This document shows positions 1 to 64,000 of a stretch of 64,000 nucleotides of DNA, one piece after another. The notes under the pieces are model-generated. The model was not told where the DNA came from, ran no database searches, and saw nothing but the letters and a program-made list of their open reading frames with translations. The DNA comes from Cyclobacterium plantarum (GTDB lineage: Bacteria > Bacteroidota > Bacteroidia > Cytophagales > Cyclobacteriaceae). Numbering within the stretch: the first letter of the stretch is position 1; each line of letters begins with the position of its first letter. The stretch covers positions 417,325 to 481,324 of the forward strand of contig NZ_JAANYN010000001.1 of the NCBI RefSeq assembly GCF_011290685.1. The letters are read 5' to 3'. The translations under genes and the position numbers were made by a program.

Positions 1-1
1 G

Positions 2-280
2 GGTACTGATATCTGGAGGCTTATCCCTCAGGTAGTTTTCCATGAGGAAGGTATCTTCACTTATGATTACGATTTTACCTACTTTGATTATACCATCTTT
101 TTGAATGGTGACTTTGATTTGAACAATCTGGAGCCTGCTTTGACCGATGATCAAATATTCCGGGTACTCATTATCCCTGCTGACAGGATTGATTTGAGAA
201 TGGATTTTTCAGATCATCAGGGCGTACTTGAAATGCTGGAAATCGATGAGGAGGATATAAAGCGAATTTCTTTAAATTAA
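2..280 (+). CDS. Partial paralogue of the next lipoprotein gene (C-terminal 92 residues)
   Basis: An open frame enters from the left edge and ends in TAA at 278-280. The visible part aligns by eye with the C-terminus of the gene at 422-967: an IWRLIPQ / LWRHLPQ block, then a Y-rich stretch, then NGDFDLNNLEPALTDDQ against QGNFDLTQLEPEWTDNQ, then an acidic tail. The two genes are therefore tandem duplicates. The start and any signal peptide lie outside the window. Function is unknown; by analogy with its neighbour it is probably a surface lipoprotein. Confidence 0.8.
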   Translation, partial: GTDIWRLIPQVVFHEEGIFTYDYDFTYFDYTIFLNGDFDLNNLEPALTDDQIFRVLIIPADRIDLRMDFSDHQGVLEMLEIDEEDIKRISLN

Positions 281-310
281 TAATACCTGAGAAGATTAAC
301 ATTATCCGAG

Positions 311-345
311 AAAAACAGTTTATCATAAGGTAGGCTGTTTTTTTT
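311..345 (+). terminator. Probable intrinsic terminator
   Basis: AAAAACAG (311-318) pairs with CTGTTTTT (335-342) around a 16-nt loop, and a T run follows. It sits 30 bp after the first gene's stop. Confidence 0.5.
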
Positions 346-421
346 GTTTGTTGTTGGATATACAAAAATTACCCTTTATCTTTCAAATAAAGCATTATAT
401 TATTCAGGTAAACCAAGATTT

Positions 422-967
422 ATGAAAAAGATTTTATACTTGTTTGCATTCGTATTAGTGTTGTCTTTGCCGGCATGCGAGGGCCCCGAGGGACCCCAGG
501 GCCCCCCCGGTCTGGATGGAGTGGACGGTGAGGATGGGGAAGATGGAATAGAGGTGTTGAATTTGGTATTTGAAGGAGTGGTGACCTTCTCAGAGGAAAA
601 TGATTTTGCCATTGGATCACAATTTGAACTTGGGCAAGGGGACAATTTGCTGGTTTTTCTTGAATGGGCTCAGGCCGAAGGTAATTCCTTGTGGAGGCAT
701 CTTCCACAAAATGTTTTTTTTGATGAGGGTGCCATATTGACTTACAATTATCAATATACGACCACTTTTTTCAATGTGTTCATGCAAGGAAATTTTGATC
801 TTACTCAATTGGAACCGGAATGGACAGATAATCAAAGAATAAGAATCGTATTGCTGCCTGGGTTCTTTGTTGATGAGAATGCGAGAGTAGATTTAAGTGA
901 CTTCGATGCAGTTATGGAATTGATAGGTAAGGATGAAAGCGATATCGTAGAGATTGATTTCGATTGA
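422..967 (+). CDS. Small lipoprotein with collagen-like Gly-X-Y segment
   Basis: The protein has 181 residues from ATG 422; an ATG 78 bp upstream would put a hydrophilic extension before the signal peptide and is less likely. It starts with a lipoprotein signal (MKKILYLF..., lipobox LPAC). Immediately after the lipidated Cys come eight consecutive Gly-X-Y triplets: GPE GPQ GPP GLD GVD GED GED GIE. Collagen-like triplets in bacteria form trimeric stalks, so the remaining ~140 residues may be held off the membrane as a trimer; that is inference. The globular part matches the partial gene upstream. No enzymatic motif is visible. It is flanked by hairpin terminators, so it is probably its own transcription unit. 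Confidence 0.8.
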   Translation: MKKILYLFAFVLVLSLPACEGPEGPQGPPGLDGVDGEDGEDGIEVLNLVFEGVVTFSEENDFAIGSQFELGQGDNLLVFLEWAQAEGNSLWRHLPQNVFFDEGAILTYNYQYTTTFFNVFMQGNFDLTQLEPEWTDNQRIRIVLLPGFFVDENARVDLSDFDAVMELIGKDESDIVEIDFD

Positions 968-997
968 TGGTCAGAAGAATTATAAGATGATCCTTAT

Positions 998-1029
998 GTG
1001 CCTTTTTAGAAATAGAAAGGCACTTTTTT
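998..1029 (+). terminator. Intrinsic terminator after collagen-like lipoprotein
   Basis: GTGCCTTT (998-1005) and AAAGGCAC (1016-1023) form a perfect 8-bp stem with a 10-nt loop, followed by six T. Confidence 0.8.
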
Positions 1030-1043
1030 CATTTTAATGCATG

Positions 1044-1075
1044 TTTCTTTTTTGAAATAACTTGGGCTATATTTG
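1044..1075 (+). promoter_or_regulatory. Putative Bacteroidota promoter of hemE
   Basis: TTTC at 1044-1047, 20 nt, then TATATTTG at 1068-1075, matching the TTTG / TAnnTTTG pattern of the Bacteroidota primary sigma factor. It ends only 4 nt before the hemE ATG, so transcription should begin at or within a few bases of the start codon. Confidence 0.55.
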
Positions 1076-1079
1076 TGCC

Positions 1080-2105
1080 ATGCAATTAAAGAATGACCTC
1101 CTGTTAAGGGTAATCAAAGGGGAAAAAGTAGAACGCACTCCGGTGTGGCTAATGAGACAGGCGGGAAGAATTTTGCCCGAATATAGGGCAGTGCGCAATA
1201 GTGTAAGTGGTTTTATTGAACTGGCAAAGACTCCGGAATTGGCTGCTGAGGTAACCATTCAACCAGTTGATCTATTGGGTGTTGATGCAGCCATTATTTT
1301 TTCAGATATTTTGGTAGTGCCGGAGGCCATGGGCTTACCCTATCAGATGATTGAAAAAAGAGGGCCATGGTTTCCTGAAACCATAAAAAATGCTTCAGAC
1401 TTAAAGAAATTAAGGGTAGCTGATCCGAAGACGGATCTCCATTATGTGCTGGAAGCCATCCGTATGGCAAAGAAAGGACTAAACGGAAGGGTCCCATTGA
1501 TCGGCTTTGCCGGTGCTCCATGGACCATTTTTGCCTATATGGTGGAAGGGTCTGGTAGTAAAACCTTTTCTAATGCAAGGGCCATGTTGTACCAAAATCC
1601 TGTTTTGGCCCATCAATTGTTGGAAATGATTACCCAAACCACTATAAGGTATGTTAAAGCTCAGGTCGAGGCAGGTGCTAACCTTATTCAACTGTTTGAT
1701 AGCTGGGCAGGTATCTTACCAGCTTACCATTACAGGGAATTCTCAATAAGGTACATGGAAAAGATTTGTGAAGCTGTTACAGAAGTTCCCGTTACCATTT
1801 TTGCCAAGGGAGCCTATTTTGCGATCAATGAAATCCTGGAGCTCTCCTGTGACACAATTGGGTTAGATTGGAACATGAACATCGAAGAAATCCGCAAACA
1901 GGCAGATGGCAGAAAAACCTTTCAGGGAAATTTGGATCCTGCGGTTTTGTATGCGCCTGATGATGTTTTAGTTAGGCAAACTCAGCATATGTTAACGCAA
2001 TTTAAAGGTAGCAGACATATTGCCAACCTGGGTCATGGGGTATATCCGGATACAAATCCTGAAAAGGTTCGACTTTTTATACAAACTGTAAAAGCTTTTG
2101 AATAA
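1080..2105 (+). CDS. hemE: Uroporphyrinogen decarboxylase
   Basis: HemE removes four acetate carboxyl groups from uroporphyrinogen III to give coproporphyrinogen III in cytoplasmic haem synthesis. The protein is 341 residues, the usual family length. The N-terminal signature [12 protein letters not shown] is at residues 19-30, GFAGAPWT near 142, an LFDSWAG block near 204 and [10 protein letters not shown] near 315. ATG 1080 is chosen over TTG 1062 because the family starts close to the LLRV-GE-V-RTP block and because the likely promoter covers 1068-1075. It is a single gene, with no other haem gene beside it. Confidence 0.97.
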
Positions 2106-2253
2106 AATCATTACCCGAATCGAACTTAGTTTAAACATTAACAGAAAAATATTGGTTTTATCCGGTCGTTTCCAAAATTATCCGTCATAAATGACTTATT
2201 TTACTATTTTTCAATATTAGTTTTGTTCCCCGAAAAGAATTTAGCCCGGATAA

Positions 2254-2285
2254 TTTGTAATTGTGATCTTAGCTGAATATATTTG
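2254..2285 (+). promoter_or_regulatory. Promoter of first sugar transferase
   Basis: TTTG (2254-2257), 20 nt, TATATTTG (2278-2285): an exact match to the Bacteroidota consensus. Because it overlaps a possible TTG start at 2283, translation must begin further on, at ATG 2352. Confidence 0.75.
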
Positions 2286-2351
2286 CTAAAATGTATTTTG
2301 AATACATTAAAACGATTTATAGTTTTATCGGGGGATATCTCAATTACGACA

Positions 2352-3044
2352 ATGGAAAAGTTTTTACGTAAGGAAAAGGAGCCTGATTTTTTATCCAGAA
2401 GGCTTAGTGGATACATTACCCCTGAAGGAGCCGTTTACCTTACAGATCCCCAAAAATTGCTGGTTAAAAGTTTCATTGACCTGACAATTTCTGTTTTGTT
2501 TGTGGTTTTTATTTTATCATGGGCATTTCCCATTATCGCATTAATAATCCGTATAGACTCTAAAGGACCCATTCTGTTCAAGCAATTGAGACATGGGAAA
2601 GGAAATAAGGCCTTTTGGTGCTACAAATTCAGGACGATGAAGACAAATATAGAGTCGGACCTCCTGCAAGCTTCAAAAAATGACAAAAGGGTTACACGCG
2701 TGGGTAGGTTTTTAAGGAAGTCAAGTTTGGATGAAATCCCGCAGATCTTTAACGTGCTGTTAGGGGATATGTCTCTTATTGGCCCAAGACCACATGCGGT
2801 ACCGATGAACCATGTGTTTTCCAACGAAATTAATAATTACATGTTTCGCCATGTGGTTAAGCCTGGTATCACCGGACTTGCTCAATCCAGGGGGTACAGA
2901 GGGGAGATAATTGATCACTTTGACATTTATGGAAGGGTAAGGCTGGATCACTTTTACATCAAAAAGTACTGTCTGTTTTTGGACCTGAAAATTGTTTTCT
3001 GGACACTAACGACCATCCTTTTCAAAAATGGTAAAGCCTATTAA
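2352..3044 (+). CDS. Undecaprenyl-phosphate sugar phosphotransferase (copy 1)
   Basis: Members of this bacterial sugar transferase family (PF02397) move a sugar-1-phosphate from a UDP-sugar to undecaprenyl phosphate and so start repeat-unit synthesis on the inner membrane. The protein has 230 residues: a cytoplasmic N-terminus, one hydrophobic segment around residues 45-68, then the catalytic domain with KGPILFKQLRHG, CYKFRTM, the SSLDEIPQ-FNVL-GDMSLIGPRP block and KPGITGLAQ. It is the short form, without the N-terminal multi-span region of WbaP-type enzymes. A close paralogue follows at 3392. It opens the polysaccharide locus. The sugar cannot be read from sequence. Confidence 0.9.
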   Translation: MEKFLRKEKEPDFLSRRLSGYITPEGAVYLTDPQKLLVKSFIDLTISVLFVVFILSWAFPIIALIIRIDSKGPILFKQLRHGKGNKAFWCYKFRTMKTNIESDLLQASKNDKRVTRVGRFLRKSSLDEIPQIFNVLLGDMSLIGPRPHAVPMNHVFSNEINNYMFRHVVKPGITGLAQSRGYRGEIIDHFDIYGRVRLDHFYIKKYCLFLDLKIVFWTLTTILFKNGKAY

Positions 3045-3202
3045 GCATTTTTCTTATTGGGTTGAACATGCAATTATTGCATCCAATGAGGTTTTTGGTT
3101 TTTAAAAGTGAACTTTTCATTTTTTAAGTGGCTCGATTGATTCAATCTCCAGATTTGGATTTTCAACAACCAGATAGCGTTTTATGACGCATCGCTACCT
3201 CG

Positions 3203-3258
3203 TAAAACTGTTTTAATACTATAAAAACGGATTTTAAATACAAAAAAACGGATTTTAA
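3203..3258. repeat. Triple direct repeat, ~21-bp period, upstream of promoter
   Basis: AAAAACGGATTTTAA occurs at 3223-3237 and again at 3244-3258 (21 bp start to start). A degenerate third copy, TAAAACTGTTTTAA, lies at 3203-3216, about 20-21 bp further upstream. The array ends 22 bp before the -33 element of the next promoter. Two-helical-turn spacing of direct repeats is typical of activator sites such as those of LytTR-family regulators; the regulator itself is not known. Confidence 0.6.
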
Positions 3259-3280
3259 TTAAAAATATTTCTCTAAAGTC

Positions 3281-3311
3281 TTGTGTGCTGCTGAAAGTAA
3301 TTATATATTTG
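3281..3311 (+). promoter_or_regulatory. Promoter of second sugar transferase
   Basis: TTG (3281-3283), 20 nt, TATATTTG (3304-3311). The sequence just downstream resembles that after the first copy's promoter (ATATTTG, a few bases, AAAATGTATTT), so the promoter may have been duplicated together with the gene. Confidence 0.6.
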
Positions 3312-3391
3312 TAAAAATGTATTTCAGATATATAAAAATGTTTTTTAAACAAGTAGTTTGGTTTTGAAGTTGAATGTAAAGATTGTTAGAG

Positions 3392-4099
3392 ATGGAAGAT
3401 GTTTTGATAGGCCAAAAATTTGGCCGTTCCGAAAAAACGGAAAATTTTGTTAAACAGCAGCAGCGCACTAAAATTATCAATTTGTATGGTCAAAATGATA
3501 ATTTGAGGAAAAGAGCAATGAAAAGAACTTTTGATTTGGTTATTTCTCTTTTCACAATGGTTTTTATTGTTTCCTGGTTATTTCCTATCGTGGCACTATT
3601 GATCAAATGGGATTCTAAAGGTCCGGTTTTTTTCAAACAGTTACGTCACGGAAGGGGTAATAAGAAGTTTTATTGCTACAAATTCAGGACAATGGTAAAA
3701 AATAAGGAAGCGGACACCAGGCAAGCCACTCAGAATGATGCCAGGATAACTAAAATCGGCAAGTTTTTGAGGAAAACGAGTTTGGATGAATTGCCTCAGA
3801 TTTTTAATGTGATTCTGGGAGACATGTCGATTGTAGGTCCCAGGCCACATTCAGTACCCATGAACCTGGAATTTGCCAAGGAAATTGAAAATTTCATGCA
3901 GCGGCATCAGGTGAAACCGGGTATTACCGGCTTGGCGCAGTGCAAGGGGTTAAGAGGGGAAATTTCTTCCTTTCAGGAGCTATACTCGAGATTCAGGTTG
4001 GATTTTTTCTATGTAAAAAAGTGGTGTTTAATTTTTGATATCAAAATTGTGATTGAAACAGCTATTTCTTTATTGACCAAAAACGAGAAGGCTTATTGA
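3392..4099 (+). CDS. Undecaprenyl-phosphate sugar phosphotransferase (copy 2)
   Basis: The 235-residue paralogue of the preceding enzyme has the same architecture: one N-terminal membrane segment (about residues 48-70), then KGPVFFKQLRHGRGN, CYKFRTM, SLDELPQIFNVILGDMS, GPRPHSVPMN and KPGITGLAQCKG. Both copies retain the family motifs, so two priming enzymes may be available, possibly for different sugars or conditions. ATG 3392 is chosen over TTG 3383. The N-terminal ~45 residues differ most between the copies. Its own promoter and an upstream repeat array suggest separate control from copy 1. Confidence 0.9.
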   Translation: MEDVLIGQKFGRSEKTENFVKQQQRTKIINLYGQNDNLRKRAMKRTFDLVISLFTMVFIVSWLFPIVALLIKWDSKGPVFFKQLRHGRGNKKFYCYKFRTMVKNKEADTRQATQNDARITKIGKFLRKTSLDELPQIFNVILGDMSIVGPRPHSVPMNLEFAKEIENFMQRHQVKPGITGLAQCKGLRGEISSFQELYSRFRLDFFYVKKWCLIFDIKIVIETAISLLTKNEKAY

Positions 4100-4505
4100 T
4101 TTTAGCTGAAAAGGATGGTTATCAAAATTAAAAAAAACAGCAAATTAAGGGGTTAAAAATGGTTTTAGATCTCTGCAAATTTCCTTTAATCAATGCATAT
4201 AATTGTATTTGGTGCGATGTTTGCTGCAGATGATCAGATTACCAGAGAAATGCTCCAAAATCCTTAATAAAAAAGGATAAAGGATGTTAAGGCAGGTTAC
4301 CTCTATTTACTGATGGATAATATACTTTAGCATTCTTTCCTTGAAAATGCACTTATATTAAAATTATTTAGAAAAGTTCTTATTGTTCTGATAATTAAGT
4401 AATTTGCGATGCCATTGGTGATTTAATGTTTAATGGAATAATTGTTTAGCTTTTTCGCCTGCAACAGTAAGGTGAGTAAATTTGATGTAACAGTCTTAAT
4501 ATTTT
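4100..4505. other. Intergenic region before the export lipoprotein
   Basis: 406 bp, AT-rich, no convincing reading frame. The only structure seen is the promoter at 4453-4484. Confidence 0.5.
4453..4484 (+). promoter_or_regulatory. Putative promoter of the export/assembly genes
   Basis: TTTC (4453-4456), 20 nt, TAAATTTG (4477-4484), 21 bp before ATG 4506. It would drive the export lipoprotein and the run of closely spaced genes after it. Confidence 0.5.
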
Positions 4506-5303
4506 ATGAAAAAAATTACTTTATTTAACAGCTTGGTTTTTCTTGTTTTGTTTTTTGGCTTATTTGGTTGTGCAAAAAGGAACCTGGTTTATTTTAGTGA
4601 TATTGAAGCCGGTTCTGATTTTTCTACCGAGATACCTGATTTTCCAGAACCTAAGATTCAAAAGGGCGATTTGTTGAAAATTACGGTAAGCAGTTTAAAT
4701 GCCGAATCAAATTTATTGTTTAATGCAGGAGTAATGTCCTCCTCCGATGATGGAAGAATGATGAATGCCGCAGTGCCTATCAATGAGGGTTATCTGGTCG
4801 ATAAAAACGGGCAAGTTAATTTCCCGGTTTTGGGAATGATCGTTTTGGAAGGCTTGACGAAGGAAGAAGCCATTGAGAAAATGGCACAGCGATTGGAGGA
4901 ATATGTTAAGGATCCAATTGTTAATGTCCAATATCTCAATTTCAAGATCACTGTAATAGGAGAAGTATCTAATCCCAATACCTTCACATTGGAGACCGAT
5001 CGAATTACTATTTTGGAGGCATTGGGTCTTGCAGGGGACATGACAGAGTATGGAAAGCGTGAGAATGTATTAATTATTAGAGATGAAGATGGTGTAAGAA
5101 AAGCAATAAGATTAAATCTTAATGACAAATCCATTTTAAACTCCCGATATTTCATGTTGCATCAAAATGATGTGATTTACGTTGAACCTGATAAGATTAA
5201 AGCTATTCAGGCAAGTACCAACCAGCGTTCTTTAGCAGTGATCGGATTATTAGTTTCGGTAGGGGTTTCCCTTCTGTTCAATTTACGTTTTTACTTGGAA
5301 TAA
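4506..5303 (+). CDS. Polysaccharide export lipoprotein (Wza/BexD type)
   Basis: Family members form the outer-membrane or periplasmic part of the polysaccharide exit channel. The protein has 265 residues with a lipoprotein signal ending LFGC (Cys about 21). The poly-export domain (about 40-130) contains the KIQKGDLLKITV block. A SLBB domain (about 145-215) includes ITVIGEVSNP and LEALGLAGDM. A C-terminal hydrophobic segment (about 242-262) ends FNLRFYLE. It is shorter than E. coli Wza (379 residues), as is usual in Bacteroidota. Only 12 bp separate it from the kinase/co-polymerase gene, its functional partner. Confidence 0.9.
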   Translation: MKKITLFNSLVFLVLFFGLFGCAKRNLVYFSDIEAGSDFSTEIPDFPEPKIQKGDLLKITVSSLNAESNLLFNAGVMSSSDDGRMMNAAVPINEGYLVDKNGQVNFPVLGMIVLEGLTKEEAIEKMAQRLEEYVKDPIVNVQYLNFKITVIGEVSNPNTFTLETDRITILEALGLAGDMTEYGKRENVLIIRDEDGVRKAIRLNLNDKSILNSRYFMLHQNDVIYVEPDKIKAIQASTNQRSLAVIGLLVSVGVSLLFNLRFYLE

Positions 5304-5315
5304 GATTAAAATATT

Positions 5316-7688
5316 ATGAAAATGTCGGATATGTTAATGGATGATTTTCAACCCAGAGAGGTTGAAAAAACCGATTATAAACACCTGATCATGCAATACC
5401 TAAAATTTTGGTATTTGTATGTTCTGGGATTACTTTTTTGCCTTAGCCTTGCTTACCTATATTTACAATACGCAACACCCGAATACCCCATTGGGGCGAC
5501 TATTCTGATCAACGGCAATAAAAGTTCTGATTTTTCTCAGAATGCAGTCTATTCAGAACTGGAAACCTATCAATCGATTAAAAAAATAGAGGATGAAGCT
5601 GAGGTATTGAAATCGGTTAGTTTAATGGCAGAAGCCATAAAAAAACTAGATCTAAATGTTTCTTATTACGTTAAGGACAATTATTTCAGGAATAAAGAAA
5701 TTTTCGGGTCTCAGGTCCCCATTAAAGTACACCTTGTTAGGTACGACTCTGCGGCATTCTTTGACCAAGAAATGTTGACCAAATTTAAAGTCCATATTCT
5801 TGATGAAGAAAACTTTCAACTGGAGAATGAAGAAGAAAAGACTTCCAATCACCAGTTTGGTGAAAAGCTTGCTTTCCCTTTTGGTGAATTTTATATAGAG
5901 CAGGTAAAAGAAATCGAATATCCCAGTACGGTCATTATCAATTTCAATAATCCCTATTCGCTTCCTGGTAGTTATAGTGGAAAGTTAGATGTTCTAATTG
6001 TCAATAAACTGGCAAGCGTGTTGCGTTTAGGGTTTACGGACCCCGTTCCTCAAAAAGGAATTTTGGTGTTGAACAGTCTCATTGAAGCCTATAACAAAGA
6101 GGCCATGCTGAATAAAAATCAAACAGCAAGAAACACCATTGATTTTATTAATGAACAGTTAGATTCTGTCACCAATGATTTGTTGAAAATAGAATCACTT
6201 GCAGAAAACTATAAAAAAGAAAATAAAATTACGGAGTTGAGTTCAGATGCTGAACTATATGCTGCAAGCTTTAATGAGGGAAAGGAGCAATTGGCTGAAT
6301 ATTCTGTTCAATTGGACGTTTTATCTTCAATTGAAAACTATTTGATGGATCAACAGGAAGAATATCAGGCTGTTCCAAGTTCTTTTAATATTCAAGATCA
6401 AACCCTGAAGTCTTATATCACGCAATTTAATGATTTACACAGGGATAGGGAACGGATGCTACGGACTACTCAGCCAGGCAATCCCCTGGTTTTGGAAAAA
6501 GACCAGCAACTGCGCACCGTTCGTAGAAACATATTGGAAAACATAAAAAACATTAAATCCAGTGTAGAGATTGCCCGAAACAATCTTTTGGCAAGGACTA
6601 CGGAATTAGAGATACAAAGTGGTAAAGTACCTGAAATAGAAAGAAGGTTATTGGAAATAAACAGACAGCAGGCCATCAAACAGGAACATTACCAGTACCT
6701 GGTAAAAAAGCGTGAAGAGGCATCTATGTCCCTTGCCGCCACTACTGTAAGCAATTCTCGTATAATTGATCCGGCGATGGCAGGAAATAAGCCTACTAAA
6801 CCCAACCAAATGCTTATTCTAGGACTAGCATTGATCATGGGGTTTGGAGGCCCACTGGGCCTTGTGTTTATTTATCACCAGCTCAACACCAAAATTAAGA
6901 TAAAAAAAGATGTGACTTCAAAAACTAACGTTTCCATTTTAGGAGAAGTTTCGCATCATGATGAGAAGGTGCCAATAGCCATTTCTAAAGGCGTGAGGAC
7001 ACCTGTTGCAGAACAGTTCAGGTTGATCCGAACCAATCTTCAATTTGCTTTACCCAATAAGGAGAAAAAAGTGGTGCTTGTTACCTCAAGTACGAGCGGG
7101 GAGGGGAAAACTTTCTTTTCCCTAAATCTGGGGGTAAGTATGAGCCTTGCAGACAAAAAAGTGGTAATTTTAGAATTTGATCTGAGAAAACCATTGCTAC
7201 TGGAATATCTGGGAATGACTGGTGAAATTGGTATTTCTGATTATTTGCAAAATGATTCTCTAGCCATTACTGATTTAATTGTGAAAAGTAAGGCCCTTCC
7301 CGAAAACCTGGATATTATTGGATGCGGCACTCTGCCTGATGATCCTTCTGAATTAATGCTTCTACCAAAAGTAGGCTACTTTATTGATGAGTTGCAAGAA
7401 ATGTATGATATTGTCATTATCGATTCTGCACCAGTTGGGCAGGTTGCAGATGCATTTTCTCTTTCAAAATTTTCCGATATCACCACCTACATCATGAGGT
7501 ATAATTATACCACAACAGATATGATTGATTTCATGAATGAAAATAAGAAGGAGAAAAAACTCAAAAATCCATTCATTGTACTTAATGATGCCACAACAAA
7601 ATTGAGTTACGGCTACGATTATTATCAAACAGGGGATATCAAAAAGAAAAAACGTACAGTATATAAAAAGATGGCGAAAAAAATCTAG
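5316..7688 (+). CDS. Polysaccharide co-polymerase with bacterial tyrosine kinase domain (Wzc type)
   Basis: Inner-membrane protein that controls chain length and export; the cytoplasmic kinase autophosphorylates on a C-terminal Tyr cluster. 790 residues. The Wzz domain starts after TM1 (about 28-48). A long periplasmic coiled-coil region spans about 260-470. TM2 (about 500-522) follows a KPTKPNQM proline-rich motif. The kinase domain has Walker A STSGEGKTFF near 596, Walker A' ILEFDLRKP near 625, and Walker B VIIDSAP near 705. The tail has closely spaced tyrosines (YGYDYYQ, TVYKK). Fusion of both parts into one chain is the Gram-negative arrangement. Confidence 0.94.
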   Translation: MKMSDMLMDDFQPREVEKTDYKHLIMQYLKFWYLYVLGLLFCLSLAYLYLQYATPEYPIGATILINGNKSSDFSQNAVYSELETYQSIKKIEDEAEVLKSVSLMAEAIKKLDLNVSYYVKDNYFRNKEIFGSQVPIKVHLVRYDSAAFFDQEMLTKFKVHILDEENFQLENEEEKTSNHQFGEKLAFPFGEFYIEQVKEIEYPSTVIINFNNPYSLPGSYSGKLDVLIVNKLASVLRLGFTDPVPQKGILVLNSLIEAYNKEAMLNKNQTARNTIDFINEQLDSVTNDLLKIESLAENYKKENKITELSSDAELYAASFNEGKEQLAEYSVQLDVLSSIENYLMDQQEEYQAVPSSFNIQDQTLKSYITQFNDLHRDRERMLRTTQPGNPLVLEKDQQLRTVRRNILENIKNIKSSVEIARNNLLARTTELEIQSGKVPEIERRLLEINRQQAIKQEHYQYLVKKREEASMSLAATTVSNSRIIDPAMAGNKPTKPNQMLILGLALIMGFGGPLGLVFIYHQLNTKIKIKKDVTSKTNVSILGEVSHHDEKVPIAISKGVRTPVAEQFRLIRTNLQFALPNKEKKVVLVTSSTSGEGKTFFSLNLGVSMSLADKKVVILEFDLRKPLLLEYLGMTGEIGISDYLQNDSLAITDLIVKSKALPENLDIIGCGTLPDDPSELMLLPKVGYFIDELQEMYDIVIIDSAPVGQVADAFSLSKFSDITTYIMRYNYTTTDMIDFMNENKKEKKLKNPFIVLNDATTKLSYGYDYYQTGDIKKKKRTVYKKMAKKI

Positions 7689-7724
7689 ATCATTTTTATA
7701 CAGTTATTAAGAAATCTTTTTTGA

Positions 7725-9095
7725 ATGAGTAATCAATTTGCTTCGCTTTATTTATTTATTAATAAAGCAATAAATAAGGGACATAAAAGAAGCGTCAAGG
7801 CAAAAAAAAATATCCTGGCTTCTTTTATTATCAAAGGGGGTAGTATTGCGATCGGTTTGATACTTGTTCCATTGACAATTAATTATGTAAACCCAACCAG
7901 TTATGGTATCTGGCTTACACTTAGTTCCATGGTGGGTTGGTTTGGGTTTTTTGACATTGGGTTTGGTCATGGCTTAAGGAATAAATTGGCTGAAAGTATT
8001 GCAAAGGGGGAATTTGTGCTGGCAAAAAAATACGTCAGTACCACTTATGCCATTCTTAGCTTAATCATAGGTGGTGTATTGGTTTTATTTATTGGGATAA
8101 ACCCCTTTTTGAATTGGGCCAGTATCTTGAATACTTCCGAAGCTTTGGGTGATGAGCTGGGTGTTGTGGCTCTTATAGTTTTTTCCTTTTTCTGCATGCA
8201 GTTTGTGCTTAAGTTGATTACAACGGTATTGACGGCTAACCAGGAACCCGCGAAAGCTTCCCTTTTTAATTTTTTAGGGAGTTTATTTTCTCTTCTGGTC
8301 ATTTTTATCCTTACAAAAACTACAGAGGGCAATTTGATTTATTTGGGTGCCGCACTGAGTTTCACCCCTGTTTTGGTGTTGACCTGTTCCAGTATTTGGT
8401 TTTATACCCAGGATTATAAACGTTATGCACCTTCTTTTCGCCAGGTAGATTTTAGTCTGGCCAAAGATTTAATGTCTCTGGGGGCTAAGTTTTTTGTTAT
8501 TCAAATAGGGGCACTAGTTCTTTTTAGTACAAACAATGTAATCATTACCCAGCTTTTTGGTCCGGAAGAAGTGACCCCATTTAATATCGCCTTTAAACTT
8601 TTCAATATTGTCACAATGGGTTTTGGCATAGTGGTGACTCCGATGTGGAGTGCCTTCACCGATGCATACGTTAGGGAGGAGTACGACTGGATCAGGAATA
8701 CGCTTGGCAAGATGAGGAAAATCTGGTTTTTGGCCATACTTGGCTCAATAGGCATTCTATTTGCTTCACCTTTCTTATATCGGATTTGGGTTGGCGACTC
8801 CGTGGATGTTCCGTTTGAACTTTCAGTTGCCATGTGCCTATATGTAGTTGTGGCCATTTGGCAAACGATGCATGTATTCTTCCTGAATGGAATTGGTAAA
8901 ATTAAACTACAACTGTATTTGGTCACCTTTACTGCCTTAATAAACATCCCTTTGGCCATATTGTTGGGCAAATGGTTTGGTCTGGTGGGCATAACCATGA
9001 CAAGTACCTTGATATTTGGTATCATGGGTATTGTATTTTCCATTCAGACACATAAGATTTTAAATAAAACAGCAAAAAATATTTGGAACGAATGA
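7725..9095 (+). CDS. Polysaccharide flippase (Wzx-like, MOP superfamily)
   Basis: 456 residues, almost entirely hydrophobic segments (about 12 to 14 spans), starting after a basic N-terminus with the GGSIAIGLILVPLTINY helix. Such proteins flip undecaprenyl-linked repeat units across the inner membrane. It lies in the standard order after the co-polymerase and overlaps the next gene by ATGA. Family assignment is firm; substrate is not readable. Confidence 0.88.
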   Translation: MSNQFASLYLFINKAINKGHKRSVKAKKNILASFIIKGGSIAIGLILVPLTINYVNPTSYGIWLTLSSMVGWFGFFDIGFGHGLRNKLAESIAKGEFVLAKKYVSTTYAILSLIIGGVLVLFIGINPFLNWASILNTSEALGDELGVVALIVFSFFCMQFVLKLITTVLTANQEPAKASLFNFLGSLFSLLVIFILTKTTEGNLIYLGAALSFTPVLVLTCSSIWFYTQDYKRYAPSFRQVDFSLAKDLMSLGAKFFVIQIGALVLFSTNNVIITQLFGPEEVTPFNIAFKLFNIVTMGFGIVVTPMWSAFTDAYVREEYDWIRNTLGKMRKIWFLAILGSIGILFASPFLYRIWVGDSVDVPFELSVAMCLYVVVAIWQTMHVFFLNGIGKIKLQLYLVTFTALINIPLAILLGKWFGLVGITMTSTLIFGIMGIVFSIQTHKILNKTAKNIWNE

Positions 9096-9748
9096 GTTTT
9101 TTTAAACCCATATGGAATTTTATATTTAACCTTTATTTCCTAGTTAAAATTTCAGCTAAAAATGAAAAAGTTTATTGGGAGATTCTGGGAAGCAACTTGA
9201 TCAATAGCAAAATTCATCCTCAGGCCAGGATTTTTAAATACCATGTTTTAAGTTATTCCAGCGTGGATAAAGGGACCTATATTTCCTTAAATGCAAGAAT
9301 ATACAACACTACTATAGGGAAATTTTGCTCCATAGGCCCAAACCTTGTCAGTGGTTGGGGAGTTCATCCTATAGATGGTATATCCACATCTCCTGTTTTT
9401 TATTCTACCAATTGTCAGGTGGGTTTCACCTATTGTAAAAAAACCAAAGTTAAAGAGCTAATTCCTGTAACCATTGGGAATGATGTTTTTATTGGGGCCA
9501 ATGTCACGATCCTTGATGGTGTAAAAATCGGCGACGGTGCAGTTATAGGTGCAGGAGCCGTGGTGAGTAAAGACATTCCCCCTTATGCTGTTGCTGTAGG
9601 TTGCCCAATAAAAATCATCAAATACCGGTTTGATGAAAAAACAATTGACTCTTTATTAAAATCTAAATGGTGGGATGGAGATGAAGAGGTCTTGAAAAAA
9701 GTTGAAGAAATGTTTTTCGATGTTGAGAAATTTGTAAAAGAGGGTTAA
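9092..9748 (+). CDS. Hexapeptide-repeat acetyltransferase (CatB/Vat-like fold)
   Basis: 218 residues from ATG 9092, whose first bases overlap the flippase stop (ATGA). Left-handed beta-helix repeats are visible: GKFCSIGPNLV, VTIGNDVFIGANVTILDGV, KIGDGAVIGAGAVVSKDIP and YAVAVGCPIKIIKYRF. The HPIDGISTSPVFYS loop is typical of the xenobiotic-acyltransferase subfamily. In a polysaccharide locus it most likely O-acetylates a sugar of the repeat unit; drug acetylation is less likely from context. Confidence 0.85.
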   Translation: MSFFKPIWNFIFNLYFLVKISAKNEKVYWEILGSNLINSKIHPQARIFKYHVLSYSSVDKGTYISLNARIYNTTIGKFCSIGPNLVSGWGVHPIDGISTSPVFYSTNCQVGFTYCKKTKVKELIPVTIGNDVFIGANVTILDGVKIGDGAVIGAGAVVSKDIPPYAVAVGCPIKIIKYRFDEKTIDSLLKSKWWDGDEEVLKKVEEMFFDVEKFVKEG

Positions 9749-9754
9749 ACAAAT

Positions 9755-11008
9755 ATGAATAGTATCGAATATTCAGCAAATTATCAAAAATACGTAAACG
9801 AGCTTAATTTCAATTATAAGCTTTTCTGGTTTTTTGTACTCGTCTATAGCTTTAGTTCAGGTCTTGGCAGCACATTTATAAATAGCTTATTTATTGTCGA
9901 ACAGTTTTTTCAATCTTTGGCACTTATTGGATTGTTTTATGCAACTTACAATATTGTTCAATTTAAAGTTAGTAATAAATTTTTAGGCATTACTCTGGTG
10001 ATTTATTTCTTATGGGCAATTTTCATTACTTTTTACGGTTTTGAATTTACCTATAAGAATACTAAATCCGTTATTTTTGGGGGAGTGTTTAAATATTTTT
10101 TTCCAATTTTTCTCTTTTTCCCTAAAAATCTTTTTTTTTATAAAAAGCTATTCGTGGTTATTTTCTTTATGGCTATTGCTTTTATTATATTTAATTTGAT
10201 ATTTTTTGAAGAAGTTACTGCTCATTACGATTCAAATGTAAATGAAAAATTTATTTTTGAAGGATTTACAAGAAATTTTGGTATCCCTTTGGGCTTTTTA
10301 ATGTTTACTTATATATATCACAGTAAAACAAAGAATATTCTTATTCTTTTAGCGCTTCTTTTGATGCTTGGCATTTCAGCATATCGGGCAAGGAGAGCCA
10401 TAATGGTGGTATCAATGGTCTATTTCTTTATTTTTATGGTAATCGTATATATCTATGCTAACCGAAAAGTCCTAATGGTCATGATATTTGCTGTGATTTT
10501 ATTAGTGTCATCTGTTTTTGCTGGGCAGATTTATCAGGAACTCAGGTTTAGTTTTTTTGAAAAAATTGAAGAGCGTAATACAATAAATACACGGGAGGGT
10601 GTAGAAGCAGCCTTTTTTCAGGATTTTGAGCTGGAAGACTGGATCATAGGTAGAGGTATTAATGGAAAATATTGGTGTCCCAATATTGACATTAATGATA
10701 CAACTGGATACAGGACAATGATAGAAACAGACTACCTGAATATGATATTGAAAGGAGGAGGGGTTCTTCTTTTTCTAATTCTATTGATATCAATTCCTGC
10801 AGCTTTTAAAGCATTTTTTTATTCAAAAAATTTATTATCAAAAGTTGCTGGGATTTGGATAGTCCTTTGGATTTTAAGTTTATATCCTATGAACGTTTTT
10901 TTGTTTTCAGTGAATTATATTTTGTTTTGGATTTGTGTAGGTATTGGATATTCCAAGGATATGCGTTATTTATCTGATGAAACCATTAAAGAAGCATTTA
11001 AAAATTAA
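9755..11008 (+). CDS. O-antigen/capsule polymerase-like membrane protein (Wzy-like)
   Basis: 417 residues with about ten to twelve hydrophobic spans and a soluble loop around 265-325 (FFEKIEERNTINTREGVE... WIIGRGINGKYWC), the large periplasmic loop expected of Wzy/WaaL-type proteins. AYRARRAIM lies between spans. It is assigned from topology and position, since sequence identity in this family is low. It would join repeat units in the periplasm. Confidence 0.75.
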   Translation: MNSIEYSANYQKYVNELNFNYKLFWFFVLVYSFSSGLGSTFINSLFIVEQFFQSLALIGLFYATYNIVQFKVSNKFLGITLVIYFLWAIFITFYGFEFTYKNTKSVIFGGVFKYFFPIFLFFPKNLFFYKKLFVVIFFMAIAFIIFNLIFFEEVTAHYDSNVNEKFIFEGFTRNFGIPLGFLMFTYIYHSKTKNILILLALLLMLGISAYRARRAIMVVSMVYFFIFMVIVYIYANRKVLMVMIFAVILLVSSVFAGQIYQELRFSFFEKIEERNTINTREGVEAAFFQDFELEDWIIGRGINGKYWCPNIDINDTTGYRTMIETDYLNMILKGGGVLLFLILLISIPAAFKAFFYSKNLLSKVAGIWIVLWILSLYPMNVFLFSVNYILFWICVGIGYSKDMRYLSDETIKEAFKN

Positions 11009-11028
11009 TTTATTTCCAATTATTCATA

Positions 11029-12339
11029 ATGGACTTTCCAAAAATACTTATTTTGATCCAACCCTTTACCAATAACACGGGAGGGGGTATTACCCTGTCC
11101 AATTTATTTAAAGGTTGGCCTAAAAACAAACTGGCTGTGGCCAGTTTGCCAGGGTTAATTAATACCAATATAGTTACTGATATTTGCGACACCTACTATC
11201 AATTAGGAGAAAAGGAAATGACCTGGAAATTTCCTTTTAATATGATTAAAAGAAAATATACCTCAGGTTTACTTGATTTTCATAATCATTCTGTCCAAGA
11301 GATTGTTCCAAAAAAATCCAAACTGAGATCCAGGGTTCTAATCAATTATGTCGAACCTTCTCTCAAGTGGCTAGGTTTAATGGAGACTATTTACAAGCTT
11401 GACTTATCTGAGAAATTTTGCAAATGGCTGGATGAATACCAACCTGATATAATATATGCTCAAGCTCATGGAAGAAACAGGGTAAGATTTTGCTCCAGAG
11501 TAAAACAATACACCAATAAACCAATGGTTTTTCACATGATGGATGATTGGCCTGAATTTGTAAGAGGTGAAAGTATTTTTGGTAAATATTGGGAAAAGGT
11601 CGTGGACAAAGAGTTTAAAAAACTGCTTGAAGTTTCAGATTTACATTTGGGAATTAGTGAGTTAATGGAAGTGGAGTACCTCAGAAGGTATAATATTCAA
11701 TTTAAAGCTTTCCACAATCCCATAGATTTTGATTTTTGGAAAAAGGGTCAAAAATCAAATTGGCAGATAAATGGTGAATATCCTAAAATTCTATATGCAG
11801 GAAGAATGGGACTAGGCATTGAGAAATCTTTGAAACTTCTTGCAGAAGCTATTTCTATAATCAATAAAAAATCAGGCCGTTCTATTCAGTTTATTTTGCA
11901 AGTCGCTGAAAAGAAGAAATGGATGAATAAATTTAAATGTATCAAACACCGACCATTTGTTCCTTATGAGCAACTTCCTGAAAAATTTGGAGAGGCTGAT
12001 ATTTTGTACTTGCCTTATGATTTTTCGGAAAAAGCGGTTAAATTTATAAAATATTCAATGCCTACCAAAGCATCTGAGTACATGATTAGTGGGACGCCAA
12101 TTCTTATTTTTGCTCCTGGAGATACAGCTCTTGTAAATTATGCCGAAAAATATCATTGGGCCAAAGTTGTCAAAGATGAAAATATTGAGGAGTTGGTAAA
12201 TTCAGTGGAGAAATTACTTGATTGTCCAGAGGAGCGGGAACGTTATGGTAAGTCAGCAATACTTTTAGCAAAGGATAAACATGAGGCATTTAAAGTCAGA
12301 AACGATTTCAGAAAAGCATTGATTTCTGTTATAGAATAA
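11029..12339 (+). CDS. Glycosyltransferase, GT-B fold
   Basis: 436 residues, cytoplasmic. The N-terminal glycine-rich loop (NTGGGITLSNL) and a C-terminal half with ILYAGRMGLGIEKSLKLL, ILYLPYDF and MPTKASEYMISGTPILIFAPG fit the GT4-type nucleotide-sugar binding domain, with KASEYMISGTPIL in the place of the EXXXXXXXE region. It follows the polymerase by 20 bp and precedes the next transferase by 9 bp, so all are probably cotranscribed. Donor and linkage are unknown. Confidence 0.85.
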   Translation: MDFPKILILIQPFTNNTGGGITLSNLFKGWPKNKLAVASLPGLINTNIVTDICDTYYQLGEKEMTWKFPFNMIKRKYTSGLLDFHNHSVQEIVPKKSKLRSRVLINYVEPSLKWLGLMETIYKLDLSEKFCKWLDEYQPDIIYAQAHGRNRVRFCSRVKQYTNKPMVFHMMDDWPEFVRGESIFGKYWEKVVDKEFKKLLEVSDLHLGISELMEVEYLRRYNIQFKAFHNPIDFDFWKKGQKSNWQINGEYPKILYAGRMGLGIEKSLKLLAEAISIINKKSGRSIQFILQVAEKKKWMNKFKCIKHRPFVPYEQLPEKFGEADILYLPYDFSEKAVKFIKYSMPTKASEYMISGTPILIFAPGDTALVNYAEKYHWAKVVKDENIEELVNSVEKLLDCPEERERYGKSAILLAKDKHEAFKVRNDFRKALISVIE

Positions 12340-12348
12340 TAAATTATA

Positions 12349-13356
12349 ATGAAAAATATTTTTTTATATCCAAAGCATAATAAATATTATAAGTCCCCTA
12401 ATCCATATATTTTTGATTTTCACAGGGAACTTGCTAAAAGGCATAAGATTGTAAATAAAGATGCTTCAGGTTTAGGTATTCTTAACCTTTATATTTACTT
12501 TTTTTCGACCGAAATTTTTATATTTAATTGGATAGAAACCTTGCCTCAGAAGATGCTGGGACGTTTTCAAGTGGCAGGATTTGTTCTGTTTTTATGGTTT
12601 GTTCGGGTTTTCAAAAAGAAAGTTGTGTGGGTATTGCACAATAAGGGTTCTCATCATCAAAATGACAATAAGTTAGTAAAGAAAGTTTTTGATTTGATGA
12701 TGAAAAGATCAGATAGGATAATAACTCACTCAGAATCGGGTAAATCTTTCGTCATGGATGCTTATCCAGATCAGGCTAGTAAGGTAATGGTGATTATGCA
12801 CCCGATTAGGGAGTTGTTTCCGCTGCTTAATGTGCAAAAAACAACAGATTTTTTAATTTGGGGTAGTGTTTACAAATACAAGGGTATCGATAAGTTTTTA
12901 AATTTTAATTCAACTTTATCTCTAGATAAGCAATTTAAGGTAAAGATTGCAGGTAAATGTTTTGATCAGAAGTACTTGACTGAAATTGAGAGTCTTGTTA
13001 GTGAAAACATTGAATTTTATAATGAGGTTCTCGATTTTGATGAGATATATAGGATTGCCCAGGAATCCAGGTTCATTTTGTTTACTTATAATTCCGATAC
13101 TGTGATAAGTTCAGGGTCCTTAATAGATTCAATAAGAATGGGGAGTATGATTCTTGGTCCCAATCATGGCGCATTTAAGGATCTAAGTCACCTAAGTTTT
13201 GTAAATACGTATGAGGACTTTAATCAGATTCCTGCAATAATTAAAAAAATTGATCAGGCTGCATACAAGCTTGAGTCCGAAAGAAAATATTTTTATGAAG
13301 AAAATAATTGGAACAAGTTTATAGAAAAGCTTGATTTTATTCTTTTAAAACTTTAA
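12349..13356 (+). CDS. Probable glycosyltransferase, GT-B fold
   Basis: 335 residues. The N-terminal half has a membrane-associating hydrophobic stretch (about 75-90) followed by KKVVWVLHNKGSHH and RIITHSESGKSF, as in GT-B enzymes. The C-terminal half has FLIWGSVYKYKGIDKFL and a SSGSLIDSIRMGSMILGP block in the usual donor-site position. No clear EX7E motif was found, so the family is uncertain. It is the last gene of the tightly packed part of the locus. Confidence 0.7.
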   Translation: MKNIFLYPKHNKYYKSPNPYIFDFHRELAKRHKIVNKDASGLGILNLYIYFFSTEIFIFNWIETLPQKMLGRFQVAGFVLFLWFVRVFKKKVVWVLHNKGSHHQNDNKLVKKVFDLMMKRSDRIITHSESGKSFVMDAYPDQASKVMVIMHPIRELFPLLNVQKTTDFLIWGSVYKYKGIDKFLNFNSTLSLDKQFKVKIAGKCFDQKYLTEIESLVSENIEFYNEVLDFDEIYRIAQESRFILFTYNSDTVISSGSLIDSIRMGSMILGPNHGAFKDLSHLSFVNTYEDFNQIPAIIKKIDQAAYKLESERKYFYEENNWNKFIEKLDFILLKL

Positions 13357-13774
13357 TTGGATTTGATTCTTAATTGGATATTGGCTTAATGATGTTTTTA
13401 AATTGAAAAAGCAAGGTGTTATTTTTTACTATTATATGACCTAAATAATTTTTTTGTATTTATTAAATAGATAGGATTAGTTAAAGAAGTGATAAAATTT
13501 TCGCTCAATTTTTATTAATTTCCTAATTTTTAATTTATAATTTCAAAGTTTTAATAAACTTATTTATCTTTAATATTTTTCCATATATAACGTTATTTAA
13601 TGTATTCATTTTCTTTACAATATATTTTTGTAGGTATTTTATTGAACAATTAATTTACTATAAAGGTTATAAATATTTGGGTATATACTTTAAGGGCTAT
13701 TTATTGAAGCAGGAAATGTCCTGTTGATTTTTGTCACTAATTGAAGGTATTAATTAAATTATTATTAATTAATT
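13357..13774. other. AT-rich gap in the polysaccharide locus
   Basis: 418 bp of very AT-rich sequence with no gene of note on either strand. TATTTTTG at 13623-13630 fits the TAnnTTTG element, but no good -33 partner is present. A promoter for the next transferase is likely but not resolved. Confidence 0.4.
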
Positions 13775-14866
13775 ATGAGGGTTTTATTGATTAATAGTTA
13801 TTCCATGGAGAATGCTTACCAGCTTTGGAAAGAAGGGAAGAGTGGTAGTCACCATGTTTGGGGTAAGATTGAGCTTGAAAAATTCAGTCAAATTAATATG
13901 GTTATTTTTCCTCATGAAAAATTTAAATGGCTCAACAAGCTTGGAGGCTTGTTTGGGATCACTCATTTGGATCAACAAATTAGAATTTTGTTTTCATCCG
14001 CCAAATATGATATATTGTATGCTCCCTATAGTACCCAAAACACCAAATTATTGTTAGTGTTAAAACTATTTAGAATTTACCGGAAACCTATTGTTGTTAC
14101 CATACATAGTCCTTTTTTAGGTACAAACTATAATAATTCCTGGGTGAAGTGGATTTCAAAAAAATTGTTACTTACGTATGATGCAAGTATTTATTTAAGT
14201 GATAATCTAATGAAGCAGGCTATAGAAAAGCTTGGAATTCGAAGTGAAGTTTCCTCTAAAAAGATTTTTACTGCCCAATGGGGCCCTGATCGGGATTTTT
14301 ATCGTAATTTCAAAGGTAAGAATTCAATGAGTGATACGTACCTTATCAGTGCAGGACATACTTCACGTGACTATGAAACCTTGATTGAAGCCTTTAAGCA
14401 ATTGGATTATAAACTTAAAATCTTTTGTACTCCCAGATCGATTCCCATTGTGGATGAAATCCCCCATAATGTTACTATTTATCCTGAATTCATCCCTTAC
14501 AGTGAGCTAATGAATTATTATTTAAATTCAAGTGTGATACTCATACCCTTAAAATATGATTCAAGAAATGAAGGATGCCAGGGGATGACAAGTATTCAGG
14601 ATGTTGTGGCACTTGGTAAGCCAACGATCATTACAAAAAATAAAAATTTAAATCTTGATGTTGAGAAAGAAGGGTTCGGTATCTTTGTTGATATGGGTGA
14701 TGTTTCAGGTTGGGTAAATGCTGTCAAAACACTAATGAATGACAAGGCGAAAATGAAGCATATGAGTGAAAATGCAACTGCTGTATACTATAGAAAATTC
14801 AATGCAGAAATATTCGGAGCCCGATTGGAAATGGTTTTTTCAAATGTATACAATAGTTTAAAATAG
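13775..14866 (+). CDS. Glycosyltransferase, paralogue of the one at 16375
   Basis: 363 residues, GT-B-like. It opens RVLLINSYSMENAYQLW and has HTSRDYETLIEAFKQL, KIFCTPRSIP and a VVALGKPTIITKN donor-site block. Its N-terminus aligns by eye with the gene at 16375-17478 (RVLLVNSYSFDP..., both with GKIELE, KF-WLNK-G and LDQQIR), so the two are duplicates separated by the GT47-like gene. Substrate is not predictable. It stands alone between two large AT-rich gaps. Confidence 0.8.
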   Translation: MRVLLINSYSMENAYQLWKEGKSGSHHVWGKIELEKFSQINMVIFPHEKFKWLNKLGGLFGITHLDQQIRILFSSAKYDILYAPYSTQNTKLLLVLKLFRIYRKPIVVTIHSPFLGTNYNNSWVKWISKKLLLTYDASIYLSDNLMKQAIEKLGIRSEVSSKKIFTAQWGPDRDFYRNFKGKNSMSDTYLISAGHTSRDYETLIEAFKQLDYKLKIFCTPRSIPIVDEIPHNVTIYPEFIPYSELMNYYLNSSVILIPLKYDSRNEGCQGMTSIQDVVALGKPTIITKNKNLNLDVEKEGFGIFVDMGDVSGWVNAVKTLMNDKAKMKHMSENATAVYYRKFNAEIFGARLEMVFSNVYNSLK

Positions 14867-15408
14867 TGAATTGGTATTTTAAAAAGGGTCTTTTAATCTT
14901 ATATTGGATATTTAAGGAATAATAATTTATATTTGTAATGAAGTGATATTTTATATTAATATTGGATTCTAAATATGGTTTTTGCTATAAATTAACCTTT
15001 AGTTATTTAAATTGCCTGATATTTAGTTCGACTAAAAGGTTAATAGATTAGGAAATGATAGGAATCAATTTGAAAGTTAGGTTGTATTTCTATTAGTTAA
15101 AGATGATATTAAAGTTTATTATATATATATTGGAGTCATCAACGAGTAGATTATTATTACCTTATTGTAAGGTCTTATTTGAAACTCATGATAATAAATT
15201 AAGGTTTAATGAATATTATCTTCTTTTCTTCAAGAAAATTTTGATTATCTAATTTAACGTTAACAATTAATTACTGTTTTAGGTAATAGAAAAATAGGAG
15301 TGTTTTTGTATTTAAATTAATTAAGATATTGTTTATTTAATTTGGGGTTTTAACCTATTAGACCACACCATGATATGAAAATGATGTTTTAATCTAAAAA
15401 ATATTAAT
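14867..15408. other. AT-rich gap before the GT47-like gene
   Basis: 542 bp, extremely AT-rich, including a TATATATATATT run near 15120. No reading frame or recognisable element was found. It may be a decayed gene or an uncharacterised regulatory leader. Confidence 0.4.
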
Positions 15409-16371
15409 GTGAGCATTGTAAAATCAAACTCTGGTAATGAATTATTTCAGCTACCAAATGTGCATTATGAAAATAATTCTGACTATAAATTTGATGATTT
15501 AAATGAAGGTTTATTTATCATAAGAATTTTTGCTGAATTGCAAAGTTTGATGCACGACGAGTTTTTTAACTATGAATTTTTTATTTTTTCAAATCATCAA
15601 ATTGATTCCCTTCCTGAAAGTATTCATTTTAAAAGTAATAAAAAGAAGGTGTTATTTTATTTTTCTGATGAATTTGGAAAAGATCCTAGTCCTTACTCAA
15701 ATCATTATTTCGCAATTTTTAAGGCATATATCGGCGATAGTTTTGATGTTAAGAATGTTTTTCCAATTCAAATAGGATATGTAAAAGATGTTCCTAGTTT
15801 CTTACCCGTAAAGCCGATCTCAAAACGAAAATATAACATATTCTTTAGGGGTAACTTAAATAAAAATAGAATAGACCTTTATAGAAACCTTTCTCCACTT
15901 AAATTTCTGATACCTTCTAAAAATATTTTACATGCGGAACTTTATCGAAAAATTCTTTTGAGGTTAAAGGATGATTTCAGTAAATATTATGTAAATTCTA
16001 TTATTATTTTCAATAGTTCTTTCAAGTCTGGCTTTTCTACCGAAAAATACGGTAAAATACTATCCGAAAGCAAAATAGTGCTTTGTCCAAAAGGTTATGA
16101 TATGACCGAGTGCTTTAGGCATTTTGAAGCTATGAGAGCTGGCTGTGTAATTATATCCGAAAAGCTACCCAATACAGAGTTTTATAAAGGCTCACCAATT
16201 ATTGAAGTTGATAACTGGAAGGAAGGACTCTCAATTTCAAAGAAACTTTTAAATGATCCTGCTCAGTTGCAAGAAATCCAGGATAAAATGCTTGTATGGT
16301 GGGAAAATAAATGTTCGGAAAAGGCTACGGCCCTTTATGTGAAGGAAAAAATTGAATCTATTTTAAGTTGA
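15409..16371 (+). CDS. Exostosin/GT47-like glycosyltransferase
   Basis: 320 residues from GTG 15409; an ATG two bases earlier reads straight into a stop. The C-terminal half carries the exostosin-type pattern: KYNIFFRGNLNKNR, KYGKILSESKIVLCPKG, then ECFRHFEAMRAGCVIISEKL and an IIEVDNW block. Family members transfer sugars using nucleotide-sugar donors; in bacterial polysaccharide loci they act on the lipid-linked repeat unit. The stop abuts the next gene (TGA then GTGATG). The N-terminal ~120 residues resemble nothing I recognise. Codon use is notably A/T-rich. Confidence 0.7.
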   Translation: MSIVKSNSGNELFQLPNVHYENNSDYKFDDLNEGLFIIRIFAELQSLMHDEFFNYEFFIFSNHQIDSLPESIHFKSNKKKVLFYFSDEFGKDPSPYSNHYFAIFKAYIGDSFDVKNVFPIQIGYVKDVPSFLPVKPISKRKYNIFFRGNLNKNRIDLYRNLSPLKFLIPSKNILHAELYRKILLRLKDDFSKYYVNSIIIFNSSFKSGFSTEKYGKILSESKIVLCPKGYDMTECFRHFEAMRAGCVIISEKLPNTEFYKGSPIIEVDNWKEGLSISKKLLNDPAQLQEIQDKMLVWWENKCSEKATALYVKEKIESILS

Positions 16372-16374
16372 GTG

Positions 16375-17478
16375 ATGACCAAAAGTAGGAAGATAAGGGT
16401 ATTATTAGTGAATTCATATTCCTTCGATCCGATTTTTATAAACTGGCAAAATGGTGAAAACCCCAGTCATTTTTTAATGGGTAAGATTGAATTGGAGGAA
16501 TCGGGTGATTTTGTGGTTGATATATTGGAACATCAGAAATTTGTTTGGTTGAATAAGGTGGGCAATATTTTACAAATCCCCTATTTGGATCAACAAATAA
16601 GGGCCTTATTTAGGGTTAGAAATTATGATTTACTCTATTTTCCTTACCCCTTGGCAAACTGCCGATTGATTTCTCTTTTTAAATGGATTGGATTGCTTTC
16701 TACCCCTGTGGTGGTTTTGGGGCATCAGGGATTTCTTTTTTATGATGACAAAAAATCTCTCTTAGGCAAAATTTTTAAAAAGAGTTTCCAACAGTTTGAT
16801 CATTATGCTTTCTTTAGCAAACGGCTCCTTGAAAAGACAAGAGTTGATTTGGGTTTTTCAATGGACTACGCATCGAAGCACTTTCATCATGTTCATTGGG
16901 GGCCTGACCGTAAATTTTACCGGTCGCTAAACCATTCCGATTTGGAACCTTCACCTCCCTTTGCCATTAGTGCAGGAACAGTAGACCGCGATTACGATAT
17001 GTTGATCGATGCTTTTTCTCAGATCAAGCAACCATTAAAAATATTCTGTACTCCAAAGGGAGTTTCCTCCACCAAAATATTACCTGTTAATGTTACTGTG
17101 GATAATTCCTGGGTTCCCTATCCCCAATTGTTAAAGGAATACATGGCGTCCAGTTTTATTATAATTCCAATCCGTGAGGATATTAAGAATAGGGGGAATA
17201 CTTTTGGCCTTACTGTCCTTAATGATTGCATAGCTCTTGGTAAACCTGTTTTAATGACCTACCATCCCTATATTGATATAGATATTGAAAAGGAAAATAT
17301 TGGGCTTTGGGTGAGAGACAATACTGTTAAAGGATGGACCCAGGCCTTGAATAAAATGTTTGGTCTAAGTGACCAATTTCATAAAATGGGTGAGAGCGCC
17401 CGTGACCTATATTTTAAAAAGTATAATTCCGGGGTCTTTAGCAATGAATTGGCTGAAATATTTAAAAAGGCACTCTAA
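16375..17478 (+). CDS. Glycosyltransferase, paralogue of the one at 13775
   Basis: 367 residues from ATG 16375; GTG at 16372 is the alternative. It has the same architecture as the 13775 gene: RVLLVNSYSFDP, GKIELEE, WLNKVGN, YLDQQIRALF, then HWGPDRKFYR, SAGTVDRDYDMLIDAF, KIFCTPKGV and a CIALGKPVLMTYHPY donor-site block. It starts 3 bp after the GT47-like gene, so the two are translationally linked. The family is GT-B-like; donor is unknown. Confidence 0.8.
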   Translation: MTKSRKIRVLLVNSYSFDPIFINWQNGENPSHFLMGKIELEESGDFVVDILEHQKFVWLNKVGNILQIPYLDQQIRALFRVRNYDLLYFPYPLANCRLISLFKWIGLLSTPVVVLGHQGFLFYDDKKSLLGKIFKKSFQQFDHYAFFSKRLLEKTRVDLGFSMDYASKHFHHVHWGPDRKFYRSLNHSDLEPSPPFAISAGTVDRDYDMLIDAFSQIKQPLKIFCTPKGVSSTKILPVNVTVDNSWVPYPQLLKEYMASSFIIIPIREDIKNRGNTFGLTVLNDCIALGKPVLMTYHPYIDIDIEKENIGLWVRDNTVKGWTQALNKMFGLSDQFHKMGESARDLYFKKYNSGVFSNELAEIFKKAL

Positions 17479-17530
17479 ATTGCTATTATTCTATTTATCA
17501 TGAATTTACTTTAATATAATTTTATAGTAT

Positions 17531-18676
17531 ATGACCATATTACATCTGTCCTTTGATTTTCCAGATATAATCCACTCTAGTAAAACTAAGGCGGTAAAAA
17601 ATTTGGTAAATTCTCAAGAAAAATATGATAATTTGGTCATTTCCATGAATCGTACAACGGATCCGTCAGCTGATTATAGTCCCCTTTTTACAGATTCTTG
17701 TATTGCCATGAGGGTTTTTGGCATGCCTTTTGGTATTGGTTTAACGACTTGGATGTACTTTGCCAGTAAAAGGGTGTTGAGGATTCTTCGTTCTAATCCA
17801 CAAGAAGTAACTTTGATCCATGCGCATAAACTTTCATTTGAAGGTATTATAGCGTTTTGGTTATCTAAATGGCTTTCTGTCCCCTTTATAGTCACCATAA
17901 GGGGGGACTCCGATCTTAAAGTCATCAAATCAAAAAAAATGTTACGGCCTTTCTATAAGAAAATTTTAAAGAAGGCATCAAACGTAGTTTTTTTGGCCCC
18001 TTGGACAAAAGTGCAGATGGATTATTATTTAAAGGGATTAGATCTGAAGAATACTGGTATTTTACTTCCCAATATTATTGACCTTAAACAACATATTATT
18101 CCTGAAAATGTGAAGAGAAAGAATCGGTTCATTTCAGTATTCAGGCTAGATAATTATAGAAGAAAAAATGTAAAGCGGGTCATTAAAGCTTTTGACAGAT
18201 TGCATCAAAATTATCCAGAAGTGGGATTGGATATTTTGGGTCCAGGACCTGAAAAGTCCAGGCGGATTATTCAAAAATTTATTGATTCATGTAAATACCC
18301 ATTAAAATTTAATATCCTTGGTCCCATGGGACATGATGAGTTATTAAACCATTATGGAAATTATATGGGGTTTGTTTTGCCAAGTAATCCGGAAACCTTT
18401 GGTATGGTTTTCATTGAAGCACTTAATGCGGGTTTGCCAATAATATATGCAAAAAATGCAGGGGTGGATGGGTTGTTTGATGAGACTAAAATTGGGATAA
18501 AAGTGAAAAGTACCTCGGTAAAAGAAATTTCTGATGCTCTGAAACACATTTACCTGGAAAACCAGGACTATATGAAAGCTGTACAAACGCTGAAAGAGAA
18601 CAATGGATTAAAGGTTTTTTCCAAGATAAACATCCGGAATGCTTATGTTGATATATTAGATAAGAGTATTTATTGA
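17531..18676 (+). CDS. Glycosyltransferase family 4
   Basis: 381 residues. N-terminal ILHLSFDFPDIIHSSKTKAV and TLIHAHKLSFEGIIAFWLS, PFIVTIRGDSD, then the C-terminal donor domain with ISVFRLDNYRRKNVKRVIKAF, LDILGPGPEK and PSNPETFGMVFIEALNAG, which contains the EX7E motif of GT4 enzymes (E of PETFGMVFIE). This is the clearest GT4 member of the locus. It would add a sugar to the growing repeat unit at the cytoplasmic face. Confidence 0.9.
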   Translation: MTILHLSFDFPDIIHSSKTKAVKNLVNSQEKYDNLVISMNRTTDPSADYSPLFTDSCIAMRVFGMPFGIGLTTWMYFASKRVLRILRSNPQEVTLIHAHKLSFEGIIAFWLSKWLSVPFIVTIRGDSDLKVIKSKKMLRPFYKKILKKASNVVFLAPWTKVQMDYYLKGLDLKNTGILLPNIIDLKQHIIPENVKRKNRFISVFRLDNYRRKNVKRVIKAFDRLHQNYPEVGLDILGPGPEKSRRIIQKFIDSCKYPLKFNILGPMGHDELLNHYGNYMGFVLPSNPETFGMVFIEALNAGLPIIYAKNAGVDGLFDETKIGIKVKSTSVKEISDALKHIYLENQDYMKAVQTLKENNGLKVFSKINIRNAYVDILDKSIY

Positions 18677-18743
18677 TTTTTAATTTACATATATGTAAAT
18701 GTTAAGGCTTAGTTAAATTATTTTAAAAATTAATTTATTGGGA

Positions 18744-19538
18744 ATGAACACAATTCAAAAGCTCTATTCAAAAGTATTACCTATGAAAAATGTCAAACGA
18801 ATCCAAATTTGTAATGTTCCTGTAGACGCGCTTACCATGGAGCAGACCATTGAGCTGATAGATAAAAGCATTGAGAGGAAAGAAAGTTTGCATCATGTCG
18901 TCGTGAATGCTGCAAAATTGGTAAATGCTCAGAAAGACTTGGAATTGAGGGCTTCCATCGTGGATTGCGACATTATTAATGCTGATGGTCAATCCATTGT
19001 TTGGGCGGCTCGATATTTAAAAGAATACCTACCGGAAAGAGTTGCGGGAATTGACCTGATGGAAAATTTGGTAGGCCTGGCTCACAAGAAGAAGTATAAA
19101 GTATTTTTTCTCGGAGCAAAAGAAGAAGTAGTAGCCAAGGTTGTACAAATTTATGGGAAGAAATACAATCAAGACATTATTGCAGGGTTTAGAAATGGCT
19201 ATTTCGGGAAGGAAGAAGAGCTGGAAATCGCTCATCAAATCAGGGATTCAAGTCCTGATATTTTATTTGTTGCCATGAGTTCTCCAAAAAAGGAAATTTT
19301 CTTGAATAAATACAAAGATGAAATGCAAGTCCCTTTCATTATGGGTGTGGGCGGTAGTTTTGATGTGGTTTCAGGAAAAATTAAGAGGGCTCCTGTCTGG
19401 ATGCAGGATATTGGATTAGAATGGTTTTTTCGCACCTTGCAGGAACCAGGGAGAATGTGGAAAAGGTATCTAACCACAAATATTGCGTTCGTCACATTAT
19501 TATTTAGGGAAAGAAGGAAATTAAGTAAAAGGAGATAG
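18744..19538 (+). CDS. WecG/TagA/CpsF family glycosyltransferase
   Basis: 264 residues from ATG 18744, with TTG 18738 upstream and ATG 18783 as alternatives. Family motifs are present: VVNAAKLVNAQ, the INADGQSIVWAAR block (catalytic Asp in ADG), RVAGIDLM, FFLGAKEEV, PDILFVAMSSPKKE, MGVGGSFDVVSGKIKRAP and a C-terminal WFFRTLQEPGRMWKR. Enzymes of this family (GT26) add ManNAc, ManNAcA or similar sugars to a polyprenyl-linked acceptor. It is the last transferase before a long gene-free gap. Confidence 0.93.
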   Translation: MNTIQKLYSKVLPMKNVKRIQICNVPVDALTMEQTIELIDKSIERKESLHHVVVNAAKLVNAQKDLELRASIVDCDIINADGQSIVWAARYLKEYLPERVAGIDLMENLVGLAHKKKYKVFFLGAKEEVVAKVVQIYGKKYNQDIIAGFRNGYFGKEEELEIAHQIRDSSPDILFVAMSSPKKEIFLNKYKDEMQVPFIMGVGGSFDVVSGKIKRAPVWMQDIGLEWFFRTLQEPGRMWKRYLTTNIAFVTLLFRERRKLSKRR

Positions 19539-19759
19539 TTAATAAATTGGTACGCTCGTCACGACTTTTACAGGCTTGGGATTGTTATTTTCAAGTGTTC
19601 TTGATTTTTGGAAAATCTCATCCATCTTTGAAACTTCCAATGGAAGTAAAAGCCAAACCTTTTTGCTTTAATCGGAATATTTCTTTAATTTTTTGTAATT
19701 GGTGTTGAAATATAACGCTAACTAATTCCCGATGATTTTTTAATGTAATTGTCCTTCAT
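19539..19759 (-). pseudogene. Possible decayed small gene (two frameshifts)
   Basis: On the minus strand an ATG at 19759 opens MKDNYIKK. After a frame change in an A6 run comes HRELVSVIFQHQLQKIKEIF, and after another change in an A5 run come KVWLLLPLEVSKMDEIF and a tail ending VKVVTSVPIY, with TAA at 19539-19541. The three pieces join into one plausible ~73-residue soluble peptide. Both breaks lie in homopolymers. I recognise no family, and chance in AT-rich sequence cannot be excluded. The last 28 residues (ATG 19625) form an intact mini-frame. Confidence 0.3.
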
Positions 19760-20327
19760 ATTTAGCTTTTCAAAAAGGAGAATCTTCAAAGGTTAGTATT
19801 TAAGAACAAAAATACTTTTTTAATGAAAAATATTTAAATGGAAAGCTGAATCTATTATATTTACGAGTCTTAACGAATTTTCTAATGAAATAAATGCCTA
19901 CTTCCAGAAAAAGTTTTGGATGGATTTAGTTTCCCACCACAAAATCTAAGTCAACCAAAATTTTTTTTCTGTTTTGAAAGACTAACGAAATATTCTATGC
20001 TTCTGAATTTAAATTCATTAATTCCTGAATAGTACTCCTTTTAAGAATTAAGTCTCTGCTAGGGACGAGAAAATTTTCATGGGTAGATTTGGACTAAATA
20101 TCTAATGATAGTGTTTGTTAACATCCTTTGGTCCTAAATTTGCTTTAAATTAATGAAAAAGTAGTTTAAGAAATACATTATGCTTTGCCTGATGGCTACT
20201 GCACTTAGATCAGTAATAATCAAATTTTAAAAATAAATTCAATATTCGAAGAAGGCGCTAAGTAAAAATTCAAATTAATTTTTCTAATTTAATTCAATTC
20301 AAATTACCCAATCCTTAATGGTAAATC
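19760..20327. other. AT-rich gap before the asparagine-synthetase-like gene
   Basis: 568 bp with no gene recognised on either strand. It is strongly AT-rich, like the other gaps in this half of the locus. Confidence 0.4.
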
Positions 20328-21779
20328 ATGTTTTATAATCAATTTATTTTGACGAAGTCAAGGTCATTTGCCCCAAATTGGTCAGATGAAAGTTGGAACA
20401 AAGAGAATATTGGAGATTTTTTTCTTTTTTGTCATCCGGAATTGAACTTGACCAAGAAAGAAACAGAAAAGTCAAGTATTTTTTTATTGGGTTATGTTCA
20501 TGATTGGGAGTTTCCAGAACAGTCTAATGAAAGAATCATAGCGGGTTTGGATATTGATGTATCGATTATTGATTTAATTTATCAACTCTCAAAATTCTCA
20601 GGTGATTTTGTTATCATTTATCAGACTGATGGTGAAATTTTTCTTTTTAATGATGCTTGTGGCCAAAAGGAGGTTTATTACGATGTGAATTATCAAAATT
20701 TTGGATCTCAACCAAAATTACTTGCTGAAGTGGTTGACTTGGTGCCCTATGAAGATGAAGACAGCATTAATTTTTTTAAATCCATTGAATTTTCCAAAAA
20801 AAAGCATTTTGTAAATGAATCTACACATGTTAAAAATGTAAAACATTTACTTCCAAACCACTACCTTGATTTAAATGCAAAAAATACGGTTCGGTTTTTC
20901 CCTTTATTTCCCAGAGAGGAAAGGCCATTGAAGGAGGTAGCTCAAAAGGCTGCAGTTATGATAAAAGGCTATTTGAAATCTATAGCTTATCGAAATGATC
21001 TCGCTTTAGCTGTTACCGGAGGTTTCGACAGCAGAACACTTTTTTTGGCAAGTCTGGAGGTTAAAGAGAAATGTAAATATTATGTTTTTAAACATAAAAA
21101 CATGGATCATAATCATTATGACATTGTATTTCCAAAAAAAATAACTGCTATTTATCAACAAGAACTACATGTTATAGAGGAAGAAACAATTGGATCCGTC
21201 GAGGATACCACAAATTTTAGTCAAAGTGTTGATTTTCCATCTACCAATACGATCAGCGCAGATGCATTTAAGGGCCGTGTTTATATAAACGGGAACATTT
21301 ACGAGATAGCCAGGAACTCATTTGGTTATCAAAAAAATGCCACTGCAGCTGATTTAGCATTTAAAATAGGCTTCAATAAACTTAAATTTCCTATAAAAGA
21401 ATACGAACGCTGGTTAAAGGATAAGCCGGGCTTTGAAAAGCAGGGATACCATTACTTAGATTTGTTGTATTGGGAAGAGCGAATGGGTATTTGGTTAAGT
21501 AAAGGTAGAACAGAAATGAACGCAATGGGTAAAACCGTAAAATCCCCATTTAATTCAAGGGCACTTATTGAACTGCTTCTTAGTGTAAAAAGAAAGGATA
21601 GGGATGTTCATTTTAATAATTTACAAAAGGAAATTATTCGTATTCTTTCAGACAATAATGCAGAAATTATGGCCATGCCGGTCAACCCTACTTTAAAAAG
21701 GAAAGTTTTTTCAATATTGAAGAAACTTTACCTCTATAATTTAGTGCGATACATAGCAATCAAAGCCAGGATATTTTAA
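20328..21779 (+). CDS. Asparagine-synthetase-like protein in polysaccharide locus
   Basis: 483 residues. The N-terminal half resembles the class II glutamine amidotransferase fold (SGDFVIIYQTDGEIFLFNDACGQKEVYY) but begins MFYN, so the catalytic Cys that must follow Met1 is missing. The C-terminal half has the ATP-pyrophosphatase loop AVTGGFDSRTLFLAS near residue 227, equivalent to the SGGxDS motif. It therefore probably adenylates a carboxylate and may take ammonia or another amine directly. In this context it could amidate a uronic acid of the polysaccharide; that is inference. Homologues without the Cys also act in peptide macrocyclisation. Confidence 0.75.
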   Translation: MFYNQFILTKSRSFAPNWSDESWNKENIGDFFLFCHPELNLTKKETEKSSIFLLGYVHDWEFPEQSNERIIAGLDIDVSIIDLIYQLSKFSGDFVIIYQTDGEIFLFNDACGQKEVYYDVNYQNFGSQPKLLAEVVDLVPYEDEDSINFFKSIEFSKKKHFVNESTHVKNVKHLLPNHYLDLNAKNTVRFFPLFPREERPLKEVAQKAAVMIKGYLKSIAYRNDLALAVTGGFDSRTLFLASLEVKEKCKYYVFKHKNMDHNHYDIVFPKKITAIYQQELHVIEEETIGSVEDTTNFSQSVDFPSTNTISADAFKGRVYINGNIYEIARNSFGYQKNATAADLAFKIGFNKLKFPIKEYERWLKDKPGFEKQGYHYLDLLYWEERMGIWLSKGRTEMNAMGKTVKSPFNSRALIELLLSVKRKDRDVHFNNLQKEIIRILSDNNAEIMAMPVNPTLKRKVFSILKKLYLYNLVRYIAIKARIF

Positions 21780-21793
21780 TTTTTGATGTAGAA

Positions 21794-21832
21794 CAAAAAA
21801 AAAGACAGGGTTTAGTCCCTGCCTTTTTTGTT
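21794..21832. terminator. Bidirectional intrinsic terminator
   Basis: CAGGG (21806-21810) pairs with CCCTG (21817-21821) around TTTAGT, with an A tract before and a T tract after. It serves the convergent genes ending at 21779 (+) and 21857 (-). Confidence 0.75.
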
Positions 21833-21856
21833 TAAATTTCAACTGTACTCTGCGCT

Positions 21857-24800
21857 TTATGGATTAACAATTAGCCTTTGTCTGCCAATAATGCTTTGAT
21901 CTTTTGAAACGCTAATTAAGTATACTCCTTGAGAAATATTGTTTAAAGGAATTGTAAATTTATTTGGAGATGATGTTGATCTGATCCAGTCCAAATCGTA
22001 GTAACTGACCAATTGTCCACTCATATTGTGTATTAAAATCCTTCCCTGACCTATTTCTTCACCCAATTGCAGAATAGCCTTATCCTTTGCCGGGTTAGGG
22101 TAGATTTTAATATCATTTTCAATAGCCTCTTCCACATAAAGATCCATTTCCTTATACCCACGGCCAATCATTTCTTTATAACCTCTACCAAACATTTCCC
22201 TGTATCCCCTTAGGTTTGCACCTGCTATTCCACTTTTAGCTCCTGTTCCGACGATGGCTATACCTGAAATACTCGCTCTGTTTTCTTTGGCTATCATTTT
22301 CAGATTCAAAATACCGTCAGTTACTTCAATATCTTCAAAAGCCAGGATAGTGGGGGCATTGGCATTTTCCGCATAAATATCAAATCCTGCTTTTACCATT
22401 TTATCCTCCAATACAATGTCGAAAACCCTTCTTCCGGTATTTGCAGATGGACCCATCAGGCCAAACCAAAGTTCATTGTGCATGGTCAGTACGGTGTATT
22501 TTCCATTTGGAACCGGGATTGCATATTGTAGATTTTCGCCGTTTCTTTCGGTTTGGAAGATCCTTTCCTGGGATGCCTGGCTATTTTCAAAGCGGTAGGA
22601 GGTTGAATTATAGTAGGACTTGTTACCTTCCTCTGCAATGAAGATGTCTCCGGAAAGGATTTCATCTGTTTTGCCTCCAGTGTTTAATAGGAAAACATGG
22701 TTGGTTTCCTCTGCTTCCTGTATTTCACCTGTTTCTTTGAATATTTCAATTGCTGATATAGTAGCCCTGTTCTTACTAGCAACCATATCTAGGTTCAATA
22801 CCCCATCATTTACCTGAATTTTCTCGAAACTCAGGATCGTTTCCTGATTGTTGTTTTCTACAAAAAGATCAAAATCATCTTTTACGAGTTTGTTTTCAAT
22901 AGACAGGTCAAACACCCTGTTGCCTGCTTTTTGGGCTGGTCCGACTTTTCCAAAATAAAGTTCATTGTGATATGTCTTTACCGTGTAAACCCCATTTTCT
23001 ACTGGAATGCTGTACTTTAACACAAGTGCATTTCGTTCATGTTGGAACAGCTTTTCTTCACTGGCCTGGCTATTGCTGTAGGTGTATGATGTGCTGAAAT
23101 AATTCAGGTTATAATCTGGTTTGAAGTTTTCTCCACCATAGCTTACCGATTGGTTATATCCCGTTTTTAATCTCAATACCGGAACCAAATCATTTTCGGC
23201 AACTATGGACAAGCCACAAATGGAAGCCCTGTTACTGGATGCCACCATATTTAAATCCAGTTTCCCATCATTCACTTGTACTGTAGTAAAAGTCAATATT
23301 GTAGGCTTATTGTTATTTTCGAGGTATGGGTCAAAATTATTTTTCACCTGTTTCCCCTCCAATTCAATATCAAACACCCTTCTCCCTGCCATTGCAGATG
23401 GACCACCTTGTCCAAAATAAAGTTCGTTATGGTATGTTTTTACTGTATAGGTGCCATTCGGAACATCCAATGAGATGGCGAATTCCTCACCATTTCTTTC
23501 AGTTTGAAACAAGGCTTCACTAAATTTGGTATTGGAATAAGTATAGGTTTTACCAGTGATACTGCTGGTTACTACCTGTTCTCCAAGAAATGAATTTTCC
23601 TGATATGAAACTTCTTTTTGTGTACCCAAATTCACGAAAAGACTGAACCCTGAATCTGGATTTGTGTTGTTTTCAGCAGGTTCGGAAGGTCCATTGGGGG
23701 AGGTTGAAATGTCATCAGCAATATTTTCTATAGTCACTTGTACAGGGGAAGAAATCCCAATCGCCATATCATTGTCTACGGCTTGCAAGAATAGGCTATA
23801 AGTTCCTGCAGCAGTGGATTTCCAGCTAAATTCATAAGGACTTGATTCTGAAGAGGCTTCGATCTTATCATTTACCATCAAATTTACCTGAGTCACAGAA
23901 CCATCAAGGTCTATAGCAGATGCTTTTATCTGGATTTCTTCTCCAGCCTTAAGGATTAAATCATCAAGCGGATCAATGAAATTAACTATTGGTAAAACAT
24001 TTTCTTTTTTCACCTGAATAGCTACGCTATCCGAAAAGACCGTTCTTCCGTAAATGTCAACTGCTTCAGCATAAATATAATGAGTTCCATAGGGAATACT
24101 TTTCCAGATACTGGCCAAAGGAGTATCCTCTTCGGTGGAAATCAGTTTTTCGCAATAATAGTAATTTACCCTTTCCACATCCAACTCTCTGCCCTCATCT
24201 ACAGCCAGCGTGATGGGAAGGTCATCTCCCTCAATCATACCTGAACCATATTCGGGAATGATCACTCTTGCCTCCTGTATAGGTTCAGGCTGGGAAATGT
24301 TTTTATCAGAAGTTTTGATTAAAATGATTGATCGGAAAGGAGCCACTTTTACACTTCCTGAATAGGGCTTGTTATTCATATCAACATATTCTCCTGAAAG
24401 GCTAATGGATTTCTCAGTATTCTTATCGTTATAGGCAAAGAAAATCATCTCTTCAGGATCAGTCAAACGTAGATCCGCTTCATGAACGCTTAGATTATCT
24501 ATTTGAAAATCTGCGCTACTAACATTGGTAAAATTAAATAAGAGAACAGTCTCATCGGATGAAGAAGCAGGACTCAATAAAATTTCATATTCATTTCTTT
24601 CGTTGCTGAATTCCACCGCACTGACTGCACTGATGATGTTATGGGGAGAATATTTTTGTCTGAAATATGTTTTTCCAGCAAAATTCTTATTGCCGATACC
24701 GCTGAACTTTATCAAATAATTTTTTCCCTTTTCAACTTTTCCTATTCTAACATTTAATTCAAAGTTTCCGGAACCGATCACACGAAGCGCTCCACCATCC

Positions 24801-26773
24801 AGTTTAGACTGGCTAGCCCAATAAGTTTTGGAATTTTTTGTGGTCACGTAGTTGGCATCTTTGTCAAATCCCTCATTATCGTATTTGTTGCTTCCTAATA
24901 AATTATTTACTTCATAGGATGGGATATTAATAGGGTGGATTTTTGATCCTGCATCCATCCCATATAGGTTTTTCCAACCTTCCAGATCCAATACTTTGGT
25001 AACATCATAACTGGTTCCCATGTTGTACCTATTAATGATCCGGTAATTATCAGTCAGGGGACTTGCATACACATTATTAGAAAACGCCCCCATTTTACCG
25101 ATATCATTTTTGATGGAGCTAATATTCAGGTTATTCTGCTCACTATTTTGGGAGAAAAATATATTGTTTTCTATTGTGTTATTGCTGATATCAGCACCCA
25201 TCTCGTCGTTTCTAAAGAATAACTGATAAGTGCTGTTATAGACTGTATTGTGGTGAATATTGTTATGACGTGCATTGTGCAGGTAAATGCCTTTGCTTGA
25301 GACATTGGCAACTGTATTATAGGCCACTTCCACTCCAGTGGTGTTGTCGTCAAGATAAATACCTTCTGATTGGGGTTTGGCCAAAGCAGACCTGATATTG
25401 GTTCCCTCGACTACTCCATGTCCATTTAAAATGATGTTCCCAATTACTTTCCTATTGTAATAAGTCTCGTTTCCGGAGCCAGTGTACACATATATCCCAC
25501 CGCCATCATTCTTGGTCTTATTAAAATGGTTTATAAAATTATTTTTTACGAGACTATTATTTCCGCCAAATCGAATGCCTACATAACCGGAATTGATGAC
25601 CTGGTTGTTTTCAATCCGGCTATTGTCATTCGAGGAGAAAATACCGAACCCATTACCATCTCCGGATTTGCCCATTCCAGGATATAACTGAATGTTTTGG
25701 ATCAGGTTATTTTTAATCACAGGATCGTCACAGGATTTTAAATCTAATCCTGAATTATGGATATTTGTTATTTCATTGTTGTCTAAAAGCAGTTGGTCGT
25801 TTCCTTCTGCAAAGATCCCATTTACTCCGGCAAACTCTACTTTTGAATTTTTCAAACTTACATTTCTTCCATTGGAAAGGGAAATCGCATCTTTATTGGC
25901 TCCCCGAAAGTGTAGGTTTTCAACGATTACATGATCTACCCTTTTCACCTGCGTTAATAACAAGTCTAAAGTGGCTACCTGTACTGTATTTCCAAATGGA
26001 GATTCATTTCCGAAATAAACATTTATTTTGGCATTTTTTTCATCGTAGTACCATTCGCCTTTCTGATCCAGAGTTTTGATGTGGTTTTGGATAAAATAAC
26101 CAAAGTCCGCTTTTGGTTGATAGTTGGTTTCGCTGTTCGAAGCATATGTTATGGTACTTCCGGAATGGGAGGTGATTTTATGGCGATCCAAGATCCAATA
26201 GATTTTTCGAATAACCACTTCGGCACCGGTCCAGTTTGGCCATGAGCTAAGCTCTTTGTCTGTAATGCTGTTCCAGGAAGTAGATTCATAATTCAAGTAT
26301 CCCTTGTTGCTGCTGTTGCTATTTGGATATCTACCCATTTCGATATCCTGATCATTGATCACCACCATATTTGTTTTTTGGGCCTTAAGTCCGCTTTGCA
26401 CAGACTCATATATTCCATTGCCCAGGGATTTCCAATTTTTTATATCCACAAGACCGGTTATTATGGGTCTTTCTCCATTTCCATAAGCACCAATTACAAT
26501 AGGATTACCTGATATACCCGAATTGCTCATTACAATGGTACCAAAAAATGCTTCTCCCCTTCTAAATAATACCTTATCTCCGGGTTTTAAAGATGGGAAA
26601 ATTGCGTTTAATTTTTCGATAGATTTCCAGGGAGTATCCGGGTTTTGCGCTTGGGCAAAACTTCTGGAATCGTTTCCGGATTGCTGTGAAAAATAGTAAC
26701 TAGCTCCATGGCTGACGGCAGGAACCGCAGCGGTCACCAGGAGCAGTAGCATGATTGAAATTAGTTTTTTCAT
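21857..26773 (-). CDS. Large secreted beta-helix protein with three malectin-like domains and T9SS sorting tail
   Basis: 1638 residues from ATG 26773, chosen because it gives a clean signal peptide (MKKLISIMLLLL...VSHGA); a start 81 bp upstream adds a non-signal extension. Domains: right-handed parallel beta-helix (about 25-600, many NN-I repeats), a carbohydrate-binding-like stretch (about 630-760), Ig-like domains (about 833-922 and 928-1019), three malectin-like repeats (about 1041-1191, 1196-1341, 1361-1507, each with ERN, Y-V-T-HNELWFG and GRRVFD blocks), three RGYKEM heptad-like repeats (about 1519-1543), and a type IX C-terminal domain starting IKIYPNPAKDKA. Probably a surface polysaccharide lyase or binding protein; the catalytic residues are not identified. 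Related to the gene at 29670. Confidence 0.85.
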   Translation of the reverse strand: MKKLISIMLLLLVTAAVPAVSHGASYYFSQQSGNDSRSFAQAQNPDTPWKSIEKLNAIFPSLKPGDKVLFRRGEAFFGTIVMSNSGISGNPIVIGAYGNGERPIITGLVDIKNWKSLGNGIYESVQSGLKAQKTNMVVINDQDIEMGRYPNSNSSNKGYLNYESTSWNSITDKELSSWPNWTGAEVVIRKIYWILDRHKITSHSGSTITYASNSETNYQPKADFGYFIQNHIKTLDQKGEWYYDEKNAKINVYFGNESPFGNTVQVATLDLLLTQVKRVDHVIVENLHFRGANKDAISLSNGRNVSLKNSKVEFAGVNGIFAEGNDQLLLDNNEITNIHNSGLDLKSCDDPVIKNNLIQNIQLYPGMGKSGDGNGFGIFSSNDNSRIENNQVINSGYVGIRFGGNNSLVKNNFINHFNKTKNDGGGIYVYTGSGNETYYNRKVIGNIILNGHGVVEGTNIRSALAKPQSEGIYLDDNTTGVEVAYNTVANVSSKGIYLHNARHNNIHHNTVYNSTYQLFFRNDEMGADISNNTIENNIFFSQNSEQNNLNISSIKNDIGKMGAFSNNVYASPLTDNYRIINRYNMGTSYDVTKVLDLEGWKNLYGMDAGSKIHPINIPSYEVNNLLGSNKYDNEGFDKDANYVTTKNSKTYWASQSKLDGGALRVIGSGNFELNVRIGKVEKGKNYLIKFSGIGNKNFAGKTYFRQKYSPHNIISAVSAVEFSNERNEYEILLSPASSSDETVLLFNFTNVSSADFQIDNLSVHEADLRLTDPEEMIFFAYNDKNTEKSISLSGEYVDMNNKPYSGSVKVAPFRSIILIKTSDKNISQPEPIQEARVIIPEYGSGMIEGDDLPITLAVDEGRELDVERVNYYYCEKLISTEEDTPLASIWKSIPYGTHYIYAEAVDIYGRTVFSDSVAIQVKKENVLPIVNFIDPLDDLILKAGEEIQIKASAIDLDGSVTQVNLMVNDKIEASSESSPYEFSWKSTAAGTYSLFLQAVDNDMAIGISSPVQVTIENIADDISTSPNGPSEPAENNTNPDSGFSLFVNLGTQKEVSYQENSFLGEQVVTSSITGKTYTYSNTKFSEALFQTERNGEEFAISLDVPNGTYTVKTYHNELYFGQGGPSAMAGRRVFDIELEGKQVKNNFDPYLENNNKPTILTFTTVQVNDGKLDLNMVASSNRASICGLSIVAENDLVPVLRLKTGYNQSVSYGGENFKPDYNLNYFSTSYTYSNSQASEEKLFQHERNALVLKYSIPVENGVYTVKTYHNELYFGKVGPAQKAGNRVFDLSIENKLVKDDFDLFVENNNQETILSFEKIQVNDGVLNLDMVASKNRATISAIEIFKETGEIQEAEETNHVFLLNTGGKTDEILSGDIFIAEEGNKSYYNSTSYRFENSQASQERIFQTERNGENLQYAIPVPNGKYTVLTMHNELWFGLMGPSANTGRRVFDIVLEDKMVKAGFDIYAENANAPTILAFEDIEVTDGILNLKMIAKENRASISGIAIVGTGAKSGIAGANLRGYREMFGRGYKEMIGRGYKEMDLYVEEAIENDIKIYPNPAKDKAILQLGEEIGQGRILIHNMSGQLVSYYDLDWIRSTSSPNKFTIPLNNISQGVYLISVSKDQSIIGRQRLIVNP
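22143..22217 (-). repeat. Short tandem peptide repeat in linker before the sorting domain
   Basis: Three in-frame units RGYREMFG, RGYKEMIG, RGYKEMDL of 8 residues (24 nt) each sit between the last malectin-like domain and the T9SS tail. Confidence 0.75.
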
Positions 26774-27315
26774 CGTAATAGCATTTAAAAGTTTTGAATC
26801 AATTAGAGTTTTTGGTGCTTTTGCTGTCTTGATATTTTTAGAGAGAATATTCATTTTGTTTAATCTTTTCTGGTTTATAAAGTCTTAATTTGGTATTTCA
26901 GCCTTTACAATTAAATTTTTTGAATTTCATATATATCAAAATGATATTCTTTAAATACATCTTATTTTGATAATAAAGGGTATAATATTCTTAATACCAA
27001 ATTTTATTTTTAACAACACGTGGTAAGAGGGGATCGAAAAATTGTATAATTTCTTTATGTGATTTCAATTGTGTTTTTGGAATTATTTTTATTGCCGATA
27101 ATCCAGAAATGAGGTGTTGAAAAAAAAATGATTTTTTTAAGGCATTTTTGGAAACCTCATTATTTTGGAAGGAATTAGAGCGGATGGACGATGAAACTTG
27201 AAAAAATGGTTTCAGTCTTTACTGGTGCTGCTCCGCTCTGAGCGGTTCCCATCCCGTCCCACGATTAAAAATACCAGATTCGACCAACTGATGGCCTATA
27301 TTTAAAAAGTAAACC
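26774..27315. other. Gap between the beta-helix gene and IS21 remnant
   Basis: The first ~400 bp are AT-rich and should contain the beta-helix gene's promoter, which I could not resolve. From about 27170 the composition becomes more GC-rich, and short stretches may be the decayed 5' part of the istA remnant, with several stops. Confidence 0.4.
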
Positions 27316-28066
27316 ATGCGCACGACCATTCTGGCTTCACCTTTCTCTATCATTACAGGGATTACAGCTTACAGTTATACCCAGCTTATGGAACGCTTTA
27401 ACCGTAAATATGCCAGGATCAGAAGTTCCATGAAGCTTGACCATGAGCCCGGAAAAGAAATTTTTATTGATTATGCCGGTACCAAGATGCATATTGTCGA
27501 CAGGGAAACCGGAGAAGAAAAGCCCGCGGAAGTTTTTCTGGCCACGGAGCCCTATAGTATCCAAGCTTAGGTAAAGGCTACTATGAGCCAGAAAAAGGAA
27601 AACTTGATGCCGATCCTGAACCATACTTTGGCACTTTACGTCGGGGCTCCCAAAACAATCGTACCGGACAACCTTAAATCGGTCGTTAACCATGCCAGCA
27701 AATATGAACCTGATATCAACCGTTAACTGAAGGAATCCTCCTATCACTTCAATTGTGTTATCAATCCCACAACAGCTTATTCAACACAAAATATGACGCT
27801 GGTAGAGAACTCCGGACAACTGGTCTACTTGAGGATATACCATCCAATAAAGGAGACGACCTTCATCTTTTTAAGAAGCTGAACAAGGAGATCCACAAAC
27901 CATTGGATGGCTTCAAATACCTGCTTTTCTAAGGCAAGGGGGCTAGTAGAAAGGAGCTTTTTCAATCAGTGGAGAGTGTTTACCTGAAACACCTTCCTAA
28001 GGAAGCCTAACACATGGAGGATTATCTCAGGGCCAAGATTCAGAAGGCCGGCTCTGTTTGGGTGTG
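27316..28066 (+). mobile_element. Decayed IS21-family transposase (istA remnant)
   Basis: The translation gives YTQLMERFNRKYARIRSSM, EPGKEIFIDYAGTKM and DRETGEEKPAEVFLAT, the IstA integrase core with the first catalytic Asp in DYAG. It then runs through an in-frame TAG at 27568, continues MSQKKENLMPILNHT, GAPKTIVPDNLKSVV (second Asp) and SKYEPDINR, meets TAA at 27724, and shifts frame near 27870 before FKKLNKEIHKPLDG and ELFQSVESVYLKHLP. Stops and shifts mean it is dead. No istB is present and terminal repeats were not identified. Confidence 0.85.
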
Positions 28067-28077
28067 ATTCAAAAGTC

Positions 28078-28872
28078 TTATTGTTCAATACTTTTTAAAA
28101 TAAAATCAACAATTGGCTTTGGGTCTTTTAAAGAATGTGGGTGATGTCCAACACCTTCCTTTCTAATAATCTCAATTCTTCCTCCAGCTTTTTTAAATTT
28201 TTCAGCTAATAATTTTGTGTTTTCATCAAAAGGCACGACCGTGTCCGCATCGCCATAAACGTGTAAAACTGGAATACCAGCTTTCGCTATACTTACACAA
28301 TTATTTATTGGAATATCTTTAAATGTCTTGACTGAAATAGTGTCAAGACTATATGCTTCTAAGCAAAGTTTCCATTCCTCTGGACTTCCACTTCCACTAT
28401 ACATACCTCCCGGCCAACTTTTTATATCGCAAACAGGTGCGTCAGCATAAATACAAAAAACTTTGTCTGTATTTTTTGATGCCCAATTATAAATAATTAA
28501 TCCACCACGACTCATTCCTTCCAATACTACTTTATGATTAAGTCCGTATTCTGAAATGCAGTGATTATAAAATTCATTCCATAACACTACTGCTTCATTG
28601 TTTCCAAACAAATTGGAAACATCCACATAAACAAGATGAAATCCATTTTCCAGTAACGCTTTGTCTACCTGCGGCTCATGGCCCCAAAACCTTGCTCTCC
28701 ATATCCAGTAATTATTTTGATTCTGTTTATTTGGAAAAACAATCTTTGCATCACGGCCTTTAAATGTAAATTCTTTTATCTCATACTCTGCAAATACTTT
28801 ATCATCCCGACATGATGTTATCGCAATTAAAACTGTTAATAAAACTAAAACAACACTTTTTTTCCGATTCAT
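28078..28872 (-). CDS. Alpha/beta-hydrolase lipoprotein
   Basis: 264 residues. The lipoprotein signal ends with TSC (about 20-21). Nucleophile elbow GMSRGG is near residue 120, the acid is probably in YGDADTVVPF (near 208) and the His in GVGHHPHSL (near 245), so the Ser-Asp-His triad is complete. DUF1749/prolyl-oligopeptidase-like hydrolases of this type often remove acyl groups from sugars, but the substrate is unknown. It sits between two dead transposases, its stop about 12 bp from the IS21 remnant, so it may have been acquired with them or survived their insertion. Confidence 0.8.
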   Translation of the reverse strand: MNRKKSVVLVLLTVLIAITSCRDDKVFAEYEIKEFTFKGRDAKIVFPNKQNQNNYWIWRARFWGHEPQVDKALLENGFHLVYVDVSNLFGNNEAVVLWNEFYNHCISEYGLNHKVVLEGMSRGGLIIYNWASKNTDKVFCIYADAPVCDIKSWPGGMYSGSGSPEEWKLCLEAYSLDTISVKTFKDIPINNCVSIAKAGIPVLHVYGDADTVVPFDENTKLLAEKFKKAGGRIEIIRKEGVGHHPHSLKDPKPIVDFILKSIEQ

Positions 28873-29177
28873 TCTGTGTCTTTTTTAATGAGTGGTAACG
28901 GGATTCAGCCTGTAGACAGAGGGCGCTTTGGGAGCACTTTTTTTCCCGGCTGTCAAAAACTTCCTTAAATGTACTAAAATTTAATTTTACCTGGAGAACT
29001 CAAACTTATGTTTTGTTGCTACCTTTTTCACTTTTTTGAAATAAATTCAGACCATGAAATTATTAGTTTTTCCCAATTTTGCTTAATTCCAATAAACCTC
29101 TATTTAGTGTCTGCTAGGAAATATAAAGTTACGGTTTGGAGGTTTTTAGAGTTTTTTTTTCACAATTAAAGGGTCGA

Positions 29178-29611
29178 CAAGTGCAAGTAACTATGCGAAA
29201 GACCACCAAAAGGCGTGCACCACGCAGCGAATATACCAGCCCAAACCAGCTTTCTCTTAAAGGATTTGAGACACCATTCTACAACCATCTGGACCCATCC
29301 AACCGATGGGTGGTACTCAGTAAGCAGATTTCCTGGGATGACCTGGTCACCATGTACAACAAGTGAAACAAGACTAAAGCTAATGGAAGACCCTTTGTGA
29401 ACCCCAGAGTCGTGATTGACGCAGTGATCATCATACAAATGCTTAATCCGGATTATCGGGAAACAGGTGCCCAGATTACTGAAAACATGTATCCTGCAGA
29501 GCGGAACAAGTTATTCAATATTTTCTCGGATACAGTTCCTATAACTATCTACCTACTTTCGATGCTTCGCTTTTCGTTTATCAGTCTTCCCGATAACCTT
29601 GACAGGCTATA
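29178..29611 (+). mobile_element. Decayed IS1182/IS5-like transposase remnant (N-terminal part)
   Basis: The translation SPNQLSLKGFETPFYNHLDP, NRWVVLSKQISWDDLV, an in-frame TGA at 29364, then GRPFVNPRVVIDAVIIIQML and DYRETGAQITENMY matches the N-terminal domain (DUF772 type) of these transposases. After ENMY the frame shifts, and QYFLGYSSYNYLPTFDASLF continues the family pattern. The catalytic part is missing. No terminal repeats were found. Confidence 0.8.
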
Positions 29612-29669
29612 GCGAGTCCTAATGCACAAGCCGGGTTAAAAAACTGTTTAAAAAAATTTTGGGTTTAGG

Positions 29670-32105
29670 CTATTCTTGTATCAGAAAGACACTCTCATAA
29701 GGTCCAAGAATTATTTTTTCAGAATGGGGTTCTCCTTTCACATCTTTGTATTGGGCTCCCAACTTAAATTGATTTGGTTGGGAATTTGGATTGGAAAGTA
29801 AAAGAAAGTTATCCAGATTGGTGGTTTCCTGAACCGGTGTTATGACATCAAAACTGATTTTATCAATCTTGATTTCATTTGTTGATTGGGAAAAGTTCAA
29901 TATTAAAGAAGCATCACTATCTTCTCGGGGCTCGGGTATTAATATTTTATGTTCTTTCTTAGATTTATTTAGAATAAATGTTTTTCCATGACTTAATTTT
30001 TGGTAAGAAGCACCGCGTTGTCGCAAATAAATTTCCCCAATCGCCTGTTCATTGGAAGTGGCTATCAATGTGAGCAGGTAGTATTTGTTATTTTTTACTG
30101 GTCCCAGGTCTAATTTTAAACTTGATACCTCATTATCCCTTGAAACGGAAATATAACCATTATTTTCCCAGGTTAAACTGCAGTTCTTGAGGCAATATAT
30201 TCCGGAAGCATCGCTTGAAAAATCCAGATTTTTAATGGTGTGGGTTTCAGCAATAGCAGGAAGCGGGCTGGGGGCTGCCTGGATAGTCTGGGTAGTGTTG
30301 TCTTCCCACGTCGTTTTCTTTACCCAGTTATCATGATTAAAGTACAATTCATTTTTCGTGGCGATATTCTGAACTTGAAATGTAGCACCATCCCCAAGAA
30401 GATCTATATAGTGGTTTTGATCCGAAAACCCAATAACAGAAAAATCCGGATCAGCGGATCTGATTCCCATTACAATTTGGTGGGCTGTCTTTTTTATGAG
30501 GGTGTTGTCTTTGATCACGACTTTTTCCAGGGGTTGTCCCAAATGATCATCTGACAGAAAAATCAAATAGGATGCATCAAACACAAGGTTATCCTTTACT
30601 TCAATATTATTGGTATTGTGCAGGTAAATGCCTTTGTTGGCGATGCCAGAAATGGTATTTTCAGCTACCAGGATGTTTGCAGCATCATCATCCAGGTATA
30701 TTCCCTCTGCAGGAGCTGGAAAATCGGAACCTTGAAGGGATGTTCCCTCTCTTGCTCCAACGCCATTTTGAATTATATTACCGATGATTTTCCTATTGAG
30801 ATACTGCTTGCGGGTACCGCCAGTGTAGGAATAAATCCCACCGCCGTCACCTTTTACAAGGCAAAAACCATTGATATAATTGTTATTTACCAAAGTATTG
30901 CTTCCTCTAAAACCAATGCCTACATAACCTGAATTCTTGATGGTATTGTTGGAGATGGTATCTGCGTCTGAAACGCTAAAAATGGCGTATCCATTATTGT
31001 CTCCGCTTTGCCCCATCCCCGAAAATACATGGGTGTTTTCGATATGGTTGTTGCTTATGGTTGCCTGATAATTTCCGGATCTCAGGTAAACACCCGAGTT
31101 TTGAGCATTAAGAATCGTTGAATTTTCAAAGCGAAAACGGTCCATATTTTCAACCATTACAGCATTTTCACCTGAATTTTCTATTTTGACTGAAATGAAA
31201 TGCATCGAATCGCCACCTCTTATCAATATGGCGTCTTTGTTTGCCCCTTCAAAATGTATCCCATGAAAAACAATATGTCTGGTATTGGTAAGTGTGGTGA
31301 GAAGATTGTCTTTTGTACTGACTTTAATGGATATTTTATCAGGGTTTTGGTCCTCCAAACATATATAAAGTCTGTTTGCATTGACATCATGGTACCATTC
31401 ACCAAGTTGGTCAAGGGTATTCAGGTGGTTTTGAATAAAAAAACCATATCCTTCTTTTGGTTCGTAGCTGGATGAAGGTAAAAACGTAAGGGTATTGGAT
31501 TGATGGGAAATAATTTGTTCCCGGTCCATAATCCAATGGTTTTTTCTGATAACCAACTCAGCCCCTTCCCACTGCTCCCCTTCCTGTAAGGATGGATGCG
31601 CTATTTGGTTTTTCCCCTTGATTTCATCGGGAACCAAATACCCTTTGTTTTTTTCGGTTTGGTTTGGGAATCTCCCCAGCGCCATAGGCTTCCCGTTTAG
31701 TGTTAATAAATTGACTTGAGGAGTAGCCTGAGGTATATTGGTGAAGAAGATTCCAGGAGCAAATTTTTTCCAGTTTTTAAGCAAGGTAAACCCTGAAATG
31801 ATAGGGGGATTGCCAATTCCATATTGGCTAAAAACAATGGGCTTTTCTGAAGTTCCCGATTTTTTCAGGTTTAAGCTTCCATAAAATATGTCCCCAGACT
31901 TAAAAAGAACAGAATCTCCAGGATTCAGTTGAGGAATAAATTCATTCAATTTATTTAAAGTCTGCCATGGGCTGCCGGAATGCTGGGCCTCCTCTGCGGT
32001 TCTCTCATCATTTCCGGAAGTAGATGAGAAATAATAGTTTGCAGCATAGACCTTGCTATTATGCCAAATAAAAAAAAACAGAAGTAAAAATTTTGCTTTA
32101 TGCAT
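29670..32105 (-). CDS. Secreted beta-helix protein, shorter paralogue of 21857-26773
   Basis: 811 residues from ATG 32105, giving a signal peptide MHKAKFLLLFFFIW...VYA; the longer upstream start is rejected. The N-terminal ~600 residues align with the large protein: ANYYFSSTSGNDER, SPWQTLNKLNEF, LNPGDSVLFKSGDIF, AELVIRKNHWIMDR, FIQNHLNTLDQLGEWYHD, GANKDAI and many NN-I helix repeats. The ~200-residue C-terminal region is beta-rich (LILNFSQS... SEKIILGPYESVFLIQ). It has no malectin domains and no T9SS tail, so it may stay periplasmic or use another anchor. Likely polysaccharide-active; the exact reaction is not established. Confidence 0.82.
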   Translation of the reverse strand: MHKAKFLLLFFFIWHNSKVYAANYYFSSTSGNDERTAEEAQHSGSPWQTLNKLNEFIPQLNPGDSVLFKSGDIFYGSLNLKKSGTSEKPIVFSQYGIGNPPIISGFTLLKNWKKFAPGIFFTNIPQATPQVNLLTLNGKPMALGRFPNQTEKNKGYLVPDEIKGKNQIAHPSLQEGEQWEGAELVIRKNHWIMDREQIISHQSNTLTFLPSSSYEPKEGYGFFIQNHLNTLDQLGEWYHDVNANRLYICLEDQNPDKISIKVSTKDNLLTTLTNTRHIVFHGIHFEGANKDAILIRGGDSMHFISVKIENSGENAVMVENMDRFRFENSTILNAQNSGVYLRSGNYQATISNNHIENTHVFSGMGQSGDNNGYAIFSVSDADTISNNTIKNSGYVGIGFRGSNTLVNNNYINGFCLVKGDGGGIYSYTGGTRKQYLNRKIIGNIIQNGVGAREGTSLQGSDFPAPAEGIYLDDDAANILVAENTISGIANKGIYLHNTNNIEVKDNLVFDASYLIFLSDDHLGQPLEKVVIKDNTLIKKTAHQIVMGIRSADPDFSVIGFSDQNHYIDLLGDGATFQVQNIATKNELYFNHDNWVKKTTWEDNTTQTIQAAPSPLPAIAETHTIKNLDFSSDASGIYCLKNCSLTWENNGYISVSRDNEVSSLKLDLGPVKNNKYYLLTLIATSNEQAIGEIYLRQRGASYQKLSHGKTFILNKSKKEHKILIPEPREDSDASLILNFSQSTNEIKIDKISFDVITPVQETTNLDNFLLLSNPNSQPNQFKLGAQYKDVKGEPHSEKIILGPYESVFLIQE

Positions 32106-32234
32106 GATGAAAACTTTCGATTCAGCTCCTTGTACCAAAGCTGAGTTATTAATTGTGATTTTGGATAAGAACGATATAGCTCCCGAGAGGTTAGCTTTTT
32201 CAAGTAAAACTGTCTTTTACTCTCATTATTTCCA

Positions 32235-33344
32235 CTAACTTTCAGAAGGTTGAAATTCCCGTCCAAATGTTTCAATATTAAACCTTTGATCATTTTCATT
32301 TCTGACATACAATGTTCTCGTGGGGAAGGCAATGGAGACACCCATGGCGGTAAACTGTTCAAATATCTCAAAGTTTATCTGTTCCTGGATATCCATAAAT
32401 GTATTGTAATCAGCAACTTCTATGTAATAAACAATTTCAAAATCAAGACTGGAATCGCCAAAAGATTTAAAATGAGCCCTGTCAAAAGTTACAGGGGATT
32501 GCTTTTGTACGATTTCTTTTAGCAATCCAGGGATTTGTTTTAATTTCTCCGAAGGTGTTTCGTAGGTCACCCCAACATTAAAAAGTATCCTTCTTCGCTG
32601 CATTTTTTTGTAATTGTGAATCCTGGATCCAGTAAGATCACTGTTTGCCACTACCAATTCCTCTCCTGACAGGGTTTTGATTCTTGTTGTTTTGATGCCT
32701 ATCTTCTCCACAATTCCGTTTTTATCATCCACAACCACAAAGTCGCCGATTTCAATCGGCCGGTCAAAAAAGATAACAAAGTAATTGAACAAATCCCCTA
32801 ATATATTCTGGGCAGCAAGGGCTACTGCGATGCCACCAATTCCCAAGCCGGTAATGATGGCGGTAACATCGTATCCCATATTATCAAACAAAAAAAGAAT
32901 ACCCATGCTCCAAATCAGGATGTTTACGATGATGATGATTCCGCCGATCTGTTTCACCTTTTCCTCACCGTTTTCCTGTCTACGTACGTAACTGCGAAGA
33001 GCCATGATGATAAAGCTGGCAATTATACGAATAAAAAAATAGGTCAAAACAAACTTATGGCCCGTGGAAATCGCATAGTCCATTTTTTCATTCAGGGTTA
33101 AAATCTGAATGCCCCAGAAGACTATTGAAATATAGATGGCAGGTAGAACAAACTTTTCAATAATTTCAAATAAATAATCATCGAAGCTATTATCGGTTTT
33201 TTCCGTCAGGCGCTTGATTTTCTTGAATAAGGTTTTTTTAAAGGCCTTGATAATTAAAATGCCTAAAAGGATAAAGCCAAGGGCCTGGAGATAACTTTGC
33301 ACGCTGTTGTTCCAATACTCCTGATTTAAGTAATCTTGTATCAT
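32235..33344 (-). CDS. MscS-family mechanosensitive channel
   Basis: 369 residues. Three or four N-terminal membrane spans (about 15-40, 60-85, 95-120, 130-160) lead into the pore helix GLGIGGIAVALAAQNILGDL. The beta domain RPIEIGDFVV, GIVEKIGIKTTRIKTLSGEE and a C-terminal alpha/beta domain with VTYETPSEKL follow. Such channels open under membrane tension and release solutes on hypo-osmotic shock. The length is near E. coli MscS plus extra N-terminal spans. The stop lies 129 bp before the start of the beta-helix gene, on the same strand. Confidence 0.93.
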   Translation of the reverse strand: MIQDYLNQEYWNNSVQSYLQALGFILLGILIIKAFKKTLFKKIKRLTEKTDNSFDDYLFEIIEKFVLPAIYISIVFWGIQILTLNEKMDYAISTGHKFVLTYFFIRIIASFIIMALRSYVRRQENGEEKVKQIGGIIIIVNILIWSMGILFLFDNMGYDVTAIITGLGIGGIAVALAAQNILGDLFNYFVIFFDRPIEIGDFVVVDDKNGIVEKIGIKTTRIKTLSGEELVVANSDLTGSRIHNYKKMQRRRILFNVGVTYETPSEKLKQIPGLLKEIVQKQSPVTFDRAHFKSFGDSSLDFEIVYYIEVADYNTFMDIQEQINFEIFEQFTAMGVSIAFPTRTLYVRNENDQRFNIETFGREFQPSES

Positions 33345-33572
33345 TGCAAGTTGAAATTTGATTGGGAATTAAAAGGGGTATAAGACCATAATATTGAATA
33401 ATATAGCATTTATTTTCCCCAATAATTTCTAAATTACAATTATTCCGATTTTATTCAAATCTTATTTAGTGGGAAAGGATAGGGCCAGGATTTCCCTTTC
33501 ATGTCCGTTTTGATTTTTCCATGGCATACCAACCGCTAATTTAAAGGAATTCGGGACTTGATTTACTGTTAA

Positions 33573-34565
33573 TTAATCCGGAATCAAAATATTGTCTTTC
33601 AATGTGGCCGGAAGAAAGCTCATATCTGTTTTTCCTGCGATTCCTTTTATTTTTCCCGAATCGGTAAACTGCCACATGGCGATTTCGGGCAATAGGATAG
33701 TTGTTGAGTCGGTTTTTACGGTAAATGATTTTGGGGGTTTGTTCGAAAATTTAGCCATCCAATAAATATAATCATCAAAATGCCCCTTTAGATGACTTTC
33801 GTAGAAGGCTTCATATGTGTAGATGATGGGTTTTACCTGGAAGTGATCTTCAATTGCTCCCAAATAAATTTTCAAATTTTTGATCATCAGGTTATTTGAA
33901 ATTTCCGGGCTGGTACAGCCCGTGCAATCCAATTCTATGTCCAATATGGGTATGATATCATTTTCTTTCAGGTTTACCTGTTTGATATAATGCTTTGCCT
34001 GGTCCAGTGGGGGGTCTTTATATTGATAAAAATGATAAGCTCCCCGAAGTATTCCGGCTTTGCCTGCCGCTTTCCAGTTTCCCTGGAAATAGGGATCAGT
34101 GGCTTTGCTTCCCTGTGTTGCTTTGATCAGTGTAAAATCAATTTTGTGTGGGAGAGAGTCTGATTCTACTTGTGACCAGTTGATGGCGTTTTGCCAATGA
34201 GAAACATCGATACCGTAATAGCCATGGGTTTGGTGTCCCGGGCTCCAGGCTTCATCCTGCAGATTAAACATCCGAAGTATACTGTCATAGTGGTGCCCTC
34301 TGTGTGTAATTTCTCCGGATTCACCAGGAGTGGAATGGCCTGCAAAAAACAATGGTTGTGTAGCCCGTTGAAACTGACTGGAATCAGGATTTCCCTGTTC
34401 TGTTAAGGTGTTCTGATTGAGGTAGATGTGGTGCTCATGCACAGTTTGGCCGAAGTTTACAATTCCGGTTATGTGGAGTAGGATGACCAAAATCATGGTA
34501 CTCATCGTAAAAAAACCAAGTAGCATGATAAATATAATTCTTCTGTACATTTCCCTTTTTCTCAT
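33573..34565 (-). CDS. GH25-family lysozyme, membrane-anchored
   Basis: 330 residues. The N-terminal basic segment and one transmembrane helix (about 8-32) would place the enzyme in the periplasm. The GH25 domain spans about 118-325, with the catalytic region YGIDVSHWQNAINW, FTLIKATQGS, AYHFYQ, DIIPILDIELDC (Asp-Ile-Glu of the active site), PIIYTYEAFY and MWQFTDSGKIKG. It cleaves peptidoglycan between MurNAc and GlcNAc. It starts 34 bp after the DUF2589-like gene on the same strand, so it may belong to that cassette, either to open a gap in the wall or as a general housekeeping enzyme. Confidence 0.92.
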   Translation of the reverse strand: MRKREMYRRIIFIMLLGFFTMSTMILVILLHITGIVNFGQTVHEHHIYLNQNTLTEQGNPDSSQFQRATQPLFFAGHSTPGESGEITHRGHHYDSILRMFNLQDEAWSPGHQTHGYYGIDVSHWQNAINWSQVESDSLPHKIDFTLIKATQGSKATDPYFQGNWKAAGKAGILRGAYHFYQYKDPPLDQAKHYIKQVNLKENDIIPILDIELDCTGCTSPEISNNLMIKNLKIYLGAIEDHFQVKPIIYTYEAFYESHLKGHFDDYIYWMAKFSNKPPKSFTVKTDSTTILLPEIAMWQFTDSGKIKGIAGKTDMSFLPATLKDNILIPD

Positions 34566-34599
34566 AGGTCAGGCTGATCGATTTCGTCATTCCTATGGT

Positions 34600-35148
34600 T
34601 TAGATAATGGATTTAATCAGGTGGTCATTGATCCTAAGGAAGGACTCTGCGGGTTCTCCTGCCTCAAAGGTTATCTTTATTTTTGCCAGGGAAGATTTTT
34701 TTCCGAAAAAACCACCCCCAGACACACCTCCCAGGTCAATTCCAATGGATTGACCCTCCTCCCGGGGCTGGTTTTTTTTGAATAGATTCCTGCCTGCTTT
34801 CCGGTCTTCCACCAAATCTCCCAGGGCTACCTTAAACTCAACTTCCATATTTTTTATTTTTATGGCTGTTGGGGGAATAAGGCTCATTAATGGAACCTGA
34901 ATTGTTGTAGTGCTGCCTTTTTCAGCATCGGGATGCATATTTGGTACTTCAACTGCCCAGGTTTTGGCGATCCCACCATTTCTATGGATATGGGCCGCCA
35001 TTTCTTCATTTTTTTTGTTTTCATCTTCAGGCCATTCAAAGTACCTGTCCAACTGCTCCAGGTGTTGCTGTTCGGTAAGCAACTGAGCTTCCAGGACAGA
35101 CTGGTGAATGGCTTGAAGCAGGTTATCCAGTTTTATCGTTTTCGCCAT
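34600..35148 (-). CDS. DUF2589-like protein (short paralogue)
   Basis: 182 residues with no signal peptide or membrane segment. The central VPLMSLIPPTAIKIKNMEVEFKV matches the VPMLAVVPIPNLQVDTVDITF block of the gene at 35445, which is the core of DUF2589. The glycine-rich GVSGGGFFGKKSS loop leads to a final beta-rich AKIKITFEAGEPAESFLRIND. Function of the family is unknown. It starts 4 bp after the small gene upstream. Confidence 0.7.
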   Translation of the reverse strand: MAKTIKLDNLLQAIHQSVLEAQLLTEQQHLEQLDRYFEWPEDENKKNEEMAAHIHRNGGIAKTWAVEVPNMHPDAEKGSTTTIQVPLMSLIPPTAIKIKNMEVEFKVALGDLVEDRKAGRNLFKKNQPREEGQSIGIDLGGVSGGGFFGKKSSLAKIKITFEAGEPAESFLRINDHLIKSII

Positions 35149-35152
35149 GAGG

Positions 35153-35437
35153 TTATTTGTTTTTCTCCAACCAAACAGGTTTTCTTAAAAATCCCACATG
35201 GTAGGTGGTTCGCTGGAGGGTAATCTGGTGGTCCCCCACCTGAAAAACGCCAACAGAAATGTCTTTTCCGATGATCTTTCCTTTAGGGTATTCGTTAAGG
35301 CATTTATTCAATAAAGCCATTTGATTTTCCTGTTGTTCTTCATTAAGTGGGTTGTTTGGGTTGATGTTACCTATGCTGACTCTTTTTACATAGGTAACAT
35401 CCCCCAAATCAGCTGCCTTGTTTTGCTGTTGGATCAT
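35153..35437 (-). CDS. Small protein of the DUF2589 cassette
   Basis: 94 residues from ATG 35437; an upstream in-frame ATG would overlap the preceding gene, so 35437, 7 bp after that gene's stop, is preferred. The sequence has a Q/N-rich helical first half (NPLNEEQQENQMALLNKCL) and a beta-rich second half (ISVGVFQVGDHQITL, YHVGFLRKPVWLEKNK). No family recognised. Tight packing between the two DUF2589-like genes implies joint function. Confidence 0.7.
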   Translation of the reverse strand: MIQQQNKAADLGDVTYVKRVSIGNINPNNPLNEEQQENQMALLNKCLNEYPKGKIIGKDISVGVFQVGDHQITLQRTTYHVGFLRKPVWLEKNK

Positions 35438-35444
35438 TTTAAAA

Positions 35445-36179
35445 TCAGCTGAGCGATGGGTGGGACCCATCTGGACTTACCGGCTTGGTATCCACCAGTT
35501 TGCCGGTTTTTGGATCTCGTTTGCTGGCAGCTTCCAGGGGTGCTACATTTACATCCATAGGAGTTGCAGCTGTTGCCATCATGTCCAGTACCCTGGCCAG
35601 GCCCTCCGGAGTACCGTGATTGGAAGCGGTTACTTCCACATGGTATTTGGCAGAATTGTCAGAGCTTCTGGTATTTTCTTTATGGGTAGCCACCGAGCCA
35701 TGAATTTTCACTGTGGCACTTACGGGACCCCATCCAATTTTTGCAGATACATCTGCTGATGCATTCATATCCGTAGAGCTGGATTCGGAGGTTGAACTCT
35801 TGACCTCCATGTCAAAGGTGATGTCTACCGTGTCTACCTGAAGATTGGGGATGGGTACTACTGCCAACATGGGTACCCGGATTTTTACCTCCTCTATGGT
35901 TCGCTGTGGTGTTGGATTTGGGTTTTTATCACTGACTTCCGGCACATAAATACCAGGCCGTTCAAATTCAAAGTCCAGCATCCGGGCGGCACCGGTAGTG
36001 AACTCACCTGGCTTTTTGTCTACCGGAACCTGGGTAAATCCCACTGTATTGATGAAATCCGCCGTTGCTTGTGCCAGTTTAACATTCGCGGAAACTGCTG
36101 CATTCAAGGGACCTCCGATCAGGTCCTGCATGGGCAATCCCTTGAATTGATCAGACATATTTACTAAACCTTCTGCCAT
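35445..36179 (-). CDS. DUF2589 domain protein
   Basis: 244 residues from ATG 36179; ATG 36158 is possible, and the upstream extension is not protein-like. The N-terminus is typical for the family: LPMQDLIGGPLNAAVSAN, LAQATADFINTVGF. After a LDFEFERPG block comes the core beta unit VPMLAVVPIPNLQVDTVDITF, then MEVKSSTSESSSTDMNAS, a stretch resembling designed amphipathic strands (KIGWGPVSATVKIHGS), and a disordered tail. Predicted cytoplasmic. Function unknown; the name is assigned from recalled family pattern and should be checked by profile search. Confidence 0.75.
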   Translation of the reverse strand: MAEGLVNMSDQFKGLPMQDLIGGPLNAAVSANVKLAQATADFINTVGFTQVPVDKKPGEFTTGAARMLDFEFERPGIYVPEVSDKNPNPTPQRTIEEVKIRVPMLAVVPIPNLQVDTVDITFDMEVKSSTSESSSTDMNASADVSAKIGWGPVSATVKIHGSVATHKENTRSSDNSAKYHVEVTASNHGTPEGLARVLDMMATAATPMDVNVAPLEAASKRDPKTGKLVDTKPVSPDGSHPSLS

Positions 36180-36321
36180 TTTATTAAGATTTTTTTGGTT
36201 AAAAATAAGTATACTGTTTTGCAGGAGGTAATATGCTATTCTTTCTAAATATTGTATTAAAATCAGGGGTGGACAAAAAGTAGACAATACCGGTGATAGA
36301 TTAAATTCCCTCGCTAGCGGG

Positions 36322-38199
36322 CTATTTGGTTAACCGATTGGAGAACTGCCCATTTTTTTGGCTTTCTGAAAGGTTGGTGATTTTCTTTTTAAACCTATAC
36401 CTGGCCTTCTTGGTGCCATCGTAGGAAATGCCTAATACCGAAGCCATTTCCTGGGTGCTGAATCCCAGCTTGAAAAGTGCGCCCAACATGAGTTCGTTTT
36501 CTGTTAGTTCGGGAAGATCTTTTTTCAAACGGTCCCAATATCCCGGAAAGGCTTTTTCAAACAATAACCTGAAAGTGCGGCAATCTTCCTGTCTTGAAAT
36601 CTTGAATTGAGCCAGGGCTTCCAGGGCTTCCTGTCGGGCATAGTTAATAGCCGATTTTTCCAGCTCCCTAACTAGTTCTTGGTTTTTACTCAGGGAATTG
36701 GCCAGGTTTTCTGAGTAAACCAGCAGTTTTTTTTGTAACTTCTCCTGCTTCTTTTTACTGTCCCTGAGCTGTAGATCGAAAACACGAAGTAATTTTTCTT
36801 TTATGCTTAGCTTGTAATAAAAGTAGACTAAAAAGAAGAAGCTTGACAATGCCAGTAGGGCGAGACCTATTTGAATGGACGCAGTTGATTCTTTGGGGAA
36901 TGCAGTCGAGAATTGCTCTGATTTTGGGTCTTTCTTCTGGCGGTAAAGAATTTCAGCACTGGCAATATTTTTGGCTTTCTCCAGATTGATCAGGCTGTCA
37001 GATAATTTTTCTTTTAACTGAAGGCTATTGCGATAAGCCTGTAGGTTTTTTTGTTTATAGTATTCTTCAGAAAGGTCTTCAAGCAAATCTCTGTACAGGG
37101 AAAGGGCTTTTCCTTTTTGGGCATAGGAGATGGCTTCCTGGTAAACCTTTACGGCATCCATGGACTGGTTTTCGGCGGAGATAATTTTCCCTTTTAACCA
37201 ATAGGCATAACCCAGACTTCTGTGGTTGCCAGTTTCAAGCTTAATCGGAATAGCTTTGGAAAGAAGTCTTTTGGCCTCGGCAAGATCATGCTGCTCAAAG
37301 GCCAGGAAGGCCATATTGTTCAGGATCATGGCGATTTCTGGTTTTCGATGCTGCTTTTCTGCCAGGGAAAGTGCCAGACTGTTATGCTCCTTGGCGGAAT
37401 CATACAAACTTTCCTGCCCAGAGTTGTCCGCCAGCTTTTTATAAACCAATCCCAAATTTAGGTGCGCGTAAAGGGTTTGCACGGGTAATTGTTGGGTCTT
37501 TGCATGGCTAAGCGCACTGATCAGGTAATACCTTGCCTGATCATGATCCTCCATTTCTGTATATACCAGTGCCAGGCTCGTTTCGCAATCAATGAATAAG
37601 GCGTAGTCCAATGGTTCATCCTTATTTTGGATTACCTGGATGGCCTGAAGGAGACTTGACACTGCTTTTTCCAATACCCCCATTTCTTTATATAACTGCC
37701 CTTTCCCTTTCAGAATATTTGCCAACCGTATTGGGTCTCCATTCGCAATAGCAATGTCATGTGCCAGATCAATATGTGTTTTTGCCCTGTCAAAATCTTC
37801 CATTCTGCGATAAAGCTGATAGAGGGCATTGTGGTTTTTCTCATTCAAGCTATTCAGCTTGTAGCTTTTGCTAATGGATAGGGCTTCAAGAAGTTTTTTC
37901 TCGGCCTTTTTATATTCTCTTTGATCGTAATAACTGTATCCAAGCACCTGGGCAGCCTCAGAATGGATAGCCGGAGAGCCTGAAAACCTGGCTGTTGCAT
38001 ATGCCTGCAGTGCATAGGCAAAGGATTGTTCTGGTTGGGTATATGCCAATTGATTGGAGAGATCCAAAAGCAAGCGAAGGCTGTCTAAATTATCTGCCTC
38101 CTGGTGAAAGTCAATCGCCTGAATATTCCCCAACTGAATAAATGTAGCCAGTATAAAAAAAGTAACCTTGGTCACGATTAAAGCTGTTTGGTTTGCCAT
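36322..38199 (-). CDS. TPR-domain transcriptional regulator with C-terminal HTH
   Basis: 625 residues. Signal-like hydrophobic N-terminus (about 8-28), then a long run of tetratricopeptide-type helical repeats (about 40-395), one transmembrane segment (about 438-458), a coiled coil (about 465-515) and a LuxR-like helix-turn-helix at the end (LTENELMLGALFKLGFSTQE, ASVLGISYDGTKKARYRFKK). Bacteroidota use this layout for membrane-tethered regulators that sense in the periplasm. It lies upstream of the DUF2589 cassette with a 142-bp gap, on the same strand, so it may control it. Confidence 0.85.
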   Translation of the reverse strand: MANQTALIVTKVTFFILATFIQLGNIQAIDFHQEADNLDSLRLLLDLSNQLAYTQPEQSFAYALQAYATARFSGSPAIHSEAAQVLGYSYYDQREYKKAEKKLLEALSISKSYKLNSLNEKNHNALYQLYRRMEDFDRAKTHIDLAHDIAIANGDPIRLANILKGKGQLYKEMGVLEKAVSSLLQAIQVIQNKDEPLDYALFIDCETSLALVYTEMEDHDQARYYLISALSHAKTQQLPVQTLYAHLNLGLVYKKLADNSGQESLYDSAKEHNSLALSLAEKQHRKPEIAMILNNMAFLAFEQHDLAEAKRLLSKAIPIKLETGNHRSLGYAYWLKGKIISAENQSMDAVKVYQEAISYAQKGKALSLYRDLLEDLSEEYYKQKNLQAYRNSLQLKEKLSDSLINLEKAKNIASAEILYRQKKDPKSEQFSTAFPKESTASIQIGLALLALSSFFFLVYFYYKLSIKEKLLRVFDLQLRDSKKKQEKLQKKLLVYSENLANSLSKNQELVRELEKSAINYARQEALEALAQFKISRQEDCRTFRLLFEKAFPGYWDRLKKDLPELTENELMLGALFKLGFSTQEMASVLGISYDGTKKARYRFKKKITNLSESQKNGQFSNRLTK

Positions 38200-38362
38200 A
38201 TGGCTTGAATATCAGTCAGATATTCTGTTTTAAATTTAGTATAAAAATTTAACCAATCCTAAAACGCCTTTTTAAATTATCAATGGGGGTGCAAAAACAA
38301 CGCAGATTTAATAATAATGGAAAAATGGACCTTTTGCCGCCAGGTGTTTTAAGTCAAAAAAA

Positions 38363-38386
38363 GGGAGCCGATTGTTATCGGCTCCC
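38363..38386 (-). terminator. Intrinsic terminator of the MFS transporter
   Basis: GGGAGCCGAT and ATCGGCTCCC form a perfect 10-bp stem with a TGTT loop. On the minus strand it is followed by a run of T. Confidence 0.9.
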
Positions 38387-38412
38387 TAAAGTATATGGTG
38401 TAGGTTTTTTTC

Positions 38413-39645
38413 TTAATGAGAAACAGGACTCACCATTTCCGTTTTTTTGGAATTTTTCTGCCAGAAGAAAAATATGATAAAGAGTACGATCAGGATGGCC
38501 GGAAATAAGGCCATGTTCTGTAAGGTAGCCTGGCCAGCCATAAGCTCCAGTTCCTCCCCGGAATACATTCCAGACAATTCTTCTCGGGAACTATCAATCC
38601 ATCCACCAATGATAGGTTGCCAGATAGCGGTGGAAAACATACCGATTCCACCAATTATAGACATGCCCAAAGCACCACTAAGTGGAACTCGCTGTGCTAC
38701 TGCACCTACCATTACCGGCCAGAAGTAAGCTACTCCCAAGGCAAAAATGATGGCTACAAAATAGGCAATCCCACCCGTAACCATACTGAATAGGAAAATT
38801 CCGATAGTGGCGAGGATGGACCCTGCCAATAATACGCCGGTTTGTCCCAGCTTTTCAACAACCGGCCCTGCAAAGAACCTGGCGATGGCCATTACACCTG
38901 TGGTCAGTGCAAGAATAATCATTGCATTGGCACCACTGTTAGCCAGTACGATATTAACCCACTGCTGCGGTCCGAACTCGGAAATGGCAGTAAGGGACAT
39001 ACAAACGAAAAGAAAAAGGAATACCGGACTGAATAATGCCTTAAAATTATTGCCCAATGAGGTAGCTCCCTCCACTTTTGCTTTTGGAAATGCTTTTCCA
39101 TAAAATAATACGGCATAAATCACTGTTGGTACCATGGTGATCCACATCTGGGCTTCCCATCCCAGATTCATGGTGGTCATCACATTGGAAATGATGGCAC
39201 CTAACATGATACCACCCGGGAACCACATGTGAAACCTGTTGAGCATTTTGTTCATTTTCACCCCTGAATACATATCCGCTATCATGGGGTTACAGGCTGC
39301 TTCCGTACACCCGTTACCGAACCCGATAAATAGTGTGGAAATCAGTAAGGTGGTATAACCACCAGCGTAAATGGTCAATAAAATACCCAAGGTATGGGCA
39401 ACGAATGCAACCCGCATGATGTTTCTGGCACCAAAAGAATGGTAAACAATCCCTCCTATAATCATGGAAATCGGAAATCCCAAAAACCACATGGAGTTGA
39501 TAAAGCCTAGTTGAGATGCCGAAAGGCCAAAATCTTCGCCAAGCTGTGGCAGGATGCCGGCCCTGATGCTAAACGTAAAGGCGGTGGTAATCAAAGCAAA
39601 ACAACTCCCGTTAAAGAGTGCGCTTTTGTTGATGTTTTCGTTCAT
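38413..39645 (-). CDS. Major facilitator superfamily transporter
   Basis: 410 residues with about 12 membrane spans. GFPISMIIGGIVYHSFGARNIMR corresponds to the loop 2-3 signature of MFS proteins, and a GGIGMFSTAIWQPIIGGWID block lies near the C-terminus. Conserved acidic and Asn residues in spans (e.g. GNGCTEAACNPMIADMY) suggest a proton- or solute-coupled carrier. Substrate not predictable; sugar or nucleoside carriers of this size are common in the phylum. Monocistronic, with its own terminator. Confidence 0.88.
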   Translation of the reverse strand: MNENINKSALFNGSCFALITTAFTFSIRAGILPQLGEDFGLSASQLGFINSMWFLGFPISMIIGGIVYHSFGARNIMRVAFVAHTLGILLTIYAGGYTTLLISTLFIGFGNGCTEAACNPMIADMYSGVKMNKMLNRFHMWFPGGIMLGAIISNVMTTMNLGWEAQMWITMVPTVIYAVLFYGKAFPKAKVEGATSLGNNFKALFSPVFLFLFVCMSLTAISEFGPQQWVNIVLANSGANAMIILALTTGVMAIARFFAGPVVEKLGQTGVLLAGSILATIGIFLFSMVTGGIAYFVAIIFALGVAYFWPVMVGAVAQRVPLSGALGMSIIGGIGMFSTAIWQPIIGGWIDSSREELSGMYSGEELELMAGQATLQNMALFPAILIVLFIIFFFWQKNSKKTEMVSPVSH

Positions 39646-40245
39646 TGAGATTGGGTTTAGAAGTTTTAAATATTGTTTGAGGTTGATTAATCAAAACTTT
39701 TGGACAATATATAAAAAAATGATTTTATCTTCTGACTTTTATAAAAAATTATGAGGAATGACAAAATACGGGTTTGAGAGGGCAGGGAAGGAAGGGTTAC
39801 TTTTATAATGAGAGGTATAAAAATCCACGCTTCCGAAATAGTAATAAAACAAAAACGGGAAGCATTCTTTGCGAATATTTCCCGTTCCATAATGTAAGGA
39901 CCGTAGTCTTTATATCATGCCAAGCTACAGTTATTGTGACTTTTCCCCAGTTGCCCAGGTTCATGGCCTTAGGATCTAAAACACTACTAAAAACCCTTTC
40001 GGATTTCAAGCTTGAATTTTGGAACGTCTGCGGTTTCCCGTTTCAGGCTTCAACACTAAAGTTTTATCCCATTTTGTTCTCAATCCCGTGATTCGACCTT
40101 AGCCCGAAATTTTACTTTCGGTCTTTTATCTCTTACTTGATACTGTTAAATGTAGCAAGTTGTTATTACAATAGCAATTTTATAAGTTATTATTTATAAA
40201 CAATTTTTCCACAAATAAATTTGAAATAAACACAAGTTATGCACA
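39646..40245. other. 600-bp intergenic region with stem-loop and possible interspersed repeat
   Basis: No gene is convincing, although a minus-strand frame at 39803-40009 reads NLGNWGKVTITVAWHDIKTT and overlaps a stem-loop (39855-39885). The composition is more GC-rich and less gene-like than the neighbouring coding DNA, and it could be a dispersed element. The tract next to the protease stop (about 40130-40240) is AT-rich. Confidence 0.35.
39855..39885. other. Stem-loop
   Basis: ACGGGAA (39855-39861) pairs with TTCCCGT (39879-39885), and ATTC pairs with GAAT inside. No T tract suits it as a simple terminator. Confidence 0.5.
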
Positions 40246-41178
40246 TTATTTGTCTTCATAAGCCGGGACAGCTGGTATATTGTTTGGTTGACTCTCCAGT
40301 AAACGCAACACCTCTTCAATGGCCTTTTCCAGTTGAGGATCTGTTCCTTGTGCTAACCGGGTCGGGTCTTCCGGGACTTTAATATCAGGGTCGACCCCAT
40401 AACCTTCCCTGAACCATTCCCCGTCAGGATCATACATCCGGAAAGTGGGTACCGTCACATTACCGCCGTCAATCAGGTTTGGTGCTCCGCTGATGCCTAT
40501 CAATCCACCCCATGTTCGGGTACCTATCAAAGGCCCCAAACCGGCTTTTTTGAAATAATCAGGAAAAGCATCCCCTCCAGAGCCGCTCCACCCATTGATC
40601 AACATTACTTTGGGACCAAAATTGGCCACCGGAGGCCATTGCCAGGTTTGTCCATCACGCACCGCCCAGAAAGCAAGGGCAGGGCGGTTAAGCAATTCTA
40701 TAAACCGATCGGGAATCTGGCCGCCATTGTTAAAGCGTTCGTCGATGATCAAGCCTTCTTTGTCAAACTGTGCGTAAAACATCCTGGCCAGTTCTTCCTG
40801 TCCATCCTGACCCGTGCTTGGCACATAAATGTAGCCGATCCTCCCCCCGGTCGCCTCAGCTACTTTTTTTCTGTTGGATTCTATCCAGGCCAGATTTCGA
40901 AGCCGGGTTTCATCGGCCAGGGTCTTGACCAATACCTTCCTCGCACCTTTAATTTCCGGGTTTGGGTTGATCGTCAGTTCAACTGTTTCTTTAGCTAATC
41001 CTTCAAATAAAGCCCATGGATCCCTATCTGCATCCAAAGGTATGCCATTGACTGCCAGGATAAAATCACCTTCTTTTATGTTGATGCCAGGCTGGGCCAG
41101 GGGAGAACGGACCTCGGTATCCCAGGCAGCTGCGCGAATGATTTTTTTATATAAAATGCACCTTCCTTGAATCCCCAA
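40246..41178 (-). CDS. Tricorn-like S41 protease, C-terminal part (PDZ + protease domain) after a frameshift
   Basis: Continues the protein of 41076-43487 in another frame; the real junction is near 41148, where the first frame reads FYIKKSFAQ and this one FYIKKIIRA. The PDZ domain has NIKEGDFILAVNGIPLD. The S41 core has GRIGYIYVPSTG, GLIIDERFNNGG, the nucleophile block INGWSGSGGDAFPDYF, RTWGGLIGIS and EGYGVDPDIKVPEDP, with the acidic residue of the tricorn tetrad. It lacks its own start and signal peptide, so it is unlikely to be made independently. Confidence 0.85.
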   Translation of the reverse strand: MGIQGRCILYKKIIRAAAWDTEVRSPLAQPGINIKEGDFILAVNGIPLDADRDPWALFEGLAKETVELTINPNPEIKGARKVLVKTLADETRLRNLAWIESNRKKVAEATGGRIGYIYVPSTGQDGQEELARMFYAQFDKEGLIIDERFNNGGQIPDRFIELLNRPALAFWAVRDGQTWQWPPVANFGPKVMLINGWSGSGGDAFPDYFKKAGLGPLIGTRTWGGLIGISGAPNLIDGGNVTVPTFRMYDPDGEWFREGYGVDPDIKVPEDPTRLAQGTDPQLEKAIEEVLRLLESQPNNIPAVPAYEDK

Positions 41179-43487
41179 TCTATACCCAGGTAACCTGTTT
41201 GCTTACTGAGTGCCTTTTCTGTATCCCCACCTCCCCTATAGGTATGTGAAGCCGAAATTTCAGCGATCAATTCCCCCAAAATGTAATTGACATCCCAACG
41301 GGTAATGGCATGGTCCAGCAGTTTCTCGTAACGATCTTTCATGGCTTCCCAATCTACCCCATGCATGTTGGGGTCATAGAAGAAATCTCTTTCAAAACGC
41401 CAGGTATCCATAAAGAGCTGCTTCCATTCCTTTTTTGGGTCTAGCGTCATTTCCATTTTTGAAAGGGGTAATTTATCTTCTATTTTTTGGTCTTTGTTCA
41501 TTGGGATTACTGCCAATGATCCATTGCTATTGACAAGTAACTTTTCACCATTTGCCGACAATTGGTACCCGCCCACTTCTGTCAGGATGGTATGTTCTTC
41601 CCTTTCTTCCACATCATAGTAAACCAGGTCGGCCTTGGCCTCCGGGGTCCCGGCCACCGGATATTTCAAATAGGTCACTTTACCTTTTGCAGCCCCCATA
41701 GTCCTGTAGTTCCCGGCCCTAGGAGGTAAAATCACCAACCGCTCCTCCATTCCTTCCCAATCTATGGTAGTGGTTTCTGTCTCTGTCTTTTTCTTTTCTG
41801 AGGTTTCTTCTTCCTCTTTGGATTTTTCTTCCTTCACCGGAGTCTGGTCATTTTTAGGGGAAAGCGGAGAAGGCGTTTCTCTTGACAGGGGAATTGCTGC
41901 CAATTGACTGCTGTTAACATATACCCAACTTCCTTCAAAATCACTGTATACAGGGTCAAAATTTCTTTGTGTTATAAAAAAGATAAACTTTCCCTCGGGA
42001 TCAAAGACGGGATTTTGGTCGTCATAAAAACCCGATGTGGCCTGCTGAAGGGATTTTTCCTGGTAGTCGTAAATGGCAATGGCTGTTTTCCGGTTACTCA
42101 AGTCCTTTTCATAGGTAAGGTACCGACTATCAGGAGACCAGGAAACCGAAAAATTCCTCAATCCTCCTTCATACAGGAATTTCATTTGATCGACCCGGGT
42201 GGTGACTTTTGTGTTTTGATCGTAAATGTACAGTGTCATGGTCTTATCTATAAAGGCCATTTTTTCACTATCCGGTGACCAAAAAATCCGATAACGGTAT
42301 CCTGGCCCATAATCGCTCAAAATTGTTTCCTCCCCGGGGCTCTCCATATCTCTAAGGGTTAATTCATACTCCCCTGTGCGATCGCTCCAATAGGCAATGT
42401 ACCTGCCGTCAGGAGACCAGGAGGGATAGCGCTCCGCAACACCAGGACTCTGACTGAGATTGATCACCGCCCCATCTTTGGCGGGTACTGAAAATAATTC
42501 TCCCCTTGCTTCCACCACTGCACGATTGCCATCGTAAGCCAGCCAGGCATTGGCCAGCTGTTCTTCAACTTTGATCTTTCGGGGCATCAAAGTGGCCAAA
42601 TCAGCACTGACCTGTATGGCCACTTCTTCATATTTTTCTGAACTTAGATCCAAAAGGTAAATTTTGCCAGCTGCTTCAAAAACGATACTCCCGGACCCCA
42701 GGCTTGGAAAATGCACATCAAAATCCATAAAGTGTGTGATTTGATGCAAGGACTTTCCTTTTATGTCATATCGCCAGATATTACTGCGTTGGTTTTGACC
42801 CCTGTCAGAAAGAAAATAGATGTTTTCGTTTTCAGCCCACATGGGAAATTCATCGTTATATGGGCTGTTGCTGATATTTTCAGCAGCAAAATTCTCAAGA
42901 TCAAAAATAAAAATATCGGTAGCCATGCCCCCGGTATACCGCTTCCAGGTTCGGAATGCACGACTTTTAGGGGTATAGACCATTTTCTTTCCATCTGGAG
43001 AAAGCATCCCAAACTCGCCATAGGGTACTGGAAGCTTATCAGGTAGTCCTCCGCGAGAAGATGCCCTGTAAAATTGGGAAAAACGCTGTTTTTCACTTTC
43101 CCTTCCTGAAGCAAAAATCAGGTGATTTCCGTCCGGGTACCAATCCACTACCCTGTCACTCATTCCATGGTGGGTGATTCGTTCAGGTACACCTCCCTTT
43201 GAAGGCATTACATATACGTCCACGTTTCCGTCATAATTCGCACTGAAGGCAATCTCAGATCCATCAGGAGAAAATCGCGGAAACGATTCTTCTCCATTTG
43301 CGCTGGTTAACCGTTGGGCCAGGCCCCCATTTTTTGGTACCATCCAAATGTCTCCTCCATAGGCAAAAGTGATTGCCGTCTCGGATACATCCGGATATTG
43401 TGCAATTCGGGCTTCTATTTGCGCAGTTGCCCTCAACCCGAACCAGGACAATAGGAGTGTATACAATACGGAGATTTTTATTTTCAT
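41076..43487 (-). CDS. Tricorn-like S41 protease, N-terminal part (beta-propellers), frameshifted
   Basis: Secreted oligopeptide-degrading protease, here cut short at 803 residues of about 1080. Signal peptide MKIKISVLYTLLLSWF...TAQ, then two beta-propeller regions (about 25-300 and 310-530) with repeated SPDG-EI-F and WSPDSRYL units. A charged linker with KEEKSKEEEETSEKKK is near 560-580, and the core-1 domain has WRFERDFFYDPNMHGVDW and ISASHTYRGGGD, holding the catalytic Ser-His pair. The last ~22 residues are out of frame. An A7 run (plus T7 at 41142-41148) is where the frame is lost; eight A would restore it. Confidence 0.88.
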   Translation of the reverse strand: MKIKISVLYTLLLSWFGLRATAQIEARIAQYPDVSETAITFAYGGDIWMVPKNGGLAQRLTSANGEESFPRFSPDGSEIAFSANYDGNVDVYVMPSKGGVPERITHHGMSDRVVDWYPDGNHLIFASGRESEKQRFSQFYRASSRGGLPDKLPVPYGEFGMLSPDGKKMVYTPKSRAFRTWKRYTGGMATDIFIFDLENFAAENISNSPYNDEFPMWAENENIYFLSDRGQNQRSNIWRYDIKGKSLHQITHFMDFDVHFPSLGSGSIVFEAAGKIYLLDLSSEKYEEVAIQVSADLATLMPRKIKVEEQLANAWLAYDGNRAVVEARGELFSVPAKDGAVINLSQSPGVAERYPSWSPDGRYIAYWSDRTGEYELTLRDMESPGEETILSDYGPGYRYRIFWSPDSEKMAFIDKTMTLYIYDQNTKVTTRVDQMKFLYEGGLRNFSVSWSPDSRYLTYEKDLSNRKTAIAIYDYQEKSLQQATSGFYDDQNPVFDPEGKFIFFITQRNFDPVYSDFEGSWVYVNSSQLAAIPLSRETPSPLSPKNDQTPVKEEKSKEEEETSEKKKTETETTTIDWEGMEERLVILPPRAGNYRTMGAAKGKVTYLKYPVAGTPEAKADLVYYDVEEREEHTILTEVGGYQLSANGEKLLVNSNGSLAVIPMNKDQKIEDKLPLSKMEMTLDPKKEWKQLFMDTWRFERDFFYDPNMHGVDWEAMKDRYEKLLDHAITRWDVNYILGELIAEISASHTYRGGGDTEKALSKQTGYLGIDWGFKEGAFYIKKSFAQLPGIPRSVLPWPSLAST

Positions 43488-44250
43488 ATGTTTATAATTG
43501 TCATTAAGCGACCATATGTCCGCCCGGATGACGCCAGTCGGACGGGGAATCTCGCATGCTTGATAATCAGCTCAGTGTGTGACGTTTTCGTCATGCTCGA
43601 TTTCATCTGCTTATAATTATTTCTTAATGGTCACATTGCCTTTCTTTACTCTCGGGAGAATCTTGCATTTTGGATAATCATCCCTCCTCGGATCGCTTGC
43701 CCATGTGTTTTTTTATGGTATTAATGATTTAAGGATTGAATACCAAAGCGGCCTGGTATTCTGTATTGAACTTCAAAAGCAATTTTTTTCTACAACCCAA
43801 ACTGATACATTATTTTAAGCTAAACCCAGGATCTTGAAGAACTAAATACAATAAAGATAATGATTATTCATGGAAAATCGCAGATTAAAACCATTCAATG
43901 ACAGCATTTATCCAGTTAAATGCCATATTTTTACCAGGCACATTATCAGTACTTTATCAACCGAGTTTATTCTTAAGGGTGCTGTAAGCGGACACTCGTG
44001 TCCCACTTTCGGACAAGCTTTCCTGAACCATCCAAATGATTTTCACTTTGTTCAGACCTGCAGGATAATTAAAAACTTACTTGTAACTGGCGTTCGACCT
44101 AATTTTAAATAAAACACGTCATCGGTAGACCTAACATTTTTTTAAATGCAGAAATCGGTATGACAGTATTTTAACGAAATTCAGTCGAAATCAGGTAAAT
44201 AAAAAAAATTCCGTATATTTGAAATGATATCAAAACAATATTAAATCAAT
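43488..44250. other. 763-bp intergenic region with imperfect repeats
   Basis: No gene recognised; a 80-codon frame at 43870 has no protein-like features. It contains two imperfect copies of an ~90-bp unit: GGGGAATCTCGCATGCTTGA TAATCA near 43546 and GGGAGAATCTTGCATTTTGG ATAATCA near 43654. A TGACG-TTTT-CGTCA hairpin (43580-43593) sits in the first copy. The operator-like palindrome at 43990-44015 is listed separately. Confidence 0.45.
43990..44015. promoter_or_regulatory. Operator-like array of TGTCC/GGACA half-sites
   Basis: GGACAC-TC-GTGTCC (43990-44003) is a perfect palindrome with a 2-nt spacer, and another GGACA follows at 44011-44015. Three half-sites in 26 bp suggest a regulator-binding site. 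The nearest downstream gene begins at 44251. Confidence 0.4.
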
Positions 44251-45099
44251 ATGGAAAAAACGATCAAACCCCAATCCGGATACCTGTTAATTCTGGTAGC
44301 TTTTGGCATCCTTGCCCTCACCATTTTTGCCTTTGCGGTAAAAGCCTTTATTTTAGCCCTTCCTGTAGCACTTGCGTTTTTCCTTGTTCTACCAGGGTTT
44401 TTCATAGTAGAGCCCAATAAAGCCATGGTGCTTCTCCTTTTTGGTTCCTACAAAGGTACTGTTAAGGCTGATGGATTTTTTTGGGTAAACCCCTTTATGA
44501 GCAAAAAGAAAATTTCCCTTCGGGTAAGGAATTTTGAAAACAAACCATTAAAGGTGAATGACAAAATCGGTAACCCGGTAATGGTGGGTACCATTGTGGT
44601 CTGGCAGGTGGAGGATACCTTCAAGGCGTCCTTTGATGTGGACGACTATGAAAATTTTGTACACCTGCAGGCAGATGCTGCGGTTAGGAAAATGGCAGGA
44701 ACTTATCCTTATGACAATTTTGAGGACGAACATGCAGAAGTAACCTTGCGCTCCGGAGTGGAAGATGTAAATAAATCCCTTGAGGATGAAATCAGTGACC
44801 GCTTGCAACATGCCGGGATAAAAGTGATCGAAGCCAGGATTTCCCATTTGGCGTACTCCTCGGAGATTGCTTCCGCCATGTTGCAAAGGCAGCAGGCAAC
44901 AGCCATTGTGGCGGCCAGAAGAATGATTGTAGATGGGGCAGTTGGCATGGTGGAGATGGCTCTTGAAGATTTGAAAATCAAAGGAATCATCGATTTTGAA
45001 GACGAGAAGAAAGCCGCTATGGTAAGCAACCTGATGGTCGTGCTTTGCTCGGATAAAAATGCCAGCCCGGTGGTGAATGTAGGAACTCTCAATTCATAA
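44251..45099 (+). CDS. SPFH/band-7 domain membrane protein
   Basis: 282 residues. Two N-terminal hydrophobic segments (about 10-30 and 34-54) are followed by an SPFH domain (about 55-200): PNKAMVLLLFGSYKGTVKADGFFWVNP, NFENKPLKVNDKIGNPVMVG and ADAAVRKMAG. A helical stretch with EIASAMLQRQQATAIVAARR follows. These proteins oligomerise in membranes and organise lipid domains or protect proteases. The helical tail is short for a prohibitin. First gene of a three-gene operon: 3 bp separate it from the next, and that gene from the third by 4 bp. Confidence 0.9.
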   Translation: MEKTIKPQSGYLLILVAFGILALTIFAFAVKAFILALPVALAFFLVLPGFFIVEPNKAMVLLLFGSYKGTVKADGFFWVNPFMSKKKISLRVRNFENKPLKVNDKIGNPVMVGTIVVWQVEDTFKASFDVDDYENFVHLQADAAVRKMAGTYPYDNFEDEHAEVTLRSGVEDVNKSLEDEISDRLQHAGIKVIEARISHLAYSSEIASAMLQRQQATAIVAARRMIVDGAVGMVEMALEDLKIKGIIDFEDEKKAAMVSNLMVVLCSDKNASPVVNVGTLNS

Positions 45100-45102
45100 A
45101 AC

Positions 45103-45585
45103 ATGGTGTTTAAGGAAGAGCAATACCTGAGGAACATCTGGTTGCTTCCCTTTATTCTGGTTCTTTCGCTATTTTTTGGCATCATTTTGCTGGTGAAAGA
45201 CCTCTCTGGAGATGCCGGCCTCCAGGGCACACTAGCCCTGACCCTGCTGATGGCGGTAATGGGCTCTGTTTTATGGTTGTTACTGACCATGAAGTTGGAA
45301 ATCAGGATGGATGATTGGGGGCTAAGTTTCAAAAGCCCGCCATTTATCAATTCCTGGAAGAAGTACTCCTGGGAGAGCATTCAGCATATTGAGCCTGTTT
45401 CTACCCGTGCAATTTGGGGAACAGGAGGTATTGGGATCAGGTACAGCCTGAGAGGGGAGTGGCGTTACATCTTCAGTGTAAGGCATGCCATAAGGGTTCA
45501 CCTGAAAAAAGGTAGTTTTGTATTGAGCACCCGAAAACCAGAAGAACTGATGGCAGCATGGGAAAATTGGAAAATAGTTAAATAA
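45103..45585 (+). CDS. Small membrane protein, PH-like, of the SPFH operon
   Basis: 160 residues with two N-terminal transmembrane helices (about 8-30 and 45-66). A soluble beta-rich C-terminal part follows (LEIRMDDWGLSFKSPPF... WESIQHIEPVSTRAIWGTGG), resembling bacterial PH-like domains seen beside SPFH proteins. The family assignment is by topology and context. Likely to work with its neighbour in the inner membrane. Confidence 0.75.
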   Translation: MVFKEEQYLRNIWLLPFILVLSLFFGIILLVKDLSGDAGLQGTLALTLLMAVMGSVLWLLLTMKLEIRMDDWGLSFKSPPFINSWKKYSWESIQHIEPVSTRAIWGTGGIGIRYSLRGEWRYIFSVRHAIRVHLKKGSFVLSTRKPEELMAAWENWKIVK

Positions 45586-45589
45586 TAAA

Positions 45590-45772
45590 ATGGCGCAAAA
45601 GAAACCCTTCGCCCTAAGGATAGATGAGAAATTAATGAAGGCTGTGGAAAAGTGGGCAGCGGATGAATTCAGAAGCACCAACGGACAGCTGGAGTGGCTG
45701 ATTCACGATGCTTTAAAAAAAGCAGGCCGGCTTCCCAAAAAAAACCAGCAAAACCATTCCGAGAATGATTGA
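45590..45772 (+). CDS. Arc-like ribbon-helix-helix protein
   Basis: 60 residues: a beta-strand KPFALRIDEKLM, then two helices (KAVEKWAADEFRSTNGQLEWL, IHDALKKAGRL), the RHH fold used by Arc/MetJ-type DNA-binding proteins and antitoxins. The basic tail ends KKNQQNHSEND. It is the last gene of the SPFH operon. It could repress that operon, though no toxin gene is adjacent, so an antitoxin role is unlikely. Confidence 0.85.
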   Translation: MAQKKPFALRIDEKLMKAVEKWAADEFRSTNGQLEWLIHDALKKAGRLPKKNQQNHSEND

Positions 45773-45914
45773 GGGTCGATTTATTGGTCTTGCTTCAAGC
45801 AAATTGGTTTAATTTGTCTTACAATCCCCGAATTTTTGTGGGATTGTTTTTTGTTTTGAAAAATAGACTAAAATTAACCTTCAAAGGAGATTTAAATCGA
45901 TTAATATTATACTT

Positions 45915-46454
45915 ATGACTGAAGAAACAGAACAAAAAATCAATGGCCTTTTGGAGAAAATGCTGGACAAGGATCAGGAAGAGCCTTTGAAATATGGGGA
46001 GCACCTGGCGAGGATGGGAAATCCAGAGGTGCGTCAAAAGTTGATACAAGTAATGAATGAAGGAGATATGGATGAGGCTTTTTTGGCAGCAAAAACTTTG
46101 TCCATGATACCGGAGGAGAGGGACAAATCATTAGATGCTTTATTGGTTGTCATTCATAAGCCCACTAACCATGCCCATAATGGCGGGTTGGTTTCTTTAT
46201 TGGAAGAATTTGATTTAAGCCAAAAGTTTGTGGATCTGTTTCGCATATACCTTTTTGGCAATTTCAAAGCGGCTGCATTGGCCAAAGTTCACCTCGATTA
46301 TACCGAATTCGATATCAGTCCCCGAACTTTGAAAAAGGCGGAAAAGCATTGGAGGCATTTTTTGAACAATGCTTCTCATGACGAGGCCTTTGAGTTGAAA
46401 AAGGAGGAAGCTGAAACGATATTAAAGGAGTTAGAAGATTTGTTATCGGATTAA
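45915..46454 (+). CDS. Conserved hypothetical protein, helical (HEAT-like)
   Basis: 179 residues, predicted soluble and almost wholly helical, acidic and without signal peptide: KINGLLEKMLDKDQEEPLKYGEHLARMGNPEVRQKLIQVM, ALLVVIHKPTNHAHNGGLVSLLEEFDL, then a Lys/Glu-rich tail. Helix pairs recall HEAT repeats. Not recognised further. It lies 142 bp after the RHH gene, on the same strand. Confidence 0.65.
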   Translation: MTEETEQKINGLLEKMLDKDQEEPLKYGEHLARMGNPEVRQKLIQVMNEGDMDEAFLAAKTLSMIPEERDKSLDALLVVIHKPTNHAHNGGLVSLLEEFDLSQKFVDLFRIYLFGNFKAAALAKVHLDYTEFDISPRTLKKAEKHWRHFLNNASHDEAFELKKEEAETILKELEDLLSD

Positions 46455-46530
46455 ACTGGAATTGTTATGATTTTCTAAAATCTCATAAACATTTCATTTT
46501 TTACTGATAATCAGCTTCTTGTTAAAAGAT

Positions 46531-46557
46531 TCAGGCGAAACCTGATAGGCTTTTTTT
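46531..46557 (+). terminator. Weak terminator-like hairpin
   Basis: TCAGG-CGAAA-CCTGA followed, after ATAGGC, by a T7 run. Confidence 0.4.
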
Positions 46558-46630
46558 ATTTGGATTACGAATTGACAGGTATTTTCTGCCGATTTTAGGT
46601 ACATTTAATTACCAACAATTTTGAAAAGTG

Positions 46631-48691
46631 ATGCTTAAAAATTCAATAACCAAAAATTGCCTCCTGATTCTTTTTACCTCTCTTTTTTCTGTTTGTGAAG
46701 TATCCGCTCAGAAAGATTGGCAATCCATCCAGACTGTTGAAGATCTGTATCTGGCTTACCCGGAAACGGTTAAGGGTATCTTTGAGCACCTGGAATTGAG
46801 TCATTCCGATTTGGCTGCTGTGAAGGAAGCCAAGGAGCGGGGAAACTGGGTACTGGCAGCGGAAAACTTACTTGAGTACTACAGGGAAGGGGACAATGCC
46901 CGTTCGCTCCGAAAAACACTTCCCCTTTTATCCACTGACAAGACCATAGCCGAAGCAGATACCATTTTGCAAGACGTCTTCACCATTCAGAATGTGAAAG
47001 GCAAAGTGCCTTTGCTTCCGGATGGACATCGGGATTGGTACTATAAGGGGCCAAACAATGACAGGGAGTGGGCTTGGCTTTCAAACCGGCACAGTCAATT
47101 GATGCAGGTGATGAATGCCTATTTTGAAACCGGAAATCCAAAATATGCCAGCTATATGGATTTATTTTTAAAGGATTTTATCATCAAGAGCATGCCATAT
47201 CCCGGTGAAAAAGGGTCTGAATCCATCTGGCGGGGTTTGGAGGTAGCTGCCAGGGCCAAAGCCTGGTCCAGGGTTTTTTATGGCATGATGGAAAGTGAAT
47301 ATCTTTCTCCCGCCACCCGCTTGTTAATCCTCAGCAGTCTGCCTGATCATGCCCATTACAGCCGGAATTTTCATGGGGGCAATAACTGGCTGACCATGGA
47401 AATCTCTGCATTGGCGACCATTGCCGCTTATTTTCCTGAGTTCAAAGCTTCAGAAGACTGGTTGGATTATGCCATAGCCGTAATGACAGCAAGTATGCGG
47501 GACCAGGTTTATCCTGATGGAGTGCAGACCGAGCTTGCTTCCCACTACCACAATGTGTCCATGCATAATTTTGAGCTTTTTCAATCTTTGTGTGAGGCCG
47601 CGGGCCGTGAACTTCCCGGCTATTTTACCCAAACCATAAAGGGTATGTATGGGTACATTGCGAAGGCAGTGAGACCGGACGGTCACCGTATACTTAACAA
47701 TGACGGGGATAGGGGAAGTGACAGGGAACTTATTTTAGAGGGAGCCGAAAAATTTGATGAACCGGTCTGGGCATTTATTGCCAGTAATGGAGAAGCAGGT
47801 ATTGCTCCAAATGAGGGGCCTTCCTACTTTTTTCCCTGGGCCGGTCAGTTGATTTCCAGAAGTGGATTTGAGGCATCGGCCCATTGGTCTTTCTTTGATA
47901 TGGGGCCCTGGGGTAGTGGTCATCAGCACAACGATAAATTGCACCTTTCAGTGACAGCTTTTGGAAAGGACTATTTGGTTGATGCAGGTAGGTTTGCCTA
48001 TACTGGTGCGGTGGCAGATAAATTCAGGCCCTACGCCAAAAGCAGCAAGGGGCATAATGTACTGCTCATAGATGGAAAAGGACAGTTGCCAGGCCCTACC
48101 CATGCCACAGAAGCATTGGATCAGAGATATGTGAAAATAGCAACAGATTTTGACTATGCTTCTCAAAGTTTTGACCAATTTGAGGACTTGGAAGGAAAAG
48201 CAACCCATGTGCGCAGCCTTTTTTATGTGCGCGAAGCTTTTTGGGTGGTGGTGGACAGGGTGGTCACGGATAGACCAAGAAAAATAACGGCTTTGTGGCA
48301 CTGGCATCCGGATATCCGGCTAAGCCAGGACAAGCTTCAGGTTACAGGCAAACACCAGGACGGGAATTTGGCCATCATGCCTGTGGGTGACAATCTGAAC
48401 CATGTAGTGCAGGTGATTAAGGGTCAGGAAACTCCAGAAATACAGGGATGGTACAGCCCGGAGTATAATTTATATGAACCCAATACCGTTAGCACTTACC
48501 AGACGAATATTGAGAAATCTACCAATTTGGTCTGGCTGTTGGTTCCCTCCAGAGAAGAGGGTGTGATTACTGATGCCAGGATTTTGTCTGAGAATAATGA
48601 AATGGTGGAATTGGAAATCAAACAGGATGGGGAGAATTGGCACCTGATCATTCCTTTTCTTGATAGCGAATTAGCCGACTTAAAAAAATAG
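46631..48691 (+). CDS. Heparinase II/III-family polysaccharide lyase
   Basis: 686 residues from ATG 46631; GTG 46628 is the alternative. Signal peptide about 1-25 (LLILFTSLFSVCEVSAQ). The alpha/alpha-toroid domain (about 40-390) has the WRGLEVAARAKAWSRVFYGM, GGNNWLTMEISAL and YPDGVQTELASHYHNVSMHNF blocks. The heparinase II/III beta domain (about 395-680) has MGPWGSGHQHNDKLHLSV, GHNVLLIDGKGQ and TALWHWHPD. Conserved Tyr/His in these blocks fit beta-elimination catalysis. Probably cleaves a uronate-containing polysaccharide (alginate- or glycosaminoglycan-like); PL family not fixed by eye. Confidence 0.85.
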   Translation: MLKNSITKNCLLILFTSLFSVCEVSAQKDWQSIQTVEDLYLAYPETVKGIFEHLELSHSDLAAVKEAKERGNWVLAAENLLEYYREGDNARSLRKTLPLLSTDKTIAEADTILQDVFTIQNVKGKVPLLPDGHRDWYYKGPNNDREWAWLSNRHSQLMQVMNAYFETGNPKYASYMDLFLKDFIIKSMPYPGEKGSESIWRGLEVAARAKAWSRVFYGMMESEYLSPATRLLILSSLPDHAHYSRNFHGGNNWLTMEISALATIAAYFPEFKASEDWLDYAIAVMTASMRDQVYPDGVQTELASHYHNVSMHNFELFQSLCEAAGRELPGYFTQTIKGMYGYIAKAVRPDGHRILNNDGDRGSDRELILEGAEKFDEPVWAFIASNGEAGIAPNEGPSYFFPWAGQLISRSGFEASAHWSFFDMGPWGSGHQHNDKLHLSVTAFGKDYLVDAGRFAYTGAVADKFRPYAKSSKGHNVLLIDGKGQLPGPTHATEALDQRYVKIATDFDYASQSFDQFEDLEGKATHVRSLFYVREAFWVVVDRVVTDRPRKITALWHWHPDIRLSQDKLQVTGKHQDGNLAIMPVGDNLNHVVQVIKGQETPEIQGWYSPEYNLYEPNTVSTYQTNIEKSTNLVWLLVPSREEGVITDARILSENNEMVELEIKQDGENWHLIIPFLDSELADLKK

Positions 48692-48701
48692 TGGTGAAAA
48701 A

Positions 48702-48731
48702 AGGACCTCCAATACGGATATTGGAGGTCCT
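48702..48731 (-). terminator. Intrinsic terminator between convergent genes
   Basis: AGGACCTCCAATA and TATTGGAGGTCCT form a perfect 13-bp stem with a CGGA loop. On the minus strand it is followed by a T6 run, so it mainly serves the SulP gene. Confidence 0.9.
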
Positions 48732-48735
48732 AATG

Positions 48736-50304
48736 TTAGTTCAATACAGTTGTGTTTTCTTTATCGATATTAATTACCTCAACGGTGATGTTTTTTTCTT
48801 TGGCGTTGATCTGAAAATCCTTGATGACTTCAATCACATCATAATCGATGATTTTTGAATTGCTTCCATCTATAATGACCTTCTTGTTTTCGCCTACTTC
48901 CTTGAGGGTTTTGATCAGCGATCCCTTGTTTAGGAAGCTCACCTCTTCGGCAAGAATAATATGGATGATGGATTCGTCGTCTTCTCTGGAATCTTTGAAG
49001 ACGTGAGAATTTTTATAATTCCGTTTCAAAATATACACTATTCCGACAATCATGCCCATGCCGATACCTTTTAGCAAATCAAAGAAGACGATACCTAAAA
49101 TGGTAATCAGAAAAGGCAGGAACTGGTCCCAACCCAATTTATACATGGATTTAAAAAGGGATATTTTAGCAAGCTTATAACCTATAACCAGGAGAATCGC
49201 GGCCAAACTGGCAAGTGGAATCAAATTCAATAAATTGGGAATTAACAAGACACTGGTAAGCAGCAATAAGCCGTGGAATACTGCTGACATTTTGGTTTTT
49301 GCTCCGGAATTGATGTTTGCGGAACTTCTTACGATTACAGCTGTAATCGGCATTCCGCCAACCAGTCCGTTTACGAAATTTCCTGCTCCCTGAGCCAATA
49401 GTTCACGATTGGGCGGAGAAACCCGCTTTTGTGGATCAATTTTATCTGAAGCTTCCAGACATAAAAGTGTTTCCAGACTGGCAATGATAGCAATTGTGAT
49501 GGCAATAACCCAAACTTCGGGATTAAACACCCCGGAAAAATCAGGAAAGAACAAATGATCTCCAAGGCTTGAAATTCCGGATATTTGAGGAAGGGTTACC
49601 TTATCCTGGGCATCAACATACAGACCGGTACCGGGTATGACGAATTTAAATATTTTATTTATCCCAATGCTCAATAAAACTGCCAGTAAGGGACCTGGAA
49701 TAAATTGAAGGAAACGGTGATTTTTAATAACGGGTTTTTCCCAGAAAATCAGAATAAACAAGGATACAGCCGCTATGATAACGGCACCGAAATTAATGGT
49801 TTCACTTAAAGATTGTAAGGCGAGCACGGCTTCCAGATCATTTACCAGGGGAATAAAATCTTCTACCAGTTCGCTTGAGTTAGTTCCAAAAACAAATGGT
49901 ATTTGTTTGATAATCAGTATGATACCAATACCCGCCAGCATTCCTTTGATGACCGAAGTCGGGAAATAATAGCCTATTACTCCGGCTTTTATAATTCCCA
50001 GCACAAACTGAATGACGCCTGCCAGTACCAATGCCGTTAAAAAAAGTTCATACGCCTGCAGGTCCTCAATCGCATTCAATACGATAACAGTAAGACCTGC
50101 TGCCGGACCCGATACAGCGGTATGTGAACCCGATAGGAATCCAACAACAATACCACCTATAATTCCGGCAATTACTCCTGAAAACAGCGGTGCTCCGGAG
50201 GAAAGGGCAATGCCCAGACAAAGTGGCAATGCCACCAAAAAAACGACCAGTCCGGCAGGTAAATCCGATCCTAAATGTGAAAAATATCCTTTTTTACTCG
50301 ACAT
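48736..50304 (-). CDS. SulP-family anion transporter with STAS domain
   Basis: 522 residues. About 12-14 membrane segments start with LPAGLVVFLVALPLCLGIAL and GSHTAVSGPAAGLTVIV, the SulP signature region. A C-terminal STAS domain (about 430-522) has SFLNKGSLIKTLKE and KKVIIDGSNSKIIDYDVIEVI. SulP proteins carry sulfate, bicarbonate or other anions; without a linked carbonic anhydrase or sulfur gene the substrate stays open. The STAS domain is shorter than in eukaryotic SLC26. Confidence 0.92.
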   Translation of the reverse strand: MSSKKGYFSHLGSDLPAGLVVFLVALPLCLGIALSSGAPLFSGVIAGIIGGIVVGFLSGSHTAVSGPAAGLTVIVLNAIEDLQAYELFLTALVLAGVIQFVLGIIKAGVIGYYFPTSVIKGMLAGIGIILIIKQIPFVFGTNSSELVEDFIPLVNDLEAVLALQSLSETINFGAVIIAAVSLFILIFWEKPVIKNHRFLQFIPGPLLAVLLSIGINKIFKFVIPGTGLYVDAQDKVTLPQISGISSLGDHLFFPDFSGVFNPEVWVIAITIAIIASLETLLCLEASDKIDPQKRVSPPNRELLAQGAGNFVNGLVGGMPITAVIVRSSANINSGAKTKMSAVFHGLLLLTSVLLIPNLLNLIPLASLAAILLVIGYKLAKISLFKSMYKLGWDQFLPFLITILGIVFFDLLKGIGMGMIVGIVYILKRNYKNSHVFKDSREDDESIIHIILAEEVSFLNKGSLIKTLKEVGENKKVIIDGSNSKIIDYDVIEVIKDFQINAKEKNITVEVINIDKENTTVLN

Positions 50305-50461
50305 AGCATGATAAATTAATGGTAAAATGGGTTTGTAAGGTAATTATCCTATCAAGAACCAATTAGACCTGAACTTGAATACTGATTAATTTATGGAAAA
50401 TTACTGATATTATTTTTCATAATGTTTCACATAAGCAAATTTTATGCAAAAGGGTTCACCG

Positions 50462-50487
50462 ATTCCTCGATTTAATTCCTCGATTTA
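50462..50487. repeat. 13-bp perfect tandem duplication
   Basis: ATTCCTCGATTTA occurs twice back to back (50462-50474, 50475-50487), upstream of the SulP gene. Confidence 0.8.
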
Positions 50488-50489
50488 AG

Positions 50490-50514
50490 AAATAATTTCA
50501 GGAATAAATTATTT
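50490..50514. repeat. 9-bp inverted repeat
   Basis: AAATAATTT and AAATTATTT separated by 7 nt, directly after the tandem duplication. It may be an operator or a transcript hairpin. Confidence 0.6.
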
Positions 50515-50643
50515 CAATGTATTTCTCAGTAAAATTTGGTTTTGCCAAGACAATGTGTTCTGACAGACAACAAACATTAAAATTCAAATTTTAACTAACA
50601 AAAGTCAAGTTTGGTCGATGAAATTGGACTATAAATCCTGTTT

Positions 50644-51987
50644 TTATTTTCCTGTGTAGTTAAAGGGGCTAATTTCTGACAGTTCTTTTTTTACTTCATC
50701 AGTCACGTCCAGAGTGGAAATAAAATCTTTCAATGAATCCTGGCTAATTTTATGATGGGTGCGGGTCAGGGTTTTTAAGGCTTCATAAGGTTTAGGATAA
50801 CCTTCTCTTCTCAAAATCGTCTGAATGGCCTCTGCTACCACTGCCCAATTATCTTCCAGATCATGGTTGATCGCGTCCGTGTTGAGTTCAAGCTTCTCTA
50901 TACCTTTACCCAAGGAAAGCAAGGAAATTAACATATGGGCCAGTGGTACACCCAAAATCCGAAGTACGGTGCTATCTGTAAGGTCACGTTGAAGTCTGCT
51001 GATGGGAAGTTTAGCGGAAAGGTGTTCGAATAGGGCATTGGCAATGCCAAAATTCCCTTCTGCATTTTCAAAGTCTATTGGATTTACTTTATGCGGCATC
51101 GCAGATGAACCGACTTCTCCGGCTTTGATACTTTGCTTGAAATAATTCATCGAAATGTATTGCCAAACGTCCCTGCTGAAATCCAAAAAAATCGTATTGA
51201 TTCTTTTAAGGGAATCCATGTGTGCGGCCAAATGGTCATAATGCTCAATTTGGGTAGTAGGGAAACTCCTGTTAAGACCAAGTTTCTGAGATACAAAATC
51301 ATCTGCAAATTTTTTCCAGTCGATTTGCGGATAAGCTACATAATGGGCATTCATGTTGCCGGTGGCCCCTCCGAATTTGGCAGCATAGGGTATGGAATGG
51401 AGTAGATCCAATTGCCCGTTTAGGCGGCTTACAAAGACCTGAAGTTCTTTGCCCAGGCGTGTTGGTGATGCCGGTTGGCCATGGGTTTTGGCCAGCATGG
51501 GTACGGAATCCCATTGCATGGATCTGTTGGCTATTTTTTCTTTAATTTCCAGAATTGCGGGTAAGATAATTTCCTGGATGCCATTCTTATACATTAGGGG
51601 AATGGCAGTATTGTTGATGTCTTGTGAAGTGAGACCAAAATGGATAAATTCGGAAACTTTTTCCAGTCCAAGGGAGGAGAAACGTTCCTTTAAAAAATAC
51701 TCCACTGCCTTGACATCGTGGTTGGTGGTTTTTTCTATGTCTTTGATTGCCTGGGCATCTTTTTCTTCAAATCGCAATTCAATTTCCCGGATGGATTTAA
51801 AATGGGATTGGGTCACACTTTTCAATTGAGGCAGTGGTAGTTCGCAAAGGGCAACAAAATATTCGATTTCCACTTTTACCCTGTACCTGATCAATGCAAA
51901 TTCAGAGAAGTATGCCATCAGAGGGCTTGTTTTTGAAGCGTAACGGCCGTCAATTGATGAAATTGCAGTAAGTGGGGTTAGTACCAT
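50644..51987 (-). CDS. purB: Adenylosuccinate lyase
   Basis: 447 residues. PurB removes fumarate from SAICAR and from adenylosuccinate in purine synthesis and is cytoplasmic, tetrameric. Signature SSAMPHKVNPIDFENAEGN near 280 (fumarase/aspartase superfamily), TSQDINNTA near 125, KTHGQPASPTRLGKEL near 170 and AHMDSLKRINTIF near 240. N-terminus LTAISSIDGRYASKTSPL is typical of the long PurB subtype of E. coli type. Not clustered with other purine genes. Confidence 0.97.
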   Translation of the reverse strand: MVLTPLTAISSIDGRYASKTSPLMAYFSEFALIRYRVKVEIEYFVALCELPLPQLKSVTQSHFKSIREIELRFEEKDAQAIKDIEKTTNHDVKAVEYFLKERFSSLGLEKVSEFIHFGLTSQDINNTAIPLMYKNGIQEIILPAILEIKEKIANRSMQWDSVPMLAKTHGQPASPTRLGKELQVFVSRLNGQLDLLHSIPYAAKFGGATGNMNAHYVAYPQIDWKKFADDFVSQKLGLNRSFPTTQIEHYDHLAAHMDSLKRINTIFLDFSRDVWQYISMNYFKQSIKAGEVGSSAMPHKVNPIDFENAEGNFGIANALFEHLSAKLPISRLQRDLTDSTVLRILGVPLAHMLISLLSLGKGIEKLELNTDAINHDLEDNWAVVAEAIQTILRREGYPKPYEALKTLTRTHHKISQDSLKDFISTLDVTDEVKKELSEISPFNYTGK

Positions 51988-52072
51988 ATTCTAAAGGATC
52001 CATTTTTTAAAGCACAAAATTAATTTTTATTATTGAAATGCCGATGGTACTCCCGGAATTATTAAAATAAAA

Positions 52073-52096
52073 AAGGCCCCCGCAAACGAGAGCCTT
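52073..52096 (-). terminator. Intrinsic terminator of the DUF4397 gene
   Basis: On the minus strand AAGGCTCTCG pairs with CGGGGGCCTT through TTTG, with two G-T wobbles, followed by a T-rich tract. Confidence 0.75.
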
Positions 52097-52121
52097 AATA
52101 GTTAAACAAATTATCAGTTAC

Positions 52122-52856
52122 TTAATAGTTGGGGTAGTTTCTAATTAGTTGTAAGCGCAAGGCATCTGCAGAATTGCTGTCGGCTTGCACCTTTCCTCTG
52201 ATGATAAGGGTGTAAATTCTCCCTTCCCGAAGATGGATATCGTTGATTCTGGACAGTTCCTCGCCGTTGTCATTGGATCTTATAAAAAGGTCCGTTTCCC
52301 CCATGTCCACAGCAACAAAATCCGTGATATCCATAAAGGATTGATCACCGATCAGTGGGTCATCCTCATCCCTTTGGTAGACACTTACTTCGGGGCTGTC
52401 TGATGAAAGGTGCACCAAACGGATCAATGCTTTACCGGTATCTGGTGTTTTCAGACTGTCTTCGGTAAAAATGGTTTTGACTTGTGATCCATCTTCTGTC
52501 ATAAAAAAGGAATATACTTTTTCTATTTCCAGATTGACGGTGGTATCCAGTACGGATTCTTGTGTTTCAGGGTCTTTAAAGGAGAAATCTCTTTCGCCGG
52601 TATAGAAATACCAATAATCAATATACTGACCAAAATCAAATGACTTTCGGTCATAAACCCTGTCATCTACCTCAATTTTGATTTCATTGTCTGCTCTGGT
52701 CCCATTGAAAAAAGAGACATAGGCCGTAGGGGTATTGTCAATGTTTTCCTGGTCTGTATCCAGACAGGAAAAAGTAAAAGGCAATAGGATTAGAATCCAT
52801 GCCTTTTTCCAGGTGCTGCTGCTGTTGCTCAAGTAGTTTAACATTTTTGCTTTCAT
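52122..52856 (-). CDS. DUF4397-type lipoprotein
   Basis: 244 residues. Signal peptide with lipobox FSC (about 28-31; ILILLPFTFSCLDTD). Two beta-sandwich repeats follow: AYVSFFNGTRADNEIKIEVDDR and ALIRLVHLSSDSPEVSVYQRD, the NG/SS pattern of DUF4397, ending VDMGETDLFIRSNDNGEE. Likely an outer-membrane or surface lipoprotein of unknown function; common as a singleton in the phylum. ATG 52844 is an alternative start. Confidence 0.8.
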   Translation of the reverse strand: MKAKMLNYLSNSSSTWKKAWILILLPFTFSCLDTDQENIDNTPTAYVSFFNGTRADNEIKIEVDDRVYDRKSFDFGQYIDYWYFYTGERDFSFKDPETQESVLDTTVNLEIEKVYSFFMTEDGSQVKTIFTEDSLKTPDTGKALIRLVHLSSDSPEVSVYQRDEDDPLIGDQSFMDITDFVAVDMGETDLFIRSNDNGEELSRINDIHLREGRIYTLIIRGKVQADSNSADALRLQLIRNYPNY

Positions 52857-53063
52857 TCAATAGTTTGGTTTAATCTTCTGCCACCAATACGTTAACTGAG
52901 ATGGAAGTGCTACAATACCCCGAAAAAATATTTTAAATCAAAAGGAGAACCTAAAAGTCTCACTGATAGTTAGCATAATAAATTAATTTTTTTGCCATTA
53001 GGTAAATGAAGCAGGACTGTTAATTTTGTACGATAAGACAATAAATATATAGCCATAAAAAAG

Positions 53064-54158
53064 ATGTTATTTAATTTATTCAATAGGGAAAAATCCAGCA
53101 AAAAAGAAGACAATTATTTGACCCTGAGAATCAGGGAAACTGTGGTGGAAACAGCAGACACCATGACCGTATATTTCGAGCAGCCTGAGCCTTTTCTGGA
53201 CTACCAGCCTGGGCAATTTCTGACCTTGATTTTAGAAATAAATGGCAAGCAAGAAAGGAGGTCTTACAGCCTTTGTACGTCTCCATTTGTAGATCCATTT
53301 CCAGGGATCACTGTTAAAAGGCTCAATGGTGGTCTGGTATCGAATTATATCAATGATCATTTCTTCCCCGGAAAGCGAGTTGCGGTAATGAAGCCCCTGG
53401 GTAATTTTGTAACAAACTATCATTCAGATAATCGGCAACATTATGGCTTGATTGCAGGAGGAAGCGGTATTACCCCCATTATGGGGATTTTAAAATCAAT
53501 TCTGGTCAATGAGCCACATGCACAAATTCATTTGTTGTATTGTAGCCGCTCCAGGGAAATGATCATTTTTCGAGAGTTGCTGGAAGACCTTCAGGAGAAA
53601 TTCCCGGGCAGGTTGGCGGTCAGCCATCAGCTGAGCCAACCTGAAGCAGGATGGGAAGGAGATAGGGGAAGGTTGGATCAGGAAAAAGTAAAACAGTTTT
53701 ATCTGAAAAATTTCAAGTCTTTTGAAGCCAATCAGAAGTTTTTTGTTTGTGGCCCTGAGGGATTAATGGATATCAGCCAGGACGCACTCCGGCAACTGGG
53801 TATACCCAAAGAGTTGATCCTGAAAGAAAGTTTTCATTTGGAAAAAGAAAAATCGGCTCAGGAGGAAGATTTGACGGATGTGGTCAGCAGACCGGTGAAA
53901 ATCATTCTGGAAGGGGAGGAGTATGCTTTCGATGTAGGGCCTAAAAAAACAATCCTGGAAGCAGGACTGGATGAGGGCCTGGACATGCCATATTCTTGTC
54001 AAAGTGGCTTGTGCACTGCCTGCATGGGAAAACTGATTTCGGGGGAAGTAAATATGGATGAGGATGCCGGTTTAAGTGAGCAGGAAATTAAATCAGGGTA
54101 TATCCTCTGCTGTTCGTCCAAACCAAAGGGTTCTGATGTAGTCATTCAGATTGAATAA
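53064..54158 (+). CDS. Flavin/2Fe-2S oxidoreductase (PaaE/ferredoxin-NADP reductase-like)
   Basis: 364 residues. FAD domain (about 15-115) with YQPGQFLTL and RRSYSLCTSP. NAD(P) domain (about 120-250) with GLIAGGSGITPIMGIL and FFVCGPEGLMD. A C-terminal plant-type ferredoxin domain (about 275-364) has YSCQSGLCTACMGKL and a last Cys in YILCCSSKP, giving the CX4CX2C...C cluster ligands. It moves electrons from NAD(P)H through FAD to 2Fe-2S. The electron acceptor is not linked. Stop overlaps the next start (TAATG). Confidence 0.93.
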   Translation: MLFNLFNREKSSKKEDNYLTLRIRETVVETADTMTVYFEQPEPFLDYQPGQFLTLILEINGKQERRSYSLCTSPFVDPFPGITVKRLNGGLVSNYINDHFFPGKRVAVMKPLGNFVTNYHSDNRQHYGLIAGGSGITPIMGILKSILVNEPHAQIHLLYCSRSREMIIFRELLEDLQEKFPGRLAVSHQLSQPEAGWEGDRGRLDQEKVKQFYLKNFKSFEANQKFFVCGPEGLMDISQDALRQLGIPKELILKESFHLEKEKSAQEEDLTDVVSRPVKIILEGEEYAFDVGPKKTILEAGLDEGLDMPYSCQSGLCTACMGKLISGEVNMDEDAGLSEQEIKSGYILCCSSKPKGSDVVIQIE

Positions 54159-54664
54159 TGGATAGGGAATTACTGATTTTGGAGTTAAAGAAAAAATTCA
54201 GGTTAATGGAGCAAAAAGTTTTGTTGTTGATTGCTGTTCCATTACCGTTTTTCTCCTTTGCCTATTTGTATACCAGTAGTGGGAACATGCAATTTGACAT
54301 GCCTGCACTTCCTCAAATACTCAGTCATGTGATATTTGGACTTGTTGGTTTCCTTCTATTTTTCCAGTATTATGCTTTTCGCAAAAAAATAATGCTGATA
54401 AGGAATGCTCCTGCGACATTAAATGAAAAATTAACGCATTATGGCAAAGCGACATTCGGCAGGTATTGGAGTTTATTTTGGGCAGGACTATTGAGTGCAG
54501 TAGGCTTGTTTATTTTTGATAATCAGCTTTTTACCATTGCCTATGCCTTGAATTTGATTTTTATTTCAATCGGAAAACCCACACCCGACAGGATCATCAA
54601 AGCCTTGAAATTGAAAAAAGAAGAAAAGGACATGGTTTTTGAAATCAACCGAAGAGAAAATTAA
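54158..54664 (+). CDS. Small membrane protein coupled to the oxidoreductase
   Basis: 168 residues with four predicted spans (about 20-40, 52-74, 105-125, 130-150). The basic C-terminus lies after KPTPDRIIKALKLKKEEK. Its ATG shares one base with the oxidoreductase stop, so the two are translationally coupled and may interact. No family recognised, and no haem-binding His pair obvious. Confidence 0.7.
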   Translation: MDRELLILELKKKFRLMEQKVLLLIAVPLPFFSFAYLYTSSGNMQFDMPALPQILSHVIFGLVGFLLFFQYYAFRKKIMLIRNAPATLNEKLTHYGKATFGRYWSLFWAGLLSAVGLFIFDNQLFTIAYALNLIFISIGKPTPDRIIKALKLKKEEKDMVFEINRREN

Positions 54665-54687
54665 AAACCTTGTCCTTTCCTGATGTA

Positions 54688-55605
54688 TCAGATGGGTTGG
54701 ATCACGATGTTTCCCGAGCTGATCTTACCTCTTATTGTAGGAAAATTCCCATTTTGGATTACCAGAGATTTTGATTTGGATTGCCGGTCTATCCGGATAT
54801 TTCCGGAGCCAGCCTGCAGGTCAAAGTTGTATTGATCAAAATCACTGGCCGTGCTGATTTGAATATTGCCTGAAGAACCGTTTAACTGAGTAGATCTCCC
54901 CAAACCGGCATGGTCTGCTCTGATGTTTCCGGAAGTGATTTCCAGGCTGCCCAATTCTCCGATCCTATTCAGCCGGATGTTTCCGGAAGTAAGGCTGGCA
55001 TTCAATAACCCAGTTACGGATTCTGCTTTAAGCTGTCCACTGGTTGCTTTAAAGTCCAGATCGCCTTTTATATCTGCTATTGAGGCATTACCGGATGTCA
55101 GCCTACAGGTCACATCTCCATTGATGTTTTGTAGGTTTAGGTTACCTGAACTGCCTTTGATCCATGTATTCCCGGTCAGGTTTGTGGCGTTGATCTGGCC
55201 AGAGCTTACTTCAAGATGAGTTTCGTTGGAAGTAATACCTGAGACCGCCAGGGAGCCAGATCCGGATTTAATATCCAGAATCATGTTGGCCGGACCTTTT
55301 AGATAAATCTGTTTTTTTGAATTCCAGCTTCCTTTGGGAGGATTGTAGGCGATTTTCAGGGTATTTCCAACAGTCACCATGAGCAGTGACTTATCGGAGA
55401 TTTCATTGCTGCCCAACAAAGCTTCGAGAGACAACTCCTGTAGGCCTACCTGACCTTCATATTCTATGGCGATACCAGAGGATTTAATTTCCAACTTTTG
55501 TATTCCTGAAAATGACTTTTTGATGAGCTCCTGGGCCTGAACCGAAAGCATTCCCATTGAAAACAAGAGAGAAAGAAGTAAACTGAATTTAAAATGATTT
55601 TTCAT
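54688..55605 (-). CDS. DUF4097/DUF2807-type secreted beta protein
   Basis: 305 residues. Signal peptide about 1-25 (LLSLLFSMGMLSVQA). The rest is a run of beta-rich repeats, each with SGNI or SGQI turns: SGSLAVSGI, SGQINATNL, SGNLNLQNI, SGNASIADI, SGQLKAESV, SGNIRLNRI and on to SGNIVIQPI. This is the right-handed beta-solenoid typical of DUF2807/DUF4097 (putative auto-transporter adhesin, head GIN). It is the last gene of the sigma-factor operon. Probably periplasmic or surface-exposed. Confidence 0.85.
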   Translation of the reverse strand: MKNHFKFSLLLSLLFSMGMLSVQAQELIKKSFSGIQKLEIKSSGIAIEYEGQVGLQELSLEALLGSNEISDKSLLMVTVGNTLKIAYNPPKGSWNSKKQIYLKGPANMILDIKSGSGSLAVSGITSNETHLEVSSGQINATNLTGNTWIKGSSGNLNLQNINGDVTCRLTSGNASIADIKGDLDFKATSGQLKAESVTGLLNASLTSGNIRLNRIGELGSLEITSGNIRADHAGLGRSTQLNGSSGNIQISTASDFDQYNFDLQAGSGNIRIDRQSKSKSLVIQNGNFPTIRGKISSGNIVIQPI

Positions 55606-55624
55606 GATAAAGTAGAGGATTTAA

Positions 55625-56650
55625 TTAAAATACTATTCCAAAACTTACAGGGCTTAAGTCGGGGCTCAGGCTGTCGTGAAACAATGGATTTAGATCGTAA
55701 GTGGTGAAAAAGGTAATGCTTTTAAAACCAACTTCTCCCCTTATGCCATACCTGAAATTGCTTAGATAACTGCCTGCAGGTTCTTTTTCCTTTTTTCGGC
55801 CTGAGCCCCCGAGTTCCCGGTACACGAATTTACTTCTACCCCCCAGGCGGTAGCCTGCGTAGGGTCCAACACCAATGCGGAGCCCATTTCTTCCGTTGTC
55901 GTTAAGTTTGCCAAAATCCAGTCTGAACATGCTGAGAACGTTAAGGTATGAGGCCGATATTTTACTTTTAAATCCATTGACATCCGTCCTGTTGACCATG
56001 GTAATACCATCTTCAGAGCCAATGGCCTGGTATCTGGGGTTATCTAACTTAAAGTTATACCAGCTTACCCCCAGTCCAAAATCCCAATAGGCACCTTTGG
56101 TGAGTTTTTGACTTGCCATCCAGTGAAATCCCACGTTCCAGCTTCCCCAACCTTTGGGACTGAAAGGGGACCCGGCACCGGGGATAGTTCCATTTTGAAA
56201 ATAGCTGTTGATTCCGAGATCAGTATTGAGGTAGGTTCTGAAAGAAGGGTCCTTTTTTTCTTTTGGGCCGGTTTCCATTTTCACCTTGGTTCGGCCTCCT
56301 GTTTCATCCACAATGATTTTATACCTGCCAATGTTGACCTCTGTCTCCCCTACATTTTCATAAATACTTACAATTTCTTTGTTGCCATCCTTTTGCCTCA
56401 TCTCTATTACGGTAACTACACCTTCGTTTTCAGCTTCAGGTATATTTAGCTCTTTGATGATCTGGTTGATGTCCATGCTTTTTAGCCGTTCAAAGTCCTC
56501 TGGATTGTCCACGAGAAAAACCACCTTACCGGATTTTCCAAACTCTACGATAATGCTGTCATTTACTGGCTTATCTTCCGGAATGACAGGATTTCCAAAT
56601 GCCAGCTGTACCAGGGCCATAAGTAGAATGGCGATAACATACTTTTTCAT
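55625..56650 (-). CDS. Outer-membrane beta-barrel-like protein
   Basis: 341 residues. Signal peptide about 1-19 (AILLMALVQLAFG). An N-terminal soluble part with DSIIVEFGKSGKVVFLVDNP and VVTVIEMRQKDGN is followed by amphipathic strands (SWNVGFHWMASQKL, YWDFGLGVSWYNFKL, GLRIGVGPYAGYRLGGR) ending in VSFGIVF, whose terminal Phe is typical of outer-membrane barrels. It lies within the sigma-factor operon. Confidence 0.8.
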   Translation of the reverse strand: MKKYVIAILLMALVQLAFGNPVIPEDKPVNDSIIVEFGKSGKVVFLVDNPEDFERLKSMDINQIIKELNIPEAENEGVVTVIEMRQKDGNKEIVSIYENVGETEVNIGRYKIIVDETGGRTKVKMETGPKEKKDPSFRTYLNTDLGINSYFQNGTIPGAGSPFSPKGWGSWNVGFHWMASQKLTKGAYWDFGLGVSWYNFKLDNPRYQAIGSEDGITMVNRTDVNGFKSKISASYLNVLSMFRLDFGKLNDNGRNGLRIGVGPYAGYRLGGRSKFVYRELGGSGRKKEKEPAGSYLSNFRYGIRGEVGFKSITFFTTYDLNPLFHDSLSPDLSPVSFGIVF

Positions 56651-56670
56651 ATTTGATGTTGTTTATACGA

Positions 56671-57441
56671 TTATCTGTTTTCTTTTTTTTCTCTTTTGGT
56701 ACCAAGTGAGGCGAAGAGATTGTTTTTTGCGTCTTGCAAATCGCCAAATCCCTGGTCAACTTTACTGAAAAAGCCTTCAATTTTGTTTTCCAGACCATCT
56801 ACAATTTTCTCTTTTTCGGGTTGCAGGGCATAACCTCTGGATACAATCCTTACCGTATAGGCTTCCTCCCCTGCAACAGCTCCGGGATCCGGTCCGGACG
56901 GTGTATCTTCCAATGCCAGGTCAATATCCGGAACCGGGATGATTTCCTTCCATTCGGGTAAAATGTCAGGGCTTGCCTCAAGTGCCACTTCCTGTTTTCT
57001 GGAAGGGCTGGTGTTTTCCACTGGCTTGTTTGATGATTGACTTTTTATGGTCTCCTTTTGGTTGGAAAGTTGGCCATTGGCAGGTTTTTGCTGTTGCTCT
57101 TCCTTCTCCACCTTTACCTCAGGTTCTGTGACTTCGGCCAGATCAGTTAGATCATTCTTTTCCTCAGGGCTAAAAACCGTTTTGTCGTTTTCGTTTTTGT
57201 CATTTGAATCAAGGGAAATGGGTTTATTGACTTCGGGAATAGGAAGCTGAAGCAAAAACCAGCTGAATCCCAATATCAATACAGCTGCGGCTGCCCAGCC
57301 TTTCCAAAAGATAAGCATGGGCTTTCTTTTCTTTTCCAGTCTGGCTGAGATTTTCTCCCATACCCAATCATCAGGTGTTTCTTGATGCCCTGAGAGGGTT
57401 TGGCGGATTTTATCATCCAGGTTATTTTTTTTATCCTCCAT
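56671..57441 (-). CDS. Single-span protein, probable anti-sigma factor or membrane anchor
   Basis: 256 residues. A short cytoplasmic N-terminus with DDKIRQTLSGHQETPDDWVWEKI has the pattern of Bacteroidota anti-sigma/zinc-less anchors. One transmembrane helix spans about 48-65, then a long low-complexity Glu/Lys/Ser-rich periplasmic region runs to 256. Its start overlaps the sigma-factor stop by 11 nt, as in coupled sigma/anti-sigma pairs. The role is inferred from position. Confidence 0.75.
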   Translation of the reverse strand: MEDKKNNLDDKIRQTLSGHQETPDDWVWEKISARLEKKRKPMLIFWKGWAAAAVLILGFSWFLLQLPIPEVNKPISLDSNDKNENDKTVFSPEEKNDLTDLAEVTEPEVKVEKEEQQQKPANGQLSNQKETIKSQSSNKPVENTSPSRKQEVALEASPDILPEWKEIIPVPDIDLALEDTPSGPDPGAVAGEEAYTVRIVSRGYALQPEKEKIVDGLENKIEGFFSKVDQGFGDLQDAKNNLFASLGTKREKKENR

Positions 57442-58000
57442 TTTTCTTCTCTTTTTGTAGATTAGGTTTCAGCTTTTGCTGTAGCATGGTCCTTGCTCTG
57501 CTTAACTGTGATTTAGACGTGTTTTCAGCTATGTCCAGCATTTCTGATATTTCCCTGTGGGAATACCCTTCAATGGCATAAAGGTTAAAAACAGTCCTGT
57601 AGCCCAGAGGAAGTGTGGCAATCAAATGAAGCAGTTCTTCTGCACCGGAATTAAACAGCTCGGTATTGAAATCTATCACTTCATTTTGACCATCCAAATC
57701 TATTTCCATCCGTAATTTTTTGTTTTTTCTTAGCGTAAGCAATGCCTGGGTTACCATTATTCGCTTCATCCAGCCCTCAAAACTTCCTTCACTTTTGTAT
57801 TGAGACAGCTTGTCAAATATTTTCATAAATCCTTCCACCAAAACATCCTGAGCCAGATCCCGATCTTTTATGTACCTCAGGCATATGGCCAGAAATTTTC
57901 CGGAATACAATTCGTACAACTCCCTATGGGCTAATCTTTCACCCTTTAGGCAAGCTTTGATCAAATCGTTTTCTTCCGTAAATCTGTTTTTGGCTGGCAT
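57431..58000 (-). CDS. ECF-type RNA polymerase sigma factor
   Basis: 189 residues. Region 2 contains LYSGKFLAICLRYIKDRDLA, then FMKIFDKLSQYKSEGSFEGW and MKRIMV (core and -10 contacts). Region 4 has LPLGYRTVFNLYAIEGYSHREISEMLDIAENTSKSQLSRARTML. No region 1.1 or 3, so this is a group-IV sigma factor. It heads the operon sigma / single-span protein / barrel / DUF4097 protein, all on the minus strand. It probably responds to an envelope signal and activates its own operon. Confidence 0.93.
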   Translation of the reverse strand: MPAKNRFTEENDLIKACLKGERLAHRELYELYSGKFLAICLRYIKDRDLAQDVLVEGFMKIFDKLSQYKSEGSFEGWMKRIMVTQALLTLRKNKKLRMEIDLDGQNEVIDFNTELFNSGAEELLHLIATLPLGYRTVFNLYAIEGYSHREISEMLDIAENTSKSQLSRARTMLQQKLKPNLQKEKKNGG

Positions 58001-58130
58001 TATTTATGGCTTACAATTAGGTAGATACATTTGGCCAGAGGATGGTTGCATGCCAGGATGAAATTAATCAAAAAAATTATTCCAATGGATAAGAATATCT
58101 TTTAAAAAATTGAAAATCAATTTTTTATGT

Positions 58131-58673
58131 TCAGTAAACCGCTTTGTAATCAATGCGTATTTGAATTTTATTCCATTTGCTTTTCTCCACCGTCAAAGGA
58201 TGAATGTAGCTGTCCAGATCAAATACGTTTGCAAAATAACCATTTTCCTCTACGGTGAATATAGAGTACCTGCCGGGTGGTAATTCTACCTTAAAATAAC
58301 CCTGCTCATCGGTTTCAACTTCTGCGACAAGCGGCGTTTCAATATCTCCAAAAAGATAATCACCCAGACTGGCCTGGTTGATATGCGTAAGCTGATGTAT
58401 TCTTATGGTTCTTTTGGCAGGTTTCCCGTTCCCGGAGGCCGAAGACTGAGATTTTATATCGGAACTTTGGGGCATTTGATTACCTTCTACCCAAATAACC
58501 TGCCCCTCGATTCCTGCGGTTTGGTCGGAATTGGAAGATCGACCGGCATCCTCATTTCCTTGTTTATTAGTTGTTTTGTCGGATGGTACTGATATAGTTT
58601 TAGAGGACTTACAGGAATAAAGACATGCTGTGGCAAAAAGCCCATAAATGAATAATCTCACCACTGTTTTCAT
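58131..58673 (-). CDS. Small lipoprotein with carboxypeptidase-regulatory-like beta domain
   Basis: 180 residues. Lipoprotein signal LFATACLYSC (Cys about 21) followed by a Ser/Asn/Gln-rich linker (SVPSDKTTNKQGNEDAGRSS). The beta-sandwich at the end (LVAEVETDEQGYFKVELPPGRYSIFTVEEN) is the CarboxypepD_reg-like pattern, where ELPPGRYSI is the typical turn. Surface-exposed and functionally unknown. Confidence 0.75.
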   Translation of the reverse strand: MKTVVRLFIYGLFATACLYSCKSSKTISVPSDKTTNKQGNEDAGRSSNSDQTAGIEGQVIWVEGNQMPQSSDIKSQSSASGNGKPAKRTIRIHQLTHINQASLGDYLFGDIETPLVAEVETDEQGYFKVELPPGRYSIFTVEENGYFANVFDLDSYIHPLTVEKSKWNKIQIRIDYKAVY

Positions 58674-58739
58674 AAAAAATTATTAAAAATTTTTCAGTTA
58701 AATCGTTGCATTACATTAAGTGTGTCATTGCTGCCTATT

Positions 58740-60140
58740 TTAAATCCCTGTAAATAATTCAAAGGATTCCAGGTAATGGGGACAAATTGCATTCCAGCCC
58801 AATTTGTCCTTCAAAATTCCGGCCAGTTTTTCACTGGCTTGTTTTTCGCCATGCACCAGAAAGGTAAATTTAGGTTTGGAGATGAAGTTTTCACACCATC
58901 GGACCAGTTCTGTTTGGTCAGCATGGGCTGAGAGTCCGTCAATAAAGTGGATGCCTGCCTTTACAGGTACATCGATACCATATATCCTGCAAACTTTTTC
59001 TCCATCAAGGATTTTTCGACCCCGGGTGCCTTCAGGTTGGTAACCCACAAAAATCACACTGTCATTTTCATTGGGCAATCGATGGTACAGGTGATGCAAG
59101 ATCCTGCCTCCGGTAGCCATCCCGCTCGCAGAAATGATGATGGCATCCCCCCGGATATGATTCAGGCTCATGGATGCCTCCTGATCCCTGTAGTAATGGA
59201 GATTTTTATGAAGAAATGGATTGGACTCCTGATCTTCTAACGAAGGCCCAAGATGATGGTAATGGGGGAAATTTTTATAAAGCCCCGTCACATCTATGGC
59301 CATTGGGCTGTCTACATATATGGGTATATCCGGTATTAAACCTTTTTCCTGTAAGCGGTGTAAGTAAAAAAGTATCATTTGTGTTCTTCCTACGGCAAAT
59401 GAAGGTATCAGGGAGACGCCGCCATTCTGGTAGGTAGTCCTTATCAATTTTGCCAGCTCTTTGTCCAGGTTCTCGGATTCATTGGTTCTGTCTCCATAGG
59501 TGGACTCCACAAAAACAACATCTCCGAAGGGGATGTTAGCAGGCGGATTCAGGATGGGATCATGATAACGTCCCAGGTCACCCGAGAAGATAAGTTTCTT
59601 TTCCTGATGCTCACCTTTTATCTTTAACTTTAAAATTGATGCCCCAAGGATATGTCCTGCGTTATAAGCCAAAAGGCTGATGTAATCGTTCAGTTTTACC
59701 TCTTCTTCAAAAGAGATTGCCTGCAACAGGGGGAATACTTTTTCAGCATCTTCCTGAGAAAATAACGGCAAAGGTTTGGTATGTTTTGAATAGCCTTTTT
59801 TGGCTGCAAATTTCGCTTCCTCTTCCTGAAGTTTTCCGGCATCCAACAAAAGGATTTTTACCAGTTCCAGGGTAGGCTCTGTGCAAATAATCTGCCCTTT
59901 GAATCCCTCCTTGACAAATTTGGGAAGGTATCCGGAATGGTCAATGTGGGCGTGGGTTAACAAAACCATGTCTACTTCGGCAGGATCTGTCGGGAAACTG
60001 TCCCAATTCCGTAGCCTGTAATCTTTAAGCCCCTGAAACAACCCACAATCCACGAGCACCTTAAACCCACCTGCTTCAAGCAAAAACCTGGAGCCGGTAA
60101 CTGTACCGGCCCCACCCAAAAACTTAACTTTTACATCCAT
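58740..60140 (-). CDS. MBL-fold beta-CASP RNA-processing-type hydrolase
   Basis: 466 residues. Metallo-beta-lactamase part (about 1-210) with GAGTVTGSRFLLE, THAHIDHSGYLP (zinc ligands HxHxDH) and FSGDLGRYHDPIL. Beta-CASP region (about 230-380) has SFAVGRTQMILFYLHRLQE and DSPMAIDVTGLY. The C-terminal RNA-specificity region has SASGMATGGRILHHLYHRL and KAGIHFIDGLSAHADQTEL, with the last metal His. Members cut RNA (CPSF-73/RNase-J relatives) although most bacterial ones of this branch are uncharacterised. Cytoplasmic. Confidence 0.93.
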   Translation of the reverse strand: MDVKVKFLGGAGTVTGSRFLLEAGGFKVLVDCGLFQGLKDYRLRNWDSFPTDPAEVDMVLLTHAHIDHSGYLPKFVKEGFKGQIICTEPTLELVKILLLDAGKLQEEEAKFAAKKGYSKHTKPLPLFSQEDAEKVFPLLQAISFEEEVKLNDYISLLAYNAGHILGASILKLKIKGEHQEKKLIFSGDLGRYHDPILNPPANIPFGDVVFVESTYGDRTNESENLDKELAKLIRTTYQNGGVSLIPSFAVGRTQMILFYLHRLQEKGLIPDIPIYVDSPMAIDVTGLYKNFPHYHHLGPSLEDQESNPFLHKNLHYYRDQEASMSLNHIRGDAIIISASGMATGGRILHHLYHRLPNENDSVIFVGYQPEGTRGRKILDGEKVCRIYGIDVPVKAGIHFIDGLSAHADQTELVRWCENFISKPKFTFLVHGEKQASEKLAGILKDKLGWNAICPHYLESFELFTGI

Positions 60141-60198
60141 TTAATTCTTCTTTGTTTGCAATCCTGAAAGTAAGAAAAAAGTGGGTGTAACGCATTGA

Positions 60199-62097
60199 TT
60201 ATTCCATAAAATACTTGTCCTGAAACATGCTTCTTGATAAGCTGTCGGCTTCAGATTGCCTGGGATCATTGATGCAATTCAAACATAGCAGACCGTCTTC
60301 ATTGAACACCCAATGATGTCTGCTGCTAATATCCCTGGATTTGTAGCCATGCTGGACCAGGGTGTTTTTCAAAATCGGCAACAAAGTTCTGTCTATGACA
60401 AAAGGGGTATTCATGGGCAGGTAAAGTGTCTGATTCAATTTTTGCATGCGGAATTTTGCGGAATTGGGGAAAGTGAGAATTTTACTAAAAACCAAAACGC
60501 TGTCTTCCATTTGCAGGTTGTAATTCACAGAAGATGCATGGATTAAGGCATCCTCGCGGTCAGAGCCTTTGGAGGAGAACCGCTGCTCCAAATATATATT
60601 GTTTTTATCGTGTCTCCTTACCTGAAGATTGACCAGGCCCCAATCCTTATTTTCCAATATACCATCTTCACCTTTGATCAACAGGGTCCCCTCAGGCAAC
60701 TCCATTTCCTTGTTAACCTCATGCACTGCATCAGCCTTAAATTGACTGATGATTTTTGGTGTTTGGAAGGAGCAGATCAATATACTCAAAACCCAAATCC
60801 CAAACATAACAAAACCGAACCGGCCATCTATGAGGTTTCTTTTGATGAGTACACTCAGGCCAAGGATTACCAGGGCGATGCTGGGAATCAATACGATAAC
60901 AGCAGCAGCTATGGCCAGCCAAACGGGTAACAATTCTCCTACCGCATCAATGGGGAATCCATCCAGAACATAATTCCATCCGCTTTGGCTTACCAACTCG
61001 GAATATAATCCAAGAAAGGCAAGGGGTAAAATGATCAGGATCAAGCCGAGGAAAAATATGAAGAGTCCGAAGAGCACGCGTACCACCTCGAGCAGAAATC
61101 TTCCAAAAGGACCCAGGGCTTTACCAATACCATTTATGACCATGCCTAAAAACCGAAAAGGCGCTAAAACTATTGATTTGCCAGTAGACTCCTTTTGAGT
61201 TGGTTCCGAGGAAAGGTTTTGCTGAATGGTATTTTCAATGTTACTCAGGGTGATGGCCCCTCCCTTCATTTCAATTCTTTCCGTAATGGATTTGGCCATA
61301 GGAGTAATGATCCAGAGGATAAGGTACAACACAAACCCGGATCCCCCGGCAAAAATTAAACCCACGAAGGCCAGTCTCATCCAGATGACATCGATATTGA
61401 AATAAGCTGCTAAGCCACTTCCTACTCCCCCCATTACCCTGTCATCGGGGTTTCTATACAATTTTTTGATATTTTTGTCCTCTGGTTTTTCGTTGGATAC
61501 AGGAAGGATGATCCAAAGCAGGATATAAGCAGCAACTGTCCACCAGCCAATGGCCATTCCCAAATTAAACCTGTCAGAAAAGAAAGGAATGGGAAAGGTA
61601 TTAAAACTGAGTCCTCCGCTGAAAATCAATAATATGGCAATCAATCTGGTCCAAAGCGGATCAATAGATAGGTAGTTGGCGAAACCTGCACATACCCCAC
61701 CCAAAATTTTCGAATGAGTTAGCCGGGTTAATTTTTTATAGCCTTTCCCGGAATTTTGATGTGGAGGAGTAATGTATTTGTAAAAATCATTGTGCCCTTC
61801 CTCCGCATTGTTTTCTTCCAGCATGTCATGTTCCACAGCTTTAAAATCCGCTATGGTTCCCATTTTATCAATAAGGTTGCTCACATTTTCTGCTGTGATG
61901 ACTTGTTTGTTGTTTTTCAGGTTGCTGAGAAAGATTTCAGCGATCCGGTTTTCTATGTCCGTAATAATTTCCTGATTGTCTTCATATAGCGAGAAGTGCT
62001 GATTGATGGCATCGAGATAATGCTTTAGCGAAGTATACCCATCTTCCTCGATGTGAAATAATATCCCGCTGATATTTATGCTTATTGTCTTTTTCAT
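60199..62097 (-). CDS. PspC-domain membrane protein
   Basis: 632 residues. After a soluble N-terminal ~100-residue region (ISINISGILFHIEEDGYTSL), two PspC modules follow: KILGGVCAGFANYLSIDPLW (about 130-205) and RVMGGVGSGLAAYFNIDVIW (about 215-275). Then come several further spans (about 325-460) and a periplasmic C-terminus. PspC senses envelope stress; the double module and extended C-terminus are the usual Bacteroidota form. It lies 51 bp after the PadR gene in one operon. Confidence 0.92.
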   Translation of the reverse strand: MKKTISINISGILFHIEEDGYTSLKHYLDAINQHFSLYEDNQEIITDIENRIAEIFLSNLKNNKQVITAENVSNLIDKMGTIADFKAVEHDMLEENNAEEGHNDFYKYITPPHQNSGKGYKKLTRLTHSKILGGVCAGFANYLSIDPLWTRLIAILLIFSGGLSFNTFPIPFFSDRFNLGMAIGWWTVAAYILLWIILPVSNEKPEDKNIKKLYRNPDDRVMGGVGSGLAAYFNIDVIWMRLAFVGLIFAGGSGFVLYLILWIITPMAKSITERIEMKGGAITLSNIENTIQQNLSSEPTQKESTGKSIVLAPFRFLGMVINGIGKALGPFGRFLLEVVRVLFGLFIFFLGLILIILPLAFLGLYSELVSQSGWNYVLDGFPIDAVGELLPVWLAIAAAVIVLIPSIALVILGLSVLIKRNLIDGRFGFVMFGIWVLSILICSFQTPKIISQFKADAVHEVNKEMELPEGTLLIKGEDGILENKDWGLVNLQVRRHDKNNIYLEQRFSSKGSDREDALIHASSVNYNLQMEDSVLVFSKILTFPNSAKFRMQKLNQTLYLPMNTPFVIDRTLLPILKNTLVQHGYKSRDISSRHHWVFNEDGLLCLNCINDPRQSEADSLSRSMFQDKYFME

Positions 62098-62148
62098 GAT
62101 TTTCTATTGCTAAGGTTAAGAAAATTAAGTTTAATAACCTGAATGCTG

Positions 62149-62487
62149 CTATTGGTTTTTCGGTTTTTTGAGTATTTGATTGACAGAGCTGTCCAGGTCC
62201 AACCAGGTCTTATCGAGTTCTTTCAAAAAATCATTTCCTTTTTGGGTGATGGAATAGTATTTTCTGGGAGGTCCCGTCTCGGACTCCACCCATTTATACT
62301 TGGCCAGTCCGGAGGTTTTTAGCCTGTTTAGTAGCGGGTACAGGGTGCCTTCCACAACGATTAGTTCCGCATTTTTGAGTTCATCTATCATATCAGTGGC
62401 ATAGACTTCACCCCTGGCAATAATATGTAAAATGCAGAATTCCAATATTCCTTTCCGCATTTGGGTTTGGGTGTTTGAAGCTTTCAT
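62149..62487 (-). CDS. PadR-family transcriptional regulator
   Basis: 112 residues from ATG 62487; the frame reaches further upstream, but the added residues are not family-like. Winged-helix core: MRKGILEFCILHIIARGEVY, TDMIDELKNAELIVVEGTLYPLLNRLKTSGL (recognition helix) and SETGPPRKYYSITQKGNDFL. C-terminal helix gives dimerisation. PadR proteins repress neighbouring genes and lose DNA on ligand binding. The operator-like inverted repeats at 62546-62599 suggest autoregulation of the PadR-PspC operon. Confidence 0.93.
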   Translation of the reverse strand: MKASNTQTQMRKGILEFCILHIIARGEVYATDMIDELKNAELIVVEGTLYPLLNRLKTSGLAKYKWVESETGPPRKYYSITQKGNDFLKELDKTWLDLDSSVNQILKKPKNQ

Positions 62488-62545
62488 TTTCTCTGGATTA
62501 GTAGCTTTTTGGGGATTGAACCCATCTTTATCTTTTCTATTTACC

Positions 62546-62599
62546 CTTGTACAAGAAAAATAATACCAATTTTTTAACAGGTACCTTGTAATACCTGTT
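62546..62599 (-). promoter_or_regulatory. Probable PadR operator region (two inverted repeats)
   Basis: AACAGGTA (62576-62583) and TACCTGTT (62592-62599) are perfect inverted arms 8 nt apart, and CTTGTACAAG (62546-62555) is a 10-bp palindrome. The spacer of the first (CCTTGTAA) resembles the second site. They lie 59-112 bp upstream of the PadR start. The rest of 62488-62881 shows nothing else. Confidence 0.55.
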
Positions 62600-62881
62600 T
62601 CTATCTGCCTCTTTGGTATTGGCCAGGACTGAATCTGTATCAAAATGCGTTATTTGCTCCATAAAGCGCATATCTCTTTATCCAAACAAAAGGGAAATTT
62701 TATTCTCAAATTTAAGCATAGCGTTAAAATTTCGTAAAGCAACTGAAATGAAGGCTGTCTGCGAACAGTTTTATGTCCGTTTTTGAACATGACAGTTGCG
62801 GTGGCCAGTAAATTTTTTAATTTCAAAATATTTCCATTGCCTTTTTCTTTTTACTTTGCATCAGAATTATTATTTAATCTT

Positions 62882-63997
62882 ATGATTTCCAGGGCTAATT
62901 TTTGTGTGTTGGTAGGGCTGTTGCTGTTTGGATCCGTCAGAGGACAGGGAATAGCCCCTAAATATTCCAACGAATTCATGAATATTGGTATTGGTGCCAG
63001 GGCACTTGGCATGGCGGGTGCGCAGGTTGCTGCTGTCAGTGATGTGACTTCAGCATATTGGAATCCCGCAGGATTAATTGGCGTATCCCATGAACATGAG
63101 TTTGCCCTCATGCATGCGGAATATTTTGCGGGTATAGCCAAGTTTGATTTTGCAGCCTATACCACCAATATACAGGAGGACAACCAGATAGCCATATCCA
63201 TGATCCGTTTTGGAGTAGATGATATCCCAGATACCCGCTTTTTATATGATGCCAACGGGGCCTTGAACTACAATAATATTCAATTTTTCAATGCGGCAGA
63301 TTATGCGCTTTTGTTAAGCTATGCCAGGGATGTCAGCGATAACTTCAAATTTGGTGTCAATACCAAAATTATCCATAGAAATGTAGGTAAATTTGCCAAA
63401 GCCTGGGGGTTTGGTTTGGATTTTGGTGCCATTTACCTGTGGGAGGATTGGCGAATTGGGTTGATGGCCAGAGATGTGACCACAACTTTTAACGCCTGGT
63501 CCCACAATGCAGATTTGGTTAGGGAGATCTATTCCCAGACACAAAATGAAGTCCCCATAAACAGCATTGAGCTGACGCTTCCCAGGGCTATTTTAGGCCT
63601 AGCCAAACATTTCGAAATTACACCTGAAATTAGTCTCCTTGCCGTGTTGGATTTGGACCTTACCTTTGATGGGCAGCGCAATGCTTTGTATGGAAGCAGG
63701 ATTTTTAACGTTGATCCAAAAATGGGCCTGGAGCTGGATTACAAAAATACAGCCTTCTTCCGGTTTGGGGCCGGTAATTTTCAAAAATTGAATAATTTCG
63801 ATGGTACGAAATATACCAGTGTACAGCCAGGTTTTGGTTTGGGATTTAAAGCCAGTGAAAAGGTATTGATCGATTATGCCTTGACTGATATTGGAAGTAT
63901 TTCTGAAACCCCATTCTCTCATGTTTTTAGCGTAAAGGTTTCATTGAATCCTTTAAAGGAAGATTTCAGGATTTATAGGGGTTGGGAAAACAATTAA
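62882..63997 (+). CDS. PorV/PorQ-family outer-membrane protein
   Basis: 371 residues from ATG 62882, which gives a signal peptide (NFCVLVGLLLFGSVRGQG); ATG 62783 adds an unlikely leader. The family N-terminus is clear: NEFMNIGIGARALGMAGAQVAAVSDVTSAYWNPAGL. The remainder is beta-barrel-like with GFGLDFGAIYLWEDWRIGLM and ends SHVFSVKVSL. PorV and PorQ act in T9SS cargo sorting; this copy may be one of several PorV-like barrels that the phylum often carries. The window also holds a T9SS cargo protein, 21857-26773. Confidence 0.85.
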   Translation: MISRANFCVLVGLLLFGSVRGQGIAPKYSNEFMNIGIGARALGMAGAQVAAVSDVTSAYWNPAGLIGVSHEHEFALMHAEYFAGIAKFDFAAYTTNIQEDNQIAISMIRFGVDDIPDTRFLYDANGALNYNNIQFFNAADYALLLSYARDVSDNFKFGVNTKIIHRNVGKFAKAWGFGLDFGAIYLWEDWRIGLMARDVTTTFNAWSHNADLVREIYSQTQNEVPINSIELTLPRAILGLAKHFEITPEISLLAVLDLDLTFDGQRNALYGSRIFNVDPKMGLELDYKNTAFFRFGAGNFQKLNNFDGTKYTSVQPGFGLGFKASEKVLIDYALTDIGSISETPFSHVFSVKVSLNPLKEDFRIYRGWENN

Positions 63998-64000
63998 TCT

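Follow-up and report, generated by a model that had tools for sequence, protein, structure and literature searches.

A DUF2589 gene cassette with a phage-type lysin in Cyclobacterium plantarum: gene linkage across bacterial phyla and a candidate role in release or export

Related systems

A holin is the defining component of the Type 10 secretion system. According to the abstracts of two publications, this system is characterized by regulated expression and an origin in phage lysis (PMC10847048, PMC13284979). Here we describe a five-gene cassette from Cyclobacterium plantarum, located in a window of 64,000 nucleotides (the whole stretch of DNA analysed), that shares with the Type 10 system a phage-type muralytic enzyme and a putative regulator, together with effector-like genes in some related loci. 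Unlike the Type 10 system, the cassette carries no holin or spanin gene, and a reading of its ORFs recognized no holin-like small membrane protein among the five genes. Its core consists instead of two DUF2589 proteins, DUF2589-A and DUF2589-B (A and B), and a small protein, s, all of them absent from the two abstracts (PMC10847048, PMC13284979). The enzyme family also varies between loci, and the window enzyme possesses its own anchor.

A second point of comparison is provided by the GH25 muramidases, which comprise phage endolysins and bacterial lysozymes. The window gene resembles these enzymes in its full-length domain (positions 1-180 of the 180 in the PF01183 profile) and in its matches to PHROGs endolysins, but differs from them in its N-terminal anchor and, within Cyclobacterium, its fixed place after DUF2589-B. 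For DUF2589 itself, no function has been described; in the open-licence PMC literature searched, a single paper uses the name, for short lactate-induced genes of Archaeoglobus (AF0414-AF0417), and the accession PF11655 is not named. The cassette gives this widespread family a concrete, testable context: it connects operons of bacteria with uncultivated phages and with phage-type lysins from many families.

The cassette in Cyclobacterium

As proposed in the initial annotation, the five ORFs are all present and codirectional, on the minus strand, with intergenic gaps of 142, 7, 4 and 34 bp (values that assume starts at 35437 for s, giving 94 aa, and at 36179 for A). The features are as follows:

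38362..38387, minus strand: terminator-like structure downstream of the preceding MFS gene, with an 11-pair stem and then a T run
36322..38199, minus strand: head gene, encoding a TPR protein of 625 aa (Pfam TPR_12, E 1e-17)
35445..36179, minus strand: DUF2589-A, 244 aa (PF11655, 145 bits)
35153..35437, minus strand: small protein s, 94 aa, with no credible family match
34600..35148, minus strand: DUF2589-B, 182 aa (PF11655, 69 bits)
33573..34565, minus strand: GH25 muramidase, 330 aa, with an N-terminal hydrophobic anchor (PF01183, E 5.8e-40)

The putative terminator may set the MFS gene apart from the cassette. Rfam gave zero matches in positions 30000-42000 of the window, and promoter-like sites were about as many as chance predicts (17, against 15.7 expected).

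The domain calls largely bear out the first reading of these genes. The two proteins recognized by a VP-L-P core as DUF2589-like both exceed the curated PF11655 cut-off of 23 bits and are the sole two matches to this profile found in the C. plantarum genome, and the end gene is indeed a membrane-anchored GH25 enzyme. For the head gene, described as a membrane-spanning TPR-HTH protein, the TPR part stands; the HTH received no Pfam call and only weak hints from NCBIfam (NF058600, E 0.0099) and PHROGs (phrog_1740, E 0.022). A probable C-terminal HTH and membrane span can be read by eye, and the protein is a putative regulator or sensor.

DUF2589-A comprises an N-terminal helix, a beta domain and an alternating, hairpin-like stretch at residues 141-163, which, being conserved and alternating, could insert into a membrane. 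Its AF2 monomer model is of low confidence (pLDDT 61.8), with residues 128-174 unplaced, and fold searches with it gave no match (Foldseek against the PDB, best E 1.5; VIA, one row at Z 2.1; BFVD, best E 0.36). Likewise, the description of s as a gene matching nothing known held true, with a single below-cut-off match in Pfam (E 0.023) and none at E<=1 in NCBIfam, PHROGs or PADLOC. An alternative start at 35470 would yield 105 aa. The AF2 model of s predicts a beta-alpha-beta-beta arrangement (pLDDT 81), for which nothing stood out in fold searches (Foldseek, best E 0.093; VIA, best Z 4.6); the top VIA rows appear to be a tie among small alpha-beta proteins and were treated as non-informative. 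Alba-like rows also occurred among the structure matches of s. Sequence searches of the PDB returned nothing below E 0.8. Hydropathy in the s family does not exceed 1.27 in 69 proteins.

Two classes of known system were considered and rejected. Pfam and PHROGs identified no sheath, tube or baseplate genes among the five, so that a contractile injection system does not apply. In PADLOC-DB, B gave a weak, stray match to a Cas5 model (E 0.026) and the other four genes none at E<=1; in the absence of a significant match, a known PADLOC defence system was likewise set aside.

Within the genus, the cassette is a real gene unit, present or absent as a whole. DUF2589 and s co-occur in an identical set of 8 of 12 Cyclobacterium genomes. 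The other four have an empty site, at which the TPR gene is missing along with the rest of the cassette and the same two flanking genes, MFS and MscS, lie 187-335 bp apart; this arrangement argues for more than a chance association. In locus L064, a decayed copy shows damage in all five genes, with s damaged at its start only. Inverted repeats with T runs, similar to the terminator-like stem, are readable in the empty-site spacers too.

Related loci in other bacteria

Comparison was extended to the best 80 of 238 related genome loci found, which represent several phyla. Because the gene caller overlooked the core of L258 and of 8 among these 80, the main counts were redone on six frames. On this basis, s accompanies A in 77 of the 80 loci, including L108 and L133, which the gene-caller count had placed among those without s; thus, the linkage in the window is not due to chance, and s emerges as a conserved module partner that Pfam does not hold. 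It had been suggested that the linkage would be fortuitous if DUF2589 genes usually occurred without s or GH25. For the family as a whole this is largely the case in the sampled genomes (among those with DUF2589, s is missing from 9 of the 17 relatives and from 18 of the 19 in the phylum sample), but it does not hold for the A subfamily, which is only part of the family; the wording of the initial annotation is therefore too narrow for DUF2589 as a whole. Although the family-level pattern is what a chance gathering of unrelated genes would predict, that explanation is contradicted by the empty site, the joint decay and the counts of s and of lysins (64 of 80, below); it was rejected as extremely improbable.

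Of these best 80 loci, 64 carry a muralytic gene, from a family of phage-endolysin type, a count for which eight families were sought, a GH46 seed was excluded and a match anywhere in the locus sufficed, with no far control. Among the 77 s-positive loci, 13 had no match from the eight families, some of them on short contigs. One locus without such a match, L124, carries GH46. Among the 760 genes lying up to four places from the core, 59 are muralytic, compared with 2 of the 580 farther away, both at place 5; the corresponding Fisher p of 4e-13 overstates the enrichment, as near genes supplied the seeds for the profiles and loci from the same genus are not independent. Of the 59 near lysins, 49 adjoin the core and 58 lie on its strand. 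Where no s gene was called (30 loci, L108 and L133 included), just three loci have a seeded lysin near. Comparing Pfam families between representatives of near and of far genes (145 each, 5 of the 150 sequences chosen on either side having been left out) was of no help, because it listed only the 25 commonest families and the muralytic families were single after dereplication.

The family of the lysin varies by lineage and includes GH25, GH108, GH19, GH24, amidase-2 and muramidase, among others, such that the A-s core is retained across phyla while the lysin family swaps. The DUF2589-DUF2589-GH25 order predicted to be conserved is confined, among the examined loci, to Cyclobacterium and to genome G018 (L231), where the variant lacks s; elsewhere, other lysin families stand in for GH25. 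Representative lysins from other loci matched PHROGs families annotated as endolysin or amidase in 9 of 10 cases; in 15 of 57 loci, the enzyme falls in one of two groups, endolysin-like or PG-binding, in which the first representative lacks any catalytic domain in Pfam. When A is placed on a quick tree, a single change suffices for each of GH19, GH25 and the endolysin-like family among s-bearing loci, with labels drawn from a profile set whose GH25 seeds included four DUF2589-B genes alongside the true GH25 of L231.

Possible functions and viral loci

Of the functions considered, we tentatively favour, at a little short of an even chance, a module for regulated release or export, comparable to a Type 10 secretion system that lacks a recognised holin. 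In it, A, B and s would serve as machinery or cargo, and the wall would be opened by the lysin. Upon firing of the regulator, A, B and s would be made in the cytosol and assemble there together; the lysin would then open the wall, and the assembly or a co-encoded cargo would exit the cell, either through lysis or non-lytically, in the manner of Type 10 secretion. The Cyclobacterium GH25, having its own membrane anchor, could reach the periplasm alone. However, most near lysins (52 of 59) have no hydrophobic stretch at the N-terminus, so that in most other lineages something must provide membrane passage, possibly the DUF2589 proteins. Among 54 loci with both s and a lysin, 47 have no gene of <=160 aa with a hydrophobic stretch within two places of the core, whereas 41 do have some membrane gene within four places; a holin analogue, nearby or elsewhere, is possible. 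The cytoplasmic assembly requiring local wall opening that had been proposed at the outset fits both the lysin count and the scarcity of anchors; the genes are linked, and the mechanism is our inference.

The neighbouring genes, regulator-like and effector-like alike, are in keeping with release or export and also bear on two alternatives. Regulator-like genes account for 59 of 760 genes near the core and 11 of 580 far from it, some adjoining it, and in a Lachnospiraceae locus the neighbours appear, as read from sequence, STAS- and phosphatase-like. Both observations would suit a module for wall remodelling or stress, with A, B and s acting inside the cell as a scaffold or as a regulator of the lysin and no cargo released; yet phage-type lysins of many unrelated families fit such a role poorly, as do the effector-like neighbours, and we regard it as unlikely. 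These neighbours, found in single loci, comprise Peptidase_C58 (twice), jacalin, fascin, GH46, patatin and an SpvB/TcdB-like protein, and several of them sit in loci without s (L091, L246, L247). Their variation between loci is compatible with effector delivery, antibacterial or anti-eukaryotic, where the lysin (elsewhere a lectin, protease or phospholipase) would act as the toxin, with A, B and s as its carrier or as the platform on which it is loaded, and with other cells as the target. A family of small secreted-looking proteins, present in 27 of the clustered loci, could then supply immunity. This reading also seems unlikely, however, given that the cassette contains neither injection machinery nor a candidate immunity gene and that the Cyclobacterium GH25 is anchored in its own right.

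The DUF2589 proteins also occur in viral records. Among the best 80 of 189 IMG/VR relatives, 77 loci carry two same-strand DUF2589 genes, directly adjacent in 58, in several genome contexts, and s is found in only two. These records are phages judging by contig content, with phrog_2 matches in 17 of 20 tested of the 80 as supporting evidence only, since phrog_2 also matches 11 of 14 control genomes. An endolysin-like gene lies 1-5 genes away in 56 of the 80 loci, a raw count without a chance expectation. In 52 of the 80 there is, besides the DUF2589 pair, another small membrane gene that reads as holin-like, so the viral pair is not simply the phage holin.

The frequency of these pairs, their varied contexts and the near absence of s from them speak for a phage-conflict module: the phage would be sensed or blocked by A, B and s, the lysin would kill the infected cell, and the phage B-A pair would act as a counter-measure or decoy; moreover, patatin and a below-cut-off nuclease match among the bacterial neighbours resemble abortive effectors. 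Nevertheless, the PADLOC result above and the Xanthomonas loci, which have their flanking genes in common and show no defence island by eye, render this role quite improbable.

Returning to release or export, a broader form of this reading would place A, B and s at the core of a release or secretion machine not described before, one that many bacterial phyla would have in common with uncultivated phages. A DUF2589 assembly would perform the membrane step and any available lysin the wall step, with no classical holin. We consider this version doubtful; should the module prove to be a release machine, it would constitute a route of export that is coupled to a lysin yet has no recognised holin.

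One viral locus (L139) has a bacterial-type look and may be a prophage or misassigned. In a phages collection of 50,697 records, the phage B matches none, and A matches the same single record with either query; in a plasmid collection, A matches 5 of 72,556 records.

Gene content and site of the cassette

The initial annotation flagged five codirectional genes separated by gaps of 142, 7, 4 and 34 bp, and this arrangement was confirmed on the minus strand (33573-38199). The head gene encodes a TPR protein with a putative HTH read from sequence only and is followed by the genes for A (244 aa), the 94-aa protein s, B (182 aa) and a muramidase. A and B, first noted for a shared VP-L-P core, are DUF2589 proteins (145 and 69 bits, respectively, against a Pfam cut-off of 23) and the sole DUF2589 matches found in the Cyclobacterium plantarum genome; the last gene belongs to GH25 in Pfam, as had been called. 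The protein s, said to match nothing known, gave no above-noise family in Pfam, NCBIfam, PHROGs or PADLOC, and its alignment, with 55 members scanned, found no Pfam family (best E 0.005). The initial observation is right. In the literature searched, PF11655 is unnamed altogether and DUF2589 is named in a single paper, for short, lactate-induced DUF2589-related genes of Archaeoglobus fulgidus.

The predicted model of s has a beta-alpha-beta-beta fold (pLDDT 81). That of A, of moderate confidence, begins with a long helix and includes a beta domain, with residues 128-174 unplaced. Residues 141-163 of A show a conserved hydrophobic/polar alternation flanking a GWGP turn; because this alternation is equally strong in other strands of A, the segment could form either part of a normal sheet or a hairpin in the membrane. 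A 19-residue window with hydropathy >1.6 occurs in 26 of 114 A-profile proteins (maximum 1.85).

DUF2589 and s occur in the identical 8 of 12 Cyclobacterium genomes, and the MscS gene flanking the cassette occurs in all 12. In the four cassette-free genomes, the MFS gene of the opposite flank adjoins MscS at a spacing of 187, 190, 333 or 335 bp. In the window and in neighbourhoods L059-L063 and L065, these same flanks enclose the TPR gene, A, s, B and GH25, with two extra ORFs ahead of MscS in L063. The cassette behaves as one unit, and these empty and filled sites alone are compatible with either gain or loss. A terminator-like hairpin lies 3' of the MFS gene. One species carries a degraded cassette (L064:7212-10042, on the same contig as genome G001), in which A is split over three frames, the TPR gene is mostly gone with remnants in pieces, B and GH25 are truncated at mutually facing ends and run together, and s lacks a start codon at the usual place, its remaining frame being open. 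Downstream of MscS, the cassette-free sites L259, L260, L261 and L262 have longer homologues (1507-1526 aa) of the window gene at 29670-32105. At 40246-43487 of the window, two overlapping frames (310 and 803 aa) match a single 1083-aa gene in L059 and L065; thus, this gene appears frameshifted, through mutation or sequencing error.

Distribution of the A-s core and viral relatives

DUF2589 was found in 17/99 relatives and 19/296 phylum-sample genomes, and s in just 8/99 and 1/296, with up to 17 first-look candidates scored per genome in the phylum sample; the family overall is therefore not tied to s. However, a six-frame search placed s in 77 of 80 A-subfamily loci (best 80 of 238 relatives, as for the bacterial loci below), the exceptions being two Amycolatopsis and one Massilia. 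Linkage to s thus holds for the A subfamily but not for DUF2589 as a whole, and the s-A core is conserved. Within the genome collection, the nearest relatives are from Cyclobacterium, and record titles further include Flavobacterium, Xanthomonas, Luteibacter, Paraburkholderia, Massilia, Desulfovibrio, Geotalea, Prosthecobacter, Lachnospiraceae, Treponema and several metagenome bins. A second module type, without s, occurs in L239, L244, L247 and L250. Its genes keep a fixed order and encode a divergent DUF2589 protein, a protein of ~225-285 aa that has a VPR motif and whose N-terminal helix is similar, and a ~180-190-aa helical protein.

Searching IMG/VR with the A profile gave 243 stretches, 189 of them encoding a relative, of which the best 80 were kept. 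Two DUF2589 genes share a strand in 77 of these 80 loci, directly adjacent in 58 and with the shorter gene preceding the longer in 76; only 2 of the loci have s. Sequence inspection of the contigs points to recombination genes, a primase or helicase and tail-fibre-like genes, and 17 of 20 records tested had a terminase match. The context of the pair varies: close to the lysis genes, terminal in a recombination operon, or in inverted orientation with other genes on either side. In 56/80 loci, a gene that clusters with the endolysin-like one of Flavobacterium is found 1-5 genes away, a raw count drawn from few independent backbones. In the A tree, 8/10 viral representatives group together (SH-aLRT 94). 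The only clearly viral s locus among the best 80 is L165:7995-9994, where A, s and B stand on a 195-kb record; a terminase match was sought there and none found.

Lysins beside the core and a possible release function

Nine seeds from eight muralytic families were searched against the best 80 loci, counting a match anywhere in the fetched stretch; 64 loci matched, all within the 77 bearing s (64/77). Gene order was taken from 99 loci with a core found by the gene caller (72 of the 80, plus 27 of 28 regions of s-less DUF2589 genomes), and a lysin lies within four genes of the core in 57. Lysins account for 59/760 near genes versus 2/580 farther ones, both at place five (Fisher p 4e-13, which overstates the effect because seeds were taken from near genes and same-genus loci are related). 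Of the near lysins, 49/59 directly adjoin the core and 58/59 share its strand. In loci without a called s gene, a seeded lysin is near the core in only 3/30, and single loci have CHAP, M15/VanY or DUF5675 genes nearby.

Independent support for the linkage comes from how many unrelated families are involved and from how they are distributed on the A tree. By locus, these are GH108 (17), GH19 (13), endolysin-like (8), GH25 (7), PG_binding_1-bearing (7), amidase-2 (3), GH24 (2) and muramidase (1), with Pfam run on representatives. In Pfam, the representative of the endolysin-like family is unmatched and that of the PG_binding family lacks a catalytic domain; in PHROGs, each hits a family annotated as endolysin, which is also true of the other lysin-family representatives except GH46. 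At L240:8413-9792, an amidase-2 domain is fused to an endolysin-like domain (phrog_3000) that is free-standing in Flavobacterium, which supports a wall-lytic role for the latter. On a quick phylogeny of 103 A sequences, where several long branches meet, one change each suffices for GH19, GH25 and the endolysin-like group as found in s-bearing loci, against four for GH108 and three for PG_binding. Fourteen labels (including virus, none and without-s) require 22 changes versus a shuffled mean of 70.8, a result of a kind that near-copies favour. The lysin family is exchangeable between lineages. A hydrophobic N-terminus is absent in 52/59 near lysins and present only in the seven GH25.

A, B and s may function as a set in the cytosol; the wall would be opened by the lysin, and something would leave the cell. 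The earlier idea that local wall opening is involved is supported in a wider sense than first put forward. Among known systems, the closest in kind is the Type 10 secretion system. A holin is a defining part of that system but is absent from the cassette. Type 10 secretion uses lysis cassettes of phage type to free toxins from the cytosol, either by lysing the cell (PMC10847048) or without lysis (PMC13284979); A, s and B go unmentioned in both abstracts.

Regulators and other neighbours

Regulators are found near the core: regulator-like genes (response regulators, TPR kinases, LytTR and others) make up 59/760 near versus 11/580 far genes, with seeds likewise drawn from near genes. Effector-like genes occur in single loci, namely Peptidase_C58 (L091, L124), fascin (L130), GH46 (L124), jacalin (L071; a gene of that cluster also lies in L124), patatin (L247) and an SpvB/TcdB-like gene (L246); L091, L246 and L247 are without s. 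A nuclease match in L066 fell below the cut-off. At L246:186-6818, a second-type, s-less module stands directly upstream of the SpvB/TcdB-like gene, a context that recalls Tc toxin loci.

Two further families lie close to the module. One, of ~310-340 aa, is conserved in Treponema and Lachnospiraceae-type loci (L130:7220-8197, L125:9534-10556, L129:4502-5437), the L130 member giving no Pfam match. The other, small and secreted-looking, counts 27 loci and lies near the core in Proteobacteria (e.g., L067:9718-10164 and L085:6909-7652); the one member scanned had no Pfam match, and the family is possibly a lysozyme inhibitor or immunity protein.
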